NCBI RefSeq assembly: GCF_029589435.1
Contig: NZ_JARRAG010000002.1
Coordinates: forward strand, 3,596,001 to 3,660,000
Length of the DNA stretch: 64,000 nucleotides
Direction of reading: 5' to 3'
From: Paludisphaera mucosa
GTDB taxonomy: Bacteria > Planctomycetota > Planctomycetia > Isosphaerales > Isosphaeraceae
Shown here: piece by piece, positions 1 to 64,000 of the stretch
Position numbering within the stretch: position 1 is the stretch's first letter
How the letters are laid out: each line of letters opens with the position of its first letter
Notes under the pieces: generated by a model
Database searches by the model: none
What the model was told of the DNA's origin: nothing
Seen by the model: the letters and a program-made list of their open reading frames with translations, nothing else
Translations under genes and position numbers: made by a program

Positions 1-1
1 C

Positions 2-1021
2 TTCGACCGGATCACCGACGACCAGGCGAAGGCGCTGGACGCCGAGATTTTCGACCACTATCGCGACGACCGCTGGGTCCGCCAGGTCGTCACCGAGCGG
101 GCCAACATCGAGCTGATGCTCAACGACCCGTACTGGGGCCGGTTCGACTTCCAGACCCACTATCCGTTCGAAGTCCTGGTCCTGAACGTCACCACCCTGC
201 TCGACGGCTTCCACCCGTCGGAGTTCAAGCTGCCCTCCGACGACCCCTACCACTTCGCGCGCGATTGGGGCATGAAGGCCGGGACGCTCGACGACTATCT
301 CGCGATCCTCGACCAGTTGTTCCGCGAAGCGAAGTCCAAGGGCGCGGTCTGCCTCAAGTCGACCCGGGCCTACGAGCGGACGCTCCGCTTCGAAAACGTC
401 CCGAAGGAGCGGGCCGAGCGGATCTTCGGGCGCCCGCGCGGCGAACTCTCGCCGCAGGACGTGAAGGACTTCCAGGACTTCATCATGTGGCGGCTGGTCG
501 GCCTGAGCGCCGCACACGAGCTGCCGTTCCAGATCCACACCGGGCACGGCAAACTGCAAGGGTCCAACCCGCTCCTGCTGCTGGACCTGATCGAGGCCAA
601 TCCAGCGACGAAATTCATCCTGTTCCACGGCGGCTATCCGTGGGTGGCCGAGACCGGGGCGATCGTGCTGCGGCACGGCCGACACGTCTGGGTGGACTCG
701 GTCTGGCTGCCGACCATCAGCCCGACCATGGCCCGCCGCGCGCTGCACGAATGGCTGGAGGTCATGCCCTCGGACCGGATCCTGTGGGGGGCCGACTGCA
801 ACCACGCCGAGGGGATCTACGGCGCGACCGTGACGACCCGGGCCGTGCTCGCGGAGGTCCTCGCCGAGAAGGTCGTCCGCGGCGACCTCGTCGAGGAGCA
901 AGCCGCGCGCATCGGCCGCCAGATCCTCCGCGAAAACGCCCTCGCCCTGTTCCCGCAGCTCAAGGGCCGCCTCTGGAGGCCGGAGAGGAAGCCGCCGGAG
1001 GCGCCGAAGGCGTCGCGCTGA
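2..1021 (+). CDS. Amidohydrolase family protein (5' end outside the window)
   Basis: The reading frame is open from base 2, so the gene begins upstream; the first ATG inside the window (116) is internal. The visible part is about 339 residues and resembles the C-terminal half of an amidohydrolase-2 (PF04909-like) TIM barrel. Recognisable pieces are an 'HTGHG' strand, a 'FHGGYPW' strand and 'WGADCNHAEG', in which the Asp would be the usual late metal or acid/base residue of the barrel. No signal peptide can be judged because the N-terminus is missing. These enzymes hydrolyse or decarboxylate small molecules with a metal cofactor; the substrate cannot be read from this fragment. The gene is followed 51 bp later by a convergent minus-strand gene. 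Confidence 0.75.
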   Translation, partial: FDRITDDQAKALDAEIFDHYRDDRWVRQVVTERANIELMLNDPYWGRFDFQTHYPFEVLVLNVTTLLDGFHPSEFKLPSDDPYHFARDWGMKAGTLDDYLAILDQLFREAKSKGAVCLKSTRAYERTLRFENVPKERAERIFGRPRGELSPQDVKDFQDFIMWRLVGLSAAHELPFQIHTGHGKLQGSNPLLLLDLIEANPATKFILFHGGYPWVAETGAIVLRHGRHVWVDSVWLPTISPTMARRALHEWLEVMPSDRILWGADCNHAEGIYGATVTTRAVLAEVLAEKVVRGDLVEEQAARIGRQILRENALALFPQLKGRLWRPERKPPEAPKASR

Positions 1022-1072
1022 CCTCTTCGGCCCCCGGAGGCCGGGCCGATCCCGCGGGGATGCGGGGACGCC

Positions 1073-1540
1073 TTACTTCGCGGCCTTCTTCTTCGTCAGC
1101 GAGAAGAGGTAGACGTCGGTCCCGCCCGGGTTGAGGTCGGTCGGCCGATCCTGGCCCGGGGCCCCGATGTTCACGAGCAGCTTTTCGCCGTCGAGCTTGT
1201 AGACGCCCTTGGCGGACTGGCCGGCGGCGTCGCCGGGGCCTTCCTTGATCTCGATCGTGAGCGCCGGGTGCGGCTTCGCCGCGTCGTCGACGACGACCTT
1301 GCCGGCGTATTCGGTGCCGTTGACCGTCACCTTGATGGTGTCGTCCTTGATCGTCCAGTCGGCCTGGATCTCCGCGTCTTCGCGGCTCGTCCAGTCGCCC
1401 TGGAGGCTCTTGAGCGCCGGCGAGAGCACGGCGTCCTCGGCGCGGGCCGGCGACGCGACGAATGCCGGGCCGGCGACGATCGCCGAGGCCGCGAGGGCCG
1501 ACAGGGCGGCGATGCGGAAGGACTTGGGAATCGAGATCAT
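1073..1540 (-). CDS. TIGR03067-type secreted planctomycete protein
   Basis: This encodes 155 residues. I chose the ATG at 1540 because it is followed directly by a signal peptide: a basic start (ISIPKSFR), an Ala-rich hydrophobic core, and a likely cleavage after 'SPARA'. The mature part opens with 'LKSLQGDW' and ends with 'GVYKLDGEKLLVNIG..GQDRPTDL', the pattern of the TIGR03067 domain that is expanded in planctomycetes. Its biochemical role is unknown; it is probably a periplasmic or exported beta-rich domain. A longer in-frame start at 1639 would add a non-signal Arg/Pro stretch and is less likely. It diverges from the protease gene at 1796. Confidence 0.8.
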   Translation of the reverse strand: MISIPKSFRIAALSALAASAIVAGPAFVASPARAEDAVLSPALKSLQGDWTSREDAEIQADWTIKDDTIKVTVNGTEYAGKVVVDDAAKPHPALTIEIKEGPGDAAGQSAKGVYKLDGEKLLVNIGAPGQDRPTDLNPGGTDVYLFSLTKKKAAK

Positions 1541-1795
1541 GATGGCGGTCTCTATGAGAAGCGGGGAGGGGAAAGGAAAGGCGCCGCGCGCCCTGATTTC
1601 GCCGAGCGGATTGAAACACGCCGGCCGGCCCGATGGCAAGGGCTCCCCCGGCTGCGAGCGATCGGGAGGGCGACGGCAGACGGATCTCGCCAGGCCGGCC
1701 CGTGAGTCGGTATCGTGGGATGGGTCTGGGGGACGGAGGCTGCGCGGGCCCCACCCTTTACCCCTTCACGCGTCTTTTCACCACGGCGGCTCGAC

Positions 1796-2722
1796 ATGGG
1801 GCGATCGGCTCCCGGATTTCGGGGCGGTGCGAGGCGCGTCGGGTTCGTGGCGGCGGTCCTCGCCGCGGGACTCCTGGCCATGCCGGGTCGACTGCCCGCG
1901 CAGGCGGTGAGGCGTCGGAGCGCCGAGGCGTCCCGCGTCGGCGCGGCCCGCGCGACGCCCTCCACCCGGCCCGCCCCGGCCGCGAAGGCGCCGACCCGCC
2001 GCGACCCCCTCGCCCCGGGGGACGACGACACGTTCCGGCCGACGGTCGTCATCCGCCGGGGGACCTCGCAGGGGACCGGGACGATCATCGCGACGGCCTC
2101 CGACCAGACCCTGGTCCTGACGGCCGCCCACGTGGTGCGGGAGCCGGGGTCGATCGTGATCGAGCTGCACCGCTACAACATCGGCCTCGAACACGCCCGC
2201 GGCGGGGCCTGGCCGCTGATCGTCCCGGCCGAGGTCGTCGGCGTGGATACGGCGGCCGACGTCGCGATCCTCCGGCTGCGCGACCCCTCGCCCCTCCCCT
2301 TCGTCGCCCGCCTGTTCGACGGCGATTCCAACGACCTCAGGACCGACACCCTCGTGACCTCGCTGGGCGTCGACCTCGGCGCGCGGCTTTCGAGCTGGAA
2401 CACCAAGATCGTCGAGACCACCCGGCTGCAGCTCGAGGGCGAGGACGTCGAGCGGCCCTTCCTGATCACCCTGAAGATTCCCGAGCACGGCCGCTCCGGG
2501 GGCGGGCTGTTCACCGAACAGGGCCGGCTGGTCGGCGTTTGCGTCGGCCACGCCGAGATGGTCAAGGATCGCCGCATGGGCGTCTTCGCCTCCATCGCCA
2601 GCGTCCGCCGCCTGATCCGCGAGCACGACCTCGAAACCCTCGTCGACCGCTCCCAGGCCCGCCTGGCGCCCCGACCGGCTCCTGCACGAGAAGACGCGAC
2701 GCCGTCCCCCCACGGGCTATAG
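1796..2722 (+). CDS. Secreted trypsin-like serine protease
   Basis: The protein has 308 residues from the ATG at 1796. That start gives an N-terminal signal or anchor (Arg-rich, then a hydrophobic run ending 'LPAQA'). The protease domain has a recognisable triad in family order: His in 'TAAHVV', Asp in 'TAADVAILRL', and Ser in 'GRSGGGLF' (a GxSGGG variant). This matches the trypsin_2/DegP-like PF13365 fold, but no PDZ domain follows, so it is shorter than HtrA. It probably acts in the periplasm on unknown substrates. The linker before the protease is rich in Arg, Pro and Ala. A longer start at 1715 is possible but would place extra residues before the signal. Confidence 0.8.
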   Translation: MGRSAPGFRGGARRVGFVAAVLAAGLLAMPGRLPAQAVRRRSAEASRVGAARATPSTRPAPAAKAPTRRDPLAPGDDDTFRPTVVIRRGTSQGTGTIIATASDQTLVLTAAHVVREPGSIVIELHRYNIGLEHARGGAWPLIVPAEVVGVDTAADVAILRLRDPSPLPFVARLFDGDSNDLRTDTLVTSLGVDLGARLSSWNTKIVETTRLQLEGEDVERPFLITLKIPEHGRSGGGLFTEQGRLVGVCVGHAEMVKDRRMGVFASIASVRRLIREHDLETLVDRSQARLAPRPAPAREDATPSPHGL

Positions 2723-2760
2723 CGAGCGTCGGGCCCCTCGACCGCGGCGGCCGGGCCGAC

Positions 2761-3126
2761 CTATTCGTCGCCCAGCGGCGGCATGAACGCATACAACGCG
2801 ACGGCCGCCAAACACATGACGAGCAACGTCACCAGGGCTGCGGACGTCTTCCGGTCCGCCGAAGCCAGGAACGGCCGAATCAGGAACGCGGTCCCGAGGG
2901 CCGCTCCCAGAAAGAGCGACTCGGCCAGATTGCCGAGGCTCTTGGGAATCGGCTCGAAAAAAAACATGGCCGCCCAGATGCCGAACGGCACGACGAACGT
3001 CAATGAGTCGAGCGGGGTCAGGCGAGCGCGGGCGAACTCGATTCCCCGCGAGCCGAGGACGAGTGCGACGACGACGTGCATGAGCCAGAGCCAGGCGACC
3101 AGATAAAACGTGTCGGCTGCGTTCAT
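2761..3126 (-). CDS. Small four-helix membrane protein
   Basis: This encodes 121 residues from the ATG at 3126 ('MNAADTFYLV'). Four hydrophobic segments are visible: around residues 6-25, 44-63, 70-92 and 97-116. The rest is short loops, and the C-terminus is acidic ('PPLGDE'). I do not recognise a family or catalytic motif. The reading frame extends upstream to 3312, but that extension is Arg-rich and low in coding quality, so the internal ATG is preferred. It is convergent with the protease gene, with 38 bp between their stops. Confidence 0.6.
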   Translation of the reverse strand: MNAADTFYLVAWLWLMHVVVALVLGSRGIEFARARLTPLDSLTFVVPFGIWAAMFFFEPIPKSLGNLAESLFLGAALGTAFLIRPFLASADRKTSAALVTLLVMCLAAVALYAFMPPLGDE

Positions 3127-3439
3127 GAGTACCTCGGCCAGGTCGGCCCCCGGTCGACTTCTGCGTCGGCCACGCCGAGACGCTCGAAAATCGCGGCGCA
3201 GGCGCTTTCGCCTCGACCACTGACGTCTCCCCGCCTCCCCCGCCTCGCGGAGTCGCCGTACAAAACCGGGACAGTTTGGTGGGACCCCTGCGACGATGGA
3301 AGCAGCGGACATGACCAGGGCGTCTGCGAGGCCTGTCGCTTCTGTTCGATCCGCGGGCCTTCAAAGATTCCAATGACCAAAGCCCGGCGGCTCGCGCCAC
3401 CGGCCGCATATTCGGGGCCCGCGTCTGGGAATCCGCCTC
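3127..3439. other. Intergenic region, no gene seen
   Basis: These 313 bp lie between the stop of the zinc-ribbon protein gene (minus, ending at 3440) and the start of the small membrane protein gene (minus, 3126). No ORF here has convincing codon use or a domain. It presumably holds the promoter of the membrane protein gene, but I could not identify a clear -35/-10 pair. Confidence 0.4.
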
Positions 3440-3883
3440 TCAGCGCCTGGACCCGAGGCGGACCCGGAGCCAGAAGCAGACGAGGGCCCCCAGGCCGGCG
3501 ACGACCGCCATCCCCGGGCTCTGGTCGAGGTAGCCGATCAGCAGCAGGAAGAGGGAGAGGGCCAGTCCCACGGCGACGGCCGTCTGCGCGGCCTTCGTCA
3601 GCGGCGAGGGGCGGGGCGTGGGCAAGGGGAGCCCGGGCGACCAGCGGGGCCAGCCCTCGTCGGGGACGTCGCCGGCGGCGATCCATTGCTCGGCCCTCAG
3701 GCCGGCGCCCGACTCGGGGAGTTCCTCGGGCGGGAGCACGAGCCCCGGCGGGGGCGGCAGGCCCGGTCGGCCGCAGTCCGGGCAGAGGAGCCAGCCCCGC
3801 CAGCGACCCGGGACCGATTCGAGCGCGGCCCGGCAGTGCGGGCAGTCGTAGCGGACGGTCGTTTCTCTTTGCAAGATGCTCAC
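3440..3883 (-). CDS. Zinc-ribbon protein with two membrane segments
   Basis: This encodes 147 residues. The N-terminus carries a two-Cys-pair zinc ribbon ('YDCPHC' and 'LLCPDCGRPG', residues about 13-41). A Pro-rich linker of about 50 residues follows, then two adjacent hydrophobic helices (about residues 99-118 and 124-143) and a basic tail. The layout suggests an inner-membrane protein with a cytoplasmic zinc ribbon. This pattern is common among uncharacterised planctomycete proteins, and no function is assigned. The adjacent FG-GAP gene is divergent (188 bp between starts). Confidence 0.65.
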   Translation of the reverse strand: MSILQRETTVRYDCPHCRAALESVPGRWRGWLLCPDCGRPGLPPPPGLVLPPEELPESGAGLRAEQWIAAGDVPDEGWPRWSPGLPLPTPRPSPLTKAAQTAVAVGLALSLFLLLIGYLDQSPGMAVVAGLGALVCFWLRVRLGSRR

Positions 3884-4071
3884 GCCCGGCCCTCCCCCCG
3901 CCCGCGGCGGCAGGCGTCACGACTCGCTCATCCATCCGGCGAACATACTCGACCCCGCGCGGCGAGGGAAGTTCGCGGCGACGCGGGCCCGGGCCGCCGG
4001 GCGGGCTCCCCATTCGAAACCGGGGCGGCCGCGCGTACCATGGACGTTCCTCTCAACCCCAGGAGCCGACC

Positions 4072-5304
4072 ATGCGCATCCTCTCCTTGTCCGCGACCCT
4101 GGCCCTCGCGACCTTCGCCTCCGGGGCGCGCGGGGCCGATTTCCCCCGGTTCGAGACCCAGGAGATCGACCCCCACGTGGGCGAGGTCTGCTACGCCGTG
4201 ACGGTCGCCGACGTCGACGGCGACGGCAAGCCCGACGTCGTCGCGGCCTCGGAAGACGCGGTGGTCTGGTACCAGAACCCGTCGTGGACGAAGCACGACG
4301 TGATCCGGGGCCGGACGAAGCGCGACAACGTCTGCGTCCAGGCCCATGACGTCGACGGCGACGGCCGCATCGACCTGACCCTGGGGGCGGGCTGGAAGCC
4401 GTCGGACACCGGGCACGCCGGGACGCTGCAGTGGCTCGGCCGCGACGGCGGCGGCGACTGGAAGGTCCACCCCATCGAGTGCGACGAGCCCACGATCCAC
4501 CGGATCCGCTGGGGCGACGTCAAGGGGACGGGCAAGGACCAACTGATCGTCCTGCCGCTCCAGGGACGCGGCACGAAGGGCCCGAACTGGGGTGCGGGGG
4601 CCGGCGTGAACGTGGTCGTCTACGACGTGCCCGGCGACCCCGCCTATCCCCACTGGCGTTCCGAGGTCGCCGACCACACGCTGCACACGATCCACAACGC
4701 CCAGGTCGTCGACCTGCTCGGCGACGGCCGCAAGCAGATCGTGCTCGCCGCGTGGGAGGGGGTCTTCGCGCTCGACCGCCGCGGCCGGGGCGGCTGGTCG
4801 CGGACGAAGATCGGCGAGGGCGACCAGGCGGGCGACCCGTTCAAGGGGGCCAGCGAGGTCAAGGTCGGCAGGCTGACCGACGGCTCTCGCTACGTCGCGA
4901 CCATCGAGCCCTGGCACGGCAACCAGGTCGTCGTCTACACGCCGCCGAAGGCCCCGAAGGAGGGCGAGTCGCTCTGGACCCGCAAGGTGCTCGCGAAACC
5001 CGTCGCCTGGGGCCACGCCGTCTGGTGCGCGGACGTCGACGGCGACGGCGACGACGACCTGATCATCGGCCAGCGCGACCCCAACGCCGAGAAGGCCGAG
5101 GCCCCCCGCGGCCCCGGCGTCTTCGTCTTCGCCCCACGCCCCGGCGACGACGGGCCGACCTTCGACCGCCACGACGTCGACGACGGCGGCATGGCCTGCG
5201 AGGACGCCCTCGCCGCCGACCTGGACGGCGACGGCCGCATGGACCTGGTCGCCGGCGGCCGCGCCACCCACAACGTCCGGATCTACTGGAATCGCGCCCG
5301 CTGA
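4072..5304 (+). CDS. Secreted FG-GAP/VCBS repeat protein
   Basis: This encodes 410 residues from the ATG at 4072, which directly precedes a signal peptide (MRILSLSATLALATFASGA, cleavage near 'ARGA'). At least four Asp-rich calcium-binding loops of FG-GAP/VCBS type are visible: 'DVDGDGKPD', 'DVDGDGRID', 'DVDGDGDDD' and 'DLDGDGRMD'. They are spread across the length, as expected for a seven-bladed integrin-like beta-propeller. It is likely periplasmic or cell-surface; ligand unknown. The first in-frame start is far upstream (3076), but that segment is Arg/Pro-rich noise overlapping the divergent gene. The GDPD gene starts 112 bp downstream. Confidence 0.8.
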   Translation: MRILSLSATLALATFASGARGADFPRFETQEIDPHVGEVCYAVTVADVDGDGKPDVVAASEDAVVWYQNPSWTKHDVIRGRTKRDNVCVQAHDVDGDGRIDLTLGAGWKPSDTGHAGTLQWLGRDGGGDWKVHPIECDEPTIHRIRWGDVKGTGKDQLIVLPLQGRGTKGPNWGAGAGVNVVVYDVPGDPAYPHWRSEVADHTLHTIHNAQVVDLLGDGRKQIVLAAWEGVFALDRRGRGGWSRTKIGEGDQAGDPFKGASEVKVGRLTDGSRYVATIEPWHGNQVVVYTPPKAPKEGESLWTRKVLAKPVAWGHAVWCADVDGDGDDDLIIGQRDPNAEKAEAPRGPGVFVFAPRPGDDGPTFDRHDVDDGGMACEDALAADLDGDGRMDLVAGGRATHNVRIYWNRAR

Positions 5305-5416
5305 GCCGGCGTGACGTTTCCGTGAAGCCCGCCCGCGGCGGTTGAAATCGCGGGCGGATCTGGGAAACTCGACCCCTCACGAGGAATCTCCGAGGCCCGT
5401 TGCGAGGCGAACGCGG

Positions 5417-6232
5417 ATGGCCGTCCTACCGAGCTTGCTGCTGGTGCTGACGATGGCGACGACGACGCAGACCGATTCGAAAGCCGTGGAGATCGTCGCC
5501 CACCGCGGCGAGTCGGCCGACGCGCCCGAGAACACGATGGCCGCCTTCAAACTGGCCTGGAGCCGCAAGGTCGAGGCCATCGAGCTGGACGTCCACCTCT
5601 CGCGCGACGGCGTCCTCGTCGTCAGCCACGACGGCGACACGAAGCGCACCACGGGGGTCGCGAAGGAGATCAAGGAGTCCGCCTGGAGCGACCTCAAGGG
5701 CCTCGACGCCGGCCGCTGGAAGAACCCCAAGTTCGCCGGCGAGCCCCTCCCGACGCTCGACGAGGCCCTGGCCACCATCCCCGACGGGGCTCGCTGCTTC
5801 ATCGAGGTCAAGACCGGCCCCGAGGCCGTCCCCGCGCTCGTCGAGGCCGTCCGCAGGTCGGGCAAGAAGCCCGCGCAGACGGCCGTCATCAGCTTCCACG
5901 CCGACACGGTCGCCGAGGCCAAGAAGCGGCTCCCCGAGCTGAAGGCGTATTACCTCGCCAGCTTCAAGCGCGACCCCAAGACCAACGTCGTCTCCCCGAC
6001 CGTCGACGAACTGATCTCGAAAGCCAAAGAGCTGAACGCCGACGGCCTCGACCTCGACTTCAAGGGCCCCATCGACCGCGCCTTCGTCGACCGCGTCAAG
6101 TCGGCGGGCCTCGCGCTCTACGTCTGGACGGTCGACGACCCCGCCATCGCCCGCCGCCTGATCGAGGCCGGCGTCGACGGGATCACCACCAACAAGGCCG
6201 AGTGGCTCAAGGGGCAATTGCGCCGCGATTGA
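5417..6232 (+). CDS. Glycerophosphodiester phosphodiesterase
   Basis: This is a 271-residue protein with a short N-terminal hydrophobic stretch from the ATG at 5417. GDPD family hallmarks are present: His29-Arg30 in 'AHRGESADAPENT', the metal-binding 'ELDVH' (Glu56, Asp58, His60), and His71 in 'VSHDGD'. The C-terminus has the usual 'LYVWTVDDP' and 'GVDGITTNKA' elements of the TIM barrel. It hydrolyses glycerophosphodiesters to glycerol-3-phosphate and an alcohol. The weak signal peptide suggests export or membrane association. The length is typical for bacterial UgpQ-like enzymes. A start at 5342 is also open but adds a polar, Arg-rich leader. Confidence 0.9.
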   Translation: MAVLPSLLLVLTMATTTQTDSKAVEIVAHRGESADAPENTMAAFKLAWSRKVEAIELDVHLSRDGVLVVSHDGDTKRTTGVAKEIKESAWSDLKGLDAGRWKNPKFAGEPLPTLDEALATIPDGARCFIEVKTGPEAVPALVEAVRRSGKKPAQTAVISFHADTVAEAKKRLPELKAYYLASFKRDPKTNVVSPTVDELISKAKELNADGLDLDFKGPIDRAFVDRVKSAGLALYVWTVDDPAIARRLIEAGVDGITTNKAEWLKGQLRRD

Positions 6233-6356
6233 GCCCCGGACGAACGCGTGCGTCGCGGACGTCGAGACGAGGGAACTCATCCTCGCGGGGACCGGCCGGG
6301 ATGCTCCCCGAGGCTCACGCGATCGGCGGGCCGACGACGTATCGGGAGACGCCCTC

Positions 6357-7238
6357 ATGGAGAAAAGCGACGAGGCGGCGACGCCCGCCGGGTTCAAGCA
6401 CCAGCAGATCGCCGCGTCCGGCGTCATGCTGCACGCGGTCGAGACGGGCGCGGGGCCGCTCATGGTGCTGGTGTCGGGCTGGCCGCAGACCTGGTACTCG
6501 TGGCGCAAGGTGATGCCACGACTGGCGGAGCGGTTTCACGTCGTCGCCGTGGACCTGCCGGGGCTCGGCGAGAGCGACCCCGCGAAGGGCGGCCACGACA
6601 CCGGTTCGATCGCCTTGCACCTCGATCCGATCCTCGACGCCTTCGACGCGAGCGACTGCCGGCTCGTCACGCACGACGTCGGCGCCTGGGTCGGCTACGC
6701 CTACGCGGCGCGGCGGCCCGAGCGGGTCCGCAACCTCACCCTGATCGACGGAGCGATCCCCGGGCTCGCGTCCCAGGACTCCTACCGGTTCACGCCCGAG
6801 ACGGCGGCGAAGACCTGGCACTTCGCCTTCAACTACGTCCTCGAGCTTCCCGAGATGCTGATCGCGGGCCGCGAACGGGCCTTCCTCGCCTGGCTCTTCC
6901 GCACGAAATCCGTCGACTGGGCCGCGGCCTTCGACGAGGAGGCGATCGAGATCTACGCCCGGGCCTACGCCGCCCCGGGCCGATGGAGCGCCGGGCTGGC
7001 GTATTATCGGTCGATCTTCGACTCGATCGCGCAGAACCGGGCGACCGCGGCCGTCCCGCTGGCGATGCCCGTGCTGGCGATCGGGGCCGAGGCGTGCATG
7101 GGCGCGGCGATGGGCCGCTCCCTCGGCGAGGCAGCGACCGACGTCCAGGGCGTCGTCATCGATCGGTGCGGCCACTACGTCGCCGAGGAGAGGCCCGACG
7201 CCCTGCTGGACGTCCTGCTGCCGTTCTGCCTGGCTTGA
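6357..7238 (+). CDS. Alpha/beta hydrolase, epoxide hydrolase/haloalkane dehalogenase-like
   Basis: This encodes 293 residues with no signal peptide, so it is cytoplasmic. The nucleophile elbow 'THDVGAWVG' places Asp107 where epoxide hydrolases and dehalogenases carry their Asp, rather than the Ser of esterases. The 'DLPGLGESD' strand is present, and the catalytic His is His273 in 'RCGHYVAEERPD'. The usual 'HGxP' oxyanion motif is altered to 'SGWPQTWYSW', with Ser replacing His, which is unusual. The cap region lies in the middle. The substrate is unknown. It sits alone, 124 bp after the GDPD gene on the same strand. Confidence 0.82.
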   Translation: MEKSDEAATPAGFKHQQIAASGVMLHAVETGAGPLMVLVSGWPQTWYSWRKVMPRLAERFHVVAVDLPGLGESDPAKGGHDTGSIALHLDPILDAFDASDCRLVTHDVGAWVGYAYAARRPERVRNLTLIDGAIPGLASQDSYRFTPETAAKTWHFAFNYVLELPEMLIAGRERAFLAWLFRTKSVDWAAAFDEEAIEIYARAYAAPGRWSAGLAYYRSIFDSIAQNRATAAVPLAMPVLAIGAEACMGAAMGRSLGEAATDVQGVVIDRCGHYVAEERPDALLDVLLPFCLA

Positions 7239-7564
7239 CTACGCGCGTCCCCCGACGCAGCACGCGCCGGAGGGCATCGACTTCCAGGTCGATCGGATCG
7301 TCGAACTTGACATCCGGTACCATATTCTCTCGAAGGGTCCGCGCCCGTCGGCCCCCAGCATCGCCTTCGAGACACGTCGAAGCGGCTCCCGAAATTGATG
7401 CGGTTTTCGACCAACGAACCCAATACTCGGGAGTCGAAGATTGCGATTAAGTTGTTCAACCGATTCCACTTGCATCACTTCATTGCGTTCGGGCGTCGAT
7501 GCGCACGAACCCAAGGAAACCCGATCCCGGGGCCGAAGCCGCCGGGATCGGCCGGGTGGTCGGC
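7239..7564. other. Intergenic region between hydrolase and pyrophosphatase genes
   Basis: These 326 bp separate two convergent genes. The part around 7390-7490 is noticeably richer in A and T than its surroundings. The only structure seen is the terminator-like hairpin at 7521-7551, annotated separately. No convincing gene was found. Confidence 0.4.
7521..7551 (-). terminator. Rho-independent terminator candidate for the pyrophosphatase gene
   Basis: There is a perfect 10-bp stem (7521-7530 with 7542-7551) and an 11-nt loop. On the minus strand it is followed by 'GTTTCCTTGGG', a short T-rich tract. It lies just downstream of the ppa stop codon. Confidence 0.6.
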
Positions 7565-8116
7565 TCAGTGCTTGTGGTGGAAGCCGCGGCGGCGCTGGGC
7601 GCTGTAGCGCTGGAGGGAGTCTTCGATGACGTGGCGGGTGGTGTCGGAGTTCTGGATCTCGTCGACCTCGACGGTCTTGCCTTCCAGATACTTGTAGTCC
7701 TGGAAGAACCGCCGCAGCATCATCAGGCGGTGGGGGGGGAGTTCCGTCGCCTCGCGGAAGCTGTTGAACTCGGGGTCGCCGACGGCGACGGCCAGGATTT
7801 TATGATCCTTCTTGCCGGCGTCGACCATGGTCATCAGGCCGATCGCCCGCGCCGTGACGAGGGTCATGGGGGCGACGGCCTCCTGGCAGAGGACCAGGAC
7901 GTCGAGCGGGTCGTCGTCCTCGGCGTAGGTCTGGGGGATGAAGCCGTAGTTGGCCGGGTAGTAGACCGCCGAGTAGAGCACGCGGTCGAGCCGCAGCAGG
8001 CCGGTCTGCTTGTCCAGCTCGTACTTGACGCTCGACCCCATGGGGATCTCGATCAGGGCGTTGAACTCCAGCGGCAGGTGCTCGCCGGGTGTGACGTCGT
8101 GCCAGGGATGCAGCAT
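7565..8116 (-). CDS. ppa: Inorganic pyrophosphatase (family I)
   Basis: This encodes 183 residues, the usual length of bacterial family I soluble PPases. The signature D-D-D-P-L-D-V (residues 67-73, within '[12 protein letters not shown]') matches the family I metal-binding pattern. '[12 protein letters not shown]' and '[11 protein letters not shown]' are also typical. The enzyme hydrolyses pyrophosphate to two phosphates in the cytoplasm, pulling biosynthetic reactions forward. The C-terminus is basic and His-rich ('RRRGFHHKH'). The upstream epimerase gene ends 90 bp away on the same strand, so read-through co-transcription is possible. Confidence 0.95.
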
Positions 8117-8206
8117 GGGACGGGTCCGAATCCGGGGGTGGAAGGGCGCGAGGCGCCCGAAGGGGCGGGGAATCCCGCGGCGTCGGCGATCGCCGCGGGG
8201 GGGTCG

Positions 8207-9154
8207 TCAGTGCGAGTGGCGTTCGTCGAGGGCCTCGGCCTGGTGCCGGGGGGCGAAGGCGTCGTCCTCGGGGAGGTAGCCGAGGACCTCGGCGGCGTCG
8301 GTGAGGTCCCAGAGCGCCCCCTGGTTGCGCGAGACGCCGTTGACGACCAGGAAGAGCCGGTCCTCGATCTCGGCCTCGACGGCGGCGTCGAAGAGGCGGA
8401 CGAGGTCGCCGTTGGAGAGCCAGAGCTTGCGGTCCCAGTCGTCCTTGAGCGACTCGGGCCGGTTCGCGCCGGGCTGGACGGTACCGAGGCGGACGGCGAC
8501 GAAGGTCACGTCGAAGGCGTGCGCCAGGCTGCGGCCGAAGCGCTCGGCGGCGAGCTTGATCGCGCCGTACACGCCCGCGGGGTTGGGCGGCAGGTCGGTG
8601 GAGATCAGCTCGGGCGGACGCTGGCGGAGGCCCGACATGACCTGGTTCGAGCTGGCGAAGACGATCCGCTCGACGGCCGCCAGCGCCGAGGCGTTCAGCA
8701 CGTTGGCGAGCACGTCCAGGTCGGGGCGGACCAGGTCGGCCAGGGTCGCGTCCTCGTCGGGCTCGGCGGCCAGGTGGACGACGGTGTCGACGCCGTGGAA
8801 GTGGGTGGTCCACTCCTCGTCGAAGGCCGTGAGGTCGACCTTGAAGACGTCGCCGTCCTCCTCGCCGGGGTCGGCGTCCAGGAGGATCAGGTCGTAGACG
8901 TCCTCCCAGGCCGTGCGCAGCTTGCGGCCGACGTCGCTGCAGGCCCCGGTGATCAGCACCGTCCGGGGCTCGTCGTCGACGTCGAACTCGTCGAATTCCT
9001 CGTCGGGCTCGAACCCCTCCCCGTCCTCGACGTAGGCCTCGTCGGGGTCGAGGATCGGCAGCCCGCCGTGGAGCGGGGGCAGGAAGCGCGGGCCATCGGC
9101 CAGGGCTTCGGGTTCGTCTCCACCCGTCGGGTCTTGCGTCGGGTCGGGCTGCAT
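8207..9154 (-). CDS. NAD-dependent epimerase/dehydratase (extended SDR) with acidic N-terminal extension
   Basis: This encodes 315 residues from the ATG at 9154. Residues 1-62 are an acidic, Pro-rich extension not needed for the fold. A Rossmann start follows, 'TVLITGACSDVG' (glycine-rich NAD-binding loop, about 66-76). The catalytic Tyr/Lys pair is in 'YGAIKLAAE', and the Ser lies in 'FASSNQVMSG'. The layout fits the extended SDR family, closest in feel to uronate dehydrogenase or nucleotide-sugar epimerase-like proteins. The substrate is not identifiable. It is divergent from the ubiquitin-like operon, with a 372-bp shared intergenic region. Confidence 0.8.
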   Translation of the reverse strand: MQPDPTQDPTGGDEPEALADGPRFLPPLHGGLPILDPDEAYVEDGEGFEPDEEFDEFDVDDEPRTVLITGACSDVGRKLRTAWEDVYDLILLDADPGEEDGDVFKVDLTAFDEEWTTHFHGVDTVVHLAAEPDEDATLADLVRPDLDVLANVLNASALAAVERIVFASSNQVMSGLRQRPPELISTDLPPNPAGVYGAIKLAAERFGRSLAHAFDVTFVAVRLGTVQPGANRPESLKDDWDRKLWLSNGDLVRLFDAAVEAEIEDRLFLVVNGVSRNQGALWDLTDAAEVLGYLPEDDAFAPRHQAEALDERHSH

Positions 9155-9526
9155 GGTCCTGATCCTCTCTCGACGCGGGGGCGTCCCACCGCCTATGGGA
9201 CGCGTCGCCGGGCCGGGGCAAAACCCCAATCTATCACATTCCCCCGCCACCCGCACCCGCCGCGCGGGAAATGGGGATCGGGCTCGATCCGTTTCGGAGC
9301 GCCCCTGCACGCGGCGCAGGCGCGGGGGCGCAGGCAGGGGCGTGCCGACGTCGCGCGACTTGACCCTTCCGTCGATGGTGGTCAAATGGTATCCTGATCC
9401 CCCACGCGTCGCGGCCGAGAGATGCGCCCCCGGGCCTCGGGGCGTGGATCGCGAACCGGAATCCGCGCGGCTCCGGCGCAATAATCGCCGGCGGCGATCG
9501 AAGGCATGTGAGGAGGTATCCTGATC
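9155..9526. other. Divergent intergenic region upstream of the ubiquitin-like operon
   Basis: These 372 bp separate the epimerase (minus) and Ubl (plus) start codons, so promoters for both should be here. An inverted repeat overlapping a possible -35 is annotated at 9360-9387. A strong ribosome-binding site, 'GAGGAGG', sits about 10 nt before the Ubl ATG. No gene was seen. Confidence 0.5.
9360..9387 (+). promoter_or_regulatory. Possible promoter/operator of the ubiquitin-like operon
   Basis: 'TTGACC' at 9360-9365 is followed after 16 bp by 'TCAAAT', a plausible though weak sigma70-type pair. 'TTGACC' is also mirrored by 'GGTCAA' at 9380-9385, giving a 6-bp inverted repeat with a 14-bp spacer that could be an operator. 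This is pattern reading only; the start site is unknown. Confidence 0.3.
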
Positions 9527-9820
9527 ATGTCATACGGCGGAACGAGCGATCCCACGGGCGTACAGGTGACGTTTTTGGACCAGACCGGTGCCAAATCCGT
9601 CAAGGCGGTGATCGCATTCACCGTCCCCGTCAGCCGGATCATCCCGAACATCATCACCAAGATGAATTTGCCGGCCACGAGCCCCGACGGCCAGCCCATG
9701 AGCTACGCGCTCGACCACAAGGAAGGGGGCCGGCGGCTGCTGGAGAACTGGACGCTCGTCGACGCCGGCATCCGCGACGGCGACCACCTGATCGTCTATC
9801 CCGAGGTCGTCGCCGGCTGA
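9527..9820 (+). CDS. YukD/EsaB-like ubiquitin-fold (Ubl) protein
   Basis: This is a 97-residue protein whose strand pattern fits a beta-grasp fold: 'VQVTFLDQTG', 'KAVIAFTVPVSRII', 'MSYALDHKEGG' and 'WTLVDAGIRDGDHLIVYPEV'. The last motif, 'D.GIRDGD.L.V', is characteristic of YukD/EsaB-type Ubls. The protein ends '...VVAG', a single C-terminal Gly preceded by Ala, so it may be ready for adenylation without cleavage. It is first in a tight operon with E2, E1 and JAB genes (66, 34 and -4 bp spacing), which makes it the likely modifier of that pathway. A strong 'AGGAGG' site about 10 nt upstream decides the start. No WXG100 or EssC gene is nearby, so a type VII secretion role is less likely. Confidence 0.8.
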   Translation: MSYGGTSDPTGVQVTFLDQTGAKSVKAVIAFTVPVSRIIPNIITKMNLPATSPDGQPMSYALDHKEGGRRLLENWTLVDAGIRDGDHLIVYPEVVAG

Positions 9821-9886
9821 TCCCGGGCCGACGAGGGACCGGGACCGACGCGAGCGGGCCAGACGAGACGAGACGGATCCAAGACC

Positions 9887-10648
9887 ATGCACGACTCGCC
9901 GCGATTGCGACGGCTCCGCAACGACCTGACGGCCCTCGAACGCCTGCGGGCCGAGAGCACCGTCTTCGACTTCCGGGCCCAGGGCGACCCCCCGCACCTC
10001 TACCGGATCACCTTCCGCGGGAAGGGCCTGCGCCGCGACGGCGGCAAGGTGAAATTCGCCGCCGCGCACGAGGTCGAGATCAAGCTGGGGTCGTCGTACC
10101 CGCGCTCGATCCCCGAGATCCGCTGGCTCTCGCCCATCCACCACCCCAACATCTCCGAGATCGGGATGGTCTGCCTGGGGGGCTACGGCACGCACTGGGT
10201 CCCCAGCGTTCAGCTCGACGAGCTTTGCACGATGCTGTGGGACATGGCCCGCTACCACAACTTCGACGTCCGCAGCCCGTACAACCGCGACGCCGCGCTC
10301 TGGGCCGGCAACCAGACCGCGATCCCCTTCCCCACCGACCCCCGGCCGATCCGCGACGTCCGCGAGGCGAAGGGCCGGATCGACTCGGCCCCCGCCCCGA
10401 CCGTCGCCCCCGGGCCCGGCTCGGGCGGGCCCGCTCGTGGCCTGCTGGGCGCGGCGGCGAGCGCGGGCGACGCGGCCGTCGGCCGGGTCCGGCGGTTCCT
10501 GGAAGGGCGGAACCGGCCCGACGAGGAGCGGCCGGCTTCGGCCGAGGCGGAGGGCGTAGTGATCCTGGAGACGACGGTGGACGAGGCCGTCGTCGGGGTC
10601 GAGCCGGAAGCCCCCCGGGCCCAGGACGACATCCTCTTCATCGAGTGA
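9887..10648 (+). CDS. E2-like ubiquitin-conjugating enzyme (UBC fold)
   Basis: This encodes 253 residues. Residues about 1-130 form a UBC-like domain: 'YRITFRGKG' and 'AHEVEIKLGSSYPRSIPEIRW' (central strands and the YP..P turn), then 'HPNISEIGMVCLGG'. The HPN motif (His86-Pro87-Asn88) and the candidate catalytic Cys96 have the same spacing as in eukaryotic E2s, and Trp104-Val-Pro follows as in the E2 'W.P' element. Residues about 150-253 are a Pro/Ala/Glu-rich tail of unknown function ending 'DDILFIE'. It would accept the Ubl from the downstream E1 as a thioester and transfer it to a target. Catalysis is inferred from motifs. It sits 66 bp after the Ubl gene and 34 bp before the E1 gene. Confidence 0.88.
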   Translation: MHDSPRLRRLRNDLTALERLRAESTVFDFRAQGDPPHLYRITFRGKGLRRDGGKVKFAAAHEVEIKLGSSYPRSIPEIRWLSPIHHPNISEIGMVCLGGYGTHWVPSVQLDELCTMLWDMARYHNFDVRSPYNRDAALWAGNQTAIPFPTDPRPIRDVREAKGRIDSAPAPTVAPGPGSGGPARGLLGAAASAGDAAVGRVRRFLEGRNRPDEERPASAEAEGVVILETTVDEAVVGVEPEAPRAQDDILFIE

Positions 10649-10682
10649 TCCGGCCCGGCCGGGACGAGGCGGAATCCAGCCC

Positions 10683-11882
10683 ATGACGACGCAGCCGCCC
10701 CTCGACGACGCCCCGCTGCGCATCGACGACGACGACCGATACGGCCGGCTCCGGCTGATCCCCTGGTGGCGGCAGGAGCGGCTCGCGGCGGCCAGGATCC
10801 TCGTCGTCGGCGCGGGGGCGCTGGGCAACGAGGTCCTCAAAAACCTGGCGCTCGTCGGCGTGGGGACGACCTACGTGATCGACCTCGACGAGGTCGAGCC
10901 GTCGAACCTGTCGCGCTCGGTCCTCTTCCGGTCCGAGGACGGCGGCCAGTCGAAGGCCCGCGTCGCCGCCCGCCGGGCCGGCGAGCTGAATCCCGAGATC
11001 GCCCTCGTGCCGATCCACGGCGACGTCATCACCGACGTCGGCCTGGGGCTCTTCGCGCACGTCGACCTGGTGATCGGCTGCCTCGACAACCGCGAGGCGC
11101 GGCTCTGGGTCAACCGCCAGTGCTGGAAGGTGGGCGTCCCCTGGATCGACGCCGGCATCCAGGAGATCCAGGGGGTCGTGAAGGTCTTCACCCCGCCGGT
11201 CTCGGCCTGCTACGAATGCACGATGACCGAGCGCGACTACCAGCTCCTGAACCTGCGCTACAGCTGCCCGCTGCTGAAGCGCGACGACATCCTGGCCGGC
11301 AAGGTGCCGACCGCCCCCACGATCGCGTCGATGATGGCGGCGCTCCAGGTGCAGGAGGCGCTCAAGCTGCTGCACGGGATGGCCGTCGAGGGGGGGTCGG
11401 CGATGGTCTTCAACGGCGTGGGGAACCAGTTCTACACGACCAAGCTCCCCTTCCGCGAGGACTGCCTGAGCCACGAGACCTACCCGAAGCCGATCGAGCT
11501 GCCGCTGGGCCGGTCGGCGACGATCCGCTCGCTGTTCGACGCGGCGGCCGCCGAGGGCCTGCGGCGGCCGCTGGCCCTCGGGCTCGACCGCGAGCTGGTG
11601 GAGGCCGTCGAGTGCCCCCGCTGCGGCGGCCGTCGCGAGGTGATGCGGCCGCGGACCGCCGTCGCCCAGTCCGAGGCCGAATGCCCGACCTGCCGCGAGC
11701 CCGGCCGGCCGATCCTCCTGAGCGCGATCGCCGAGGACTCGCCGCTGGCCGCGCGGACGCTGGCCGAGGTCGGCATCCCGCCCTACGACGTGGTCCGGGT
11801 CGACGGCGGCGGCTCCTCCCGGTTCTTCCTCCTGGCCGGCGACCGCGACGGCCTCGCCTCGGGCTGGGAGGGCGGCCGGTGA
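10683..11882 (+). CDS. E1-like ubiquitin-activating enzyme (ThiF/MoeB/UBA3-like) with zinc ribbon
   Basis: This encodes 399 residues. Residues 37-235 are a ThiF/E1 adenylation domain: the nucleotide loop 'GAGALG' (43-48), 'IDLDEVEPSNLSR' with Asp67 and Asp69, and 'VPTAPTIASMMAALQVQEALKLL', typical of E1s. The order 'CYEC' (Cys176, Cys179) then 'RYSCPLL' (Cys195) resembles the UBA3 arrangement, in which the first pair binds zinc and the later Cys forms the Ubl thioester. A second Cys set, 'CPRC' (311-314) and 'CPTC' (334-337), forms a C-terminal zinc ribbon or completes the UBA3-like zinc site. The expected reaction is ATP-dependent adenylation and thioester transfer of the Ubl at 9527. The stop TGA overlaps the JAB GTG start. 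Confidence 0.88.
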   Translation: MTTQPPLDDAPLRIDDDDRYGRLRLIPWWRQERLAAARILVVGAGALGNEVLKNLALVGVGTTYVIDLDEVEPSNLSRSVLFRSEDGGQSKARVAARRAGELNPEIALVPIHGDVITDVGLGLFAHVDLVIGCLDNREARLWVNRQCWKVGVPWIDAGIQEIQGVVKVFTPPVSACYECTMTERDYQLLNLRYSCPLLKRDDILAGKVPTAPTIASMMAALQVQEALKLLHGMAVEGGSAMVFNGVGNQFYTTKLPFREDCLSHETYPKPIELPLGRSATIRSLFDAAAAEGLRRPLALGLDRELVEAVECPRCGGRREVMRPRTAVAQSEAECPTCREPGRPILLSAIAEDSPLAARTLAEVGIPPYDVVRVDGGGSSRFFLLAGDRDGLASGWEGGR

Positions 11883-13270
11883 GCGGCGACGACATGGTCT
11901 TCGGCGAGGTCCGGTTCCGCGAGCCGGCGCGGCTGAAACGCCCCGACCGCGACGCCCGGTACGCCTGCGTCGCCTGCCAGACGCCGGGCCCCGACGACCT
12001 GCCCGTCTTTCTGGACCCGGCCCCGGCCGACGCGATCGAGCGGCACGCGCTGTCGGACACGTCGGTCGAGCTGGGGGGCGTCCTGCTGGGCAAGGAGTGC
12101 GTCGACCCGGCGTCGGGCCGCCCGTTCGTCTGGATCACCCGGTCGCTCGAGGCCAAGCACTACGCCAACACCCAGGCGAGCTTCACCTACACCCACGACT
12201 CCTGGGAGGAGATCACCCGCGAGCGGGACCGCCTCCACCCCGACCTGGACGTCGTCGGCTGGTACCACACCCACCCGAACTTCGGGATCTTCCTGTCCCA
12301 TCACGACCTGTTCATCCACCAGAACTTCTTCTCCCAGCCCCTGCAGACGGCCTACGTCGTCGACCCGATCCAGGGGACGCGCGGGTTCTTCCAGTGGGCG
12401 GACGGCCGGATGGTGCAGGTCGGCGGCTTCCACCTCTGCGCCGAGCGCTCGGAGCGGGTGGCGCTGTCGCGGCTGGCCGACCAGATGGAGAACCTCCCCG
12501 GTTCGTCCCAGGGCGGCTCGGGCCTTTCTCCTCGCCTCGAGGCGGAGCTGATCAAGATGCTGAGTCGACCCGCCCCCCCCGTCGGCGGCCCCGGCGACCG
12601 CCTCGCGCTCGCCGTCCTGCTCGGTTTCCTGGGCTCGCTGCTGTTTTTGCTGGTCGCCACCGCCGGCTTCTGGTTGAGCCGGGTCGACGGCCGGCTCGGC
12701 GAGCAGGGCGACGCGCTGGCCGCCCTGAAGCTCGAGGTCGACGAGTCGGCGTCGGGCCGGAAGGCGGCCGTGGACCTGCTCCTGGAGAAGGTCGGCGGAG
12801 AGACTCCCGAGCTGTTCGTCGAACGCTACGAGAAGCTCGCCCGGGCCCGCGACGACGCCCGCAAGCAGCTCGTCGCCCAGCAGTCGGTCAACGAGGCGCT
12901 CGGCCTCCGCGTGAAGGACCTGACCTCGGCCGCCGGCTCGCTCGGCGCCGAGCTCGACGCCGCCCGGAAGACCCTCGCGGAATACGAGGCCGACGCCAAG
13001 GCGGCCCCCAAGCTCCGCGAGCGGATCGCCGTGCTCGAGAGCGAGGCCGCCGAGAACCTCCGCGAGATCAAGGATCAGCGCGCGATCCTGGCTACGAAGG
13101 AGGGCGAGAACGCGGCCGCCACCTACAACTCGCTGAAGGTCTACACGCTGACGACCTACGCGGCCGGGCTGGCCGCCCTGCTGATGGGCCTCACGGCGGT
13201 CTTCTTCTACTACCGCTCGCTCGCCCCGCCGCCCGAGACCTCTCACGCCGCCTCGCGACGCGCCCCCTGA
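11879..13270 (+). CDS. Membrane-anchored JAB/JAMM (MPN) metalloprotease with coiled coil
   Basis: This encodes 463 residues from GTG at 11879, which overlaps the E1 stop by 4 nt (GTGA) with 'GGGAG' upstream; an ATG at 11894 is the alternative. Residues about 50-190 are a JAB domain with a full JAMM motif: Glu64 in 'ELGGVLLG', then His130-x-His132-x7-Ser140-x2-Asp143. A Cys pair ('CVAC') precedes it. A first membrane helix (about 242-266) is followed by about 150 residues of charged heptad-like coiled coil, then a second helix ('YTLTTYAAGLAALL') and a short basic tail. The protease would remove or recycle the Ubl at the inner face of the membrane. The JAB-TM-coiled coil-TM layout is unusual. 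Confidence 0.87.
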   Translation: MSGDDMVFGEVRFREPARLKRPDRDARYACVACQTPGPDDLPVFLDPAPADAIERHALSDTSVELGGVLLGKECVDPASGRPFVWITRSLEAKHYANTQASFTYTHDSWEEITRERDRLHPDLDVVGWYHTHPNFGIFLSHHDLFIHQNFFSQPLQTAYVVDPIQGTRGFFQWADGRMVQVGGFHLCAERSERVALSRLADQMENLPGSSQGGSGLSPRLEAELIKMLSRPAPPVGGPGDRLALAVLLGFLGSLLFLLVATAGFWLSRVDGRLGEQGDALAALKLEVDESASGRKAAVDLLLEKVGGETPELFVERYEKLARARDDARKQLVAQQSVNEALGLRVKDLTSAAGSLGAELDAARKTLAEYEADAKAAPKLRERIAVLESEAAENLREIKDQRAILATKEGENAAATYNSLKVYTLTTYAAGLAALLMGLTAVFFYYRSLAPPPETSHAASRRAP

Positions 13271-13297
13271 ACCCGGGCCGGATCCCGCCGGGGCGGC

Positions 13298-15214
13298 TCA
13301 GGCGTCCAGCGCCGCCTCGGTCTCGCGGATCAGCTCGTCGAGCGTCCGGTCGGCCTCGTCGCGTTCGTCGCGCCAGCGGCCGGCCTCCGCGAGCCAGCGA
13401 GCCGCCTCGTCCTTGCGGCCGAGCCGCGCGTCGGTGAGCGCCAGGACGACCAGGTCGTAGCCGTTCCAGGAGCCTTCGAGTTCCATCGACCGCAGGGCCG
13501 CCGCATAGGCCTCGTCGTCGTCGCCGACGCGGCACAGGGCCAGGGCGAGGGTGTTCCAGAAGGTCGGGTTGTCGGGCTCGGCCGCGGTGGTCCGCCGGGC
13601 CAGCTCGGCGGCCTCCTCGCGGTCGCCGGGCCTGGGGTCGGGGCGGCTCGCCAGCAGCCAGGCCAGGTCGTTGCCGCAGTCCAGGCGGCGGCGGCGCGAG
13701 GCGGGCGCCTCGATCCCCTCCCCGGCGCGCTGCGAGAGGGTCTCGTAGGCGAAGCGGCGGGCGTCGGCGGCGGCCTCGTAGCCGCCGTTGATCCGGAGCG
13801 TCCGGGCCATCTCGATGTAGCGCTCGGCCAGGCGTTCCTCGGCCGAGACCGGCGACGGCCGCGGCCCTTCGAGGCCGGCCGGCGGCTCGCCTCCCGCCTC
13901 CAGGCCTGCGCGCGCGCCGACCTTCGCCTGGACCGCGGTCGCCAGCGCGCCGGCGGCCGCCACGTAGACGGCGTTCGGGAACGCGTTGAGCAGGAGGTCG
14001 AAGACGTGCAGGCCGAGCATCGCGACGATCGCCGCCATCGCCCCGACGTCGGGCTCGGTCCACCTCCTGACCGGGAACTTCTTCACGAACGCGAACGACG
14101 GGATCAGGAACATCCCCAGGAACGAGAACAGCCCGACGAAGCCGTTGACCCCGAAGATGATGATCCAGAGCCCGTCGGTGATGGTGATGTCCTTGCCGCT
14201 CTCGTCGTGGACCCGGGATCGGCCCCACCCCCCCCAGCCGAAGACCGGCCTCTGCATCGCGTGGACGCTCAACATGTCTTCGTTGCGGAAGCGGAACTCG
14301 AGCGACTCGGCGCGATCGGGGTCGAAATTGTTCGCCAGGAAGCTGATCAGGCCGCTGTAATCCCAGTAGTTCGGGATCCGTACGCCCACGTAGACCAGCG
14401 ACACCGAGAGCCAGGCGATCATGAACACTTTCCGATTCAATCGGGCGGAGAGCTCGAGCACGATGATCGCCAGGGCGAGCAGCATCAGGGCCCCGCTGGA
14501 GCGGCAGAGCAGCGTCGTGAAGAGCAGGATCGGCAGCCAGACCGCGCCGAACGACAGGCCCGCGATCCGCCTGAGCGCCCCGGACCGCCAGAGCCACAAC
14601 GCCATGAGCGAGCAGACCGACATCCAGACGCCCAGCTCGAGCCCGCGATTCAGGAAGACGCGAGGCCGCGAGCCCCCCAGCCGGATGTCCTCGTAGATCA
14701 TCGTGCCGTAGAGCTTGCTGAGGAGGATGGGCCCGACGCCCACCTCGGCGAAACAGAAGGGGATGTAGGTCAACCCCCCCACGACGATGGCGACGGCGAG
14801 CGAGCGGACGTCCCTCGGCTCGTCGAAATTCAGGCGGCCGATCAGGTAAGGGCCGCCCCACCCGGTCAGCTGCCCGAAGACCGTGGAGAAGCCGTCGTAG
14901 GCCCCCAGATCGTTCACGCTCGACGTGATCATCGGGCAGAGAATGTACACGACCAGCGGCAGGTCGACCCAGGAGGGGCGTAAGCGGGCGAATCGCTCGG
15001 GCGTGAAGATCAACATCGCCAGCAGGATGCCGAACGAGAACGCGGTCCCCTTGTTGTAGTCGGGGATGCCGGCCAGGGCGATGCCCATGGGGGGCAGGTA
15101 GAGCCAGGCGCCGACCATCCCGAGGAGGACGGCCTGGCGACGGGGGAAGACCAGGAACAGCACCAGGCAGATGGGGATCCAGCTGAGCAGGGCGATGGAG
15201 ATCAGGATTTCCAC
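13298..15214 (-). CDS. O-antigen ligase/polymerase-like membrane protein with C-terminal TPRs
   Basis: The protein is about 638 residues if started at GTG 15214 ('VEILISIALLSW'), which begins the first hydrophobic helix; the frame stays open to 15727, but that part is Arg-rich noise. There are ten or more hydrophobic segments across residues 1-430. A large loop contains 'RPVFGWGGWGRSRVHD', the glycine-rich motif expected in Wzy_C/WaaL-type proteins. Residues about 480-638 are helical and TPR-like ('NPTFWNTLALALCRVGDDDEAYAAAL'-type repeats). It likely polymerises or ligates a surface polysaccharide at the membrane. It converges on the JAB gene with a 27-bp gap and is divergent from the GT4 gene at 15597. 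Confidence 0.75.
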   Translation of the reverse strand: MEILISIALLSWIPICLVLFLVFPRRQAVLLGMVGAWLYLPPMGIALAGIPDYNKGTAFSFGILLAMLIFTPERFARLRPSWVDLPLVVYILCPMITSSVNDLGAYDGFSTVFGQLTGWGGPYLIGRLNFDEPRDVRSLAVAIVVGGLTYIPFCFAEVGVGPILLSKLYGTMIYEDIRLGGSRPRVFLNRGLELGVWMSVCSLMALWLWRSGALRRIAGLSFGAVWLPILLFTTLLCRSSGALMLLALAIIVLELSARLNRKVFMIAWLSVSLVYVGVRIPNYWDYSGLISFLANNFDPDRAESLEFRFRNEDMLSVHAMQRPVFGWGGWGRSRVHDESGKDITITDGLWIIIFGVNGFVGLFSFLGMFLIPSFAFVKKFPVRRWTEPDVGAMAAIVAMLGLHVFDLLLNAFPNAVYVAAAGALATAVQAKVGARAGLEAGGEPPAGLEGPRPSPVSAEERLAERYIEMARTLRINGGYEAAADARRFAYETLSQRAGEGIEAPASRRRRLDCGNDLAWLLASRPDPRPGDREEAAELARRTTAAEPDNPTFWNTLALALCRVGDDDEAYAAALRSMELEGSWNGYDLVVLALTDARLGRKDEAARWLAEAGRWRDERDEADRTLDELIRETEAALDA

Positions 15215-15596
15215 GGAGTATCGATCCTGGATCCGGCTTGATGAAGTTCGGAGACTCCGCCGCCCGCCGCGGGTCGGCCCCCGCGAGACGCGGCTCCGAC
15301 ACAAGACTAGTTCGTCGCGCCCCCTCCGCGGAAGACGTCTCTCGGCCCGAATTCCGCCGCCCCCCCGCGGCTCCGGCCTTCCCTTGCGGAGCCGAGCCGC
15401 CGTATTGTAGTCTCGGACTCGACGCCATGTTGAGCGGCGAGGGGGTCCGAAGTCCCGCCCCGCCATCCGTTCGGACCTCCATCGCGGGGGAGGCCGATCC
15501 CGCTCGTCGCGACGAGCCGCGACGACGACAGGCCGTCCGCGGCGGACGCCCCCAGGACCGCGGCGGGCGCGATCGTCGCGATGGAGGTCACAACCG
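15215..15596. other. Divergent intergenic region between polymerase and glycosyltransferase genes
   Basis: These 382 bp lie between the two divergent polysaccharide genes and should hold both promoters. A strong 'GGAGGT' site at 15583-15588 precedes the glycosyltransferase start. No gene or strong promoter match was recognised. Confidence 0.4.
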
Positions 15597-16907
15597 TTGG
15601 AGAGCATGCGAGCTGTCCCGACGTCGCCGCCGGGTCGGGGCGCGAACGGCGACGCGAACCAGGTCGTCTCAGCCTTCATCTCCCCCTTCTGGCCGGCCGG
15701 CGCCGCCGGCGGCAACGGGATCGTCACCTACGTGGCCAATCTCGCGCCCGGTTTGCAGAGGATGGGCTGCCGGCCGCTGATCCTCGCGCAATGGACGGCC
15801 GAATCCCCCCCGGACGAGCTCGCGGTCTGGAACCTGTCGGAATGGGCGGCGACGGGCACGCGGGCCTCGCGGCTCTGGGATCGCGTGCTGCTCCGGATCG
15901 CGCCCGACGCGGCGAGGACCCGCAGCAGGTGCCGCCTGATCGCCCGCGCGGCGGCAGCCGCCGTCGCGCGACACGGCGTCCAGATCCTCGAGATGGAGGA
16001 ATCGTTCGGGTGGGCGGCCGACGTGCGGGCCCGGCTCGCGATCCCGGTGCTCGTCCGCCTGCACGGGCCCTGGTTCCTCAACGGCTCCGCCAACGGCGCC
16101 CGCGACGACGACGCGTACCGACATCGGGTCGACCGCGAGTTGCGCGGCATCCGCGAGGCCGACGCGATCTCCGCGCCGTCCCGGAGCGTCCTCGAGCTGA
16201 CCCGCGAGTACTACAAGCTCCCCCTCGAGGGCGCGGCCGTCATCCCCTGCCCGTGCCCCCAGGTCCCCGCCGATCGCCGCTGGAAGCTCGACGAGGCCGA
16301 CCCCCGCACGATCCTCTTCGTGGGCCGGTTCGACCGCCACAAGGGGGGCGACGTCATCATCGACGCCTTCGCCCGGCTGTTCGAGACCCACCCCGACGCC
16401 CGGCTGCGGTTCGTCGGCCTGGATCGCGGGGTCGTCGACGACGAGGGCCGATCGTGGAAGCTCGCCGAGTACGTCGCCGCCAGGGCCCCCCGGGCGGCGG
16501 CGGCCGGGCGGATCGAGATGATGGGGAGCCAGCCCGCGACCCTGATCGACGACCTGAGGAGGCGCGCGCTCGTCACCGCGGTCCCGTCCCGCTACGAGAC
16601 CTTCGGGTACACGACCGCCGAGGCGGCCGCCCTGGGCGCCCCGATCGTCGCCTCGCGGGTCGGCGGCATCTCCGAGATGGTCCAGGACGGCGAGACGGCC
16701 CTCCTCGTCCCCCCCGGAGACCCCGACGCCCTGGCCCGGGCGCTGGGCCGCCTGCTCGACGACCCGTCCCTCGCCGCCCGCCTCGGCGAAGCCGCCGGCA
16801 CCCACGCCGACGGCGAGCTCGGGCCCGACCACATCGCCCGGACGACGGCCGACTTCCACCGCTCGATCGTGGAGCGCCGTCGCAGCGCGGCCCCTCGCCG
16901 TCGATGA
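15597..16907 (+). CDS. Glycosyltransferase family 4 protein
   Basis: This encodes 436 residues. The start is taken as TTG at 15597 because a 'GGAGGT' site lies 8 nt upstream; an in-frame ATG at 15606 is the alternative and changes only three residues. The fold is GT-B: an N-terminal domain opens with 'FISPFWPAGAAGGNGIVTYV', and the C-terminal domain has 'ILFVGRFDRHKGGDV' (start of the GT1/GT4 domain) and 'VPSRYETFGYTTAEAAALGAPIVASRVGG', with the Ex7E donor-binding element. No signal peptide is visible. It likely transfers a sugar from a nucleotide donor in polysaccharide assembly, with the neighbouring ligase-like protein and the GT4 at 18831. The sugar is unknown. Confidence 0.87.
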   Translation: MESMRAVPTSPPGRGANGDANQVVSAFISPFWPAGAAGGNGIVTYVANLAPGLQRMGCRPLILAQWTAESPPDELAVWNLSEWAATGTRASRLWDRVLLRIAPDAARTRSRCRLIARAAAAAVARHGVQILEMEESFGWAADVRARLAIPVLVRLHGPWFLNGSANGARDDDAYRHRVDRELRGIREADAISAPSRSVLELTREYYKLPLEGAAVIPCPCPQVPADRRWKLDEADPRTILFVGRFDRHKGGDVIIDAFARLFETHPDARLRFVGLDRGVVDDEGRSWKLAEYVAARAPRAAAAGRIEMMGSQPATLIDDLRRRALVTAVPSRYETFGYTTAEAAALGAPIVASRVGGISEMVQDGETALLVPPGDPDALARALGRLLDDPSLAARLGEAAGTHADGELGPDHIARTTADFHRSIVERRRSAAPRRR

Positions 16908-17007
16908 ACGGCCCGTCGCGGATCCCCCATCTCGCCGCTTTTACGGGCCGCGCCGGCGCAATCCGTACGGGCGACAAACTCGACCGCACCCCCAAAGGAC
17001 GGATTCC

Positions 17008-17035
17008 TTGGTCTCGATTGTAAACTTGTTATGAT
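17008..17035 (+). promoter_or_regulatory. Sigma70-like promoter candidate
   Basis: 'TTGGTC' at 17008-17013 and 'TATGAT' at 17030-17035 are separated by 16 bp. They lie about 75 bp upstream of the exported protein gene at 17111, in a locally AT-rich stretch. Confidence 0.45.
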
Positions 17036-17110
17036 GGTAGGTCGGCGGCCCGGCATGAAGCCGCGGTGGTTCACCGGGGTCCCGTCGAGCATCAAACGAG
17101 GAAAACAACG

Positions 17111-18349
17111 ATGCGCTCCCGTGTCTTCTGGTCGCCCCTGCTGGCGGCGGCTCTCTGGGCGATGGGCGCCGGCCGCGAGGCCTCGGCGTACGACGTCTGG
17201 GTCGAGACGGTCGATTGGGTGCCCACGTCGAGCGTCGTGAGCGTCCCGTCCTACGTCGCCGCCTCGTACGTCGTGCCGACCACCTACGCCGCGCCGAGCT
17301 TCTATGCGACGGCCTACGCGACCGAGACCCTGGCCCTGGCGCCGACGAGCTACGTCGTCCCCAGCAGCTACGTCGTGCCGACCTACTACGAGACCCGCTT
17401 CCGTCGCAGCCTTTTCGGCCGCCGCCTGATCCCGACCGGCCGCACGTATTACGCGACGAGCTACACCCCCAGCTACTTCCCGACCACCCTGATCTATCCG
17501 ACGTCCTACGTCGTGCCGACGACGGCCGTGGTCTCGCCGACCGTCTACGACCGCGAGGTCGTCGCGACCGCGTACCTGCCGTCGTCGGGCTCCTGCTGCG
17601 GCGAGGCCGTGCTCGCGCCGACGTCGGTCCGCATGGTCGCCCCCGAGTCGTCGACCCGCGCCGCGGCCCCGCCGGTCCGCCGCGCCCCGGCCGCGGCCGC
17701 GACGGCCGAGGACGAGCTGGACGAGGCCCCGTCGCTCCCCTCGACGGTCGACCCGGCGCCGCCGGCCCCCCGGCCGCGTGCGGTGCAGCCCGCGCCGGTC
17801 CAGTCGACCCCGAAGTCGACGGCCGCCGACGGCGCGACCAGCCCGCCCGCCCCCCAGGCCCCCGCTCGCGAGCAGAGCACCGTCCGGCCGGGCGAGGTCG
17901 CCCCGGCGCCCGCCGGCCCCGCCCCCAAGGCGGACGACGCGCCGGCCCCGTCGAGCCCCGCCGGCGCCGACGGCCTGATCCCCGCCCCCGAGGGCAACCT
18001 GGGCTTCAGCAACCGCCGCGAGGCCCTCCGCCCGGTCTACGACCCGGCCCGCGCGATCGACCCCGCCCGCCGCAACGTCCTCTTCGGCCGGGTCCGCGAG
18101 CGCTCCAGCAGCGAGCCCGAGGAAGGCGTCCGCGTCCTGCTGACCAACCGGGCCGGCACGTTCGACGACCGCACCGCCATGACCGACGCCTTCGGCCGCT
18201 TCGCCGTCCGCGTCCCCGACGGCGACTGGACCGTGCAGGTCGCCATGCCCAGCGGCCGCGTCTACGCCGTCAGCGAGATCACCGTCAGCAACGGCCTGAT
18301 CTCCGACGACCAGGGCCGGGACGTCCCCAGCCTGACCATCACGCGCTGA
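17111..18349 (+). CDS. Exported Tyr/Val/Pro-rich protein with carboxypeptidase-regulatory-like domain
   Basis: This encodes 412 residues from the ATG at 17111, with 'GAGG' upstream. A signal peptide covers residues 1-26 ('...GREASA'). Residues about 30-165 are low complexity with many repeats of the type 'TSYVVP/SYVVP', rich in Tyr, Val, Ser, Thr and Pro. Residues 165-300 are a Pro/Ala linker. The last 110 residues look like a CarboxypepD_reg/Ig-like domain ('VLFGRVRE', 'MTDAFGRFAVRVPDGDWTVQV', 'VSEITVSNG'). It is probably a cell-wall or matrix protein; function unknown. A hairpin (18355-18361 with 18366-18372) follows the stop codon. Confidence 0.75.
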   Translation: MRSRVFWSPLLAAALWAMGAGREASAYDVWVETVDWVPTSSVVSVPSYVAASYVVPTTYAAPSFYATAYATETLALAPTSYVVPSSYVVPTYYETRFRRSLFGRRLIPTGRTYYATSYTPSYFPTTLIYPTSYVVPTTAVVSPTVYDREVVATAYLPSSGSCCGEAVLAPTSVRMVAPESSTRAAAPPVRRAPAAAATAEDELDEAPSLPSTVDPAPPAPRPRAVQPAPVQSTPKSTAADGATSPPAPQAPAREQSTVRPGEVAPAPAGPAPKADDAPAPSSPAGADGLIPAPEGNLGFSNRREALRPVYDPARAIDPARRNVLFGRVRERSSSEPEEGVRVLLTNRAGTFDDRTAMTDAFGRFAVRVPDGDWTVQVAMPSGRVYAVSEITVSNGLISDDQGRDVPSLTITR

Positions 18350-18354
18350 CGCCC

Positions 18355-18372
18355 GGGACGGGACGCCGTCCC
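18355..18372 (+). terminator. Weak terminator-like hairpin
   Basis: A 7-bp perfect stem with a 4-nt loop lies 5 bp after the stop of the exported protein gene. There is no T-tract, so it may be a GC-rich pause or 3'-end stabiliser rather than a true terminator. Confidence 0.3.
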
Positions 18373-18451
18373 GCCCATCATCACGCCGCCGGCCGACGCC
18401 TTCCCCCGCGGGCGGGCGTCGGCCGCGTTCGAGACAGGGAGAATCGATCCG

Positions 18452-18721
18452 ATGAGCGACGAATACGAGATCGACGAGGTCCGCCTCTGCGACGTCGCCA
18501 ACGAGATGGAGGCGGCCCTGGTCGTCAGCCTCCTGGACGGCGACGGCATCCCGGCCCGGAGCGACGCGACCCAGGCCGGCGGCGTCTTCGGCGGCCTGCC
18601 GTTCGAGTCGGGCCACGGCATCTACGTCCGGACCGCTCACGCCCGGAAGGCCCTCGAGATCCTCTCGCATTACCCTCATTTCCAGGACCTGAAGAACGTC
18701 CACGAACCGGCCGGCGACTGA
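18452..18721 (+). CDS. DUF2007-like small protein
   Basis: This encodes 89 residues. 'VRLCDVANEMEAALVVSLLDGDGIPARSD' fits the start of the DUF2007 (PF09413, putative signal-transducing) pattern, and 'GIYVRTAHARKALEIL' fits its end. It has no signal peptide or membrane segment. A 'GACAGGGAGAA' site lies 10 nt upstream of the ATG. Its stop lies immediately upstream of the open frame of the next glycosyltransferase (see that entry), so the two are probably co-transcribed. The biochemical role of this family is unknown. Confidence 0.75.
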   Translation: MSDEYEIDEVRLCDVANEMEAALVVSLLDGDGIPARSDATQAGGVFGGLPFESGHGIYVRTAHARKALEILSHYPHFQDLKNVHEPAGD

Positions 18722-18830
18722 CCGCGCCGCGAGGCCCGATCGCCCCCTCCGCATCGGCCTGGTCGTCAGCTACTTCCACCCGTTCGCCAGCGGCGCCGAG
18801 CGCCAGGCGCTGGCGCAGGGGCTTGAACTC

Positions 18831-19880
18831 GTGCGCCGGGGGCATTCGGTCCGCGTCATCACGCGGGCCGTCCCCGGCTACCCGATCCCCGACGAGGACC
18901 ATCGCGGCGTCCAGATCCACCGCTGGATCCGCACGTGGGACCGCGGCCCGCTCTTCGCCGTCTCGTTCGTCTCGGGCCTCGTCCGCGCCCTGCGTCGGCT
19001 CCGCGGCGAGCTGGACGTGATCCACACCCACCAGGCGCTCTGGGAGGCCGTCGCCGCCGGCGCGGCCCGGCCCGGCCTTAGCGGGCTCCCGACGCTCGTG
19101 CAGCCGGCCAGCTCGGGCTACTACGGCGAGGCCCAGGAGCTATTGCGCACCCGAGGCGCCCCCCTGCTCCGTCGCGCGATCCTCCGCAACACGCACTTCG
19201 CGGCGATCTCCGACGACATCGCCCGGGAATGGCTCGCGCTCGGCGTCCCGCCCGGGCGGCTGACCCGGACCGCCAGCGGCGTCGACACCGACGTCTTCCA
19301 TCCCGGCCCGAGCCTCGTCGAGGCCGACCTGCTCCCCCGGCCGCGGGCCGTCTTCACCGGCCGTCTGCATCCGCAGAAGAACCTGCCGCTCCTCCTGAAC
19401 GCCTGGGTGGAGGTCGCCCGCAGGTCGCCCGCGAACCTGATCCTCGTCGGCCCCGGCAGCGATCGCGAGGCTCTCACGGCGCTGGCCGCATCCCTCGGCC
19501 TCGCGGATCGCGTCCAGTTCGTCGGCGCCGTCCCGAGCCCGGCCGAGCACCTCCGCGCCGCCGACCTGTTCGTCCTCCCCAGCGTGGCCGAGGGGATGAG
19601 CAACTCGCTCCTCGAAGCGATGGCCACCGCCCTCCCCTGCGTCGTCTCGGGCGTCGGCGGCAACACCGACCTCATCGCCCCCGGCGCGACGGGCGTCCTC
19701 GTCCCCGAGGCGACCCCCGAAGCCTGGTCCGGCGCCCTGCTGACCCTGCTCGAAAATCCCGACGAGGCCCGCCGCCTGGGCCGGAACGCCCTCGCCCGCG
19801 TCGAGGCCGAGTTCTCGCTGCGGGCGGTGGTGGATCGGTACGTCGGACTGTATCGCGAGCTGATCGCCCGGGCGGGCTGA
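18831..19880 (+). CDS. Glycosyltransferase family 4 protein (start codon problem)
   Basis: A GT-B glycosyltransferase, clear from 'VFTGRLHPQKNLPLLL', 'FVGAVPSPAEHL' and 'PSVAEGMSNSLLEAMATALPCVVSGVGG' with the donor-binding Ex7E element. The first canonical start in this frame is GTG 18831, but the coding match clearly begins upstream: the frame from about 18750 reads 'RIGLVVSYFHPFASGAERQA', the normal first strand and acceptor loop of GT4 enzymes. Between the in-frame stop at 18690-18692 and 18831 there is no ATG, GTG or TTG. The real product therefore begins at a non-canonical codon, is made by frameshift from the DUF2007 gene, or a base is wrong. It is likely part of the same polysaccharide cluster as the genes at 13298 and 15597. 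Confidence 0.85.
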   Translation: MRRGHSVRVITRAVPGYPIPDEDHRGVQIHRWIRTWDRGPLFAVSFVSGLVRALRRLRGELDVIHTHQALWEAVAAGAARPGLSGLPTLVQPASSGYYGEAQELLRTRGAPLLRRAILRNTHFAAISDDIAREWLALGVPPGRLTRTASGVDTDVFHPGPSLVEADLLPRPRAVFTGRLHPQKNLPLLLNAWVEVARRSPANLILVGPGSDREALTALAASLGLADRVQFVGAVPSPAEHLRAADLFVLPSVAEGMSNSLLEAMATALPCVVSGVGGNTDLIAPGATGVLVPEATPEAWSGALLTLLENPDEARRLGRNALARVEAEFSLRAVVDRYVGLYRELIARAG

Positions 19881-19895
19881 TTCCCGTGGACCGTT

Positions 19896-21956
19896 TCAAG
19901 GGGCCGGGATCGGTTCCAGGTTTTCCGGTTCATCGAGCTTGATCGAAGTCCATCGCCCGGTCTTGACGCTGAAGATGTGGAGTTGGTGTTTGGTCTTACA
20001 GGTGATCGACTCGGGACTCATCGCAGGGAACTTTTGAGGCGCTGAGCCGAACCCTCCCACGCCCGCGACGGAGTCCTCGTCGGGCGGAGATGGTTCGTCG
20101 TCGCCCTCGGGCCATTCGAGGACGTCCCAGCGGTTGGCCGTCGCGCTGAAGGCGTAGACGCGCCGGCCGATCTTGTAAGCGGCCGCGCCCGGGCCGATCA
20201 CCGGGGTCGCCTTCTCGGTGGGCTCCAGCAAATCCTGGCTGTGCCACTCGCCGTCCGACGAGCTGAACGCCGCAATCCGCTTGACCGCCGGTCCGGTGAT
20301 ATGCAAGGCAGCCAGACTGTGACCCGCGATGGGGACGACCTTCACGTCCGCCTCGCCCTCCGGCACGATCCTCAGGGTCTTCGCAACTCCGATTTTGGTG
20401 CTGTAACCGGTCAGGACATGACCGTTCGAGGAAGGGACGATCACGAAATCGGGCATCACGAGGAAAGGCGGCAGCTTCGTGGGGGATTTCGACTTAGCTT
20501 GCGAGTTCCCCGCGGGCGGAACGAACGATCCGGCCGCAACGGCCTGGGCTGTCTTCGGGGCGTCGACGACCGGTGGGACCGGGCCCGGGTTCGTCGCCTC
20601 TTGCTTACGCGGTTTGATCGATCCCCCGGCTCCGTTCGACGACTCCTCGAGGTTCAGCCCCGTTTCCAGCGTTCCAGATTGGACGTCGAGAGCGGCCTGA
20701 TACTCCGACCTGGCCAGCTCGAGCCGAAGCTGCACGCTCTTCGCCTCGGGCTCCAGCCGCTGGACATCCAGCCTTCGCTCGTCGAGCCCCGGCCCGGCCG
20801 AGCGTAGGCGATCCTTGTCGTTGAGCGGGATGTCCGGCGGCGGCGACGCCTCGGCTTTCGGGACGGTGGCCGGCTTCCTCGCGCCGGTCGCGTGGTCGAG
20901 AAGACTTCGGTGGAGTGCGATCGCCTGGGCCTGCTCCTCGATCTCGGCGTTCAATCGATCCCGCTCCTCAACCAGCCGCTGGATCGACACCTGAGCCGTC
21001 GCAATCGAATCCCTCCTCAAGCGGATCTGGTCGGGTTTCGGGGGTGCGGACTCCTTCGCTTTCGGATCCGAGGACTCCCCCTTCCCGACGGCGCCTTGCT
21101 GGAGCGCGTATCCGGTGGCACCTCCCAGGGTGAGAATCGTCCCCAGGGTGACGGCGGCGAGCTTTGCTTTCGTGAGGATCATGGCGTCGAGGGCTCCTTG
21201 GGCTAGGGCCGCGGCCCCCGCGGAGGCGAGGGCGAGGGCGGCGACGGGGGACGTTCCGAACGCGAGGGCCGAGTGGACGGTGCTCTCCAGGAGCGCCGGC
21301 GAGACGGGAGAGGCGAGGACGATCGAGCCCAGGGCCGCGTCGTCGGCCGCGACGCCCCGGCGGGCGAGGCGGTCGCGGAGGCGGTTGCGGCCCCGCGAGA
21401 GCCGGCTGCGGATCGTGCCGACGGGCTGCCGCAGACGGGCGGCGGCCTCGTCGTGCGTCAGGCCTTCCAGGTGGCAGAGGATCAGCGGGCCGCGAAGCCG
21501 GTCGGGGAGCCGGCCCAGCTCCTCGTCGAGGATCGACCGGAGTTCGGATCGCTCGGCCTCGCGGAACGGTGGCGCGTCGGTCGGCGGCTCGGCGTCGAGG
21601 CCGGCCCCCTCGCGGATGAACCGCCGGGCCGAGACCGCCCGCGCCCGGGCGGCCACCCGATGGGCGACGCCGTGGATCCAGGGCCCGACCCGTTCGCGAC
21701 GGCGGATCGTCCCCGCGCGGCGGACCAGGACGAGGAAGGTCGCCTGGAAGGCGTCTTCCACGTCGCGGTCGTCGCGGAGGATCCGCCGGCAGACGCCCAG
21801 CACCATCGGCCCGTGCCGCTCGACGAGCGCCGCGAAGGCCGATTCGTCGCCCTCCGCGAGGAACCTCTCAAGCAGGCGGCCGTCGTCCTCCCCCGCGGCG
21901 GTCCCCCAGCCCAGCAGGCGGGCGATCGACCCGGCGTCTCCCGTCATGCGTCCCAC
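19896..21956 (-). CDS. ECF sigma-70 factor fused to membrane segment, coiled coil and extracytoplasmic domain
   Basis: This encodes 686 residues from GTG 21956, supported by 'GGGAGG' 8 nt upstream (ATG 21947 is the alternative). Residues about 30-105 are sigma region 2 ('FAALVERHGPMVLGVCRRIL', 'VEDAFQATFLVL'). Residues 150-205 are region 4 ('LPDRLRGPLILCHLEGLTHD', 'QPVGTIRSRLSRGRNRL'). After an Ala-rich linker, one hydrophobic helix ('LAAVTLGTILTLGGATGYAL') is followed by a charged coiled coil and a C-terminal beta-rich domain with WD/Kelch-like repeats. This sigma-membrane-sensor layout is known in planctomycetes. The tail probably senses an envelope signal and controls the sigma part; no separate anti-sigma gene is adjacent. 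The gene converges with the GT4 gene, 15 bp between stops. Confidence 0.83.
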   Translation of the reverse strand: MGRMTGDAGSIARLLGWGTAAGEDDGRLLERFLAEGDESAFAALVERHGPMVLGVCRRILRDDRDVEDAFQATFLVLVRRAGTIRRRERVGPWIHGVAHRVAARARAVSARRFIREGAGLDAEPPTDAPPFREAERSELRSILDEELGRLPDRLRGPLILCHLEGLTHDEAAARLRQPVGTIRSRLSRGRNRLRDRLARRGVAADDAALGSIVLASPVSPALLESTVHSALAFGTSPVAALALASAGAAALAQGALDAMILTKAKLAAVTLGTILTLGGATGYALQQGAVGKGESSDPKAKESAPPKPDQIRLRRDSIATAQVSIQRLVEERDRLNAEIEEQAQAIALHRSLLDHATGARKPATVPKAEASPPPDIPLNDKDRLRSAGPGLDERRLDVQRLEPEAKSVQLRLELARSEYQAALDVQSGTLETGLNLEESSNGAGGSIKPRKQEATNPGPVPPVVDAPKTAQAVAAGSFVPPAGNSQAKSKSPTKLPPFLVMPDFVIVPSSNGHVLTGYSTKIGVAKTLRIVPEGEADVKVVPIAGHSLAALHITGPAVKRIAAFSSSDGEWHSQDLLEPTEKATPVIGPGAAAYKIGRRVYAFSATANRWDVLEWPEGDDEPSPPDEDSVAGVGGFGSAPQKFPAMSPESITCKTKHQLHIFSVKTGRWTSIKLDEPENLEPIPAP

Positions 21957-22317
21957 CGGCGTCGCCTCCCGAAGCCCGTCCCGATCGTCTTCACCCCTGA
22001 ATGTACGGCCCGCCCCCCGCGCAATCCCGATTTCCCAAGAATCCCGCAGGACGCCCGCGCCGCGACAGCCGGAAACGTCACCCGCGGCCCCGGCTTCGCA
22101 ACTCGCCTCCTCACAGTCCGCCGAGTCGCATGCAACCCTCGCAACCCGCGCAATACGGACGCCCCGAATGACGAGCGTGGATTCTTCGCCTTCACCTCAA
22201 GATTCATGCCTTAGAATATCTAGGCAGCCACGCGTAGCGGTACAGCGAGCGGCGCCGCTTGCCTCATTGAGACGACACCCCAGCCCGGCCGCGAGGCGCA
22301 TCGAGACGAAACCTCCC
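21957..22317. other. Divergent intergenic region, no gene seen
   Basis: These 361 bp separate the divergent sigma-factor and lipase genes. The frame of the lipase stays open upstream but reads as Arg/Ser/Pro-rich noise antisense to the sigma gene. It presumably contains both promoters; no clear match was found. Confidence 0.4.
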
Positions 22318-23127
22318 ATGATCGGGCGGCTCAAAGCTCCCATCATCCTGGCCCACGGGCTCTTCGGGTTCTCGCGGATCGGCCTCGGTCCGCTGACCCT
22401 GACCTCGTACTTCCGGGGCATCCCGCAGGTGTTCCGCGAGGCCGGGAACCGGGTCTTGACGACCCGGGTGCACCCGATCGCGTCGATCGACTTCCGGGCC
22501 CAGCGGCTGGGATATCGCATCGACACCTATTTCCCCGACGAGCCGGTCCACGTCATCGGCCACAGCATGGGCGGGCTCGACGCCCGCCGGCTCCTCGCCG
22601 AACCCGGCTGGCGCGACCGCATCCTGAGCCTGACGACGATCGGCACGCCCCACCTGGGCTCGATCATCGCCGACTTCGCCAAGCTCAGGGTGGGCCGGAT
22701 CTACCGGCTTCTGAACGCCATGGGGATCGACTATCGGGGGTTCCTCGACGTCACCCGCCAGGCCTCGCGGCGGTTCGGTCGCAAATACGGCCTGATCGAC
22801 GACCTGCCCTGCTTCAGCATCGCCGGCGAGCCGGCCGAGGCCGACGTCGCCTGGCCCCTGCGGCGGCTCTACGAGGCGCTCCGCGAGATGGAAGGCGCGA
22901 ACGACGGCCTCGTCCCGGCCGAGTCGGCGCGGGCCTTCGGCAAGCCCCTGCCGTCGTGGCCGCTCGACCACCTGCGGCAGATGAACTGGCTCAACCACGC
23001 GAAGGACGAGACCGAGGCTCTCTACGTCCCCGCCTACTACGGCCGCATCATCGACGAGCTGATCGCCCTCGGGTTCGGCGCCGACGCCCCGGAGCCGGTC
23101 CGATCGGCCGCCCGGACGACGCCCTGA
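22318..23127 (+). CDS. Lipase/esterase (triacylglycerol lipase-like alpha/beta hydrolase)
   Basis: This encodes 269 residues from the ATG at 22318. 'APIILAHGLFG' is the oxyanion strand, and 'VIGHSMGGLDAR' places the nucleophile Ser83 in a GxSxG elbow. 'TIGTPHLGS' is the usual lipase follow-up. The acid is likely Asp in 'GANDGLVP' and the base His in 'MNWLNHAKD'. This resembles bacterial LipA-type class 2 lipases, but there is no signal peptide or disulfide pair, so it appears cytoplasmic. The substrate is likely a carboxylic ester or acylglycerol. A bidirectional hairpin follows at 23157-23186. Confidence 0.83.
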   Translation: MIGRLKAPIILAHGLFGFSRIGLGPLTLTSYFRGIPQVFREAGNRVLTTRVHPIASIDFRAQRLGYRIDTYFPDEPVHVIGHSMGGLDARRLLAEPGWRDRILSLTTIGTPHLGSIIADFAKLRVGRIYRLLNAMGIDYRGFLDVTRQASRRFGRKYGLIDDLPCFSIAGEPAEADVAWPLRRLYEALREMEGANDGLVPAESARAFGKPLPSWPLDHLRQMNWLNHAKDETEALYVPAYYGRIIDELIALGFGADAPEPVRSAARTTP

Positions 23128-23156
23128 GGCCCCGCGCCGCGATTCGAAACAAGAAA

Positions 23157-23186
23157 GCCCCCGCACCGGCGAGGCGGTGCGGGGGC
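23157..23186. terminator. Bidirectional terminator hairpin
   Basis: A perfect 12-bp GC-rich stem (23157-23168 with 23175-23186) has a 6-nt loop between two convergent genes. On the minus strand it is followed by 'TTTCTTG', a good T-tract for the giant FG-GAP gene. On the plus strand 'TTTT' follows after a few bases. Confidence 0.8.
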
Positions 23187-23211
23187 CTGAGGTTTTGGCC
23201 CGGCATCGCGA

Positions 23212-26200
23212 TCAACGCATGCCCCGGCCCCAGAAGCCCAGGGCCGAGGACGCCCGCGACTTCTTGCCGGTCGCGACCGTGTCGAACGCGCCGACGATCG
23301 CCAGGGCGTCGGGGCTCGCCGTCCTGGAAGCCGCGGTCGTCGCCGAGGCGGTCGCGAAGGTCGACGTCGTCGCTCCGGCGGTGGACGTGGAAGCCGAGGC
23401 GAGGCCCGCCGGGGAGTTGACCTGGAGCGTATACACCCCGGTCGAGGCGGCGAAGATCTGGGGGTTGCCCAGGAAGACGAACTGGAACCGATGCGTCCCG
23501 ACGGCGAAGCCCGTAGACGTGATCGTGGCCAGGATCGTGCCGTTGGAGTTGAACAGCTGCGGGAAGGCGACCGGGATGCCGTTGTCCAGGATCACCACCC
23601 CTCCGACGAGGTCCGTGACCCCGGGCGGAACCGTGAGCACGGCCGAGATCGTGATGGCGTCGCCCACGGTCGCCGGCTGCGTGGGGACGACGCCGGTCAG
23701 CACCGCCGTGGCGCGGACCACCACCTGCGAGGCCGTCGCCTGGGACGTGCCGAAGGTGGGGTCGTTCGTCCCGTCGTAGGTCGCCGTCACGGTGTAGGTG
23801 CCGACGCCCAGGGCGGGGATGCCGCCGAAGACGGCCAGGCCGTTGACCAGCGTGCCGCTGAAGTTGACCGACCCGACGTTGATGAAGACCGTGCCGCCGT
23901 TGGGCGTGCCCAGGCCGGCGACGGCCGAGGAGGCCTCGACGGTGATCGCCAGGGGGTCGCCGATGCCGCGGGGGTTCGCGCTCGTCGAGACCTTCAGCGC
24001 CGTAGCCGCCTTGGCCACCGTGAGGATGGTGGGGGTGGTCGCCTCATAACTGCCCACGAGGTCCGAGAAGACGGTGCGGAGCTGCAGGCCTGACTGGGCG
24101 AGCGTCGGCGTGAACGTGTACCACAGGCTGTTGGCGTCGACGATGTTCACCCACGAAACGCCGTCGAAGCTGGCCTGCCACTGCACGCTGCGCGCCACCA
24201 CGTTGTTCGCGGCGGAGGTGAGCGTGACCGGCACGCCGACCGTCACCGTCAAGGGCCCGCCGAGGAGATTGAAGCCGAGGTCTTGGGTGGTCGCCCCGGT
24301 CGAGGTCGACCCGACGCCCGGCGACGCGGACCCGCCCGGCGCCGTGTGAGACGTCGGGGCTGCGCCGGTGAAGCCGGCGGCGTTGACCTGGAGCGTGTAG
24401 ACCCCGGTCGAGGCGGCGTAGATCTGGGGGTTGCCCAGGAAGACGAACTGGAACCGATGCGTCCCGGCCGCGAAGCCCGTCGTCGTGATCGTGGCCAGCG
24501 TCGTGCCGTTCGAGGTGACGAGCTGCGGGAAGGCGATCGGGTTGCCGTTGTCCAGGATCACCACGCCGCCGACCAGGTCGGTGACGCCGGCCGGCGGCGT
24601 GAGCACGGCCGCGATCGTCACCGCGTCGCCCACGGTCGCCGGCTGCGTGGGGACGACGCCGGTCAGCACCGACGTGGCGCGGACGACCACCTGGGAGGCG
24701 GTCCCCTGGGACGTGCCGAAGGTGGGGTCGTTCGTCCCGTCGTAGGTCGCCGTCACGGTGTAGGTGCCCAGGGCGAGCGCGGCGATGTTGCTGAAGACGG
24801 CGTGGCCGTTGACCAGAACGGTGGTCAGGTTGACCGCCCCGATGTTCAGGAAGACCGTGCCGCCGTTGGGCGTGCCCAGGCCGGCGACGGCCGAGGCGAC
24901 GTCGACGGTGATCGCCAAGGGGTCGCCGATCCCGCGGGGGTTCACGCTCGTCGACACCTTCAGCAGCGTGTTCGCCTTCGAGACCGTGAGCAGGCCGGCC
25001 GTGGTCGTCGCGGTGCCGGACGAGTCGGAGAAGACGGCGCGATAGCGCTCGCCCGAATCGGCCAGGGTCGGGGTCAGCGTGAGCCAGGGGAGCGTCTCGC
25101 CGGCGATGTTCGTCCAGGTCGTCCCGTTCGTGCTCACCTGCCACTGCACGGTGCGGTTCCCGGGGCCCGCCGACTCGGCGGTGAAGGTGACCGGCACGCC
25201 GACCGTCGCGAACTGGTTGATCGGGTTGGCGGTCACGGCCAGCGGGATGGGCTGGGCGTAGAAGTACGCCGCCCCCTGGAGGGGGTTGGCCTGGTCGAGC
25301 GTGACCGTCGGGGCGCCGGCGATGACGGTCGTGGGGGTGACGGCGACGGCCTGCCCCAGCAGGTCGTTCGCGACCCCGTCGGACGCCGTCAGCCGGGCCG
25401 CCTGGTTCCAGGCCGCCCCGGCCGAGCGGTCGAAGACGTAGACGGCGCCCTGGCGGAGGTTGGCCCCGACCGATTCGAACGGGGCCGAGACGGCCGCCTT
25501 GTAGCCGTTGGCGGCGATCGCGACGGCGTAGCCGAAGCGATCGCCCGCCGCGCCGGCGGCGCTCGTCAGCTTGGCCGACTGCGTCCAGGTCGTCCACGAC
25601 CGCAGGAAGACGTAGGCCGCCCCCTGGTCGACGCGGCCTCCGACGTCGGCGAAGGAGGCGCCGGCGATGAGGAACGACCCGTCGTCGCTGGTCGCCAGCG
25701 ACGAGCCGAAGCCGTCGTTGGCGGCGCCGTCGGCGGCGGTCAGTTTCGTCAGGGAGCCCTGGAAGAACGCGTAGACCGCGCCTTGCTGGCCGTTGGCGCC
25801 CACCGTCGTGAACGGCGCGCCGCCCGCGACCATGAGCCCGCTGCCGCTGACGACCGTCGAGTAGCCGAACTGGGCGTTGGCCGTGGCGTCGGCCGCGGCC
25901 AGCTTCGTGGCCTGCGTCCAGGTCGCCCCGGACTTGACGAGTACGTACACCGCCCCCTGGTCGGCCACGCCGCCGACGTCGGCGAGGGGCGACCCGACCG
26001 CGATGATCGAGCCGTTGGCGCTGATCGAAGTCGAGTAACCGAACTGGTCGCCGGCGGCGCCGTCGGCCGGCGTGAACTTCTGGACCTGGGTCCAGGTCGT
26101 CCCGTTGCGGGTGAAGATGTAGGTCGCGCCCTGCGTCGCCTTGCCGGCGACCGTGACGCTGCGTGCGCCGACCGCCAGGGTGGAACCGTCGGCGCTGAGG

Positions 26201-27255
26201 GCCACCGCGTCGCCGAACTCGTCGCCGACCACGCCGTCGCTGGAGGTCAGCCGGGCCGACTGGCTCCACAAGGTGCCGTTGTTGCTGAAGATGTACACGG
26301 CCCCGCGGATCGACGAGATCGCCGAGCTCATGGCGCCGACCGCGGCCAAATTCCCGGAGGAAGTGATCGACACCGAGGTGCCGAAATACTGCGCCAGCCC
26401 GTTGGTCGAGCTGGTGAACTTGGCCACCTGGATGTAGGGGTCGACGGTCAGGGGATATTGCGCGGCGGCGTCGTCGACGACGATCGACAGCTCCTGGCCG
26501 CCGGCCGCCGTCGACGTCACCGACAGGTGCGCGGGAACCGCCGCGCCCGCGGCGTCGTAGGCGATCAGGCCGCCGTAGACCAGCGAGGCCGAGCCGTCGG
26601 GCCGCGCCAGAGTGACGCTCGTCCCGGACGGGTCGGCGGTCGCGACGAGGCCGCCCCCGAGCGCCAGGTCGATCGTCAGCGGGGCGCCGGCCCCCGAGCC
26701 GTCCGGCCGCGCGTCGAGCGTGAAGCCCTGCTGCAGCCCGAGCGGGCCGTTCACGAACCACTGCGAGACGTCGCCGTAGTCGTACTCGACCCGGTTCGCC
26801 GCCGTCGCCGTCGCCGCGGCGGCGCCCAGGCCCGCGGCCGCCCCGCCGTAGCCGACCCCGACCAGGCCCAGCGACCAGTCGTCGCCCCCGCCGGAGACGT
26901 GCAGGCCGCCCGCGTCGACGTAGCCCGTGTACGAGTTCGTCGGGTTCGCCAGCGCGTAGCCCGCCCCCGACGCGGCCAGGGCGTAGGCCGGATCCTGGGC
27001 CCCGAACGTCTCCGACGCCGCATACTGCAGCCCCAGGGGCGTCGGCGTCGGGTTCGAGGCGGTCGAGACCTCGGACGGCGGCGTCGGGCCGGTCGCGACG
27101 GCCGCCGACCAGGCCCCCGAGGCGGGCGCCACGCGATCCTCCAGCAGTTCTCGCTCCGGACGCCAGTCGCGGCGTCGCCTCGTCGCGGGGGCCCGGGCGG
27201 GGCCCTTCGGGGCGCCCGGCCGACGGTGCGGATCTCTGGTGCGATCGACGAACAT
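23212..27255 (-). CDS. Giant FG-GAP/Ig-like surface protein with internal 966-bp tandem duplication
   Basis: This encodes 1347 residues from the ATG at 27255. The N-terminus is basic and carries 'RELLEDRVAPAS', the planctomycete motif seen at the start of large surface proteins; no classical signal peptide is visible. Residues about 75-280 are a module shared with the gene at 31627, including 'RVEYDYGDVSQWFVNGPLG'. The middle (about 330-690) holds FG-GAP repeats of the type 'GDQFGYSTSISANGS' forming a beta-propeller. The C-terminal half has two copies of a 322-residue unit of Ig-like plus Big_3/5-like domains, followed by a Ser/Thr/Ala-rich tail. It is presumably surface-exposed and adhesive or structural; no enzyme motif was seen. 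Confidence 0.83.
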   Translation of the reverse strand: MFVDRTRDPHRRPGAPKGPARAPATRRRRDWRPERELLEDRVAPASGAWSAAVATGPTPPSEVSTASNPTPTPLGLQYAASETFGAQDPAYALAASGAGYALANPTNSYTGYVDAGGLHVSGGGDDWSLGLVGVGYGGAAAGLGAAAATATAANRVEYDYGDVSQWFVNGPLGLQQGFTLDARPDGSGAGAPLTIDLALGGGLVATADPSGTSVTLARPDGSASLVYGGLIAYDAAGAAVPAHLSVTSTAAGGQELSIVVDDAAAQYPLTVDPYIQVAKFTSSTNGLAQYFGTSVSITSSGNLAAVGAMSSAISSIRGAVYIFSNNGTLWSQSARLTSSDGVVGDEFGDAVALSADGSTLAVGARSVTVAGKATQGATYIFTRNGTTWTQVQKFTPADGAAGDQFGYSTSISANGSIIAVGSPLADVGGVADQGAVYVLVKSGATWTQATKLAAADATANAQFGYSTVVSGSGLMVAGGAPFTTVGANGQQGAVYAFFQGSLTKLTAADGAANDGFGSSLATSDDGSFLIAGASFADVGGRVDQGAAYVFLRSWTTWTQSAKLTSAAGAAGDRFGYAVAIAANGYKAAVSAPFESVGANLRQGAVYVFDRSAGAAWNQAARLTASDGVANDLLGQAVAVTPTTVIAGAPTVTLDQANPLQGAAYFYAQPIPLAVTANPINQFATVGVPVTFTAESAGPGNRTVQWQVSTNGTTWTNIAGETLPWLTLTPTLADSGERYRAVFSDSSGTATTTAGLLTVSKANTLLKVSTSVNPRGIGDPLAITVDVASAVAGLGTPNGGTVFLNIGAVNLTTVLVNGHAVFSNIAALALGTYTVTATYDGTNDPTFGTSQGTASQVVVRATSVLTGVVPTQPATVGDAVTIAAVLTPPAGVTDLVGGVVILDNGNPIAFPQLVTSNGTTLATITTTGFAAGTHRFQFVFLGNPQIYAASTGVYTLQVNAAGFTGAAPTSHTAPGGSASPGVGSTSTGATTQDLGFNLLGGPLTVTVGVPVTLTSAANNVVARSVQWQASFDGVSWVNIVDANSLWYTFTPTLAQSGLQLRTVFSDLVGSYEATTPTILTVAKAATALKVSTSANPRGIGDPLAITVEASSAVAGLGTPNGGTVFINVGSVNFSGTLVNGLAVFGGIPALGVGTYTVTATYDGTNDPTFGTSQATASQVVVRATAVLTGVVPTQPATVGDAITISAVLTVPPGVTDLVGGVVILDNGIPVAFPQLFNSNGTILATITSTGFAVGTHRFQFVFLGNPQIFAASTGVYTLQVNSPAGLASASTSTAGATTSTFATASATTAASRTASPDALAIVGAFDTVATGKKSRASSALGFWGRGMR
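23416..24250 (-). repeat. Tandem repeat unit, copy A (C-terminal)
   Basis: The C-terminal copy of an internal repeat of the giant FG-GAP gene. It is nearly identical at DNA level to 24382-25213, offset 966 bp over most of its length (963 bp in the Ig-like part). It encodes an Ig-like domain followed by two Big_3/5-type domains ('NPRGIGDPLAIT', 'GVVPTQPATVGDA'). Confidence 0.85.
24382..25213 (-). repeat. Tandem repeat unit, copy B (N-terminal)
   Basis: The second copy of the duplication described for 23416-24250. Long stretches are the same base for base, with scattered substitutions, which suggests a fairly recent duplication. Confidence 0.85.
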
Positions 27256-27687
27256 ATGGCGATTCCCGTTGCTGTTGATGTCGATTCGGATGATGGATGG
27301 GGGACGCGGCGGCTGCGGAGGGGGCACGGCGGCGTCGCGGCGCGATTCGGGGACGACCCTGGACGAGGTGGATCGAGCCTGTCGGGCCCCCGCAATCTAG
27401 CACCCTTCGCTGGTCGTTTTCCACCCATTTCATGCGGACGCTTCGCGCGGCCAGACGAGGCTCGCCGGATCTGCACCGAACGCGCGGTCGAACCGCCGAT
27501 TCCCGAACACAAAAGCGATTTCGTGCCAAAGAAAACAAAATGCAATGTTGCATCCAGACAACAACGCAAACGACCCAACGGCGCGGGACCGGCACCGGCC
27601 CGGGGTTGCGGCCGGGGCCCGGACGCCGCCATAGTGATGGGGCGGCGCCCGGCGGCGGGCGCGACGACCCCTTCGGAGCGTCCCACG
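27256..27687. other. Divergent intergenic region with small inverted repeat
   Basis: These 432 bp lie between the divergent giant FG-GAP and DMFA2_C genes. It includes an unusually AT-rich stretch around 27510-27560 in a very GC-rich genome, a likely promoter site. A perfect inverted repeat, ATGCAA-TG-TTGCAT, lies at 27540-27553. No gene was seen. Confidence 0.45.
27540..27553. promoter_or_regulatory. Palindrome, possible operator
   Basis: A 6+2+6 perfect inverted repeat sits in the AT-rich part of a divergent promoter region. This is the size and position expected for a regulator-binding site, but no regulator can be named. Confidence 0.3.
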
Positions 27688-29202
27688 ATGGCACGAACTC
27701 CCGGCTTGAATCGACGCGACTGGATGAAGACCACGACGGCCGCGGGCCTGGCCTCCGGGCTCGCCCCGGCGCGGGCGGCGACCCCCGCCGACCCGGACCG
27801 GATCCGCGCCGAGAACCGGCGGACGGGGACCCGCGACTGGATCAACACCAATGTGCGCGTCGATCCCAAGACGAACTACCGCAGCCCGGGGATCGAGGGC
27901 TACGCCTCGCAGGCCAGCGTCCGCCCGGGCGAGACGATCTCGTTCCACGTCAGCACGAACCCGGCCTCGCGGTTCACGATCGAGCTGTACCGCATGGGCT
28001 TCTACCAGGGCTGCGGGGCGCGGCTGGTCGAGAAGCTGGGCTCGTTCCCCGGCCGGGTCCAGCCCGACCCCGAGATCGGCCCGATGCGGCTCCGCGAGTG
28101 CCTGTGGGAGCCCTGCGTCTCGGTCAAGATCCCCGACGACTGGGTCAGCGGCGTCTACCTCGGCAAGCTCAAGGCCGAGCGCGAGGGGCTGGAGAGCTAC
28201 GTCGTCTTCGTCGTGCGCGACGACCGCAAGGCCGACTACCTCTTCCAGGTCTCCGACAACACCTGGAACGCCTACAACCGATGGCCCTCGCAATTCGCCC
28301 TCTACGACGACGGCAAGAAGAACTGGTACTGGGGCCCCGACGTCCAGACGAGCTTCGACCGCCCCTACGGCAAGTACTGCCAGATCTTCGACGTCCCCCT
28401 CTCCGTCGGCTCGGGCGAGTGGCTCCTCTGGGAGTTCCCCCTGTCCTTCTGGATGGAGGAGCAGGGCTACGACGTGACGTACATCTCGAACATCGACACC
28501 CACCTCGACCCCGCGGGCCTGCGCCGCGCGAAGGGCTGGATCTCCATCGGCCACGACGAGTACTGGTCGCTGGAGATGTTCGAGAACATGAAGAAGGCCC
28601 GCGACGACGGCCTCAACCTGGCCTTCCTGTCGGGCAACAGCATCTGCGGGGTCGTCGACGTCCACCCGTCGAGCGACGGCCGGCCGGGCCGGATCATCGA
28701 GCGCGTCGGCCGGTTCGGCTCCCCCCGCAAGGAGGAGCTGGAGAAGGGCTTCCCCGAGGAGGGCCTCTTCAAGAAGAACGGCCCCAACGAGGCCACCCTG
28801 ATGGGCGCGCAGAGCACGTATCCCGTCACCGGCGGCGGCGACTGGATCTGCCGCAAGCCCGACCACTGGCTGTTCGCCGGCTCGGGCATGAAGGCGGGCG
28901 ACGCGATCGGCGGCCTCGTCGGCTGGGAATGGCACGGCGAGCCCTGGGACATCCCCGGCCTCGAAGTCGTCGCCAGCGGCCCGACCACCAGCCCGCGCGG
29001 CGAGGGGGTGTACACGGCCACCATCTACCCCGGCCCGAAGGACAACTTCGTCTTCAACGCCTCGACCATCTGGTGGGCCACCGGCCTTTCGAGCCCCCCC
29101 GGATTCGTCATGCCCGACGTCTACACCAGGCCCAAGGGCGTCGACCCCAGGGTCCAGAAGATCACCGCCAACCTGCTCGAACGCCTGCGTGGAACGGTCT
29201 GA
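27688..29202 (+). CDS. Secreted DMFA2_C-like protein (N,N-dimethylformamidase large-subunit-like domain)
   Basis: This encodes 504 residues from the ATG at 27688. The N-terminus 'LNRRDWMKTTTAAGLASG' is a twin-arginine-type signal, with likely cleavage after 'PARA'. The body matches the large-subunit C-terminal domain of N,N-dimethylformamidase-like proteins: 'QASVRPGETISFHVSTN', 'YRMGFYQGCGARLV', 'YWSLEMFENMKKARDDGLNLAFLSGN' and 'WEWHGEPWDIPGLEVVASG'. That domain is also found in many proteins without known amidase activity, so the reaction is uncertain. Export by Tat suggests folding or cofactor loading before secretion. The gene stands alone; the S66 peptidase starts 149 bp later. Confidence 0.78.
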   Translation: MARTPGLNRRDWMKTTTAAGLASGLAPARAATPADPDRIRAENRRTGTRDWINTNVRVDPKTNYRSPGIEGYASQASVRPGETISFHVSTNPASRFTIELYRMGFYQGCGARLVEKLGSFPGRVQPDPEIGPMRLRECLWEPCVSVKIPDDWVSGVYLGKLKAEREGLESYVVFVVRDDRKADYLFQVSDNTWNAYNRWPSQFALYDDGKKNWYWGPDVQTSFDRPYGKYCQIFDVPLSVGSGEWLLWEFPLSFWMEEQGYDVTYISNIDTHLDPAGLRRAKGWISIGHDEYWSLEMFENMKKARDDGLNLAFLSGNSICGVVDVHPSSDGRPGRIIERVGRFGSPRKEELEKGFPEEGLFKKNGPNEATLMGAQSTYPVTGGGDWICRKPDHWLFAGSGMKAGDAIGGLVGWEWHGEPWDIPGLEVVASGPTTSPRGEGVYTATIYPGPKDNFVFNASTIWWATGLSSPPGFVMPDVYTRPKGVDPRVQKITANLLERLRGTV

Positions 29203-29221
29203 CCGTCCTCGCTCATGACGG

Positions 29222-29244
29222 CCTTCCCCCCTCGCGGGGGAAGG
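29222..29244. repeat. REP-like hairpin, copy 1
   Basis: A perfect 9-bp stem (29222-29230 with 29236-29244) with loop 'CTCGC', immediately followed by a second small hairpin 'GGCCCGAAGGGCC'. A close relative is at 45545-45567. Both lie just after a gene end. Confidence 0.55.
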
Positions 29245-29351
29245 TGGCCCGAAGGGCCGGATGAGGGGACGACGGGCCATCGAGCCGCCGGATCTCGCCC
29301 CGACTTCATCCGGCATTCCATCGACGATCCACCACCGGGCGACCAGACCCC

Positions 29352-30374
29352 ATGCCACGCACCCGCCTCGCCTCGACCCTCCTCGTTCTCGCGTGCGTCC
29401 TCCCCGGCTCGGCCTCGCACGCCGAGGAGTGGATCAAGCCCCGCCCGCTCCGCGCCGGCGACGTCATCCGGTTCGTCGCCCCCGCCGGGCCGGTCGAGCT
29501 TGAGGCCGTCCGGCGTTGCCAGGCGCTGTTCGAGGCGAAGGGCTTCAAGGTCGTGGTCCCCGAGAACATCGAGCGACGCTATCTGTACCTCGACGGCACG
29601 GACGAGGAGCGGTCGGCCGAGCTGAACGAGGCCTTCCGCGACCCCCACGCCCGCGCCGTGTTCGCCTGCCGGGGCGGCTACGGGCTGACCCGGATCCTCG
29701 ATCGGATCGACTACGAGGCGCTCAGGAAGAATCCCAAGATCGTGGTGGGCTTCTCCGACCTGACGGCGCTCCACCTGGCGATCGGCGCGAAGTGCCGTCT
29801 GGTGAGCTTCCACGGCCCCATGCCGCTGGCGTCGCTGGAGAACGAGGACGGCGAGCACAAGTACGCCTCGGACCTCTTGTGGCGGCTCCTGCGCACCGGC
29901 AGATACGCCGACGACCCCGCCGTCGCCCTGACGATCCCGGTCCCCGAGCCGACCGAGCGGCCCGACGTCCTGACCGCCGGCAGGGCGACCGGCCGGCTCA
30001 CGGGCGGCAACCTGTCGCTGATCGCCGCGACGGTCGGCACGCCCTACCAGATCGAGACGAAGGGCCGGATCCTCTTCCTCGAGGACACGCACGAGGCCGC
30101 CTACCGGGTCGACCGGATGCTCAGCCAGCTCCGGCTCGCCGGCCTGCTCGACGGCCTCGCCGGGGTCGTCCTGGGCACGTTCGACGGGGCCGACGAGGAC
30201 GAGCTGAAGGCCGTCTTCCACGACTATCTCGCCGACAAGGGGTTCCCGGTGCTCACCGAGTTCCCGCTCGGCCACATCCCCCACAACGCCGTGCTCCCCT
30301 GCGGCGTCCCCGCCGAGATCGACACGAACGCGGGGACCTTACGGCTGCTGGAATCGCCCCTGGCGGCGGAGTGA
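29352..30374 (+). CDS. Secreted LD-carboxypeptidase (peptidase S66, LdcA/MccF-like)
   Basis: This encodes 340 residues with a signal peptide (1-24, '...SASHA'). The S66 fold is recognised from 'PRPLRAGDVIRFVAPAGP', the catalytic Ser135 in 'VVGFSDLTAL', and the Glu/His region in 'TGGNLSLIAATVGTPY' and 'FPLGHIPHNAVLPCGV'. Family members cleave the L-Lys/mDAP-D-Ala bond of murein tetrapeptides or inactivate microcin C-like compounds. An exported form would act on the cell wall in the periplasm. The length fits the family. It ends just before the decayed AIM24-like remnant. Confidence 0.87.
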   Translation: MPRTRLASTLLVLACVLPGSASHAEEWIKPRPLRAGDVIRFVAPAGPVELEAVRRCQALFEAKGFKVVVPENIERRYLYLDGTDEERSAELNEAFRDPHARAVFACRGGYGLTRILDRIDYEALRKNPKIVVGFSDLTALHLAIGAKCRLVSFHGPMPLASLENEDGEHKYASDLLWRLLRTGRYADDPAVALTIPVPEPTERPDVLTAGRATGRLTGGNLSLIAATVGTPYQIETKGRILFLEDTHEAAYRVDRMLSQLRLAGLLDGLAGVVLGTFDGADEDELKAVFHDYLADKGFPVLTEFPLGHIPHNAVLPCGVPAEIDTNAGTLRLLESPLAAE

Positions 30375-30395
30375 TGACCCGCGTGGGGTCGCTCG

Positions 30396-30722
30396 TCAGA
30401 TCGCCATCTCCTTGACCATCCGGTTGCGCCAGTAGGGGGTCGTGCAGAGCAGGACGCTGCCGGGGCCGCGGAAGGCGCGGAGCGAGCTTTCGCCCGAGGT
30501 GTACGCGCCGACCCGCGAGCCGGGCGCGCTTGACCTTGTGGTCGACGTCGGCCGTCCGGGCGAGCGCGCACTTGCCCTCGCAGCTGATCTCCTCGTCGCC
30601 CAGCTCGACCAGGTCGGCCGGCCCCTCGGCGTTGAGAACGACCCGGCCCTCGCCCGGGACCTTCGCCTGGAAGTCGATGAAGCCGTCGCCGGCCCACAAC
30701 GAGGTCAGCAGCTTCTCGCGGT
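30396..30722 (-). pseudogene. AIM24-family remnant, frameshifted and truncated
   Basis: Two pieces in different frames together read like an AIM24 (TIGR00266-like) protein. The first (about 30540-30710) is 'LTSLWAGDGFIDFQAKVPG...VVLNAEGPADLV'. The second (30396-30515) reads 'VGAYTSGESSLRAFRGPGSV', which is the typical family C-terminus. A frameshift lies near 30515-30540. The N-terminal part expected of AIM24 is missing, because the frame runs straight into the DUF4239 remnant at about 30710-30725. It is either a genuine pseudogene pair or a sequence error combined with a deletion. Confidence 0.65.
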
Positions 30723-31408
30723 GAAAGACATGATGCAGAACGAGAGCAGGCCGCCGAGGAAGAGGTGGGCGATCAGCTTCATGTCGAACAGCCGGACGAT
30801 CATGATGTTCATGAACGCGCCGATCATCACGACGTACCACATGATCGCCGGGATGCCGGTCGAGACTCTGAACACCCGCATTCGGCGCGGCTTGCTCAGC
30901 TCGTTGAACGCCCTGAGGGACTCGGCGTGGAGCCGCTCCTGCCGCTTGGTCTTGGGCTCGTGGGCCGCCAGGCGGGTCAGGACGGCCGCCGGCCGCTCGC
31001 CCCCCTTCTCGGTGGTCAGGCTCTCGCGCTGGAGCGGCCAGGCCTCCTCGATGACGAACCTCGCGTACTCGCGGAGGACCCCCTGGAGTTCCGTCCGGTC
31101 GGGCTCGGAATAGTTCGAGACGTCGCGGTGAGGCCGTTCATGGCCGCGGCCTCCTCGGTCACGGCCCGGTCGGAGTCCGAGAAGTTCTGATGGGCCGCGA
31201 CTGCGATCAGGCCCGGGAGCAGGCCGTAGAAGACGCAATAGCACGACAGGATGTAGCCGACCGGGTCGTTGTCATTCGGCTGCCGCCTCACAAAGATCCG
31301 CAGGGACGGCCGCACCAGCAGCGTCCCCGTCCAGGTGAAGGCGACGAAGAACTCGGAGCCGAGGAAGGCTAGCGACGCCGTCGGGATGTCGTAGATCCAG
31401 TAGAACAT
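30705..31408 (-). pseudogene. DUF4239-family membrane protein, frameshifted
   Basis: The N-terminus (31408 down to about 31140) reads 'MFYWIYDIPTASLAFLGSEF' and 'GYILSCYCVFYGLLPGLIAV', as in DUF4239 (bestrophin-like) membrane proteins. It then runs out of frame near 31130-31145. The rest continues in another frame with 'EEAWPLQRESL', 'LSKPRRMRVFRVSTGIPAIM' and 'LIAHLFLGGLLSFCIMSFTA', the expected C-terminal half, and stops early at 30705. At least one frameshift plus a 3' truncation makes a working protein unlikely. Confidence 0.7.
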
Positions 31409-31626
31409 CGATCGCCCTTCGGCTTCCGCTCTTAAGTCGCCCGGGCGCGTCCCCGCGATCCGCCGACCGCGAGGCGGCGAGGCCGCCGGCCCGACCTGCA
31501 ACGTCGCGGGACCGGCCAGGGCTCGACGCGAGAGCTTGGATATCCTCTAGGGTCACGGCCCCCGGGAGGCCTCGCGAGGAGGGAGCGGCCGAAACTTGGG
31601 AGGGCGGGGCCGACGTCGCTTCGGCC

Positions 31627-34600
31627 TCAGCGACCGCCGCGCATCGCCGGAGGCCGCCTCTGGGCGAACCTGACCGCCCGTCGGGGGCGGCCCGGCTCGA
31701 CGGCCGATACCGCCCTCGATGCCGACGCCGTCGCGGTTCGCGCGGCCGCGGCGGACGGGCTCGCCGCGACGACGACCTGGCCCAGGTGGTCCGACTGGCT
31801 CGTCTGGAAGCCGTCGCTCCCCAGGTAGACGGCCGTGATCAGGTAATCGCCCGCGACGAGCGTCGAGGCGTCGACGACCACCCTGCCGGCCGCGTCGATC
31901 GGGGCCTCGGCGACGGCTTGCAGGCCGACGTAGAAGCGGACGAAGCCCGACGTCGGCCCGGCCGCCCCGCCCACGCCCGCGACCGTGACGGTCCACGCCA
32001 GCGGCAGCGCGGTCGACCGCGGATTCAGGCTCGTCGCCAGGCTCGTGGTCGTCGCAGACGCGACGGGGACGGCCGGTTCGACGACCTGGACGAGGGGGGA
32101 GGATTCGCTCCCCAGGTGGGAGTAGGTCTCCAGGAAGGCGGCCGTGACGGTGTAGACGCCCGGGACCAGGTCGGTCGTGGTGAGCGTCGCCCGGCCGTCG
32201 CCGCCGACCGGCTCGTAGGCGACCACGACGCCGCCGATCGAGAACGCGACCACCCCGGACGTCGGGATCGAGAAACCCGACCACACGATCGCGACGAAGG
32301 AGACCGGCTCCCCGGCGGTCGACGGGCCGGGGCTCGAGATCAGCGTGGTCGATGTGCTTGCATGCGGCGGGACGGATCCGGGCTGGACGACTTGCACCAC
32401 GTGCTCGGACACGCTCCCCTGCAGCCCGGTGCTCTCGCGATACACGGCCGCGACGTCGTAGACGCCGGGCACCAGCGCGGTGGTCGCCAGCCGAGCCTGG
32501 CTGAAGCCGTCGGGCTCGACCGGGACGGTGGCGACGAGAACCCCGCCGATGTAGAAATCGACGAGCCCGTCGTCCACCGGGTAGGGGTAGTTCGTGTTGC
32601 GGACGGTGGCGATGAACTCGACCTCATCGCCCGCGCTGGAGACGGGCCGGGACGACCTCAACTCCAGGGTCGTCGGGCCCTTCCAGATCCCGAAGCCGAC
32701 GGCCGCGGTGGCCGATTCGAATCGTTCGAAGCGCGGGTCGGAGTAGACGAACGTCGCCGTGTAGCCCCCCGGCGTGAAGTAGTTCTGGAAGTAGCCCTCG
32801 GACCGGCCCGCGGCGTCGATCGCGAACTCGTAGAAATACGTCGATCCGTCGTCGCCCCGGAGCGTCATGTCGAGGACGCCCTGGGGGATGCCGCCGGTGG
32901 GCGAGGTCGCGACCACGGTGAAGAAGATCGGCTGCCCGTAATAGACGATCGGGTAGGGGTCGAGGGTCACCGAGAGGTTCGTCGGCGCCGGATCGACCAC
33001 GATCGAGATCGGGTTGGAATCGGCGGCCTCGTTCCAGTCGTCTCCCAGGTAGTGGACGACCACCGAGTGCCCGCCGCCGCTGGTGAACCGGGTCGTATAG
33101 GTCACGGTCGAGGGGAGGGCCGGCGGAGAATCCGGTCGCACGGCCCTCGCGGCGCCGATGACGTCGTCGAGGCCGAAGAAGAGGGCGATCCCGTTCGGCC
33201 CGGTCAGGCCGTCCAGCCCCGGGTGGATCTGGGCGATGACGGCCGAGATCGTCACGGGATCGCCGATGGCGGGCCGATCGTCGCTCACGGCGGGCTCGAC
33301 CGTGACGTAGGCCTTGTGGACGACCTGCGTCGTCCAGCCGTAGGCCGAGCCGAACACGGGATCGGCCGTCCCGTCGTACGTCGCCTGGGGGTAGTAGATC
33401 CCCGGCCGACTTCCGGCCGGGACCACGAACGTCGCGACGCCGTCGCGCACCGTCGCCGTGAACCTGAACAGCCCCATGCTGAACTCGACCACGCCGCCGT
33501 TCGCCGGGACGTCGGTCGCTCCGTCCGAGACGACCCGGACGATGAACGTCAGGTCCTCGTAGAACGGCGCCGGCGTCTGCACGGGCTCGATCACGACGAC
33601 GGGCGTCGCCTTGATCACGGTCAGGGTCGCGGCGTGCGTGACCACGGTCGCACCGTCGAGGGTGAAGACGGCCCGGAACTGCTTGCCGGAATCGGCCAGG
33701 GTCGGGACGAAGGAGAACGCGGGGCTCGTCGCCTGGGGGACGTCGGCCCACGTCGCGCCGCCGTCCGTGCTGACCTGCCACTGGGTCGCGTAGTCCGGCG
33801 CGCCGGTCGCGGCGGCCGTGAAGGTGACGTTCGTCCTCGGATGCCCCGTCTGGTCGACCGGATCGAGCGTGACGGCCAATCCCTGCGGGTCGTCGTAGAG
33901 GAAGACGACGCCCTGCCCCTCGTGCGCGCCGACGGCCGCCCGAGGAGAGGGGACGGCGATGGTCCGGCCCCGGATCGCGACGCCGAGGCCGAAGGTGTCG
34001 TACCGCTCTCCGTCGGGGTCGGTCAGCGTCTGGGTCAGGGCCCAGGTCGAGCCCGACTTCGTGAAAACGTAAGCGGCCCCCGCGACGGTGACCCCGTCGA
34101 CCACCCTGGTGGTCGCGCTGACGACCGCCGTGGCGCCGTCCGGGCTCAGCGCGACCCAATCTCCGAAATTGCCGGAGGAGAACGGATCGGGATCGACCAG
34201 CTCGGCCGTGCGCGTCCAGGTCGAGCCCGATTTCGTGTAGATGAAGCCGGCGCGATAGACCCCCGCGTCCTCTTCGGATTCGAGGCCCTGGGCCAGCAGG
34301 ACCGTGCCGTCGCCGTTGACCGCGACCTTCGTCCCGATCATCGTGCCGAGCCGCGCGCCCAGCGTGGCCGCCAGGGTCCATCCGGCGTCCGACTTCTGAT
34401 AGACGTAGATCGCGCCCGAGCCCACTTCGAGCGTGGAGGCCCGCCCCGAGCCGACAACCAGGGTGAGCCCGTCGCCGCTGAGCGCGGCCGGCTCGCCGAA
34501 CCAGGCGCCCGGCGCTCCGTCCGGGGCGACGATCGGCGGCTCCTGGGTGTACACGCCGTTCGCCCGGGTGAAGACGTACGCCGCCCCGGTCGCCGAGTCG

Positions 34601-35844
34601 GCGTAGGCGGCCCCCCCCGCGATCACGCCGCCGTCGTCGCTGATGGAGAGCCAGCCGCCGAAGCCGTTGGAATCCTCGATGGTCACCGTCTGGGTCAGAT
34701 TCCATTCCGACCCGGATCGGGCGTAGACGTAGAGCGAGACGGGGCCGTGCTGCCACTCGCCCGGCTTCGCGGTGACGGCCAGCGTCGACCCGTCGCCGCT
34801 GAGGGCCACCCCCACGCCGAAGCGATCGGTGGCGATCCCGGCGGGGGACGCGAACCGGCCGACCTCGTTCCAGATCCGCTCGGTCCTCGTGTAGAGGTAG
34901 ACCATCCCGGGCACGGCGTCGGGCCCGCCGCCCGGGGCCCCGACCGCCAGGGTCTCGCCGTCCGAGGTCAAGGAGGTCCCCCAACCGTACGCGATGTCGT
35001 CGCCCGCGATCGGGGACGACAGCTTGGCCTGCTGGATGTAGGGGTCGATGGTGAGCGGGTATTGCGCGCCGGCATCGTCGACCCGGATCGACAGCGACTG
35101 GCCCTCGGCCGTGTTCGCGACCGACATGAAGGCCGGCATCGCCCGGCCGGTCGCGTCGTAGGCGATCAGTCCGCCGTAGCTCAGCGACGCGCCGCCGCCG
35201 GGCCGGGCCAGCGTGACGCTCGTCCCCCCGGCGTCGGCCGTCGCCGTCAGGTCTCCTCCCAGCGCCAGGCCCACGGTCAACAGGCCGTCGCCCCCGGAGG
35301 GACGGTGGTCGAGCGTGAAGCCCTGCTGGAGCCCGAGCGGGCCGTTCACGAACCACTGCGAGACGTCCCCGTAGTCGTACTCGACCCGGTTCGCCGTCGC
35401 GGTCGTCGCCGCCGCCCCCAGCGGATGGAGCGTCCCGCCGTAGCCGATCCCCTGCACCGCCAGCGACCAGGCGTCGGCGCCGGCCGCGAGGTACAGGCCG
35501 GAGGCGTCGAGCGTCGCCGTGTATCCGTTGGTCGCGTTGTTCGCCACGAAGCCGGAGGCGACGGCGGTCGTCGCATAGGACGAGTCCTCACGGCCCATCG
35601 CCTCCGACGCCGCGTATTGCGCCTCGATCGGCAGGGTCGCCGAGATACGCGAGGCGTTCGAGACCAGCGCCGGGGCGAGGGCGGAAGCCCCGACCCCCGA
35701 CGCCGGCGCCAGGCGGCCTTCCAGCAGCTCGGGGCGGGGCCGGATCGCTCGCCGACGCCTCGCCGGCCGCTTGCCGGCGCGAACGTCATCCAATACCGAG
35801 GCGACGGCCGAGGCGTCGCCCCTCACGGCACCGAAGTGGAACAT
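31627..35844 (-). CDS. Giant FG-GAP/Ig-like surface protein, paralogue of the gene at 23212
   Basis: This encodes 1405 residues. The basic N-terminus carries 'PELLEGRLAPASG', equivalent to the 'LLEDRVAPAS' of the paralogue. The next about 230 residues match it closely, including 'RVEYDYGDVSQWFVNGPLG'. FG-GAP-like repeats of the type 'TDRFGVGVALSGDGSTLAV' and 'GNFGDWVALSPDGATAV' follow. The C-terminal half contains many Ig-like/Big_3-type domains ('GVYTVTAAFLETYS', 'GDYLITAVYLGSDGF'), ending in a basic tail. Unlike the paralogue it shows no near-identical internal duplication. It is likely a surface or matrix protein; partner unknown. Confidence 0.82.
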   Translation of the reverse strand: MFHFGAVRGDASAVASVLDDVRAGKRPARRRRAIRPRPELLEGRLAPASGVGASALAPALVSNASRISATLPIEAQYAASEAMGREDSSYATTAVASGFVANNATNGYTATLDASGLYLAAGADAWSLAVQGIGYGGTLHPLGAAATTATANRVEYDYGDVSQWFVNGPLGLQQGFTLDHRPSGGDGLLTVGLALGGDLTATADAGGTSVTLARPGGGASLSYGGLIAYDATGRAMPAFMSVANTAEGQSLSIRVDDAGAQYPLTIDPYIQQAKLSSPIAGDDIAYGWGTSLTSDGETLAVGAPGGGPDAVPGMVYLYTRTERIWNEVGRFASPAGIATDRFGVGVALSGDGSTLAVTAKPGEWQHGPVSLYVYARSGSEWNLTQTVTIEDSNGFGGWLSISDDGGVIAGGAAYADSATGAAYVFTRANGVYTQEPPIVAPDGAPGAWFGEPAALSGDGLTLVVGSGRASTLEVGSGAIYVYQKSDAGWTLAATLGARLGTMIGTKVAVNGDGTVLLAQGLESEEDAGVYRAGFIYTKSGSTWTRTAELVDPDPFSSGNFGDWVALSPDGATAVVSATTRVVDGVTVAGAAYVFTKSGSTWALTQTLTDPDGERYDTFGLGVAIRGRTIAVPSPRAAVGAHEGQGVVFLYDDPQGLAVTLDPVDQTGHPRTNVTFTAAATGAPDYATQWQVSTDGGATWADVPQATSPAFSFVPTLADSGKQFRAVFTLDGATVVTHAATLTVIKATPVVVIEPVQTPAPFYEDLTFIVRVVSDGATDVPANGGVVEFSMGLFRFTATVRDGVATFVVPAGSRPGIYYPQATYDGTADPVFGSAYGWTTQVVHKAYVTVEPAVSDDRPAIGDPVTISAVIAQIHPGLDGLTGPNGIALFFGLDDVIGAARAVRPDSPPALPSTVTYTTRFTSGGGHSVVVHYLGDDWNEAADSNPISIVVDPAPTNLSVTLDPYPIVYYGQPIFFTVVATSPTGGIPQGVLDMTLRGDDGSTYFYEFAIDAAGRSEGYFQNYFTPGGYTATFVYSDPRFERFESATAAVGFGIWKGPTTLELRSSRPVSSAGDEVEFIATVRNTNYPYPVDDGLVDFYIGGVLVATVPVEPDGFSQARLATTALVPGVYDVAAVYRESTGLQGSVSEHVVQVVQPGSVPPHASTSTTLISSPGPSTAGEPVSFVAIVWSGFSIPTSGVVAFSIGGVVVAYEPVGGDGRATLTTTDLVPGVYTVTAAFLETYSHLGSESSPLVQVVEPAVPVASATTTSLATSLNPRSTALPLAWTVTVAGVGGAAGPTSGFVRFYVGLQAVAEAPIDAAGRVVVDASTLVAGDYLITAVYLGSDGFQTSQSDHLGQVVVAASPSAAAARTATASASRAVSAVEPGRPRRAVRFAQRRPPAMRGGR

Positions 35845-36002
35845 CGACGACTCGCATCATGCGGGGAGAGGTCGGGGCCCGGCGACCGCGCAGGCCGACG
35901 TGACGGGGGGCCCTCGACATCCCCATTATGCATGCGTGCTGGCGAAATTCCACGATACCGTTCGGACATGAACGAATTTTCATTAGGCCGAGACCGGGCT
36001 GC

Positions 36003-37328
36003 TCAGGGCTCGATCGGCTCGGACCGGGGCGGGACGAGCTTGTCGAGCAGGACGGCGACGGTCATGTCGCCGAGGACGTTGGACGTGGTCCGGCAGCGGT
36101 CGAGGAACCAGTCGATGGTCAGCAGGATGGGGATCTTGTCGGCGGGGAGCCGGACGGCGGCGAAGATCAGCGGCATGGTGACGAAGCTCCCCGACGGGAT
36201 GCCCCCCGCGCCGATGCTGGCGACCAGCGTGGTCAAGACGACGACGATCTGGTCCGAGAGGCTCAGCGTGTAGCCGAGCGCCTGGGCCATGAACAGGGCG
36301 GCCGTCGCCTGGTAGAGCGCCGTGCCGTCGTTGTTGAAGTTCGTGCCGATGCACGCGCAGAGCTGGCTCGACTGCCGGGTGACGCCCATCCGGCCCAGCG
36401 ACTTGAGCGTGATCGGGATCGTGGCCGCCGTGCTGGCCGTGCTGAACGTGTTGGCCATGACGTCGGCCGCGCCGCCGAGGAACCGCACGGGGGACATCCG
36501 GGCGAAGACCGCCATCTGGAGCAGGTACCACGAGACCTGGCAGGCGAGGCCCAGGACGACCACCAGGATCAGCCAGATCAGCGACGCGAAGACCTGCATC
36601 CCCTCCTTCTGGCCGACCCGCGAGGCCACGATGCCGAGCACCGCCAGCGGCACCAGGGCCACCACCCAGAGCAGGACCTTCATGAGCAGCTCGAACCCGA
36701 TCGAGAGCAGGTCGATGACCGTCTGGAACGACTCCTTGCCGGCCAGGCGGTGGGCGTCGCGGATCTTCACCAGGCCGATCCCCAGGGCGAGCGTCAGGAC
36801 GACGAGCTGGGCGATGTTGTTGGTGGCGAACGCCTCGCCGATGCTGCGGGGGATCAGCTCGGTGATCAGCTCCGTGACGGTCTTCTTGGCGACCGTCTGG
36901 GTCGCGCCGGGATCGCCGAGCGCGGCCCCCAGGCCGGGCTTGATGAGGTTCGACAGGCCCAGGCCGATCAGCATGGCGACCAGGGTGTTGATCAGGTAGA
37001 GGAACATCATCATCCCCCCCTGTTTGCCGCGGATGTCGTTGCTGACGATCGCGTGCAGGATCGCCAGCACGACCAGCGGCGCGGCGAGCGCCGTGAGCGC
37101 TCGCATGATCAGGTTGGGGACGATCTCCAGCGCCTTGGCCCCCTCGCCCCAGCCCAGGCCGATCGGGATGGCGAGCGCGACGGCGAGGATCACCCAGACG
37201 TACAGCGGCAGCCCGCCCGGCCGGCTCTCGGGCTCGTCCTCAACCGCGGGGGCGCCGAGCGTCGGATCCAGCTCCGGAGCCGGGTAAGTCGTGGGCGTGG
37301 CGTCGTGGTCGTTCTCGCTGGGCGGCAT
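36003..37328 (-). CDS. Dicarboxylate/amino acid:cation symporter (DAACS family)
   Basis: This encodes 441 residues with a polar N-terminal extension of about 42 residues, then the membrane core. Family hallmarks are 'VPNLIMRALTALAAPLVVLAI', 'NTFSTASTAATIPITLKSLG' (the Ser/Thr-rich re-entrant loop), 'NFNNDGTALYQATAALFMAQ' and 'IPSGSFVTMPLIFAAVRLP'. These match glutamate/aspartate and C4-dicarboxylate symporters (GltP/DctA-like). It imports an acidic amino acid or dicarboxylate with Na+ or H+. The exact substrate cannot be read. It stands alone between the giant surface protein and the M16 protease genes, all on the minus strand. Confidence 0.9.
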   Translation of the reverse strand: MPPSENDHDATPTTYPAPELDPTLGAPAVEDEPESRPGGLPLYVWVILAVALAIPIGLGWGEGAKALEIVPNLIMRALTALAAPLVVLAILHAIVSNDIRGKQGGMMMFLYLINTLVAMLIGLGLSNLIKPGLGAALGDPGATQTVAKKTVTELITELIPRSIGEAFATNNIAQLVVLTLALGIGLVKIRDAHRLAGKESFQTVIDLLSIGFELLMKVLLWVVALVPLAVLGIVASRVGQKEGMQVFASLIWLILVVVLGLACQVSWYLLQMAVFARMSPVRFLGGAADVMANTFSTASTAATIPITLKSLGRMGVTRQSSQLCACIGTNFNNDGTALYQATAALFMAQALGYTLSLSDQIVVVLTTLVASIGAGGIPSGSFVTMPLIFAAVRLPADKIPILLTIDWFLDRCRTTSNVLGDMTVAVLLDKLVPPRSEPIEP

Positions 37329-37442
37329 CGCGGTCTCCGGGAGTCGTTCGCAGGTCGGCGCGGGGCGGATCGGGTCCCAAGGAGAGGACGTGAGATTATG
37401 CCCGCGCGCAACGCCGGTCGCGAGGGCGCGACGGCCCCCGCG

Positions 37443-40262
37443 TCACTTCCCGCCCGGCGCCGCCGCGGGCTTGCCGTCCTCGTCCACGAAGCGGACGGCG
37501 GCCCCGTCGGGGAGCTTGCGCAGCTCGGGCTCGATCGCGGCGCGGTCGCCGACGATCAGGGTGGTCATCGCCTCGGGCTTGAGGTGGACGCCGGCGAGCT
37601 TGCGGATCGCGTCGGGCGCGACGGCCTCGATGCGGCGGATGTAGGTCGCGAGGTAATCGTCCGGCAGGTCGTAGGCGGCGATCGCCGAGAGCTGGTCGGC
37701 GACGTCGAACGTGGTCTCGAATCGCGAGGGGAAGCCGTAGACGGTGCGGCGGCGGGCGAAGTCGATCTCGGCGTCGGTCAGGGGCCTGGGGCCTTGCAGG
37801 TCGGCCAGCTCGCGGCGGACCTCGACGAGCGACTCGCGGGTGACGGCCGTCTGGACCGACCCCCGGATCTCGAACCAGCCGGGGGCGCGGAGCGAGCGGA
37901 ACTCGGAGCTGACGCCGTAGCTGTAGCCCTTGTCCTCGCGCAGGTTCATGTTCAGCCGGCTGGAGAACTGGCCGCCGACGATCGCGTTCAGGAGCCCGAG
38001 CGCCGGCACCTCCGGCGACTTCCGCTCGACGCCCAGCCGGCCGACCGCCAGCACCGACTGCGCCGCGCCCGCCTTGTCGACCGCGTACGCGCCGGCCGCC
38101 GCGGCGTCCGTGGGCGGCTGCGGGACGACCTTGGGCGGGGCGGGCCGCGGCTTCCAGGCCCCGAATCGGGCCTCGAGCGCCTTCGTGACGGCGTCGGGCT
38201 CGACGTCGCCGACGACGATCAGGGTCGCGGCCGTGGGTGTGAAATGGGCCTCGTGGAACGCCGCCAGGTCCTCGCGGGCGACCGACTCGACCGTCGCCCT
38301 GGTGCCGAGCTGGGGGCGGCCGTACGGGTGTTTGGGGCCGAAGACCAGGCTGCGGAAGACGTCCCCGGCCACCTCGTCGGCCGAATCCCGGCGCGATTCA
38401 AGGTCGGCGAGGCGGACCTGCTTGCGGCGGTCGACCTCGTCCTGGGGGAACGTCGAGTTGAGCACGGCGTCGGCGTAGACGTCGAGCGCGCGGTCCAGGT
38501 GGCGGAGGAGCGTCGTGACGCTCGCCCCGCTCCACTCCAGGGCGCAGGTGAGACCCAGGCTCGCGCCGATCTCGGAGAGTTCGCCGGCGATCTGCAGCGA
38601 GGTGCGGGTCTTCGTGCCGCCGTCGAGCAGGCCGACGGCGAGCGAGCCCAGCCCTTCCTTGCCCTCGGGGGTGGAGGTCTCGCCGGCGGCGACCACCAGC
38701 CGGAAGCTGACGATCGGCAGCTCGCGACGGGAGACGATCCAGACCGGCAGGCCGTTGGAGAGCGTCCGCCGCTCGAAGGCCGGGGGCGTGAACGCGGGGG
38801 GCGGGCCGACGGTCGGCATGACGATCGAGTCGGCCGTCTCGCGGGCCTGCTGCGTGGGCTCGAACGGCGAAGGCGCGGGCCGCTCGATCAAGGCCTCCGC
38901 GGGACGCTCGGGCGGCGGCCCGGGGATCACGTCGAGCCGGATGAAGGCGTCGGTCAGGTACTGGTTCGCCACCCGCTTCACGTCCTCGGGCGTGACGGCG
39001 AAGAGCCGATCCAGCTCGCCGCGGTAGCCCAGCGGGTCGCCCGAGACGGCCTCATACAGGCAGAAGGTCTCGGCCTTGGTGAGCACGGATTGCAGGCCCA
39101 GGATCAGCCCGCTCTCGCGGCCGTTGCGGCTCTTGACGACCTCGTCGGGCGTCGGCCCCTCGCGCTTGAGACGGTCGATCTCCTCGCGGGCGATCTTGAC
39201 GATCGCGTCCAGGTCGCCGTCCGGCGGGGCCAGCAGGTCGACCTCGAAGGTTCCTGAGAGGTTGAGCGTGGGGTGCTGGGCGCTCACCTCGGCGGCGAGC
39301 CGGCGGTCGTGCATCAGGGCCCGATAGAGGCGGTTCTCCTTGTCGAGCCCCCCCAGGACCGAGGCCAGCACGTCGAGCGCCGGCTCGTCCGGGTGCATGC
39401 TCGGCACCGTCGGCCAGACGAGCTGGGCGCGGGGCAGCGAGACCCGGTCGGTCTGGGTGATGTGCTTCGGGCCGTCGAGTTTCGGGACCCACGGCTTGGG
39501 ATGCTCGACGGCCGGCCCCTTGGGGATCGGGCCGAACGCCTTCTCGACCCACGCCTTGACCTGCGCCCGGTCGATGTCGCCCGCGACGCAGAGGATGGCG
39601 TCGTCCGGGGCGTAATACGTCCGGAAGAAGGCCGAGACGTCGTCGAGGCTCGCCGCCGACAGGTCGGCCATCGAGCCGATGACCTCGTGGCGGTAGGGGT
39701 GCCCTTCGGGGTAGATCGCCCGCCGCATGACCTCTTCGGCCATGCCGTAGGGGACGTTCTCGACGGCCTCCCGGCGCTCGTTCTTGACCACGTCGCGCTG
39801 GTTGTCGAGCTTGGCCGGGGTCATGGCCGGCACGAGGAACCCCATGCGGTCGGCCTCGAGCCAGAGGGCCAGTTCGGTCGCGTTGCTCGGAACCGACTCG
39901 AAGTAGACCGTCCGGTCCTCGGTGGTGTTGCCGTTGATGTCGGCCCCGAGCTTCTCCAGCGGCTCGAAGTAGTCGCGGTCGTGATGCTTCGAGCCCTGGA
40001 ACATCATGTGCTCGAACAGGTGCGCGAACCCGGTGCGCCCCGCCTTCTCGTCCTTCGAGCCGACCTTGTACCACAGGTGGACCGCCGCGACGGGCGTCTT
40101 GTGGTCCTCGTGCAGCAGGACCGTCAGGCCGTTGGGGAGCGTGTACTTCTCGACCGCGAGCGCGGGGACTTCATGCGCCCGGACGGCGGGCTGCTGCGAG
40201 AGGGCTTCGGGGAGAGACAGGCTCAGGAGCAGGACGAACGAGGCGACGGCGACGAGTTTCAT
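37443..40262 (-). CDS. Secreted M16 family zinc metalloprotease (two-domain)
   Basis: This encodes 939 residues from the ATG at 40262, which starts a signal peptide (residues 1-23). The N-terminal M16 domain has the inverted zinc motif HxxEH in 'FAHLFEHMMFQ' (His81, Glu84, His85), and the third ligand Glu is expected in 'NERREAVENVPYG'. A second M16 domain ('PVWIVSRRELPIVSFRLVV') lacks HxxEH and is the usual non-catalytic half. This is the PqqL/pitrilysin-like fused arrangement in one chain. It would act in the periplasm or outer layer to degrade small peptides. A longer start at 40325 is possible but would precede the signal. Confidence 0.9.
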   Translation of the reverse strand: MKLVAVASFVLLLSLSLPEALSQQPAVRAHEVPALAVEKYTLPNGLTVLLHEDHKTPVAAVHLWYKVGSKDEKAGRTGFAHLFEHMMFQGSKHHDRDYFEPLEKLGADINGNTTEDRTVYFESVPSNATELALWLEADRMGFLVPAMTPAKLDNQRDVVKNERREAVENVPYGMAEEVMRRAIYPEGHPYRHEVIGSMADLSAASLDDVSAFFRTYYAPDDAILCVAGDIDRAQVKAWVEKAFGPIPKGPAVEHPKPWVPKLDGPKHITQTDRVSLPRAQLVWPTVPSMHPDEPALDVLASVLGGLDKENRLYRALMHDRRLAAEVSAQHPTLNLSGTFEVDLLAPPDGDLDAIVKIAREEIDRLKREGPTPDEVVKSRNGRESGLILGLQSVLTKAETFCLYEAVSGDPLGYRGELDRLFAVTPEDVKRVANQYLTDAFIRLDVIPGPPPERPAEALIERPAPSPFEPTQQARETADSIVMPTVGPPPAFTPPAFERRTLSNGLPVWIVSRRELPIVSFRLVVAAGETSTPEGKEGLGSLAVGLLDGGTKTRTSLQIAGELSEIGASLGLTCALEWSGASVTTLLRHLDRALDVYADAVLNSTFPQDEVDRRKQVRLADLESRRDSADEVAGDVFRSLVFGPKHPYGRPQLGTRATVESVAREDLAAFHEAHFTPTAATLIVVGDVEPDAVTKALEARFGAWKPRPAPPKVVPQPPTDAAAAGAYAVDKAGAAQSVLAVGRLGVERKSPEVPALGLLNAIVGGQFSSRLNMNLREDKGYSYGVSSEFRSLRAPGWFEIRGSVQTAVTRESLVEVRRELADLQGPRPLTDAEIDFARRRTVYGFPSRFETTFDVADQLSAIAAYDLPDDYLATYIRRIEAVAPDAIRKLAGVHLKPEAMTTLIVGDRAAIEPELRKLPDGAAVRFVDEDGKPAAAPGGK

Positions 40263-40325
40263 GCGGGCGATCTTTCGGTAAGGTTCACGTTCCAAATCGG
40301 GTCGACTCCGAGTCCCGATCGCCAT

Positions 40326-40727
40326 TCAATCGAGCGGGTCGTCGCGAACGTCCGGCTTCCAATCGATCCTTGCACCGCATTTCGAGCAGCATCTCGCCTC
40401 AGAGAACCCGTTGTGCTGATAGACCGTCGCCCCGCAGCCATCGCAGAACTTCGTGTGCTTGTTGTCGAGCCAGGAGATCAAGCAAACGGCCGGCACGAAC
40501 CAAATCAGGTCGGAGAGCACCCCGAGTCCATGAGGCGACAGGATGGTCATCGCCAACGAGAAGAAGTAGACGAGGAGGCCCGCCTGGAGGACGCTCGACC
40601 GAAACCACCTTCGCTTGAATGCCGAATCACCGCCGCGATAAAGGAGCAAAAACGAGGCGAGGACCAGGACGATCCAGACCGCCGTCAGGCAGGCGAGGAC
40701 CAGGAACGAGGAGTCGGGATTCGGCAT
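40326..40727 (-). CDS. Small membrane protein with C-terminal zinc ribbon
   Basis: This encodes 133 residues. Three hydrophobic segments (about residues 8-30, 46-64 and 68-86) are followed by a Cys-rich C-terminus, 'FCDGCGATVYQH' and 'CCSKCGARIDW', which forms a zinc ribbon of CxxC/CxxC type. Unlike the genes around it, it uses noticeably more A/T-rich codons, which could reflect recent arrival or weak selection. Family and function are not recognised. It lies 63 bp before the M16 gene on the same strand. Confidence 0.6.
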   Translation of the reverse strand: MPNPDSSFLVLACLTAVWIVLVLASFLLLYRGGDSAFKRRWFRSSVLQAGLLVYFFSLAMTILSPHGLGVLSDLIWFVPAVCLISWLDNKHTKFCDGCGATVYQHNGFSEARCCSKCGARIDWKPDVRDDPLD

Positions 40728-40856
40728 CGTGGCATCCTGACGGCGACGGGATGGGTCGATCCGACGGCCGAGGACGTCTTTTCGGGTTCCCGTCGGCGGC
40801 CGCCTTCTGCACCAAGGAGCGGCGCCGAAGGCGGGGCCAGGGGGCGACGCCCGGCC

Positions 40857-41180
40857 TCAATCCTGGGGCCGGGTGCCGGCCGGGACGCCCGTGACGGAGG
40901 AGCGCTGGAGGACGGCGACCCAGACGTCGTCCTCGACGCGGATCTGACAGGAGAGGCGGATGTTGGGGGCGAGGTCGGCCTCGCGCGCCAGCCGCTCGGT
41001 CTCGGCGGCTTCGGGCGGGGGGACCTCGCCGGCGAGGACCTCGACGCGGCAGGTGGTGCAGCGGGCGTTGCCGCCGCACTTGTGCATGATGTCGATGCCC
41101 GCGTCCTCGATCGCCAGCACGAGCTTCTTGCCCGCCTCGACCTCGAACGCCTTCTCGCCGTCGACCGTCACCGTGGGCAT
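40857..41180 (-). CDS. 2Fe-2S ferredoxin (plant/adrenodoxin-like)
   Basis: This encodes 107 residues from the ATG at 41180. The cluster ligands are in 'KCGGNARCTTC' (Cys-x5-Cys-x2-Cys) with the fourth Cys in 'IRLSCQ'. The fold start 'PTVTVDGEKAFEVEAGKKLV' is typical of [2Fe-2S] ferredoxins. It likely carries electrons in the cytoplasm. The open frame runs upstream to 41867, antisense to nuoL, and is ignored. The neighbour at 41469 (nuoL) is divergent, with 288 bp between starts, so a shared promoter region with respiratory genes is possible. Confidence 0.88.
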   Translation of the reverse strand: MPTVTVDGEKAFEVEAGKKLVLAIEDAGIDIMHKCGGNARCTTCRVEVLAGEVPPPEAAETERLAREADLAPNIRLSCQIRVEDDVWVAVLQRSSVTGVPAGTRPQD

Positions 41181-41468
41181 GATTCGGGGCTCCCGGATGC
41201 TGTTCGGATGCTCGCGCTTCGCCAGGGCCCCGATCATGCCACACCGCCGTCGGGGCGGACAAGGGAGACGAGCCGGGGCGCGGCGGGGTCTTGCGTCGAG
41301 GGTCTTGCTGTGCCATAGTCCAGACTCACGCCTCGCCCCGCCGGCGCGTCCTCGCGCGGGCCCTTTGTACAGGTACGGCGGGGCCGACCGAACGGTCGCA
41401 AAGATGGGATCGTCCGACGCCGCGAGTCGGGCCTGCATCGCCGCGAACGCAACGAAGGACGCCCGAAC

Positions 41469-43757
41469 ATGCCCTGGCAGGTGGGTCTCTACACCGCCGC
41501 CGTCTTGATCCCCCTGGCGGCCTTCCTCGTCGAGATCCTCTTCATCCGACGACTCCGACGGCTCAACGCCCGCATCGCCACCGCCGCGATCGCCGCCTCG
41601 TGCGTCTTGAGCGCCGTCGGCTTCCTCGATTACTTCCTCGTCGAAAACCGCGCCGCGCTCGCCGAGCCGGCCCATCACGAAGCTTCCGAGCACGCCGCCA
41701 CGGCCGAGGCCCACCCCGGCCCGCTCGTCTGGAAGGGGAGCCTCGACTGGGTCGTCCTCGACGCGCCCCAGTCCGGCCGCCGGCTGTCGCTGCCGCTGGG
41801 CGTGTACATCGACGGCCTCGCGGCGATCATGTTCCTGATGGTCACGTTCGTCGCGACGCTGATCCACCTGTATTCAATGGGCTACATGGCCGAGGATCCG
41901 CGTTACCCGCGGTTCTTCGCGTATTTGTCGCTCTTCTGCTTCTCGATGCTGGGGCTGGTCGCGGCGTCGAACCTGTTCATGATCTTCCTCTTCTGGGAGC
42001 TGGTCGGGATCTGCTCGTACCTGCTCATCGGCTTCTGGTACGAGGAGAAGGCCAACGCCGACGCCGCCAACAAGGCGTTCGTCGTCAACCGCGTCGGCGA
42101 CGTCGGCATGCTGATCGGCCTGGGGATCCTTTGGTCGGCGCTCGGGACGTTCGACTTCCAGGCGGTGAGCCAGGGCCTCCGCGACGCCTCGGGCCACCTC
42201 CAAATCATGCAGCCGGCCGCATTCGACGATCTCGTCCCGTTCCGGACGCCGTACCGGCAGCCCGTGGACCTGCCGGCGCCCGGAATCTCGTACGGTTTGC
42301 TGACGCTCGCCGGCCTGGGGATCTTCGCCGGCTGCGCGGGCAAGAGCGCCCAGTTCCCGCTGCACGTCTGGCTGCCCGACGCGATGGCCGGGCCGACGCC
42401 CGTCTCGGCGCTGATCCACGCGGCGACGATGGTGGCGGCCGGCGTGTACCTCGTCGCGCGGTTCTTCCCGGTCTTCACGCCCGAGGTCCTGCTCTACATC
42501 GCCTACACCGGCGGGATCACGCTGTTCCTCGCGGCGACCGTGGCGATGGTGCAGACCGACTACAAGAAGGTTCTCGCCTACTCGACCGTCAGCCAGCTCG
42601 GCTTCATGATGCTCGCCCTGGGCGTCGGCGGCTGGGCGGCGGGCGTGTTCCACCTGCTGACGCACGCCTTCTTCAAGGCCCTGCTCTTCCTGGGCGCCGG
42701 CAGCGTCTACCACAGCGTCCACACGTACGAGATGGCCGGGCTCGGCGGCCTTCGGAAGAAGATGCCGACCACGGCCGCGACGATGCTCGTGGGCACGCTG
42801 GCGATCTCGGGCGTGCCCTTCTTCAGCGGGTTCTACTCGAAAGACGCCATCCTCGCCGCCGCGCTGGCGAGGGTCTGGCAAAGTCCGCAGCACGCCCTGC
42901 TGTTCGTCCTGCCGGCCCTGGGCGCGGTGATGACGACGTTCTACATGTTCCGCATGTGGTTCCTGGTCTTCGCCGGCGAGTCCCGCGGCTTCCCCGACCC
43001 CTCCACGGCCCGCGTCGTCCACGCCCGCGACGAGGAGAACGTACTGGCCGTCGAGGACGCCGAGCACGGCGTCGGAGCCCCGCAGCACGCGCTCGACCCG
43101 GCGGCCCACGCGCACGAGAGCCCGCCGATCATGACCCGGCCGCTGGTCGCCCTGGCGGTGCTCAGCGTCTTCGCCGGCTGGACGGTCTGGCTCGGCCTGC
43201 CGATCGGCACGCCGCTGCTGGAACGGATGGTCGCCCACGGCGAGCCCGCCGGCGTGATCGACGCCCACTGGGCCCACGGCTACGCGCTGGGGGCCTCGCT
43301 CTTGATCGTCGCCTTGGGCTTCCTGCTGGGCGTCCTCTACTACGGTCCCGCCGGCCTGCCGTTCCTCCCGGCCTTGCGGCTGAGCCCGGCCCGGACGGCG
43401 GCGCGGTTCCGGCCGCTCTACGCCCTGTTCAAGAACAAGTGGTTCCTGGACGACCTCTACGCCGTCGCGCTCGTCCGCCCCTGCCTGCGGTTGGCGAAGG
43501 GCTGCGCGGGGCTCGACCGCTACCTGATCGACGGCCTGGTGAACGGCCTGGCGCGGTCCGTCGAGATGTTCAGCCGGCTGGGCGGGCTGTTCGACGCGTT
43601 CGGCGTCGACGGCCTGGTGAACGGCCTCGCGCAGGCGGTCTACGTCGCCGGCGACCACGCGCGGAGGCTCCAGACCGGCCGGATCCGCAATTACCTGATG
43701 TACCTGGCGCTGGGCCTCATCGGCCTGTTCGCCGGCTTCTACGCCTGGGTGGGCTGA
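41469..43757 (+). CDS. nuoL: NADH-quinone oxidoreductase subunit L
   Basis: This encodes 762 residues, with about 16 hydrophobic helices, the usual NuoL layout. Family motifs are present: 'YSMGYMAEDPRYPRFFAYLSL', 'FLFWELVGICSYLLIGFWYE', 'QFPLHVWLPDAMAGPTPVSA' and 'VLAYSTVSQLGFMMLALGVG', with a Lys in a discontinuous helix. NuoL is a proton-pumping antiporter-like subunit of respiratory complex I. A His/Glu-rich loop around residues 515-560 ('AHAHESPPIM') is longer than usual. The nuoM gene follows by 54 bp, but no other nuo gene is visible nearby. Confidence 0.93.
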   Translation: MPWQVGLYTAAVLIPLAAFLVEILFIRRLRRLNARIATAAIAASCVLSAVGFLDYFLVENRAALAEPAHHEASEHAATAEAHPGPLVWKGSLDWVVLDAPQSGRRLSLPLGVYIDGLAAIMFLMVTFVATLIHLYSMGYMAEDPRYPRFFAYLSLFCFSMLGLVAASNLFMIFLFWELVGICSYLLIGFWYEEKANADAANKAFVVNRVGDVGMLIGLGILWSALGTFDFQAVSQGLRDASGHLQIMQPAAFDDLVPFRTPYRQPVDLPAPGISYGLLTLAGLGIFAGCAGKSAQFPLHVWLPDAMAGPTPVSALIHAATMVAAGVYLVARFFPVFTPEVLLYIAYTGGITLFLAATVAMVQTDYKKVLAYSTVSQLGFMMLALGVGGWAAGVFHLLTHAFFKALLFLGAGSVYHSVHTYEMAGLGGLRKKMPTTAATMLVGTLAISGVPFFSGFYSKDAILAAALARVWQSPQHALLFVLPALGAVMTTFYMFRMWFLVFAGESRGFPDPSTARVVHARDEENVLAVEDAEHGVGAPQHALDPAAHAHESPPIMTRPLVALAVLSVFAGWTVWLGLPIGTPLLERMVAHGEPAGVIDAHWAHGYALGASLLIVALGFLLGVLYYGPAGLPFLPALRLSPARTAARFRPLYALFKNKWFLDDLYAVALVRPCLRLAKGCAGLDRYLIDGLVNGLARSVEMFSRLGGLFDAFGVDGLVNGLAQAVYVAGDHARRLQTGRIRNYLMYLALGLIGLFAGFYAWVG

Positions 43758-43811
43758 CCCCGCCCGGCCGCGACCCGCAGCCACGAATCCCCCTTGTCCG
43801 GTGCTCCGCAC

Positions 43812-45503
43812 ATGAGCGACAACCTGCTGCTGACCTCCCTCTGGCTCGTCCCCCTGCTCGGCGCGGGGGCCGTCCTGCTCGTGCCGAAGGGGTCGGAACG
43901 ACTCGTCAAATACGTCGCGACGGCCTTCACCGCCGTCGGCTTCGCGCTGACGCTCGTGGCGCTCCTCGCCTACGTCGGCGACGACCGGGCCTGGGCCCCC
44001 CTCGCCGAGCGTGCGGCGCACAACGCGGTGGCGTACGAGAACGGCGTCGTCGCGGTCGACGAGTCGCAGGGGGCGGGCGACCTGATGGTTCGTCGCGCCT
44101 GGATCCCGGCGTTCAACATCCAATATTACCTGGGGCTCGACGGCATCAGCGTCAGCCTGCTCGTGCTCACGGGTCTGGTGAGCCTGCTGGCCTGCGTGGC
44201 CTCGTGGGGGATCGAGAAGCAGGTGCGAGGGTATTACTCGCTCTTCCTGCTGCTGGTCGCGAGCATGACGGGCGTCTTCCTGGCGCTCGACCTGTTCCTC
44301 TTCTACGTCTTCTTCGAGGTCATGCTGCTGCCGATGTACTTCCTGATCGCCATCTGGGGGGGCGAGAACCGGGAGTACGCGGCGATCAAGTTCTTGTTAT
44401 TCACGCTCTTCGGCTCGGTGTTCATCCTGGTCGCGATCCTGATCCTCTACTTCTGGCGGCCCGGCGACGCGCCCGCCGGGTCGTTCCAGGCCGGGACGTT
44501 CGACATCGTCGCCCTCACCACGATCGCCTCGACGACCGGGTATTACGGGCGCTGGATCCAGGACTGGATCTTCGTGCTGTTCCTGGTCGGGTTCCTGGTC
44601 AAGCTGCCGTCCTTCCCGTTCCACACCTGGCTGCCCGACGCGCACGTGCAGGCGCCGACGCCGATCAGCATGATCCTGGCGGGCGTCTTGCTGAAGATCG
44701 GCGGCTACGGCCTGATCCGCCTGGCCTGGCCGCTCGCGCCGGCGGGGGCCCTCGACTGGTCGTACGTCACGGCGGCGCTGGGGGTGTTCAGCATCCTGTA
44801 CGGCGCGCTCGCGGCCATGGCGCAGACGGACTTCAAGAAGCTGGTCGCCTACAGCTCGATCAGCCACATGGGGTACGTCACGCTGGGGATGTCGGTCATG
44901 AATCTGGCCGGCGGCGCGGGGTATTACGCCTGCGGCGTCAACGGCGCGATGTACATGATGCTGGCCCACGGCGTCACGTCGGCCGCGATGTTCTTCCTGG
45001 TCGGCGTGATCTACGAGCGGGCCCATACGCGGGACCTCGACAAGCTGGGCGGCCTCAACGACGCGATGCCCGTTTACGGGGCCGTGTCGTACGTGATCTT
45101 CTTCGGCTCGATGGGCCTGCCCGGCCTCTGCGGCTTCGTGGCCGAGGTCTTCGTGGTGCTCGCCGCATTCCACTACAGCGTGGCGCTCGGCGTTTTAGCC
45201 GCGGCCGCCGTCGTTCTGACGGCCGGCTACATCCTCTGGACCATCCAGCGCGTCTTCCTGGGCCGCAACGAGACCTGGAAGGGCCTATCCGACCTGACCC
45301 CGCGCGAGGTCGGCATCATCGCCCCGCTCGTGGTCTTGACGGTCCTGATGGGCGTCTTCCCCCAGCCCCTCGTCCTCCGCTGGCTGAGCCCCTCCGTCGA
45401 CCGCATGGTCGCCGGCGTCGCCGCCGGCACCGCGCAGACGGCCTCCGGCCCGATGGCGAAGGCCGACGCGCCGGGCGTCCCGCTGGTCGTCCGGGCGCGC
45501 TGA
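43812..45503 (+). CDS. nuoM: NADH-quinone oxidoreductase subunit M
   Basis: This encodes 563 residues from the ATG at 43812 (an in-frame TTG at 43794 is less likely). It has about 14 hydrophobic helices and NuoM motifs: 'LGLDGISVSLLVLTGLVSLL', 'FFEVMLLPMYFLIAIWGGEN', 'FPFHTWLPDAHVQAPTPISM' and 'KKLVAYSSISHMGYVTLG'. It is a proton-pumping complex I subunit next to NuoL. It probably shares a transcript with nuoL. NuoN and the other subunits are not in the window, so this is a split or partial nuo locus or a separate NuoL/M module. Confidence 0.93.
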   Translation: MSDNLLLTSLWLVPLLGAGAVLLVPKGSERLVKYVATAFTAVGFALTLVALLAYVGDDRAWAPLAERAAHNAVAYENGVVAVDESQGAGDLMVRRAWIPAFNIQYYLGLDGISVSLLVLTGLVSLLACVASWGIEKQVRGYYSLFLLLVASMTGVFLALDLFLFYVFFEVMLLPMYFLIAIWGGENREYAAIKFLLFTLFGSVFILVAILILYFWRPGDAPAGSFQAGTFDIVALTTIASTTGYYGRWIQDWIFVLFLVGFLVKLPSFPFHTWLPDAHVQAPTPISMILAGVLLKIGGYGLIRLAWPLAPAGALDWSYVTAALGVFSILYGALAAMAQTDFKKLVAYSSISHMGYVTLGMSVMNLAGGAGYYACGVNGAMYMMLAHGVTSAAMFFLVGVIYERAHTRDLDKLGGLNDAMPVYGAVSYVIFFGSMGLPGLCGFVAEVFVVLAAFHYSVALGVLAAAAVVLTAGYILWTIQRVFLGRNETWKGLSDLTPREVGIIAPLVVLTVLMGVFPQPLVLRWLSPSVDRMVAGVAAGTAQTASGPMAKADAPGVPLVVRAR

Positions 45504-45544
45504 CCGCCGTGTCGAATCTCGATTCGCGAGCCTGGGCGAATCGT

Positions 45545-45567
45545 CCTTCTCCCCTCGTGGGAGAAGG
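45545..45567. repeat. REP-like hairpin, copy 2
   Basis: A perfect 9-bp stem (45545-45553 with 45559-45567) and loop 'CTCGT' lie 42 bp after the nuoM stop. It is nearly the same sequence as the hairpin at 29222-29244 and may be part of a genome-wide interspersed repeat family. Confidence 0.55.
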
Positions 45568-45788
45568 GAGGCTCGGCCTGAGCCCCACGATCGCAATTCT
45601 CGTCGCATCGCGTCCGCGATCGACGATCGTGGACCATAGTCCCAGAGGGGCCGCTTCGCGTCAGATCGGCCGGGGCGAATGCGAGATCTCGGGACGCGGG
45701 GAGAATCCGCATGGAAAATCAAAAACGAAAACCGAAGCCGGACACCGAAAAATCGCCATCAACGCGTAACCACGAAACGCTTTACGGC

Positions 45789-45827
45789 AAATGGGTCCGT
45801 TGGTCGAAGTGACGAACGGACCCATTT
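45789..45827. terminator. Long inverted repeat, possible bidirectional terminator
   Basis: Two perfect 13-bp arms (45789-45801 and 45815-45827) with a 13-nt loop lie 36 bp beyond the stop of the minus-strand oxidoreductase gene and between convergent genes. The arms end in AAA/TTT at the stem base, giving a short U tract at the base on either strand. A protein-binding site is the alternative. Confidence 0.55.
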
Positions 45828-45863
45828 CCAAGCCAATGCCGGATCGCTCGTGGGGGCGGTGCG

Positions 45864-47036
45864 TCAGGCCTCGACGTTGACCCAGTTGCGGGCCTTGGCG
45901 CTCTGGGCGATGGCCTCGCAGATCTGGACTTCGCGGTGGCCTTCGGCGAAGGTCGGGAAGTTCGGGACGCCCTGGCAGCCGTTGGAGATGTAGGTGTAGA
46001 AGGCCAGGTCGAGCTGCTTGAAGGCGTCGGGGAAGCCCTCGGCGTGGCCGCCGGGGTAGTGGCTGAAGTGGCCGGCCTCGGCGCTCAAAATGGACGGGTC
46101 GCGGTTCATGAGCTGGTTGGGCGCGCCGCGGCGGCCGAGCCAGAGCAGCTCGGGCGACTCGCTGTCCCACACCATCGAGCCCTCGGTGCCGCAGACCTCC
46201 AGGTAGAGCCGGTTCTTGCGGCCGCCGTGCATCTGGTTGACGTAGAAGACGCCCCGGCCGCCGCCCGAGAGGTGCAGCATCACCGCGCCGTAGTCCTCGG
46301 TCGTGATCTTGACGGCCTCGGACGCCTTCTTGGCGGTGTTGGGCCCGGTGTAGGTCTCGGCCCCGCCGATCGGGCGGTTGCGCTCGGGGTGGAAGGTGGC
46401 GAGGTCGGCGTTGACCGACTCGATGTGCCGGCCGGTGATGAACTGGGCGAGGTCCATCCAGTGGGTGCCGATGTCGGCGATCGCCCGCAGGTTGGTGTGG
46501 CCGTCGGGCTCGACCCGCCAGTTGTAGTCGTCGACGAGCAGCAGCCAGTCCTGGGTGTACGAGCCGGCGACGGAGAGGATCCGGCCCAGGTCGCCGCGGG
46601 CGACGCGGGTGTGCATCTCCTGGGCGAGCGGGTAGAACCGCAGGTTGTAGTTCACGCCGGCCGCCTGCTTGGGTCGGCTCGCGGCCAGCTTCGCCAGCTC
46701 GGCCGACTCCTTCGAGCTGACCGCCAGGGGCTTCTCGCAGAGGACGTGCTTGCCGGCCTCGAGCGCCATCTTGGCGTGCTGGTAGTGGACGTTGTTCGGC
46801 GAGGCCAGGTGCACCGCGCCGATCTCGGGGTCGGCGAGGACCTCCTCGATGGTGCTGTAGACCTTGGGGATGCCCAGCTTCTCGGCCTGGGGGCGGGCCT
46901 TCTCGGGCGTGATGTCGAGCAGGCCGGCGACCTGGACGCCGATCCGGCGCAGGGCCTCGGCGTGGACGGGGCCGATGAAGCCGCCGCCGATCAGGGCGAC
47001 CTTGGGGGGGTTGGAAAGGACGTAGGGAGCGCCCAT
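45864..47036 (-). CDS. Gfo/Idh/MocA family oxidoreductase (1)
   Basis: This encodes 390 residues. The N-terminal Rossmann domain begins 'VALIGGGFIGPVHAEALRRI', followed by 'ASPNNVHYQHAKMALEAGKHVLCEKPLAV' with the family 'EKP' Lys. The C-terminal part has the typical substrate-domain start 'GVNYNLRFYPLAQEMHTRVARGDLGRI'. It is likely an NAD(P)-dependent sugar or inositol dehydrogenase; the substrate is not readable. Planctomycetes carry many of these. No signal peptide was seen, so it is probably cytoplasmic. It lies 111 bp downstream of the next oxidoreductase gene, on the same strand. Confidence 0.9.
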   Translation of the reverse strand: MGAPYVLSNPPKVALIGGGFIGPVHAEALRRIGVQVAGLLDITPEKARPQAEKLGIPKVYSTIEEVLADPEIGAVHLASPNNVHYQHAKMALEAGKHVLCEKPLAVSSKESAELAKLAASRPKQAAGVNYNLRFYPLAQEMHTRVARGDLGRILSVAGSYTQDWLLLVDDYNWRVEPDGHTNLRAIADIGTHWMDLAQFITGRHIESVNADLATFHPERNRPIGGAETYTGPNTAKKASEAVKITTEDYGAVMLHLSGGGRGVFYVNQMHGGRKNRLYLEVCGTEGSMVWDSESPELLWLGRRGAPNQLMNRDPSILSAEAGHFSHYPGGHAEGFPDAFKQLDLAFYTYISNGCQGVPNFPTFAEGHREVQICEAIAQSAKARNWVNVEA

Positions 47037-47147
47037 CGCAGGATTCCTCTCGCTGGCTTCGCTGTCGACCCGGCGGGCCGGGTCGCGGGGGCTGGGGATG
47101 GATTCATTCAGGGTCGTGGGGACGGCGCGGCGAGGCCTGGGCTCGGC

Positions 47148-48329
47148 TCACCTCACTTCGGAGACCGACACCGGCCGCCGCTCGACGGCGGAGATGATCG
47201 CGGCCTCGAGGACGCGCTGGGTCTGGTAGGCGTCCTCGAAGTCGGGGATCGGCACGACCGGCTCCTGGCCGCCGAGGACGCGGAGGATGTCGTACGCCTG
47301 GTTGGTGAAGCCGTGCTCGTAGCCCAGGACGTGGGCGTCGGGCCACCAGTTCTCGGCGTAGGGGTGATCGCCGCCGTGGGTGCACATGATGGTCGTCCAG
47401 CCCTGCACGGCGCGGGGGCGGGTGGCGTCGTAGAACTGCAGCTCGTTCATGCGTTCGAAGTCGAACTTGAGCGCGCCCTTGGAGCCGTTGATCTCGAAGC
47501 CGTTGCGGTTCTGGTTGCCGGTCGCCTGGCGGGCGGCCTCGAACGAGGCGACGCCGCCGCCGGAGGTCCGGGCCAGGAAGAGCACGGCGTCGTCGACCGT
47601 GACGGGCCCGGTCTTGTCGGCGCCGCCGACGCCCGCGGCGATGCCGCCGGCGGTCGGGCCGGTCACCAGCTTCCGCTCCTTGATGAAGGTCTCGGCGATC
47701 GCGCCGGCGATCTCGGTGATCTCCTCGCCGGTGACGAACCGGACCATGTCGATGATGTGGGCGTTCAGGTCGCCGTGCGAGCCGGCGCCCGAGCCTTCCT
47801 TCTGGAACCGCCAGATCAGCGGGATCGTCTCGTCGGCCCAGTCCTGGAGGTAGAACGCGCGGACGTGGCGGACGGTGCCGATCGCGCCCGACTGCACGAG
47901 CTTGTACGCCGTGGCGACGGCCGGGCAGCGGCGGTAGTTGTACCAGATGAACGTCTTGCCCTTGGCCTCGCGGGCCGCGGCGACCATCAGCCGGGCCTCC
48001 TCGATCGTGCGGGCGATGGGCTTCTCGCAGGCGACGTGCTTGCCGGCCTTGAGGGCCGCCAGCGAGACCTCGGCGTGCATGTTGTTGGGCGTGACGACGT
48101 CGACCAGGTCGATCGCCGGGTCGGCCACCGCGGCCTTCCAGTCGGTCGACGCGTGCCGCCAGCCCCAGGTCTTCGCGAACGCCTGCACGCCGGCGGCGTC
48201 GCGGCCGAAGACCGTGTGCATCGCCGCCGAGACCGGCGGCTTGAAGAACCGGGGGAGCTGCGACCAGGCGTTCGAGTGCGTCCGCCCCATGAACCCCTGG
48301 CCGATCATGGCCACGTTGATCTCGCCCAT
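47148..48329 (-). CDS. Gfo/Idh/MocA family oxidoreductase (2)
   Basis: This encodes 393 residues. 'INVAMIGQGFMGRTHSNAW' is the nucleotide-binding start, 'VVTPNNMHAEVSLAALKAGKHVACEKPIA' holds the EKP motif, and 'FIWYNYRRCPAVATAYKLVQ' starts the second domain. It is likely a cytoplasmic NAD(P)-dependent sugar or polyol dehydrogenase and probably shares a transcript with the previous gene, since both are minus strand and close. The two proteins are only distantly alike, so they may catalyse successive or related steps. The YkgJ-like gene at 48626 is divergent, with 296 bp between starts. Confidence 0.9.
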   Translation of the reverse strand: MGEINVAMIGQGFMGRTHSNAWSQLPRFFKPPVSAAMHTVFGRDAAGVQAFAKTWGWRHASTDWKAAVADPAIDLVDVVTPNNMHAEVSLAALKAGKHVACEKPIARTIEEARLMVAAAREAKGKTFIWYNYRRCPAVATAYKLVQSGAIGTVRHVRAFYLQDWADETIPLIWRFQKEGSGAGSHGDLNAHIIDMVRFVTGEEITEIAGAIAETFIKERKLVTGPTAGGIAAGVGGADKTGPVTVDDAVLFLARTSGGGVASFEAARQATGNQNRNGFEINGSKGALKFDFERMNELQFYDATRPRAVQGWTTIMCTHGGDHPYAENWWPDAHVLGYEHGFTNQAYDILRVLGGQEPVVPIPDFEDAYQTQRVLEAAIISAVERRPVSVSEVR

Positions 48330-48625
48330 ATGATGCCCTCGACGAACGGAAGGAGGGCCGACGCCCCCTTCAGCGGGGGGCCGGCGGCGCGCACGAACGG
48401 AACCGACAAGGCCGTCGGGGAGAGGACCGGGCGGCGGGCGGAAGGCCGCCCCGCACGCAGGCGAAAGCCCCGAAGCCCCGCGACGATGCAGGCCAATATA
48501 GCCGGCCCCCCGGGGCCGTCCAAGGGCCGACCGCCGCCCGGCGCGTCACTCGTCGCGATTGGGGGCGTATCCGGATCCGGGCGTTGGGAGCGGTCCGGGG
48601 CGGCGTTCGTACGGGGGGCCTGGGC

Positions 48626-49396
48626 ATGGCGACGGACCGTACGGCGCGGATCGAGCTAAGGCTGCCGGCGGGGAGCCTGGAGCTGGAAGTGACCGCCCCC
48701 GACGGCGACGTCCCGATCGGCCGCGTCCTGCCGCTCGCCCGCGCCCTGTCCGACCGGATCGTCGAGCTGACCGTGCTCGACGCCGAGGCCCACGGGCGGG
48801 CGGTCTCTTGCCGGGCGGGTTGCGGCGCCTGCTGCCGCCAGCTCGTGCCGATCGGCCAGGCCGAGGCCCGCCGGATCGCCGAACTGGTCGACGCCATGCC
48901 CGAGCCCCGCCGCAACGAGGTCCGCCGCCGCTTCGACGCGGCCGCACGCAAGCTCGACGAGGCGGGCCTGGCGGCCGACCTGCGCCGCCGCGACGCCTGG
49001 GACGCCGACGACCGCCGCCGCGTCGGCCTGACCTACTTCCACCAGGGGGTCCCCTGCCCGTTCCTCGAAGACGAGTCCTGCTCGATCCACCCCGACCGGC
49101 CGCTCGCCTGCCGCGAATACCTCGTCACCTCGCCCGCCGAGAACTGCTCGCACCCCACCGCCGAGGGGATCGACATGGTGCGGATGCCGACGTCGGTGTG
49201 GACGGCCGCCGCCCGGCTGGAGCCCCCCGTCCCGGGCGCGCGGTCGATCTCCTGGACGCCCCTCGTCCTGGCGCTCGAGTTCGCCGCCGGGCACCCCGAG
49301 GAGCCGCCGACGCGTCCCGCGCGGGTCCTGGTCGACGAGCTGTTCCGCAACGTCGCCGGGCCGCTCGCGAAGGCCGAGGCCGACCCATCGGCCTGA
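48626..49396 (+). CDS. YkgJ-type cysteine cluster protein
   Basis: This encodes 256 residues from the ATG at 48626. The Cys set 'SCRAGCGACCRQLV' (Cys62, 66, 69, 70) is followed by 'CPFLEDESCSIHPDRPLACREYL' and 'ENCSHPT', the YkgJ (PF03692) pattern thought to bind metal, probably zinc or an iron-sulfur cluster. The function of the family is unclear, and no membrane segment or signal was seen. It lies between two groups of Gfo/Idh/MocA genes and could supply a metal-linked function. The third oxidoreductase starts 127 bp later, same strand. Confidence 0.85.
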   Translation: MATDRTARIELRLPAGSLELEVTAPDGDVPIGRVLPLARALSDRIVELTVLDAEAHGRAVSCRAGCGACCRQLVPIGQAEARRIAELVDAMPEPRRNEVRRRFDAAARKLDEAGLAADLRRRDAWDADDRRRVGLTYFHQGVPCPFLEDESCSIHPDRPLACREYLVTSPAENCSHPTAEGIDMVRMPTSVWTAAARLEPPVPGARSISWTPLVLALEFAAGHPEEPPTRPARVLVDELFRNVAGPLAKAEADPSA

Positions 49397-49523
49397 TCCC
49401 GATGCGACGTCGTACGGCCCCGGCACCCCCCTTGCGACGGCTCCCGGCGCGTGGCTACGCTCGACGGTCGCCGCGAGCCGGCTCGCGCGCCAGGGGGATC
49501 TCGACGCGGAGAAGTCCGTCGCC

Positions 49524-50687
49524 ATGAAACGAAGCAAGCTGCGCGTGGGGATGGTGGGCGGGGGCGGGGCCAACAGCTTCTTCGGGGCCCCCCACCGCCG
49601 GGCGATCCTGATGGACAACACGTCCGAGCTGGCCGCCGGCGCGCTCCGGAGCAAGCCGGCCGAGGCGATCGCCGCCGCCGAGGAGCTGTTCTTCGCCCGC
49701 GGCTACCCCGACTGGAAGGCGCTCGTCGCCGGCGAGGCCGCCCTGCCCGGGGGCGAGCGGATCGACTACCTGACGATCGTCACCCCCAACGACGCCCACG
49801 TCGGCCCCGCCGAGGCCGCGGCGAACGCCGGGATCCCGGTCCTCTGCGAGAAGCCCCTGACGACGAACCTCGACGAGGCCCGCCGGCTCCACGCCGCCGT
49901 CCAGGCCGAGGGGGTCCCGTTCGTCGTCGCCCACACCTACACCGGCTACCCCATGGTCATGTTCGCGCGCCAGCTCGTCCGCGACGGCCTGGTCGGCGAG
50001 GTCCGCAAGGTCGAGGCCTGGTACCCCCAGGGCTGGCTGGCCACCCGCCGCGAGGAGGGGGGCCACAAGCAGGCGTCGTGGCGGACCGACCCGGCGCAGG
50101 CGGGGGCCTCGGGCTGCGGCGGCGACATCGGCTCGCACGCCTACGAATTCGTCCGGTTCGCGACCGGCCTGCACGCCGTGAAGCTCTCGGCGCGGATGAA
50201 GTCGATCGTCCCCGGCCGGGCGCTCGACGACGACTTCACGGTCCTCGCCGAGCTGAACAACGGCGCGATCGCCACCGTGACGGCCTCGCAGATCACCATC
50301 GGGGCCGAGAACGACAACGGCTTCCGCGTGATCGGCACCGCCGGGACGCTGCAATGGCGGCACACCCACTTCGCGCAGCTCGAACACTTCGTCGCCGACC
50401 GGCCCGTCGCCGTCTACCGCGCCGGGGTCGACTACGGCTACATGCCGGCCTCCATCAGGCCCTATCTGCGGATGCCCTGCGGCCACCCCGAGGGGTTCCA
50501 CGAGGCCCTCGCCAACCTGCACCGGACGCTCGAATGGACGATCCGCGGCCGTCGCGGCGAGGACGTCCCCAAGCCGTTCGACCACCCCGGGATCGTCGAC
50601 GGCGTCGCCGTCATGGCGTTCCTGGACGCGGCCGTCGCCAGCGCCCGCGAAGACGGCGCCTGGGTCGACGTGCCGTTCTCGGGCTGA
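49524..50687 (+). CDS. Gfo/Idh/MocA family oxidoreductase (3)
   Basis: This encodes 387 residues. '[19 protein letters not shown]' is the Rossmann loop with an unusual GGGG stretch, '[29 protein letters not shown]' carries the EKP motif, and '[20 protein letters not shown]' starts the second domain. It is likely a cytoplasmic NAD(P)-dependent dehydrogenase with a substrate different from the two upstream. It is followed, 26 bp after the stop, by the nikR start, which suggests co-transcription with a nickel-responsive regulator. Confidence 0.9.
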
Positions 50688-50713
50688 GGCCGCCGCGGCC
50701 GGAGGACCGTCCC

Positions 50714-51184
50714 GTGAAGGAATCCCTGGTGCGTTTCAGCGTCGCGATCGGCGGCGAGCTGCTGCGGCGGTTCGACGACTACCGCGAGCGCCACCGCTAC
50801 CCCAACCGCAGCGAGGCCGTCCGCGGCCTGATGCGCGCCGCGTTGATCGACGAGGCGATCGACGAGGGCGCGACCGACGCGATGGGCGTCGTCACCCTGA
50901 TCTACGACCACCACGCGACCCGCATCGCCAAACGCCTGACCGACATCCAGCACGAGCACCTGGAGATGGTCGTCACCACGACCCACGTCCACCTCGACGC
51001 CGCCCGCTGCCTCGAAGTCATCCTCCTCCGCGGCGGCGCCGCCCTGGTCCGCCGCCTCGCCGACGACCTGATCGGCACCAAGGGCGTCGAGACCGGCCGC
51101 CTCGTCCTCGCCGCCGCCGCCCCCATCGCCGACGGCCACGGGCACCCCCACGAGCACGGCCACGGGCACAAGCATCCTCATTGA
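50714..51184 (+). CDS. nikR: Nickel-responsive transcriptional regulator NikR
   Basis: This encodes 156 residues from GTG 50714, with 'GGAGG' 8 nt upstream. The N-terminal ribbon-helix-helix DNA-binding part reads 'LVRFSVAIGGELLRRFDDY' with 'YPNRSEAVRGLMR'. The C-terminal ACT-like domain has the nickel ligands at the expected spacing: His80 and then His91-x-His93 and Cys99 ('THVHLDAARC'). A C-terminal tail very rich in His ('DGHGHPHEHGHGHKHPH') may store or buffer nickel or zinc and is longer than in E. coli. It represses nickel uptake genes when nickel is high; no nik transporter is in the window. Confidence 0.9.
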   Translation: MKESLVRFSVAIGGELLRRFDDYRERHRYPNRSEAVRGLMRAALIDEAIDEGATDAMGVVTLIYDHHATRIAKRLTDIQHEHLEMVVTTTHVHLDAARCLEVILLRGGAALVRRLADDLIGTKGVETGRLVLAAAAPIADGHGHPHEHGHGHKHPH

Positions 51185-51245
51185 GTCCGGGCTGCACGCG
51201 GGACGACGACGACGGCCCCGATCGCCATCCCGGCGTCGGGCCTCG

Positions 51246-51256
51246 TATGATATACT
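51246..51256 (+). promoter_or_regulatory. -10-like elements upstream of dnaE
   Basis: Overlapping 'TATGAT' (51246-51251) and 'TATACT' (51251-51256) stand out as an AT-rich patch about 60 bp before the dnaE ATG. No good -35 was seen at 17 bp spacing, so it may depend on an activator or extended -10. Confidence 0.4.
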
Positions 51257-51314
51257 GGACTGGACGCGGGTACACGAAGAACCCGCGTGATCCTCTCGCG
51301 CGGAGAAATCGGGA

Positions 51315-54300
51315 ATGTCCAGCCGATCGTTCTGCCACCTCCACTGCCACAGCCACTACAGCCTGCTCGACGGGGCGAACAAGCTGCCGGACCTGGTCAA
51401 GCACGTGAAGGCGAGCGGGATGTCGGCGATCGCGGTGACGGACCACGGCAACCTGTTCGGGGCCGTCGAGTTCCTCCGCGAGGCGAAGTACGCCGGGATC
51501 AAGCCGATCGTGGGGATCGAGGCCTACGTCGCCCCCGGCAAGCGGACCGACCGCTCGACGAACGGGTCGGGCGAGGAGAAGTTCGCCTACCACCTGACGC
51601 TGCTGGCGAAGAACGGCGTCGGCTTCCGCAACCTGCTGCGGCTCTCGTCGCGATCGTATCAGGAGGGGTACTACTACAAGCCCCGGATCGACAAGGAGCT
51701 GCTCACCCGCTACAGCGAGGGCCTGATCTGCCTGTCGGGCTGCGTGGGGTCGGAGTTCTCGCAGCACCTGCTGCACGACCGGATCGAGCAGGCCGAGAAG
51801 CTGGCGATCTGGTACCAGCAGACCTTCGGCGAGGGCAACTTCTTCGTCGAGATCCAGGACAACGGCCTGCAGATCCAGCGCGACGCCCGCGAGCGCCAGG
51901 TCGACGTGGCGCGGCGGCTGGGGATGCCGCTGGTCGCCACCAGCGACGCCCACTACCTGAGGCAGGACGACCACCTCTCGCACGACGTCCTGCTCTGCAT
52001 CAACACCGGCAAGACGATCGACCAGCCGCTCGACAAGCCCCGGTTCGTCAACGACGAGGGCCGGATCTCCGACCAGTTCCACGTCCGCTCGCCCGACGAG
52101 ATGTACGCCGCGGCGGTCGGCTTCGAAGAGGCCCTGAAGCAGTCGACCCTGATCGCCGAGATGGTCGAGGAGAACTACACCAGCGCCGAGCTGGGCAAGC
52201 GCCAGTTCCCCTCGTTCAAGCCCCCCGACGAGAAGACGCCCGAGGCCTACCTGCGCGAGCTGTGCGAGGCCGGGCTCAAGGCGCGCTACCCCGACCCGCC
52301 CCCGCCCGAGGCCCGCGACCGCCTGGAGCACGAGCTGGGCGTCATCAACCGGATGGGATTCGCCTCGTACTTCCTGATCGTCTGGGACTTCGTCCGCTAC
52401 GCCCGCGAGAGCCAGATCCCGGCGCTGGCGAGAGGCTCGGCCTGCGGCGCCCTGGTGAGCTACGTCCTGCACCTCAGCGACGTCTGCCCGATCAAATACG
52501 ACCTGCTGTTCGAGCGGTTTTTGGACCCCAACCGGTCCGAGGCGCCGGACATCGACATCGACCTCTGCCAGGACCGCCGCTACGAGGTCATCGAGTACGT
52601 CCGCCGCAAGTACGGCGACGCCAACGTGGCCCAGATCGGCACCTTCGGCACCATGAAGGCGAAGGCCGCGATCAAGGACGTCGGCCGCGCCATGAACATG
52701 CCGCTGTCGAGGGTCGAGGAGATCAACCGGCTCATCCCCACCCGGCTCAACATCACGCTCGACGAGGCGATCGCCGAGGAGCCCACGCTCAAGAGGATGG
52801 CCGACGGCGACCCCGACGTCCAGAAGCTGCTCGACTTCGCCCGCCGGCTGGAAGGCTCGGCGCGGAACGCCAGCACCCACGCGGCCGGCGTGGTCATCGC
52901 CGACCAGCCGCTGGAGTCGCTCGTCCCGCTCCAGGTCATCCGCCGCGGCGACAAGGAGGAGGTCGTCTGCACCCAGTGGGGCATGGGCGACGTCGAGAAG
53001 GCCGGCCTCCTCAAGATGGACTTCCTCGGCCTGCGAAACCTCACCACGTTGCAGGCGGCCGTCAAGCTGATCAACGCCCGCAACCCCGACGCCCCCGTCG
53101 ACATCGGCAAGCTGCCGCTCGACGACCCCAAGGCGTTCGAGCTGCTCCAGCGCGGCGAGACCAAGGGCGTCTTCCAGCTCGAGAGCGCGGGCATCCGCGA
53201 CCTGCTGGTGAAGATGAAGCCCGACCGTTTCGCCGACATCATCGCCACCAACGCCCTCTACCGCCCGGGCCCGCTCAACGGCGGCATGGTCGACGAGTAC
53301 GTCGACGTCAAGAACAAGCGCAAGCAGGCGTCGTACCTGCACCCGGTGCTGCAGGACGTCCTGGAAGAGACCTACGGCGTGATGGTCTACCAGGAACAGG
53401 TCATGCGCATCCTCAACCGCCTGGGGGACATCGAGCTCTCCAAGGCGTACGCCTGCATCAAGGCCATCTCGAAGAAGAAGACCGAGGTCATCGCCGAGGG
53501 CCGCGAGCAGTTCGTCAAGGGGGCCGTGAGCAAGGGCCTGGAGCGCGACAAGGCGGCGCGGATCTTCGAGCTGATCGAGTTCTTCGGCGGCTACGGCTTC
53601 AACAAGTCGCACAGCACGGCGTACGCCCTGGTGGCCTACCAGACCGCCTACCTGAAGTCGCACTACCCGACCGAGTACATGGCCGCCGTGCTATCGTCCG
53701 AGATGGGCGGCGCCGAGCGCGACAAGTTCTTCGTCGAACACATCGAAGACTGCCGCCGGATGAACATCGAGGTCCAGCCGCCCAACGTCAACCGGGGCGA
53801 GGCGACGTTCACCGTCCACACCGAGGGCCAGGTCGAGTTCGGCCTGGAGGCGATCAAGGGGGTGGGGGCCAAGGCCGTCGAGTCGATCGTCAAGGCCCGC
53901 GAGAAGGGGGGCCCGTTCAAGAGCCTGGAAGACTTCTTCGAGCGCGTCTCCATCCGCGAGGTCGGCGCCGCGGCGGGCGAGACCCTCATCCGCGCCGGGG
54001 CCTTCGACTTCCTGGGCGCCCGCCGCTCGCAGCTCCTGACGATCCTGCCCCGGGCGATGCAGGGGGGCCAGGCCAAGCAGGAGGACCGCAAGCGCGGCCA
54101 GCGCGGCCTCTTCGACGACGACGACGCCGAACCGGCCGCGAACGGCAAAGCGGCCGCCAACCTCCCCGACGTCCCCGAGCTGCCCGACGTCGAACGGCTC
54201 TCCGGCGAGAAGAAGGCGCTGGGCTTCTACATGTCGAGCCACCCTCTGGCGCGGCACGCCGTGAAGCTCGAGGCCCTGGCGACGCACCGCGCGGCCGACA

Positions 54301-55031
54301 TCGCCGTGGCGGCGGCCCGGATGAAGGAGTCGTCGGCCGGCGCGCCGGCGTCGAGCGGCCGGGGCGGCTTCCGGCAATCGGGCGGACCGCGGATGGAGGT
54401 GATCCTGGGCGGGCTGGTCACCAACGTCCAGGTCCGCAACGTCCAGAAGAGCCGCTCGGGCCTGACCCGCATGGCCAAGTTCACGTTCGAGGACCTGAGC
54501 GGGACGACCCCGGCCATGCTCTGGCCCGAGGAGTTCGCCAAGATGGGCGACGTCGTCAAGGACGACGCCATCGGCTTCATCAAGGGGACGATCGACCTCA
54601 GCCGCGAGCCGGCCGAGATCGTCGTCAGCCGCTTCATCCCGATCGAGAACGCCGACGCCGAGCTGGCCAAGGGCGTCGTCGTCACCCTCCGAAAAGGGGT
54701 GCAGCAGCAGGAGGACCTGGAGCGGTTGCTGCGGATCGTCCGCGTCCGCCCCGGCAACCTCGACCTCTACCTGGAGATCTTCGGCATCGAGCACGTCCGC
54801 CGCGTGATCTACCGCGCCGGGGCCTCGCTGAGGGTCCGCTACGACGACCGCATGGTGTCGGAAATGGGCCAGGTCGTCGGTGTCGGCAACGTCCGACTCC
54901 TCGGCTCTCGCGGCGCCACGGCCCGCGTCGAGGCCCCTGCGGCTACCGCCGCGCCCGCCCTCGCGCCGGTCGCCGTCGCCGCGGGGATGGACGCGCCCAT
55001 GGACGACATGGATGACTCCGACGACGATTGA
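51315..55031 (+). CDS. dnaE: DNA polymerase III subunit alpha
   Basis: This encodes 1238 residues. The N-terminal PHP domain starts 'CHLHCHSHYSLLDGANKL'. The polymerase core has 'PDIDIDLCQDRRYEVIEYV' (the PDxDxD catalytic Asps) and 'ALYRPGPLNGGMVDEYV', then 'YGFNKSHSTAYALVAYQTAYL'. Helix-hairpin-helix and OB-fold regions are in the C-terminal third. This is the replicative polymerase of the DnaE1 type. The last 100 residues are Ala-rich and acidic ('MDDMDDSDDD'), an unusual tail. The gene stands alone between nikR and the convergent FHA kinase gene. Confidence 0.96.
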   Translation: MSSRSFCHLHCHSHYSLLDGANKLPDLVKHVKASGMSAIAVTDHGNLFGAVEFLREAKYAGIKPIVGIEAYVAPGKRTDRSTNGSGEEKFAYHLTLLAKNGVGFRNLLRLSSRSYQEGYYYKPRIDKELLTRYSEGLICLSGCVGSEFSQHLLHDRIEQAEKLAIWYQQTFGEGNFFVEIQDNGLQIQRDARERQVDVARRLGMPLVATSDAHYLRQDDHLSHDVLLCINTGKTIDQPLDKPRFVNDEGRISDQFHVRSPDEMYAAAVGFEEALKQSTLIAEMVEENYTSAELGKRQFPSFKPPDEKTPEAYLRELCEAGLKARYPDPPPPEARDRLEHELGVINRMGFASYFLIVWDFVRYARESQIPALARGSACGALVSYVLHLSDVCPIKYDLLFERFLDPNRSEAPDIDIDLCQDRRYEVIEYVRRKYGDANVAQIGTFGTMKAKAAIKDVGRAMNMPLSRVEEINRLIPTRLNITLDEAIAEEPTLKRMADGDPDVQKLLDFARRLEGSARNASTHAAGVVIADQPLESLVPLQVIRRGDKEEVVCTQWGMGDVEKAGLLKMDFLGLRNLTTLQAAVKLINARNPDAPVDIGKLPLDDPKAFELLQRGETKGVFQLESAGIRDLLVKMKPDRFADIIATNALYRPGPLNGGMVDEYVDVKNKRKQASYLHPVLQDVLEETYGVMVYQEQVMRILNRLGDIELSKAYACIKAISKKKTEVIAEGREQFVKGAVSKGLERDKAARIFELIEFFGGYGFNKSHSTAYALVAYQTAYLKSHYPTEYMAAVLSSEMGGAERDKFFVEHIEDCRRMNIEVQPPNVNRGEATFTVHTEGQVEFGLEAIKGVGAKAVESIVKAREKGGPFKSLEDFFERVSIREVGAAAGETLIRAGAFDFLGARRSQLLTILPRAMQGGQAKQEDRKRGQRGLFDDDDAEPAANGKAAANLPDVPELPDVERLSGEKKALGFYMSSHPLARHAVKLEALATHRAADIAVAAARMKESSAGAPASSGRGGFRQSGGPRMEVILGGLVTNVQVRNVQKSRSGLTRMAKFTFEDLSGTTPAMLWPEEFAKMGDVVKDDAIGFIKGTIDLSREPAEIVVSRFIPIENADAELAKGVVVTLRKGVQQQEDLERLLRIVRVRPGNLDLYLEIFGIEHVRRVIYRAGASLRVRYDDRMVSEMGQVVGVGNVRLLGSRGATARVEAPAATAAPALAPVAVAAGMDAPMDDMDDSDDD

Positions 55032-55057
55032 CCGGCTCGATCAGCCTCGTCGGGCTC

Positions 55058-56770
55058 TCACTCGGGGGCGCTTTCGGGTGCCTCGTCGACCGCGTCTTCC
55101 TTGGCCTCGGGGCGGCGGAGGGCGGGGAGTTCGAGGGTGAAGGTCGAGCCCTGGCCCAGGCGGGAGGCGACCTGGATGGTGCCGCCGTGCTCGCGGACGA
55201 TCTTCTGCGAGACCGGCAGGCCGAGGCCGGTCCCGCGCGAGCCCTTGCTGCTGGCGAAGATCTGGAAGATGCCCGGGACGTCGGCCTCCTCCATTCCCCG
55301 GCCGTTGTCCTCGACGCGGATCCGGACGAGGCCGGCCTCGGCGTCGTGGACGATCGAGACGCCGACGCGCGCCTGGGCGGCCCCCTCGGCGGCGTCGATC
55401 GCGTTCGTCACCACGTTCAGCACGGCCCGGTGGATCCCATCGGGGTCGACCCAGATCTTGGGCAGGCCCTCGCAGGGGGCCCAGTCGAGGCCGACCTCGA
55501 ACTCCGCGGCGCGGGACTGCATCAGCTCGACGACGTCGCCGACGGTCTCGTTCAGGTCGGTCGGTTCGAGGGCCGGCTCGCGGTCCTTGGAGAACGAGAG
55601 CATGTCCATGACGAGGTTGTAGATCTTCGTCTGGTTCTTCTCGACGATCGTCCAACCCCGGCGGACGATCGACTCGTCCTTCTCGTTCAGGCCCAGGTCG
55701 ATCAGGTAGCTGCCGCCCCGGACGCCTTGCAGGATGTTCTTGATGTGGTGCGAGAGCGTGGCGATCGTCTGGCCGACGGCCGCCAGCCGCTCGGCCTGGA
55801 TCTTGTCGTTGTAGAACGTGGTGTTCTCGATCGCCAGGCCCGCCTGGTGGCCGATCGCCACCATGAGCATCAGGTGGTCCTGCGAGAACTTGCCCTGCCG
55901 CCCCGGCTTGCCGATGGGGATCAGCGCCGAGCCGTCGGCCTGGATGTCCGCGTAGAGGACGCCCAGCGTGGTGTGCCGGCCCTGGACGGGGACGCAGATG
56001 GCCTCGCGGATGCGCAGGTCCATGATCGACTCGGCGGGGCCGAACCGGGTGTCGCCGGGGGCGTCGGTGGTGATGACCCCCTGCCCCTGTTCAAGCACGT
56101 AGTCGGTGATCGTGCTGGAGATCGTCATCCGCTCGTCGGCGCCGACCGGCATCCGCCAGCGGACGGCCTTGGGCGTCAGCGTCCCGGCCTCGTCGCGGAG
56201 CAGGATCGCGCCGCGGTCGGCCCCGATCGACTCGAAGACCAGCTCAAGCACCTGGGGCAGGAGCGAGTCGACGTCGAGGATGTGGCTGACGGCCTGGGTG
56301 GCCCGATACATGACCGAGAGGCTCATCAGCCGCTCGCGCAGCCAGCCGGCCGCGCCGTCGGGCTGCTGGAGGACGCGCGAGCCCTCGTCCGAGGGGATGC
56401 TCCGGAGGATGGCCGAGCGGTCCTCGGGGCTGCTCTTGCTCAGCAGGTCGACCCGCGCGGTGAGGTCGCGGCGGCCGCCCAGGGGGCCCTCGTTGTAGAG
56501 CATCACCGTCTGGCCGAGCTGGAGTCGGTCGCCGGTGCGCAGGGGGGCCTGGTCGATGAGGTGGCCGTTGACGAACGTCCCGTTGGCCGAGCCCAGGTCG
56601 ACGACCCGGAAGAGGTCCTCGTCCAGGCGGATCTCGGCGTGCCGGCGCGAGACTTCGGTGTCGTGGAGCCGGATGGCGTTCGAGTTGTCGCGTCCCAGGG
56701 CCACGGGGCTCGACTGGAACTCGAATCGCTTGCCCTGGTCGGCCCCTTGGATGACGAACAAGGAGGCCAC
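55058..56770 (-). CDS. FHA-GAF sensor histidine kinase
   Basis: This encodes 570 residues. Residues 1-95 are an FHA domain ('LGRDNSNAIRLHDTEVSRRHAEI', 'SANGTFVNG'). A GAF-like domain spans about 150-325. The dimerisation region carries 'TLSHHIKNILQG' (H-box, His341 or His342). The HATPase domain has 'NVVTNAIDAAEGA', 'VEDNGRGME' and 'GTGLGLPVSQKI'. It has no membrane segment, so it is a cytoplasmic kinase that reads phospho-Thr partners through FHA and small ligands through GAF. No response regulator lies next to it. Confidence 0.9.
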   Translation of the reverse strand: MASLFVIQGADQGKRFEFQSSPVALGRDNSNAIRLHDTEVSRRHAEIRLDEDLFRVVDLGSANGTFVNGHLIDQAPLRTGDRLQLGQTVMLYNEGPLGGRRDLTARVDLLSKSSPEDRSAILRSIPSDEGSRVLQQPDGAAGWLRERLMSLSVMYRATQAVSHILDVDSLLPQVLELVFESIGADRGAILLRDEAGTLTPKAVRWRMPVGADERMTISSTITDYVLEQGQGVITTDAPGDTRFGPAESIMDLRIREAICVPVQGRHTTLGVLYADIQADGSALIPIGKPGRQGKFSQDHLMLMVAIGHQAGLAIENTTFYNDKIQAERLAAVGQTIATLSHHIKNILQGVRGGSYLIDLGLNEKDESIVRRGWTIVEKNQTKIYNLVMDMLSFSKDREPALEPTDLNETVGDVVELMQSRAAEFEVGLDWAPCEGLPKIWVDPDGIHRAVLNVVTNAIDAAEGAAQARVGVSIVHDAEAGLVRIRVEDNGRGMEEADVPGIFQIFASSKGSRGTGLGLPVSQKIVREHGGTIQVASRLGQGSTFTLELPALRRPEAKEDAVDEAPESAPE

Positions 56771-56879
56771 GGGGATCGATCTCCTCGGCGCGCGGGGGGA
56801 GGCACTCGGGACGTCCGGAGTTACGTCACCCTAACGCATGGCGCGCGCGTCGTCAACCGACCGCGACGCCCGCCGGGGC

Positions 56880-57992
56880 TCAGGCCTGGGGCGTGAAGAG
56901 GATGATGTCGACCCGCCGCGACGGCGGCCGTTCGGAGTCGGCGAGCGGCCGGGGGTCCTGGCCGCCGAAGCCCACGGCGGCGACCTTGCGCTTGCGGAAC
57001 CAGCCCGAGGAGTTGATGCCGTGCTGGTCGACCAGGTACTTGCAGACGGCGTCGGCCTGGTCCTGGGTCAGGGCCTCGGCGAGGTCGGGGTCGGCGGAGG
57101 GGTCGGTGAAGGCGGCGATGACCACCTCCGACCGCAGCCGGCCCGACGACTGGGACCACCGCGCCACCTCGTCCAGCCGCGTCTTGCCGACCGGCGTGAG
57201 CAGCGCCCGGCCGGGTTCGAACAGCTCCTCGGACGTGAGCGACCGGCTCTCGCGAAGGCTGCCGGGCCGGTAGAGGACCCGGTCGCGATCGTAATAGGCC
57301 CGCGACTCGAAGTAGCGCGAGATCGGCCAGGTCTGCTTCATGGCCATGAGGTTCTCGTCGAGCGACTCGACGGCCTTCTCGCCCCGCCTCGTCAGGGCGA
57401 CGAGGTTGTCGTACACGGCGTCGTCGCGGACCAGCTTGCCGAGGCTCCCCTTGCCGTCGCGCACGTCGCCGGCGACGGCCGCGAGATGCTCCAGGCCGCT
57501 GCGGGCCTCCTTCGCCGTCTCGTCGAACTTCCTCAGCGACTCGCCCGCCTGGCGCATCAGGTCGGCGAGGTCGGTCGGCGGCTCGGAGCGGATCAGCGCC
57601 CCCTCCGTCGCCGCCGGCGCATCGGGCTCGCCCGGTTTCAGGTCGACGACGCGCGCCCCGATCATCCCCTCGAGGACGATCCGGGCCATCGTGTCCTGGC
57701 GGACCAGGCGGTGCAACGTCTCGTCGATCCGGAGGACCAGCTCCACCGGGTCGCCGGGCTTCGCCGGGGCGACGACGCCCTCGACCACGCCGGCGTCGAT
57801 CCCCTGGAACCGCACCCGATGGCCGGGCTCGACGCCGACGACGCTGGCGAACCGCGCGCGGACGTGGAACGTCGGCTGCACCTGCCAGCGCCGATTCGCG
57901 ACCTGGAACAGCCCGAACCCGGCGACGGCCAGCACGACCGCCGCGAATCCGACGTTCGCCAGCAACCTCCACCGCCCCATCGCCTGCGTCAT
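56880..57992 (-). CDS. MCE/MlaD-like protein fused to OmpA-like C-terminal domain
   Basis: This encodes 370 residues from the ATG at 57992 ('GAGGGG' upstream; GTG 58037 is an alternative). One N-terminal membrane helix ('ANVGFAAVVLAVAGFGLFQV') anchors it. The MCE/MlaD domain follows ('VRARFASVVGVEPGHRVRFQGIDAGVVEGV', 'MIGARVVDLKPG'). A helical middle part precedes an OmpA-like C-terminal domain ('EVVIAAFTDPSADPDLAEAL' and 'SERPPSRRVDIILF') that normally binds peptidoglycan. It likely takes part in lipid transport across the periplasm. Its genomic partners (MlaE/F) are not in the window. Confidence 0.82.
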   Translation of the reverse strand: MTQAMGRWRLLANVGFAAVVLAVAGFGLFQVANRRWQVQPTFHVRARFASVVGVEPGHRVRFQGIDAGVVEGVVAPAKPGDPVELVLRIDETLHRLVRQDTMARIVLEGMIGARVVDLKPGEPDAPAATEGALIRSEPPTDLADLMRQAGESLRKFDETAKEARSGLEHLAAVAGDVRDGKGSLGKLVRDDAVYDNLVALTRRGEKAVESLDENLMAMKQTWPISRYFESRAYYDRDRVLYRPGSLRESRSLTSEELFEPGRALLTPVGKTRLDEVARWSQSSGRLRSEVVIAAFTDPSADPDLAEALTQDQADAVCKYLVDQHGINSSGWFRKRKVAAVGFGGQDPRPLADSERPPSRRVDIILFTPQA

Positions 57993-58153
57993 CCGGCACC
58001 GCCCCTCGCCGATCGGCTTGGGAATCGCTTCGACCACCGCCGTGATATGAACTGGACAGGCTCCATGATTCGCCTCGTCCGGATTCCTGACAAGTCGAGA
58101 TAACGTGACGCCGGAATCCCCGCCGGCTGCCGAGGCGAATCGTCAACGCGAAA

Positions 58154-58185
58154 AAGGCCCGCCCCGGCCGACCGGGAAGGGCCTT
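58154..58185 (-). terminator. Rho-independent terminator of the sigma-factor gene at 58216
   Basis: A 7-bp stem (58154-58160 with 58179-58185) encloses GC-rich bases that may extend the pairing. On the minus strand it is followed by 'TTTTT' (58151-58155 read in reverse). It is just beyond the stop of the gene at 58216. Confidence 0.7.
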
Positions 58186-58215
58186 CGAGAGTCGACGGCC
58201 GGGGCGACCTCGACC

Positions 58216-59736
58216 TCAGGGCTTCGGCTCGCGATCCGCGCCCGGCCGATCCTTGGTCCCGATGCCGCGCGCCTCCTGGAACCGCCTCAGGCGGTCGAGC
58301 AGGCCCTTGACCTGATCGAGCACGTGCCGGTTGTGGCGGACGACGAGCGTCCGTTCCACGGGATCGGCGAAGATGCCGGGCACCGTCGCCGGATCCCTCG
58401 TCCAGGTGCCCGGGGCGATCGTGGCGATGACGAGGTCGATCACAGGCTCGAAGTCGGGCGATGCGCCGGGGCCCAGGAGGTCGCCGACGAAGAAGACCTC
58501 CTCGAATCGCTCGTGGGGGCCATGTCCCAGAGCGGCGGCCCACAGGTCGTCCCTGCGGCGCAGGCCTTGGAGCAAGGCCTCGATCCGTTCGTGGACCTCG
58601 GGTTCGTGGCGGATGATGAGGGTGATGTTCCCGCGGAACGGTTTGATCGAACGATCCGGCCGGTCGCCTGCCTGCCAGGTCGACGGGGCGATCGTCGAGG
58701 TGATCAGGTCCACCACGGTCGCGAAATCGATATCCGGCAGGCCATCCACAGAGGGTGCGCCGGGCCTGGCCACGACGAGGTCGCCGACATAGTAGGACTT
58801 GGTCATCGAACCGCCGTCCTTGCCGGGGTCGATCACCCTCGACGTCGGCTCCTCCCTCGGAATCGTCATGTCGCCGGTCGGGGGATGCCCATCCTGGGTG
58901 TAGGCCATCACGGCGGCGCCGGTCGCCAGAAATGCAGCCGCGAGGACGGTCGCCGCCGCCTTTAGTTTCGTCATCATCATTCCTCCTTGAACCTCTTTTG
59001 CCAGGGACATGACCTGCTTTGAAAGAGGGGCCGCCATCGCGGTCGGCCCCTCGCCGACGATACGTCCGGTCTTGACCAGCCACGTCGGCGCGCCGGCCAT
59101 CGCCGCATCCTCGGACATGAATGCGACGAGCGAGCCGATCGAGAGCGAGACGCCCCGTCTCACCAGGCGCTGGGCGAGCAACGACCGGGCCCGCGAGAGT
59201 CGACCCGAGACCGTCCCGATCGGCCAGCCGAGCCGGCCTGCGGCCTCCTTGTGCGACCGGCCTTCCAGGTCGCAGAGGATGATCGGGATGCGGTATTTCT
59301 CGGGGAGCCGACTCAGCTCCCGATCGAGGGATTCGGCAAGTCCGATCCTTCGGTCGCCAGGACGCGCCGGGGGTTCCGGGACGTCCTGCGTCGGGGCTTC
59401 GCGGGCACGTCGCTTGGCCCGCGTCGACCTCGCCTTGAGGGCCGTCCGGTAGGCGACGCCGTAGAGCCAGTGGCCGAGTTTCTCCCGCGGAACGACCGAC
59501 GCCGCCCTTCGTGCGAGGACGAGGAACGTCGCCTGGAAGGCGTCCTGGGCGTCATGGTGGTCCCTCAGGACCCTGCGGCACACGCCCCAGACCATCGGGC
59601 CGTGCCGGTCCACGATCGCCTCGAAGACGGCCCCGTCCCCGCGGGCCAGAAAACGATCGAGGAGTTCCCCATCCGAGAGCGACCCGGTCGCGCCGACGTC
59701 GAGGAGGATTTGAAGTCCGCGGACGGCTCCGTTCAT
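58216..59736 (-). CDS. ECF sigma-70 factor fused to membrane segment and two secretin-N-like repeats
   Basis: This encodes 506 residues. Region 2 ('FEAIVDRHGPMVWGVCRRVL', 'DAQDAFQATFLVLARR') and region 4 ('LPEKYRIPIILCDLEGRSHK', 'WPIGTVSGRLSRARSLL') are clear. A membrane helix ('TVLAAAFLATGAAVMAY') follows at about 275. The extracytoplasmic part has two similar units, 'DFATVVDLITSTIAPSTWQ...NITLIIRHEPEVHERIEALL' and 'DFEPVIDLVIATIAPGTW...RTLVVRHNRHVLDQVKGLL', which look like STN/secretin-N folds. The layout implies envelope sensing with the sigma factor built in. It is a second, different version of the fusion at 19896. A terminator is at 58154-58185. Confidence 0.83.
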   Translation of the reverse strand: MNGAVRGLQILLDVGATGSLSDGELLDRFLARGDGAVFEAIVDRHGPMVWGVCRRVLRDHHDAQDAFQATFLVLARRAASVVPREKLGHWLYGVAYRTALKARSTRAKRRAREAPTQDVPEPPARPGDRRIGLAESLDRELSRLPEKYRIPIILCDLEGRSHKEAAGRLGWPIGTVSGRLSRARSLLAQRLVRRGVSLSIGSLVAFMSEDAAMAGAPTWLVKTGRIVGEGPTAMAAPLSKQVMSLAKEVQGGMMMTKLKAAATVLAAAFLATGAAVMAYTQDGHPPTGDMTIPREEPTSRVIDPGKDGGSMTKSYYVGDLVVARPGAPSVDGLPDIDFATVVDLITSTIAPSTWQAGDRPDRSIKPFRGNITLIIRHEPEVHERIEALLQGLRRRDDLWAAALGHGPHERFEEVFFVGDLLGPGASPDFEPVIDLVIATIAPGTWTRDPATVPGIFADPVERTLVVRHNRHVLDQVKGLLDRLRRFQEARGIGTKDRPGADREPKP

Positions 59737-59923
59737 CCGGCTGCTCTTCCCCCTGCGATCCCCGACCGTTCACGTCTCCCTCACCAGGGTATTACCTGAT
59801 CGACCTCCATTTCATACGGATTTTATAGCGATCGACGAAATCACCGGGATCGCGAGGGCCTGACCTGGGCTCCGAGAGCCCGGCCGGCGGGGCACCGATG
59901 AAGGTTGAAACGGCTCGCCCGGC

Positions 59924-60544
59924 TCAGGGCGTCGGGGCGGCGTAGTCGCTCGCGGGGGCGTAGCCGTGCCAGTAGTTGGAGTAGAAGTTGCTGCCGTAGG
60001 GGCCCATGCCGTAAGCCTGGCCGTAGGCCTGGTAGCGGGCGTACGGGGAGTAGGTCGGGATGCCGGCGGGCGCGTTGTTGAGGTCGTCGAGGTTGCCGCG
60101 GGGCAGGACCCGGCGGAAGGGCGCGGGTTCGCGGTCGTAGCCCCGAGCGTAGACCTTGGCGGGCTTGCGCGCCACACGGGCCTTGAGAGCGGCCTTCGCC
60201 GCGACGGGGGCGGCCTTGGCCTTCGCGGCGTCCTTCGCCTTGGCGACGTCGACGTCCTTCGGATCGACGGCGTCGGCCTCGATCCCGAGTTGGGCGGCGT
60301 TGGTCGCGTCGATCGTGGCCGCCTCGATGGGGGTCTCCGCGGTTTCGGCCATGACCGGAACCGAGAAGTAGGTCCCGAACCGGGACTCGATGATCCCCGG
60401 ATAGGGGTAGTAGAGCGAGGGCGCCTGGACGTACTGGCCGCCGAAGCCGCCGTAGGCCGGGGCCTCGCCCACGCCCTGGGCCAGGCTCGACGAGCCGGGG
60501 ACGATCAAGAAGCACGCCGCCACGCCGAGCAGTGTCCGCCTCAT
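59924..60544 (-). CDS. Exported Ala/Lys- and Tyr-rich protein of unknown function
   Basis: This encodes 206 residues from the ATG at 60544, which starts a signal peptide (1-22, '...SSSLAQG'). The middle is rich in Ala, Lys and Val ('DVAKAKDAAKAKAAPVAAKA'). The C-terminus is rich in Tyr, Gly and Pro ('YSPYARYQAYGQAYGMGPYG'). It is likely a cell-wall or matrix protein; family not recognised. It is divergent from the Nramp transporter gene. A longer reading frame to 60955 is Arg-rich noise. Confidence 0.65.
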   Translation of the reverse strand: MRRTLLGVAACFLIVPGSSSLAQGVGEAPAYGGFGGQYVQAPSLYYPYPGIIESRFGTYFSVPVMAETAETPIEAATIDATNAAQLGIEADAVDPKDVDVAKAKDAAKAKAAPVAAKAALKARVARKPAKVYARGYDREPAPFRRVLPRGNLDDLNNAPAGIPTYSPYARYQAYGQAYGMGPYGSNFYSNYWHGYAPASDYAAPTP

Positions 60545-60836
60545 CGATGACCACTCCTGATGCAGGCTCGAAGTCGTAGCCCGGAGCGCCGCCTCGCCCC
60601 TGGGCTCTCTCATCTTCTCTATCTTAGTGCGACCTCGCCCCGAGCGTGTGACGAAAACGATCGAGAAAAGCCAGGTCGGCGATTTTGGCCTTCCCAAACT
60701 TTGTTTTGGTCGATTTTCAACATACGCTTGCAAGTCATCGAAACATGGGCTACAAAGGGGGCGATGCCATGGGGCGTCGAGCAAAAGCCGCGCCGCATCC
60801 GCCGGGGATGGGGGCGACCTGGAAGTGAGGGCTGGC

Positions 60837-62795
60837 ATGGCCGTGGTCGAGGACGTGGGATCGGATCGTCGTTCGCTCGAAGAGGTGCACGGTTCTGTCG
60901 ACGTCCCGAGCGGCGGGGGGCGGTTCGGACGCTTCCGGCGGATGTTCTCGTTCATGGGGCCGGCGTACCTGGTCAGCGTCGGCTACATGGATCCCGGCAA
61001 CTGGGCGACGGACCTGGAGGGCGGCGCGCGGTTCGGCTACGCCCTGCTCTGGGTCTTGCTGATGTCGAACGTGATGGCCCTGCTCCTCCAGACGCTCGCG
61101 GCGCGGCTGGGGGTGGTCACGCGTCACGACCTGGCCCAGGCCTGCCGCGCCGAGTACTCGCCCCGCGTCAACGCGATCCTCTGGGTCCTGGCCGAGATCG
61201 CCATCGCGGCGACCGACCTGGCCGAGATCCTGGGGACGATCATCGCGCTCAAGCTGATGTTCGGCATGCCGATGCTGCTGGGCTGCGTCATCACGGCGTT
61301 CGACACGTTCCTCCTGCTGTACCTCCAGCGCTGGGGGATGCGGAAGATGGAGGCGGTGATCCTGGCCCTGGTGGCGACGATCGGGGCCTGCTTCCTGATC
61401 CAGGTCTTCATGGCCCGTCCCGACCTGGGCGCGATGGCCGTCGGTTTGAGGCCGTCGCTCCCCCCCGGCTCGCTGGTCGTGGCGATCGGCATCCTGGGCG
61501 CCACGGTGATGCCGCACAACCTGTACCTGCACTCGGCCCTGGTGCAGACGCGGCGGATCGGGGCGGACAAACGGAGCAAGGCGACCGCCTGCCGCTTCTA
61601 CCTGATCGATTCGACGGTCGCCCTCAACGCGGCCTTCTTCGTCAACTCGGCGATCCTGGTGCTGAGCGCGGCGGTCTTCCACGCCCACGGCAACGAGGTC
61701 GCGACCATTGAGGAAGCGTATGAGTTGCTCCCCGGCTTCCTCGGGGCCGCGGCGCCGATCCTGTTCGGCGTGGCCCTTCTGTGCGCCGGGCAGAGCTCGA
61801 CGCTGACCGGGACGCTCGCCGGCCAGATCGTGATGGAGGGCTACCTGCACCTGCGGATCGCCCCCTGGCTGCGACGGCTGATCACCCGGCTGATCGCCCT
61901 GATCCCGGCGGTCGTGGTGATCGCCTTGGCGGGCGAACGGTCGACGCAGAGCCTGCTCGTCCTCAGCCAGGTGGTCCTGAGCCTTCAGCTGTCGTTCGCG
62001 GTGATCCCGCTGATCCACTTCACGTCCAACCGGCGCAACATGGGCCCGTTCGCGACCCCCTGGTGGGGGCAGATCCTGGCCTGGGCCATCGCGGCCGTGA
62101 TCGTGGGGCTCAACGGCTACCTCGTGTTCGACCAGGTGCTGGAATGGACCGCGGCGGCCGCGGCGTCGGGGATCCGGCTGGGCCCGATCCCGCTGGCCTG
62201 GCCGGTGGCGGGCGTGCTGTGGGGCGTGACCGCGGGCGTCGCGACGCTGCTGGGATGGGTCCTGATCAAGCCGATCGTCCGCCCCTCGCCCGCGTGGTCG
62301 CTCCCGACCCGGACGGAGATGGACTGGGAAGAGGCGCTCCGGCCCCGGCCGATGGGCCGGATCGGCGTGGCCCTCGAGCATACCTCGGCCGACGTCGAGA
62401 TCCTCAACCGGGCGATCAGCCTGGTGCAGGGCCAGGGCGGCCAGGGGGAGCTGGTGCTCCTGCACGTGGTCGACTCCCCCGTGTCGGTGCTCCACGGGCC
62501 CGAGACGGCCGACCTGGAGACCAGCGCCGACGCCGACTACCTGGACGGCCTGGTCCGGGCCCTGACCGATCAGGGCTATCGCGCCTCCCCCTCCCTGCTC
62601 CACGGGCCCAACCCGGCGCGGACCCTAGTCGAGCACCTGCGCGAGCGGCCGGTCGACATCCTGGTCGTCGGCTCGCACGGCCACGGCTGGGTCCGGGACC
62701 TGCTCTACGGCGAGACCGTGGACCGCGTGCGGCACAGCCTGGACGTCCCCATGCTGATCGCCCGCCCCGGCCCCCAGGCGGGTCCCGACGCCTGA
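60837..62795 (+). CDS. Nramp-family divalent metal transporter fused to a universal stress protein domain
   Basis: This encodes 652 residues from the ATG at 60837. The Nramp core has the metal-binding 'GYMDPGNWATDLEGG' (DPGN) and 'GATVMPHNLYLHSALV' (MPHNLYLHS) motifs and about 11 membrane helices. It transports Mn2+ or Fe2+ into the cell, driven by protons. Residues about 500-652 form a UspA domain with the 'GSHGHGWVRDLLYG' loop typical of ATP-binding Usps; the family pattern of its first Gly-rich repeat is close to but not exactly standard. The fusion suggests Usp-mediated control of the transporter. It is preceded by an AT-rich leader. A terminator-like hairpin at 62889-62984 follows. Confidence 0.87.
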   Translation: MAVVEDVGSDRRSLEEVHGSVDVPSGGGRFGRFRRMFSFMGPAYLVSVGYMDPGNWATDLEGGARFGYALLWVLLMSNVMALLLQTLAARLGVVTRHDLAQACRAEYSPRVNAILWVLAEIAIAATDLAEILGTIIALKLMFGMPMLLGCVITAFDTFLLLYLQRWGMRKMEAVILALVATIGACFLIQVFMARPDLGAMAVGLRPSLPPGSLVVAIGILGATVMPHNLYLHSALVQTRRIGADKRSKATACRFYLIDSTVALNAAFFVNSAILVLSAAVFHAHGNEVATIEEAYELLPGFLGAAAPILFGVALLCAGQSSTLTGTLAGQIVMEGYLHLRIAPWLRRLITRLIALIPAVVVIALAGERSTQSLLVLSQVVLSLQLSFAVIPLIHFTSNRRNMGPFATPWWGQILAWAIAAVIVGLNGYLVFDQVLEWTAAAAASGIRLGPIPLAWPVAGVLWGVTAGVATLLGWVLIKPIVRPSPAWSLPTRTEMDWEEALRPRPMGRIGVALEHTSADVEILNRAISLVQGQGGQGELVLLHVVDSPVSVLHGPETADLETSADADYLDGLVRALTDQGYRASPSLLHGPNPARTLVEHLRERPVDILVVGSHGHGWVRDLLYGETVDRVRHSLDVPMLIARPGPQAGPDA

Positions 62796-62850
62796 GCCCG
62801 CGTCAAGCCGCCGCGGGGCATTTCGGGGGAAATGGCCGGAATCATTGGGC

Positions 62851-62984
62851 TTGACCCGGCGATCCGGCCGATTCCTTAACCGAGTAAGAAGCCCGACGGC
62901 CGAGACGCGAGGCCCGCGGATCGGTCAGTCGAGAGCGGATCGGGTCGCGGGTCGCCCGCGTCATCGCATCCGGCCGTCGGGCTT
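62851..62984 (+). terminator. Structured terminator region or small RNA with terminator
   Basis: A perfect 14-bp stem (62889-62902 with 62971-62984) encloses 68 nt that can fold further, with 'TTTTT' at 62983-62987. Upstream, 'TTGACC' (62851) and 'TTAAC' (62876-62880) could be a promoter. It is either the 3' end of the Nramp transcript or a small RNA gene of roughly 100-130 nt, or a leader of the lipoprotein gene at 63080. No known family match was recognised by eye. Confidence 0.5.
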
Positions 62985-63079
62985 TTTAGAAATACGACTC
63001 CCCGCGGCGGCCCTCCTCCCCCTACCCGGGGGTCGAAGGAATGGAGGGCCCGCCGAAGACGCCAAGGAGGGTGGAAGCT

Positions 63080-63535
63080 ATGGGGTTGCCCGGCATGAGT
63101 TCGCCGCGAGGAGCCACGCGCCGACGGGCGGCGCTCTGGTCGGCGCTGGCGATGGGTTTCGTCTTGCCGACGGTCGGCTGTCAGGTCGAATACGCCGGCA
63201 TGACCTTGCCCTCCGGCAAGTATATGCACGACGACGTCCAGTACTTCGCGAAGGGTCCCGAGTTCCCCTGGGCCAACACCCAGGCGGCCACCCAGCGGGC
63301 CCGGATGCGGGCCATGGGCATGGACGTGCCCGGCAGCACCGAGCCGATCACGACGCAGCGCTCCGCCCCGGGGACCACCCCGGGCATCCAGCGCGGGTTC
63401 GGCAACCCGACCGACGTCAACGCCAGCCCGCTGGAAGACATCCCGCAGCCGCCGAATCCCGGCGTCGGCCCCGGCCCCGACCCGGATCCGGTCCCGGCCA
63501 TGGATGAGGCCAATCCTCAGCGCAATCGTCCCTGA
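63080..63535 (+). CDS. Conserved planctomycete lipoprotein-like protein
   Basis: This encodes 151 residues from the ATG at 63080, with 'AGGAGG' about 10 nt upstream. After a basic N-terminus and hydrophobic core, 'VLPTVGCQVEYAG' contains a lipobox-like Cys, so it may be lipid-anchored. The mature part 'YAGMTLPSGKYMHDDVQYF' and 'GPEFPWANTQAATQRARM' is a sequence I recall as conserved in planctomycete proteins of unknown function. The tail is Pro/Asp-rich. It may be an outer-layer structural protein. An alternative start is 63095. Confidence 0.72.
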   Translation: MGLPGMSSPRGATRRRAALWSALAMGFVLPTVGCQVEYAGMTLPSGKYMHDDVQYFAKGPEFPWANTQAATQRARMRAMGMDVPGSTEPITTQRSAPGTTPGIQRGFGNPTDVNASPLEDIPQPPNPGVGPGPDPDPVPAMDEANPQRNRP

Positions 63536-63750
63536 CCCGGACGGACCTCCATCCGCCCCCACGAGGGCGGCCCCTCCGACGATCGCGGCTTCACGGCCCG
63601 CGATCGGCGGGGGAGCCGCCCTTCGTCCGTTTCCGGCCCTCCCCGTTGACGCGGCCCCGCCGCCCCCCTAGCCTGCACTCCAGGCCCGGATCCGGCCCCG
63701 GCCTTGAGGCCGCGACGAACCATCATCTCCTTGATCGAGGCCCGGCCCCC

Positions 63751-64000
63751 ATGTTCAGCTTCCTCTTCGCCCGGATCCTCCTGGGGTTGTACGCCCTCCT
63801 CCTCGGCGTGGGCGGATACGTCGGCTACAAGAAGGCCGGCAGCAAGCCGTCGCTCTACGCCGGGGTCGGCAGCGCGGCGTTGTGCCTGCTCGCGCTCCTG
63901 TTCTCGTTCCTCCACGCGGAACGCGGACTCCAGGCGGGCGCCGCCGTCGCCCTTGCGTTGACCATCTTCTTCAACTTCCGGTTCGTGGCCGGGACCCGCA
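63751..64000 (+). CDS. TMEM14-family (UPF0136-like) membrane protein, cut by window end
   Basis: The gene starts with ATG at 63751 and runs off the window. The visible 83 residues contain 'LLLGVGGYVGYKKAGSKPSLYAGVG', the characteristic N-terminal motif of TMEM14/UPF0136 proteins, and three or more hydrophobic segments. The small four-helix family has no firmly known bacterial function. The 215 bp upstream contain a possible GC-rich hairpin around 63552-63570 but no gene. Confidence 0.75.
   Translation, partial: MFSFLFARILLGLYALLLGVGGYVGYKKAGSKPSLYAGVGSAALCLLALLFSFLHAERGLQAGAAVALALTIFFNFRFVAGTR

Follow-up and report, generated by a model that had tools for sequence, protein, structure and literature searches.

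A predicted chromosomal ubiquitin-like conjugation and deconjugation cycle in Paludisphaera mucosa with an off-site RING ligase candidate

Described systems closest to the operon

Predicted bacterial ubiquitin-like modifier (Ubl) operons, planctomycete ones included, have been in print since 2011 (Burroughs, Iyer, and Aravind 2011, as cited in PMC4197634; this and the other published systems are compared here from excerpts of the cited papers). The operon at positions 9527 to 13270 of the window (the whole 64,000-nucleotide stretch of P. mucosa DNA that was analyzed; all features below lie on its + strand) is therefore of an already published kind, with the gene kinds of the predicted Ubl-E1-E2-RING-JAB operons and from the same phylum, whereas in its own genus the RING gene is unlinked; the claim in the original prediction that its parts form an unrecognized combination was too strong for the kind. 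The 2011 study reportedly held that YukD-like Ubls may be conjugated, that some E1s carry a UFD, and that the RINGs act as E3s. In the operon of Caldiarchaeum subterraneum, a tailed Ubl precursor is cut by an Rpn11/JAMM protease, and the system, with E1, E2, and RING E3, was reconstituted in vitro, according to the excerpted text (PMC5654768). The tailed precursor, JAMM protease, E1, E2, and RING E3 are points of likeness, whereas the archaeal mature Ubl ends in GG and its RING lies in the operon, as against AG and an off-site RING here; the planctomycete RING and JAMM proteins carry predicted transmembrane (TM) segments, a feature assessed here on the planctomycete side.

Bil operons likewise consist of four genes, which encode Ubl, E2, JAB, and E1; BilA is described with two Ubl domains, BilD with an inactive and an active adenylation domain, and BilB with a CEHH motif (PMC11354881, in part), whereas in the window operon the 97-aa Ubl has a single YukD domain, the E1 matches ThiF in a single stretch, and the E2 carries HPN. 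Bil membership was rejected, since there is neither a double Ubl nor an E1 with two adenylation domains. Bub operons, compared by description, share Ubl, E1, E2, and protease; many carry DNA-damage regulators in the excerpted accounts (PMC13373217, PMC12687455), whereas no PADLOC match was found among 10 window neighbors, CapK/CapS being outside that search. With YukD of type VII secretion (PMC3701619, PMC1779556, in part) the Ubl shares the Pfam YukD domain, but E1, E2, and JAB adjoin it instead of secretion genes. In the literature searched, part of it as excerpts, those bacterial Ubl cascades that have been studied experimentally are linked chiefly to phage defense, and no test of a planctomycete RING-linked Ubl cascade was found.

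The four operon genes and their conserved residues

Four open reading frames (ORFs) encode, in order, Ubl, E2, E1, and JAB, with intergenic spacings of 66 bp (Ubl-E2), 34 bp (E2-E1), and -4 bp (E1-JAB, a GTGA overlap), exactly as had been predicted. A Pfam profile search bore out the predicted identities, each protein scoring above the curated cut-off of its family (YukD, UQ_con, ThiF, and JAB, respectively); since all four scores exceed these cut-offs, we dismiss matching by chance. The genome (8.2 Mb, 9 contigs) has one YukD match and one UQ_con match, both at the operon. A search with E1 peptide patterns retrieved 41 homologous loci; this route favors apparent E1 conservation, though Cys195 (see below) was absent from every pattern used. 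By tblastn, a Ubl match was found in 38 of these 41 loci with E1, as was an E2 match (38) and a JAB match (38); two loci with E1 and JAB (L027 and L028) gave no Ubl or E2 match, and two others (L038 and L043) gave no JAB match. A second E2, a second JAB, and extra RINGs occur in other loci, the P. mucosa genome having one UQ_con and one Prok-RING_1, and in some lineages a Cys-less E2 relative stands beside the E2, reminiscent of the Ubc13-Mms2 pair.

The Ubl gene (9527 to 9820) is preceded by an AGGAGG Shine-Dalgarno sequence (9511 to 9516); 22 of the 38 homologous loci also have AGGAGG no more than 40 bp ahead of the gene. Its 97-aa product matches Pfam YukD (57.5 bits, E = 2.4e-15), confirming the YukD-like assignment, with EccD also matching below cut-off, and ends in YPEVVAG directly before the stop codon, without a tail. 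The terminal V-A-G (9809 to 9817), the putative adenylation and conjugation site, recurs in every one of the 38 homologous loci that gave a Ubl match; it is followed by an immediate stop in 10 and by 1 to 21 variable residues in 28, leaving the C-terminal glycine exposed or processable in 38/38. As judged from sequence, VAG with or without a variable tail is the processing signature of a Ubl precursor, and it is one of two things that the original prediction overlooked, the other being the ligase candidate. The AG rather than GG terminus counts against conjugation, as does the report that Bacillus subtilis YukD is unconjugated (PMC1779556, in the excerpted text). Among the four proteins, conservation is highest in the Ubl, which is also under the strongest protein constraint: 44 of its 97 positions are invariant in a 39-sequence alignment (mean pairwise identity, 81%), and its median dN is 0.10, compared with 0.27 for E1, 0.38 for E2, and 0.56 for JAB.

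The E2 (9887 to 10648; 253 aa; UQ_con, 42.6 bits, 5.9e-11) is a UBC-family protein with HPN at residues 86 to 88 and a variable C-terminal tail, and its best PDB sequence matches are Ubc13/UBE2N. Pro87, Asn88, and Cys96 are invariant and His86 is nearly so among 39 aligned sequences, which upholds the HPN E2 of the original prediction; Cys96 (codon at 10172 to 10174), which lines up with the HPN...C cysteine of Ubc13, is the probable catalytic residue. Behind a hypervariable linker, the tail ends in the motif DDILFIE (10625 to 10645), matched by a regular expression in 38 of 39 E2 C-termini, which we take to be SIM-like. Its strict codon pattern found no protein in the P. mucosa genome besides the E2 itself, so the motif names no partner protein.

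The E1 (10683 to 11882; 399 aa) has a single adenylation domain (ThiF, 181.4 bits, 2e-53, in one stretch) and a C-terminal domain. As predicted, a nucleotide loop (GAGALGNE) and a candidate catalytic Cys are present, and both the loop and Cys195 (in RYSCP; codon at 11265 to 11267) are invariant in a 42-sequence alignment. An AF2 model of the protein (pLDDT 83.4, pTM 0.84) falls below pLDDT 50 at residues 189 to 198, around Cys195, and this residue, beyond the adenylation core, was therefore assigned by motif and spacing as the likely E1 catalytic Cys. Model residues 24 to 387 align to the SUMO E1 (9dqb_B) over 299 residues with an rmsd of 4.0, an alignment from which we label the C-terminal domain (11484 to 11867) as UFD-like; it carries a CxxC...CxxC knuckle whose cysteines (311, 314, 334, and 337) are nearly invariant. 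The description of this E1 as UBA3-like stands by fold (Z 29.4), though MoeB ties with it as the top match (Z 29.7); by sequence, UBA7, SAE2, and UBA1 outscore UBA3.

The JAMM/JAB protease (11879 to 13270; 463 aa; GTG start; JAB, 37.7 bits, 2.1e-9) retains Glu64 (codon at 12068 to 12070) and the HxH...SxxD motif (12266 to 12307), with Glu64, His130, His132, Ser140, and Asp143 invariant in a 39-sequence alignment; the active-site residues of E2, E1, and JAMM protein are thus conserved in alignments of 39 to 42 sequences. Hydropathy predicts two TM segments, at residues 242 to 260 (12602 to 12658) and 424 to 442 (13148 to 13204), on either side of a predicted coil, in agreement with the double-membrane JAB first proposed. 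Both predicted segments are present in 32 of 38 homologous loci, and TM prediction gave none in the JABs of three others (L040 to L042).

A RING ligase candidate encoded away from the operon

No RING gene lies beside the window operon; across 42 regions (the 41 loci and the window), 25 have a predicted membrane-anchored Prok-RING_1 protein adjoining the operon. The P. mucosa ortholog is unlinked, at C2:2174739-2175617, about 1.43 Mb from the operon, and is the single Prok-RING_1 (PF14446) match in the genome (41.7 bits against a cut-off of 29.1); against a profile from which this copy had been left out, it scores 252 bits. All four operon-linked copies scanned exceed the Prok-RING_1 cut-off, the eight zinc ligands are invariant in 22 aligned homologues, and the eight-ligand pattern is kept in 33/33 operon-linked copies. 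Fold matches of the model are tied among the BIRC7 RING (Z 5.3), the cIAP2 RING (Z 5.1), and p62 ZZ domains (Z 4.9), with C1 and PHD also matching weakly. Their N-terminal domain is similar to TtfA and to chains (CCDC47) in structures of the ribosome-bound translocon.

Ubl and RING co-occur: among 59 genomes, 29 have both, 2 have Ubl only (G407 and G412), 4 have RING only (G121, G137, G399, and G402), and 24 have neither, and all six genomes of the genus in this set have both. The association has a P value of 2.5e-10 over the 59 genomes and 0.003 within the family, both inflated by relatedness. The off-site Prok-RING_1 protein is likely the ligase candidate of the operon. The claim of a pathway complete in one operon and the suggestion that transfer may be E3-independent are accordingly unsupported, given a RING family linked to the operon in many regions and the ortholog in this genome. 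With regard to degradation by a 20S proteasome, PF00227 has two matches in the genome, which may be either HslV or 20S subunits; this family matches Escherichia coli and B. subtilis as well.

Proposed cycle, alternative readings, and significance

We consider it probable that these genes encode a chromosomal Ubl-E1-E2-RING conjugation and JAMM deconjugation cycle in which ligase and protease are membrane-tethered. E1 would adenylate the YukD-type Ubl at its C-terminal glycine and load it onto Cys195, from which it would pass to Cys96 of E2; the membrane-anchored RING protein would act as E3, attaching Ubl to target proteins, and the two-TM JAMM protease would strip it off again and, in tail-encoding species, also expose the terminal glycine. 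Because ligase and protease both appear to be membrane-tethered, judging from TM prediction, the targets may be located at the cytoplasmic membrane or close to it, and the role may be housekeeping or envelope upkeep, not phage defense.

The alternative that fares best is anti-phage defense of the Bil, Bub, or CBASS-conjugation sort, with Ubl attached, upon infection, to proteins of the phage or of host immunity, and we hold it to be improbable. The characterized bacterial cascades appear to serve mainly phage defense, as excerpted from a review (PMC12687455), and in PADLOC the adenylation domain of the E1 matches the profiles E1-E2 and BilD, and the JAB matches weakly; a stand-alone Ubl, 74% identical, on one IMG/VR contig could be a viral mimic. 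That contig showed no E1 in a search without a positive control, and, of the nine ORFs scanned on it with PHROGs, two gave matches (HNH and ParB-like), which need not mark it as a virus. Defense was not favored, as PADLOC found no family for the Ubl, the E2, or 10 hand-picked ORFs at 1.6 to 22 kb of the window, some of which may not be genes. The nearly unchanging Ubl, which 31 of the 37 genomes sampled from the family carry, also argues against it, as do the flanking gene families common to the window and two other loci (L003 and L004), and Bub operons themselves lack demonstrated phage protection in the excerpted source (PMC13373217). Six of 10 flanking ORFs match ordinary Pfam families (abhydrolase, pyrophosphatase, epimerase, glycosyltransferase, CarboxypepD_reg, and sigma-70), and the remaining four had no Pfam match. 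Searches for a mobile or viral origin gave no Ubl match among 50,697 phage records, and E2 and E1 matched one cyanobacterial plasmid only (second search at E of 1e-30 or lower).

A role for the Ubl as an accessory of type VII secretion, like YukD/EsaB of Bacillota, with E1, E2, and JAB present for another reason, is very unlikely. The YukD and subthreshold EccD matches are consistent with such a role, as is a WXG100 and FtsK/SpoIIIE cluster at C2:833-838.6 kb; 30 of the 31 relatives with a Ubl match and 20 of the 28 lacking one carry WXG100 (Fisher P = 0.0098, a weak association that relatedness may explain). That 20 of the 28 relatives without a Ubl match carry WXG100, however, makes it independent of the operon Ubl, and the only YukD match of the genome sits in the E1/E2/JAB operon, about 2.8 Mb from the WXG100-FtsK cluster; assignment as a type VII gene was rejected, as the Ubl is not beside an FtsK-like ATPase and WXG100. 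Nor does this reading explain why VAG is conserved ahead of a variable tail or why the Ubl gene is linked to those of E1, E2, and JAB. Least probable of all is a sulfur carrier of the ThiS/MoaD type, with a ThiF/MoeB-like enzyme as its activator, a reading to which the MoeB fold match and the best NCBIfam matches of the E1 (ThiF and MoeB, both below cut-off) would point, as sulfur transfer needs no UBC-type E2 with HPN and Cys, no UFD-like E1 C-terminus, and no linked RING genes, and the Ubl matches YukD rather than ThiS or MoaD.

For the conjugation and deconjugation cycle that we prefer, each gene of the cascade can now be named, down to an orphan ligase candidate that escapes a local reading. 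Because the constraint on the Ubl resembles that on ubiquitin, a broad and lasting role is suggested. More tentatively, the nearly unchanging Ubl, the E2 tail as a possible Ubl-binding element, the RING ligases, and the two-TM JAMM protease raise the possibility of a membrane-tethered ubiquitin system in planctomycetes that has a housekeeping role and tags proteins of the membrane or envelope. Both RING-dependent bacterial conjugation outside defense and action at the membrane could be tested in cultured Isosphaeraceae; if the membrane reading is true, the system would be a bacterial counterpart of ER-membrane ubiquitination.

The operon and its constraint across homologous loci

The four open reading frames at window 9527-13270 lie exactly where the original prediction placed them, with spacings of 66 bp and 34 bp followed by a 4-bp GTGA overlap. 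All four encoded proteins passed the Pfam cut-offs for the folds proposed (Ubl, YukD at 57.5 bits; E2, UQ_con at 42.6 bits; E1, ThiF at 181.4 bits; JAB, JAB at 37.7 bits), and the YukD and UQ_con matches are each the only one in the genome of P. mucosa (8,211,357 bases, 9 contigs). Homologous loci were retrieved with six E1 peptide patterns, none of which includes Cys195, a search biased toward E1s that retain those stretches; 40 of the 41 loci are labelled Planctomycetes and one (L033) just "bacterium." By tblastn, Ubl, E2, and JAB were each matched in 38/41 loci; neither Ubl nor E2 was matched in L008 (which starts just ahead of E1), L027, and L028, and JAB was not matched in L005 (where the contig ends), L038, and L043. 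Across the phylum, the Ubl profile matched at least 31 of 392 sampled genomes, at least 8 of these at E 2.5e-37 or lower, counts that are lower bounds, with 12 candidates scored per genome. The four-gene operon is real and conserved.

In alignments that include the window protein (39 Ubl, 39 E2, 42 E1, and 39 JAB sequences), mean pairwise identity is 81% for Ubl, 64% for E1, 55% for E2, and 41% for JAB, and the corresponding medians of dN, calculated against the window gene, are 0.10, 0.27, 0.38, and 0.56; third-position differences are similar across the four genes (0.45-0.54). The Ubl protein of L003 is identical to that of the window despite a dS of 0.37, and Lys23 and Lys65 are retained in 39/39 Ubls and Lys45 in 38/39. 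A leader resembling GAGGAGGTATCCTGA stands 5' of Ubl in many Isosphaeraceae loci (window 9500-9530 and homologues); AGGAGG precedes Ubl in 22/38 loci, and such a leader suggests, from its sequence, that translation may be strong.

Predicted catalytic proteins and the modifier C terminus

The predicted catalytic features hold throughout: the E1 nucleotide loop (GAGALGNE) and candidate catalytic Cys195 are invariant in 42 E1s; Pro87, Asn88, and Cys96 do not vary in 39 E2s, where His86 is nearly invariant; and the JAMM residues Glu64, His130, His132, Ser140, and Asp143 are invariant in 39 JABs. Cys176, Cys179, Cys261, and His264, also invariant among the 42 E1s, would form a zinc site. Trp104, Pro106, and Ser107 are invariant in the 39 E2s; in eukaryotic E2s, the corresponding loop binds RINGs.

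The E1 had been described as UBA3-like, and its model (pLDDT 83.4, pTM 0.84) does match the UBA3 fold (Z 29.4), but MoeB is tied with it (Z 29.7), and UBA7, SAE2, and UBA1 outrank it by sequence. Model residues 24-387 align to the SUMO E1 chain 9dqb_B (299 residues, rmsd 4.0), an alignment that appears to take in a UFD. Because a second adenylation domain is absent, we infer that the E1 is a homodimer. Past a hypervariable linker, the E2 ends in [DE]-[IV]-x-[FV]-[IL]-[DEG] or close to it (the regex fits 38/39; L025 ends in GEILFILD), a motif similar to SUMO-interacting motifs, and its strict codon pattern occurs once in the P. mucosa genome, in the window E2.

VAG is present in all 38 loci with a Ubl match (YPEVVAG in 25, YPEIVAG in 10, and a Met-bearing version in 3). 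It is followed by a stop in 10 of these and by 1 to 21 variable residues in 28, of which 10 have Arg as the first tail residue; the window Ubl is of the ready-made type, with no tail. The precursors of ubiquitin, SUMO, and NEDD8 have a comparable conserved end and variable tail. The Caldiarchaeum cascade has been reconstituted, and its pro-ubiquitin loses its tail to that organism's own Rpn11/JAMM protease (PMC5654768).

A Ubl 74% identical to that of the window, ending in VAG plus VVI, lies at L066:4986-5264 on a 77.7-kb IMG/VR contig, where the 10 kb examined also holds an HNH gene and an ORF weakly matching ParB-like proteins, and the whole contig record gave no E1 match; it is possibly a viral mimic.

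Predicted membrane anchoring and a candidate RING ligase

Hydropathy analysis upheld the proposed double-membrane JAB, with two TM segments predicted in the window JAB and in 32/38 loci; of the exceptions, L020 (truncated where its contig stops) and L024 show a single segment, L040-L042 show none, and the L030 match is a soluble second JAB. By the same method, no TM segment was called in Ubl or E2, and E1 gave a single weak internal call, taken as fold core.

Clustering of ORFs over 42 regions (the 41 loci and the window) revealed a family of median 285 aa adjoining the operon in 25/42. A CxxC...CxxC...HxxC...C...C pattern is present in 33/33 copies from these 25 loci, its eight ligands are invariant among 22 aligned copies, and 4/4 linked copies scanned passed Prok-RING_1 (PF14446). 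A TM segment was called close to the start in 31/31 copies tested and in the P. mucosa copy. As modelled (pLDDT 86.7), the L007 copy consists of an N-terminal helix, a middle domain, and a C-terminal zinc domain. The middle domain resembles TtfA of mycobacteria (160 residues, Z 14.4, rmsd 3.8) and the translocon-structure chains 7tm3_4 (Z 13.3, rmsd 6.7) and 6w6l_7 (Z 10.3, rmsd 4.0), which we take to be CCDC47; the modelled zinc domain ties between the BIRC7 RING (Z 5.3), the cIAP2 RING (Z 5.1), and the p62 ZZ domain (4.9).

No E3 gene had been seen originally, and ORF clustering of the window region found no RING-family gene beside the operon, but the genome does hold one Prok-RING_1 match, a 292-aa ORF at C2:2174739-2175617 (L079:5740-6618), ~1.43 Mb from the operon, which scores 252 bits against a profile made from the operon-linked copies. 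In a set of 59 relatives, all six genomes of the genus carry both Ubl and RING, separated by ~0.8 Mb in G392 and by 0.2 Mb in G393, and on separate contigs in G394-G396. Over the whole set, the RING family was matched in 33 and Ubl in 31: 29 have both, 2 Ubl alone (G407, G412), 4 RING alone (G121, G137, G399, G402), and 24 neither. Within the 37 Isosphaeraceae genomes, the counts are 29, 2, 2, and 4, with a P value of 0.003 that, like any for this co-occurrence, is too small because the genomes are related.

Variant operons and relation to known systems

In nine loci (L029, L031-L037, L039), JAB is followed by an additional E2-like gene that has no Cys after HPN and adjoins between one and three RING genes, a pairing reminiscent of Ubc13-Mms2; several loci have two or three RINGs. 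Five loci (L029, L030, L031, L034, L035) encode a further, soluble JAB (about 170-195 aa) from a gene placed between E2 and E1; none of the four analysed at full length (L029, L031, L034, L035) gave a TM call. A CAAX-type M48 protease family (Pfam on one copy) occurs near the operon in 18 loci, mostly downstream of JAB and upstream in L014, and a presumably MmpL-like transporter family in 10; such neighbours lie at about 8.6-13 kb in, for example, L007 and L009. A transglutaminase-like family (Pfam on one copy) lies 5' of Ubl in 10 loci (e.g., L031 and L037; about 1.8-4.1 kb). Diverged planctomycete Ubl operons (L080-L085) fall into two types whose gene order differs from that of the window operon. 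In one, Ubl-E1-JAB is followed at some distance by RING and E2 (L080-L082; the L085 contig stops shortly past JAB); the other is E1-Ubl-E2-JAB (L083, L084). A plasmid of the cyanobacterium Crinalium encodes E1, two small ORFs, E2, and JAB (L078:7233-10716), then a type IV secretion transfer gene; we suspect that the small ORFs, one ending in GGY, are Ubls, and neither matched the Ubl profile.

The operon very probably encodes a functioning ubiquitin-like cycle, with its candidate RING ligase gene at another site in genomes of this genus; it is possibly a defence system. Iyer 2006 (PMC1779556) linked YukD to ESAT-6 export and reported that the B. subtilis protein is not conjugated. As a type VII secretion accessory, the operon is a poor candidate, since no secretion genes adjoin it and WXG100 occurs in 20/28 Ubl-negative relatives. 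The P. mucosa genome has a type VII-like cluster (L092:973-6624; WXG100, a 248-aa ORF, and FtsK/SpoIIIE), apart from its sole YukD. Membership of the Bil systems was rejected on the features tested: the operon has one YukD domain and one adenylation domain.

Operons related to that of Caldiarchaeum are noted in Actinobacteria, Planctomycetes, and Acidobacteria in a 2014 review (PMC4197634, citing Burroughs 2011). Experimental studies of the planctomycete system were absent from the best-ranked literature matches listed, in a search whose coverage leaves out most subscription papers. The combination, originally described as unrecognised, is therefore of a known kind in outline; what is unusual in this system is its predicted membrane-tethered ends and the strong constraint on its modifier.
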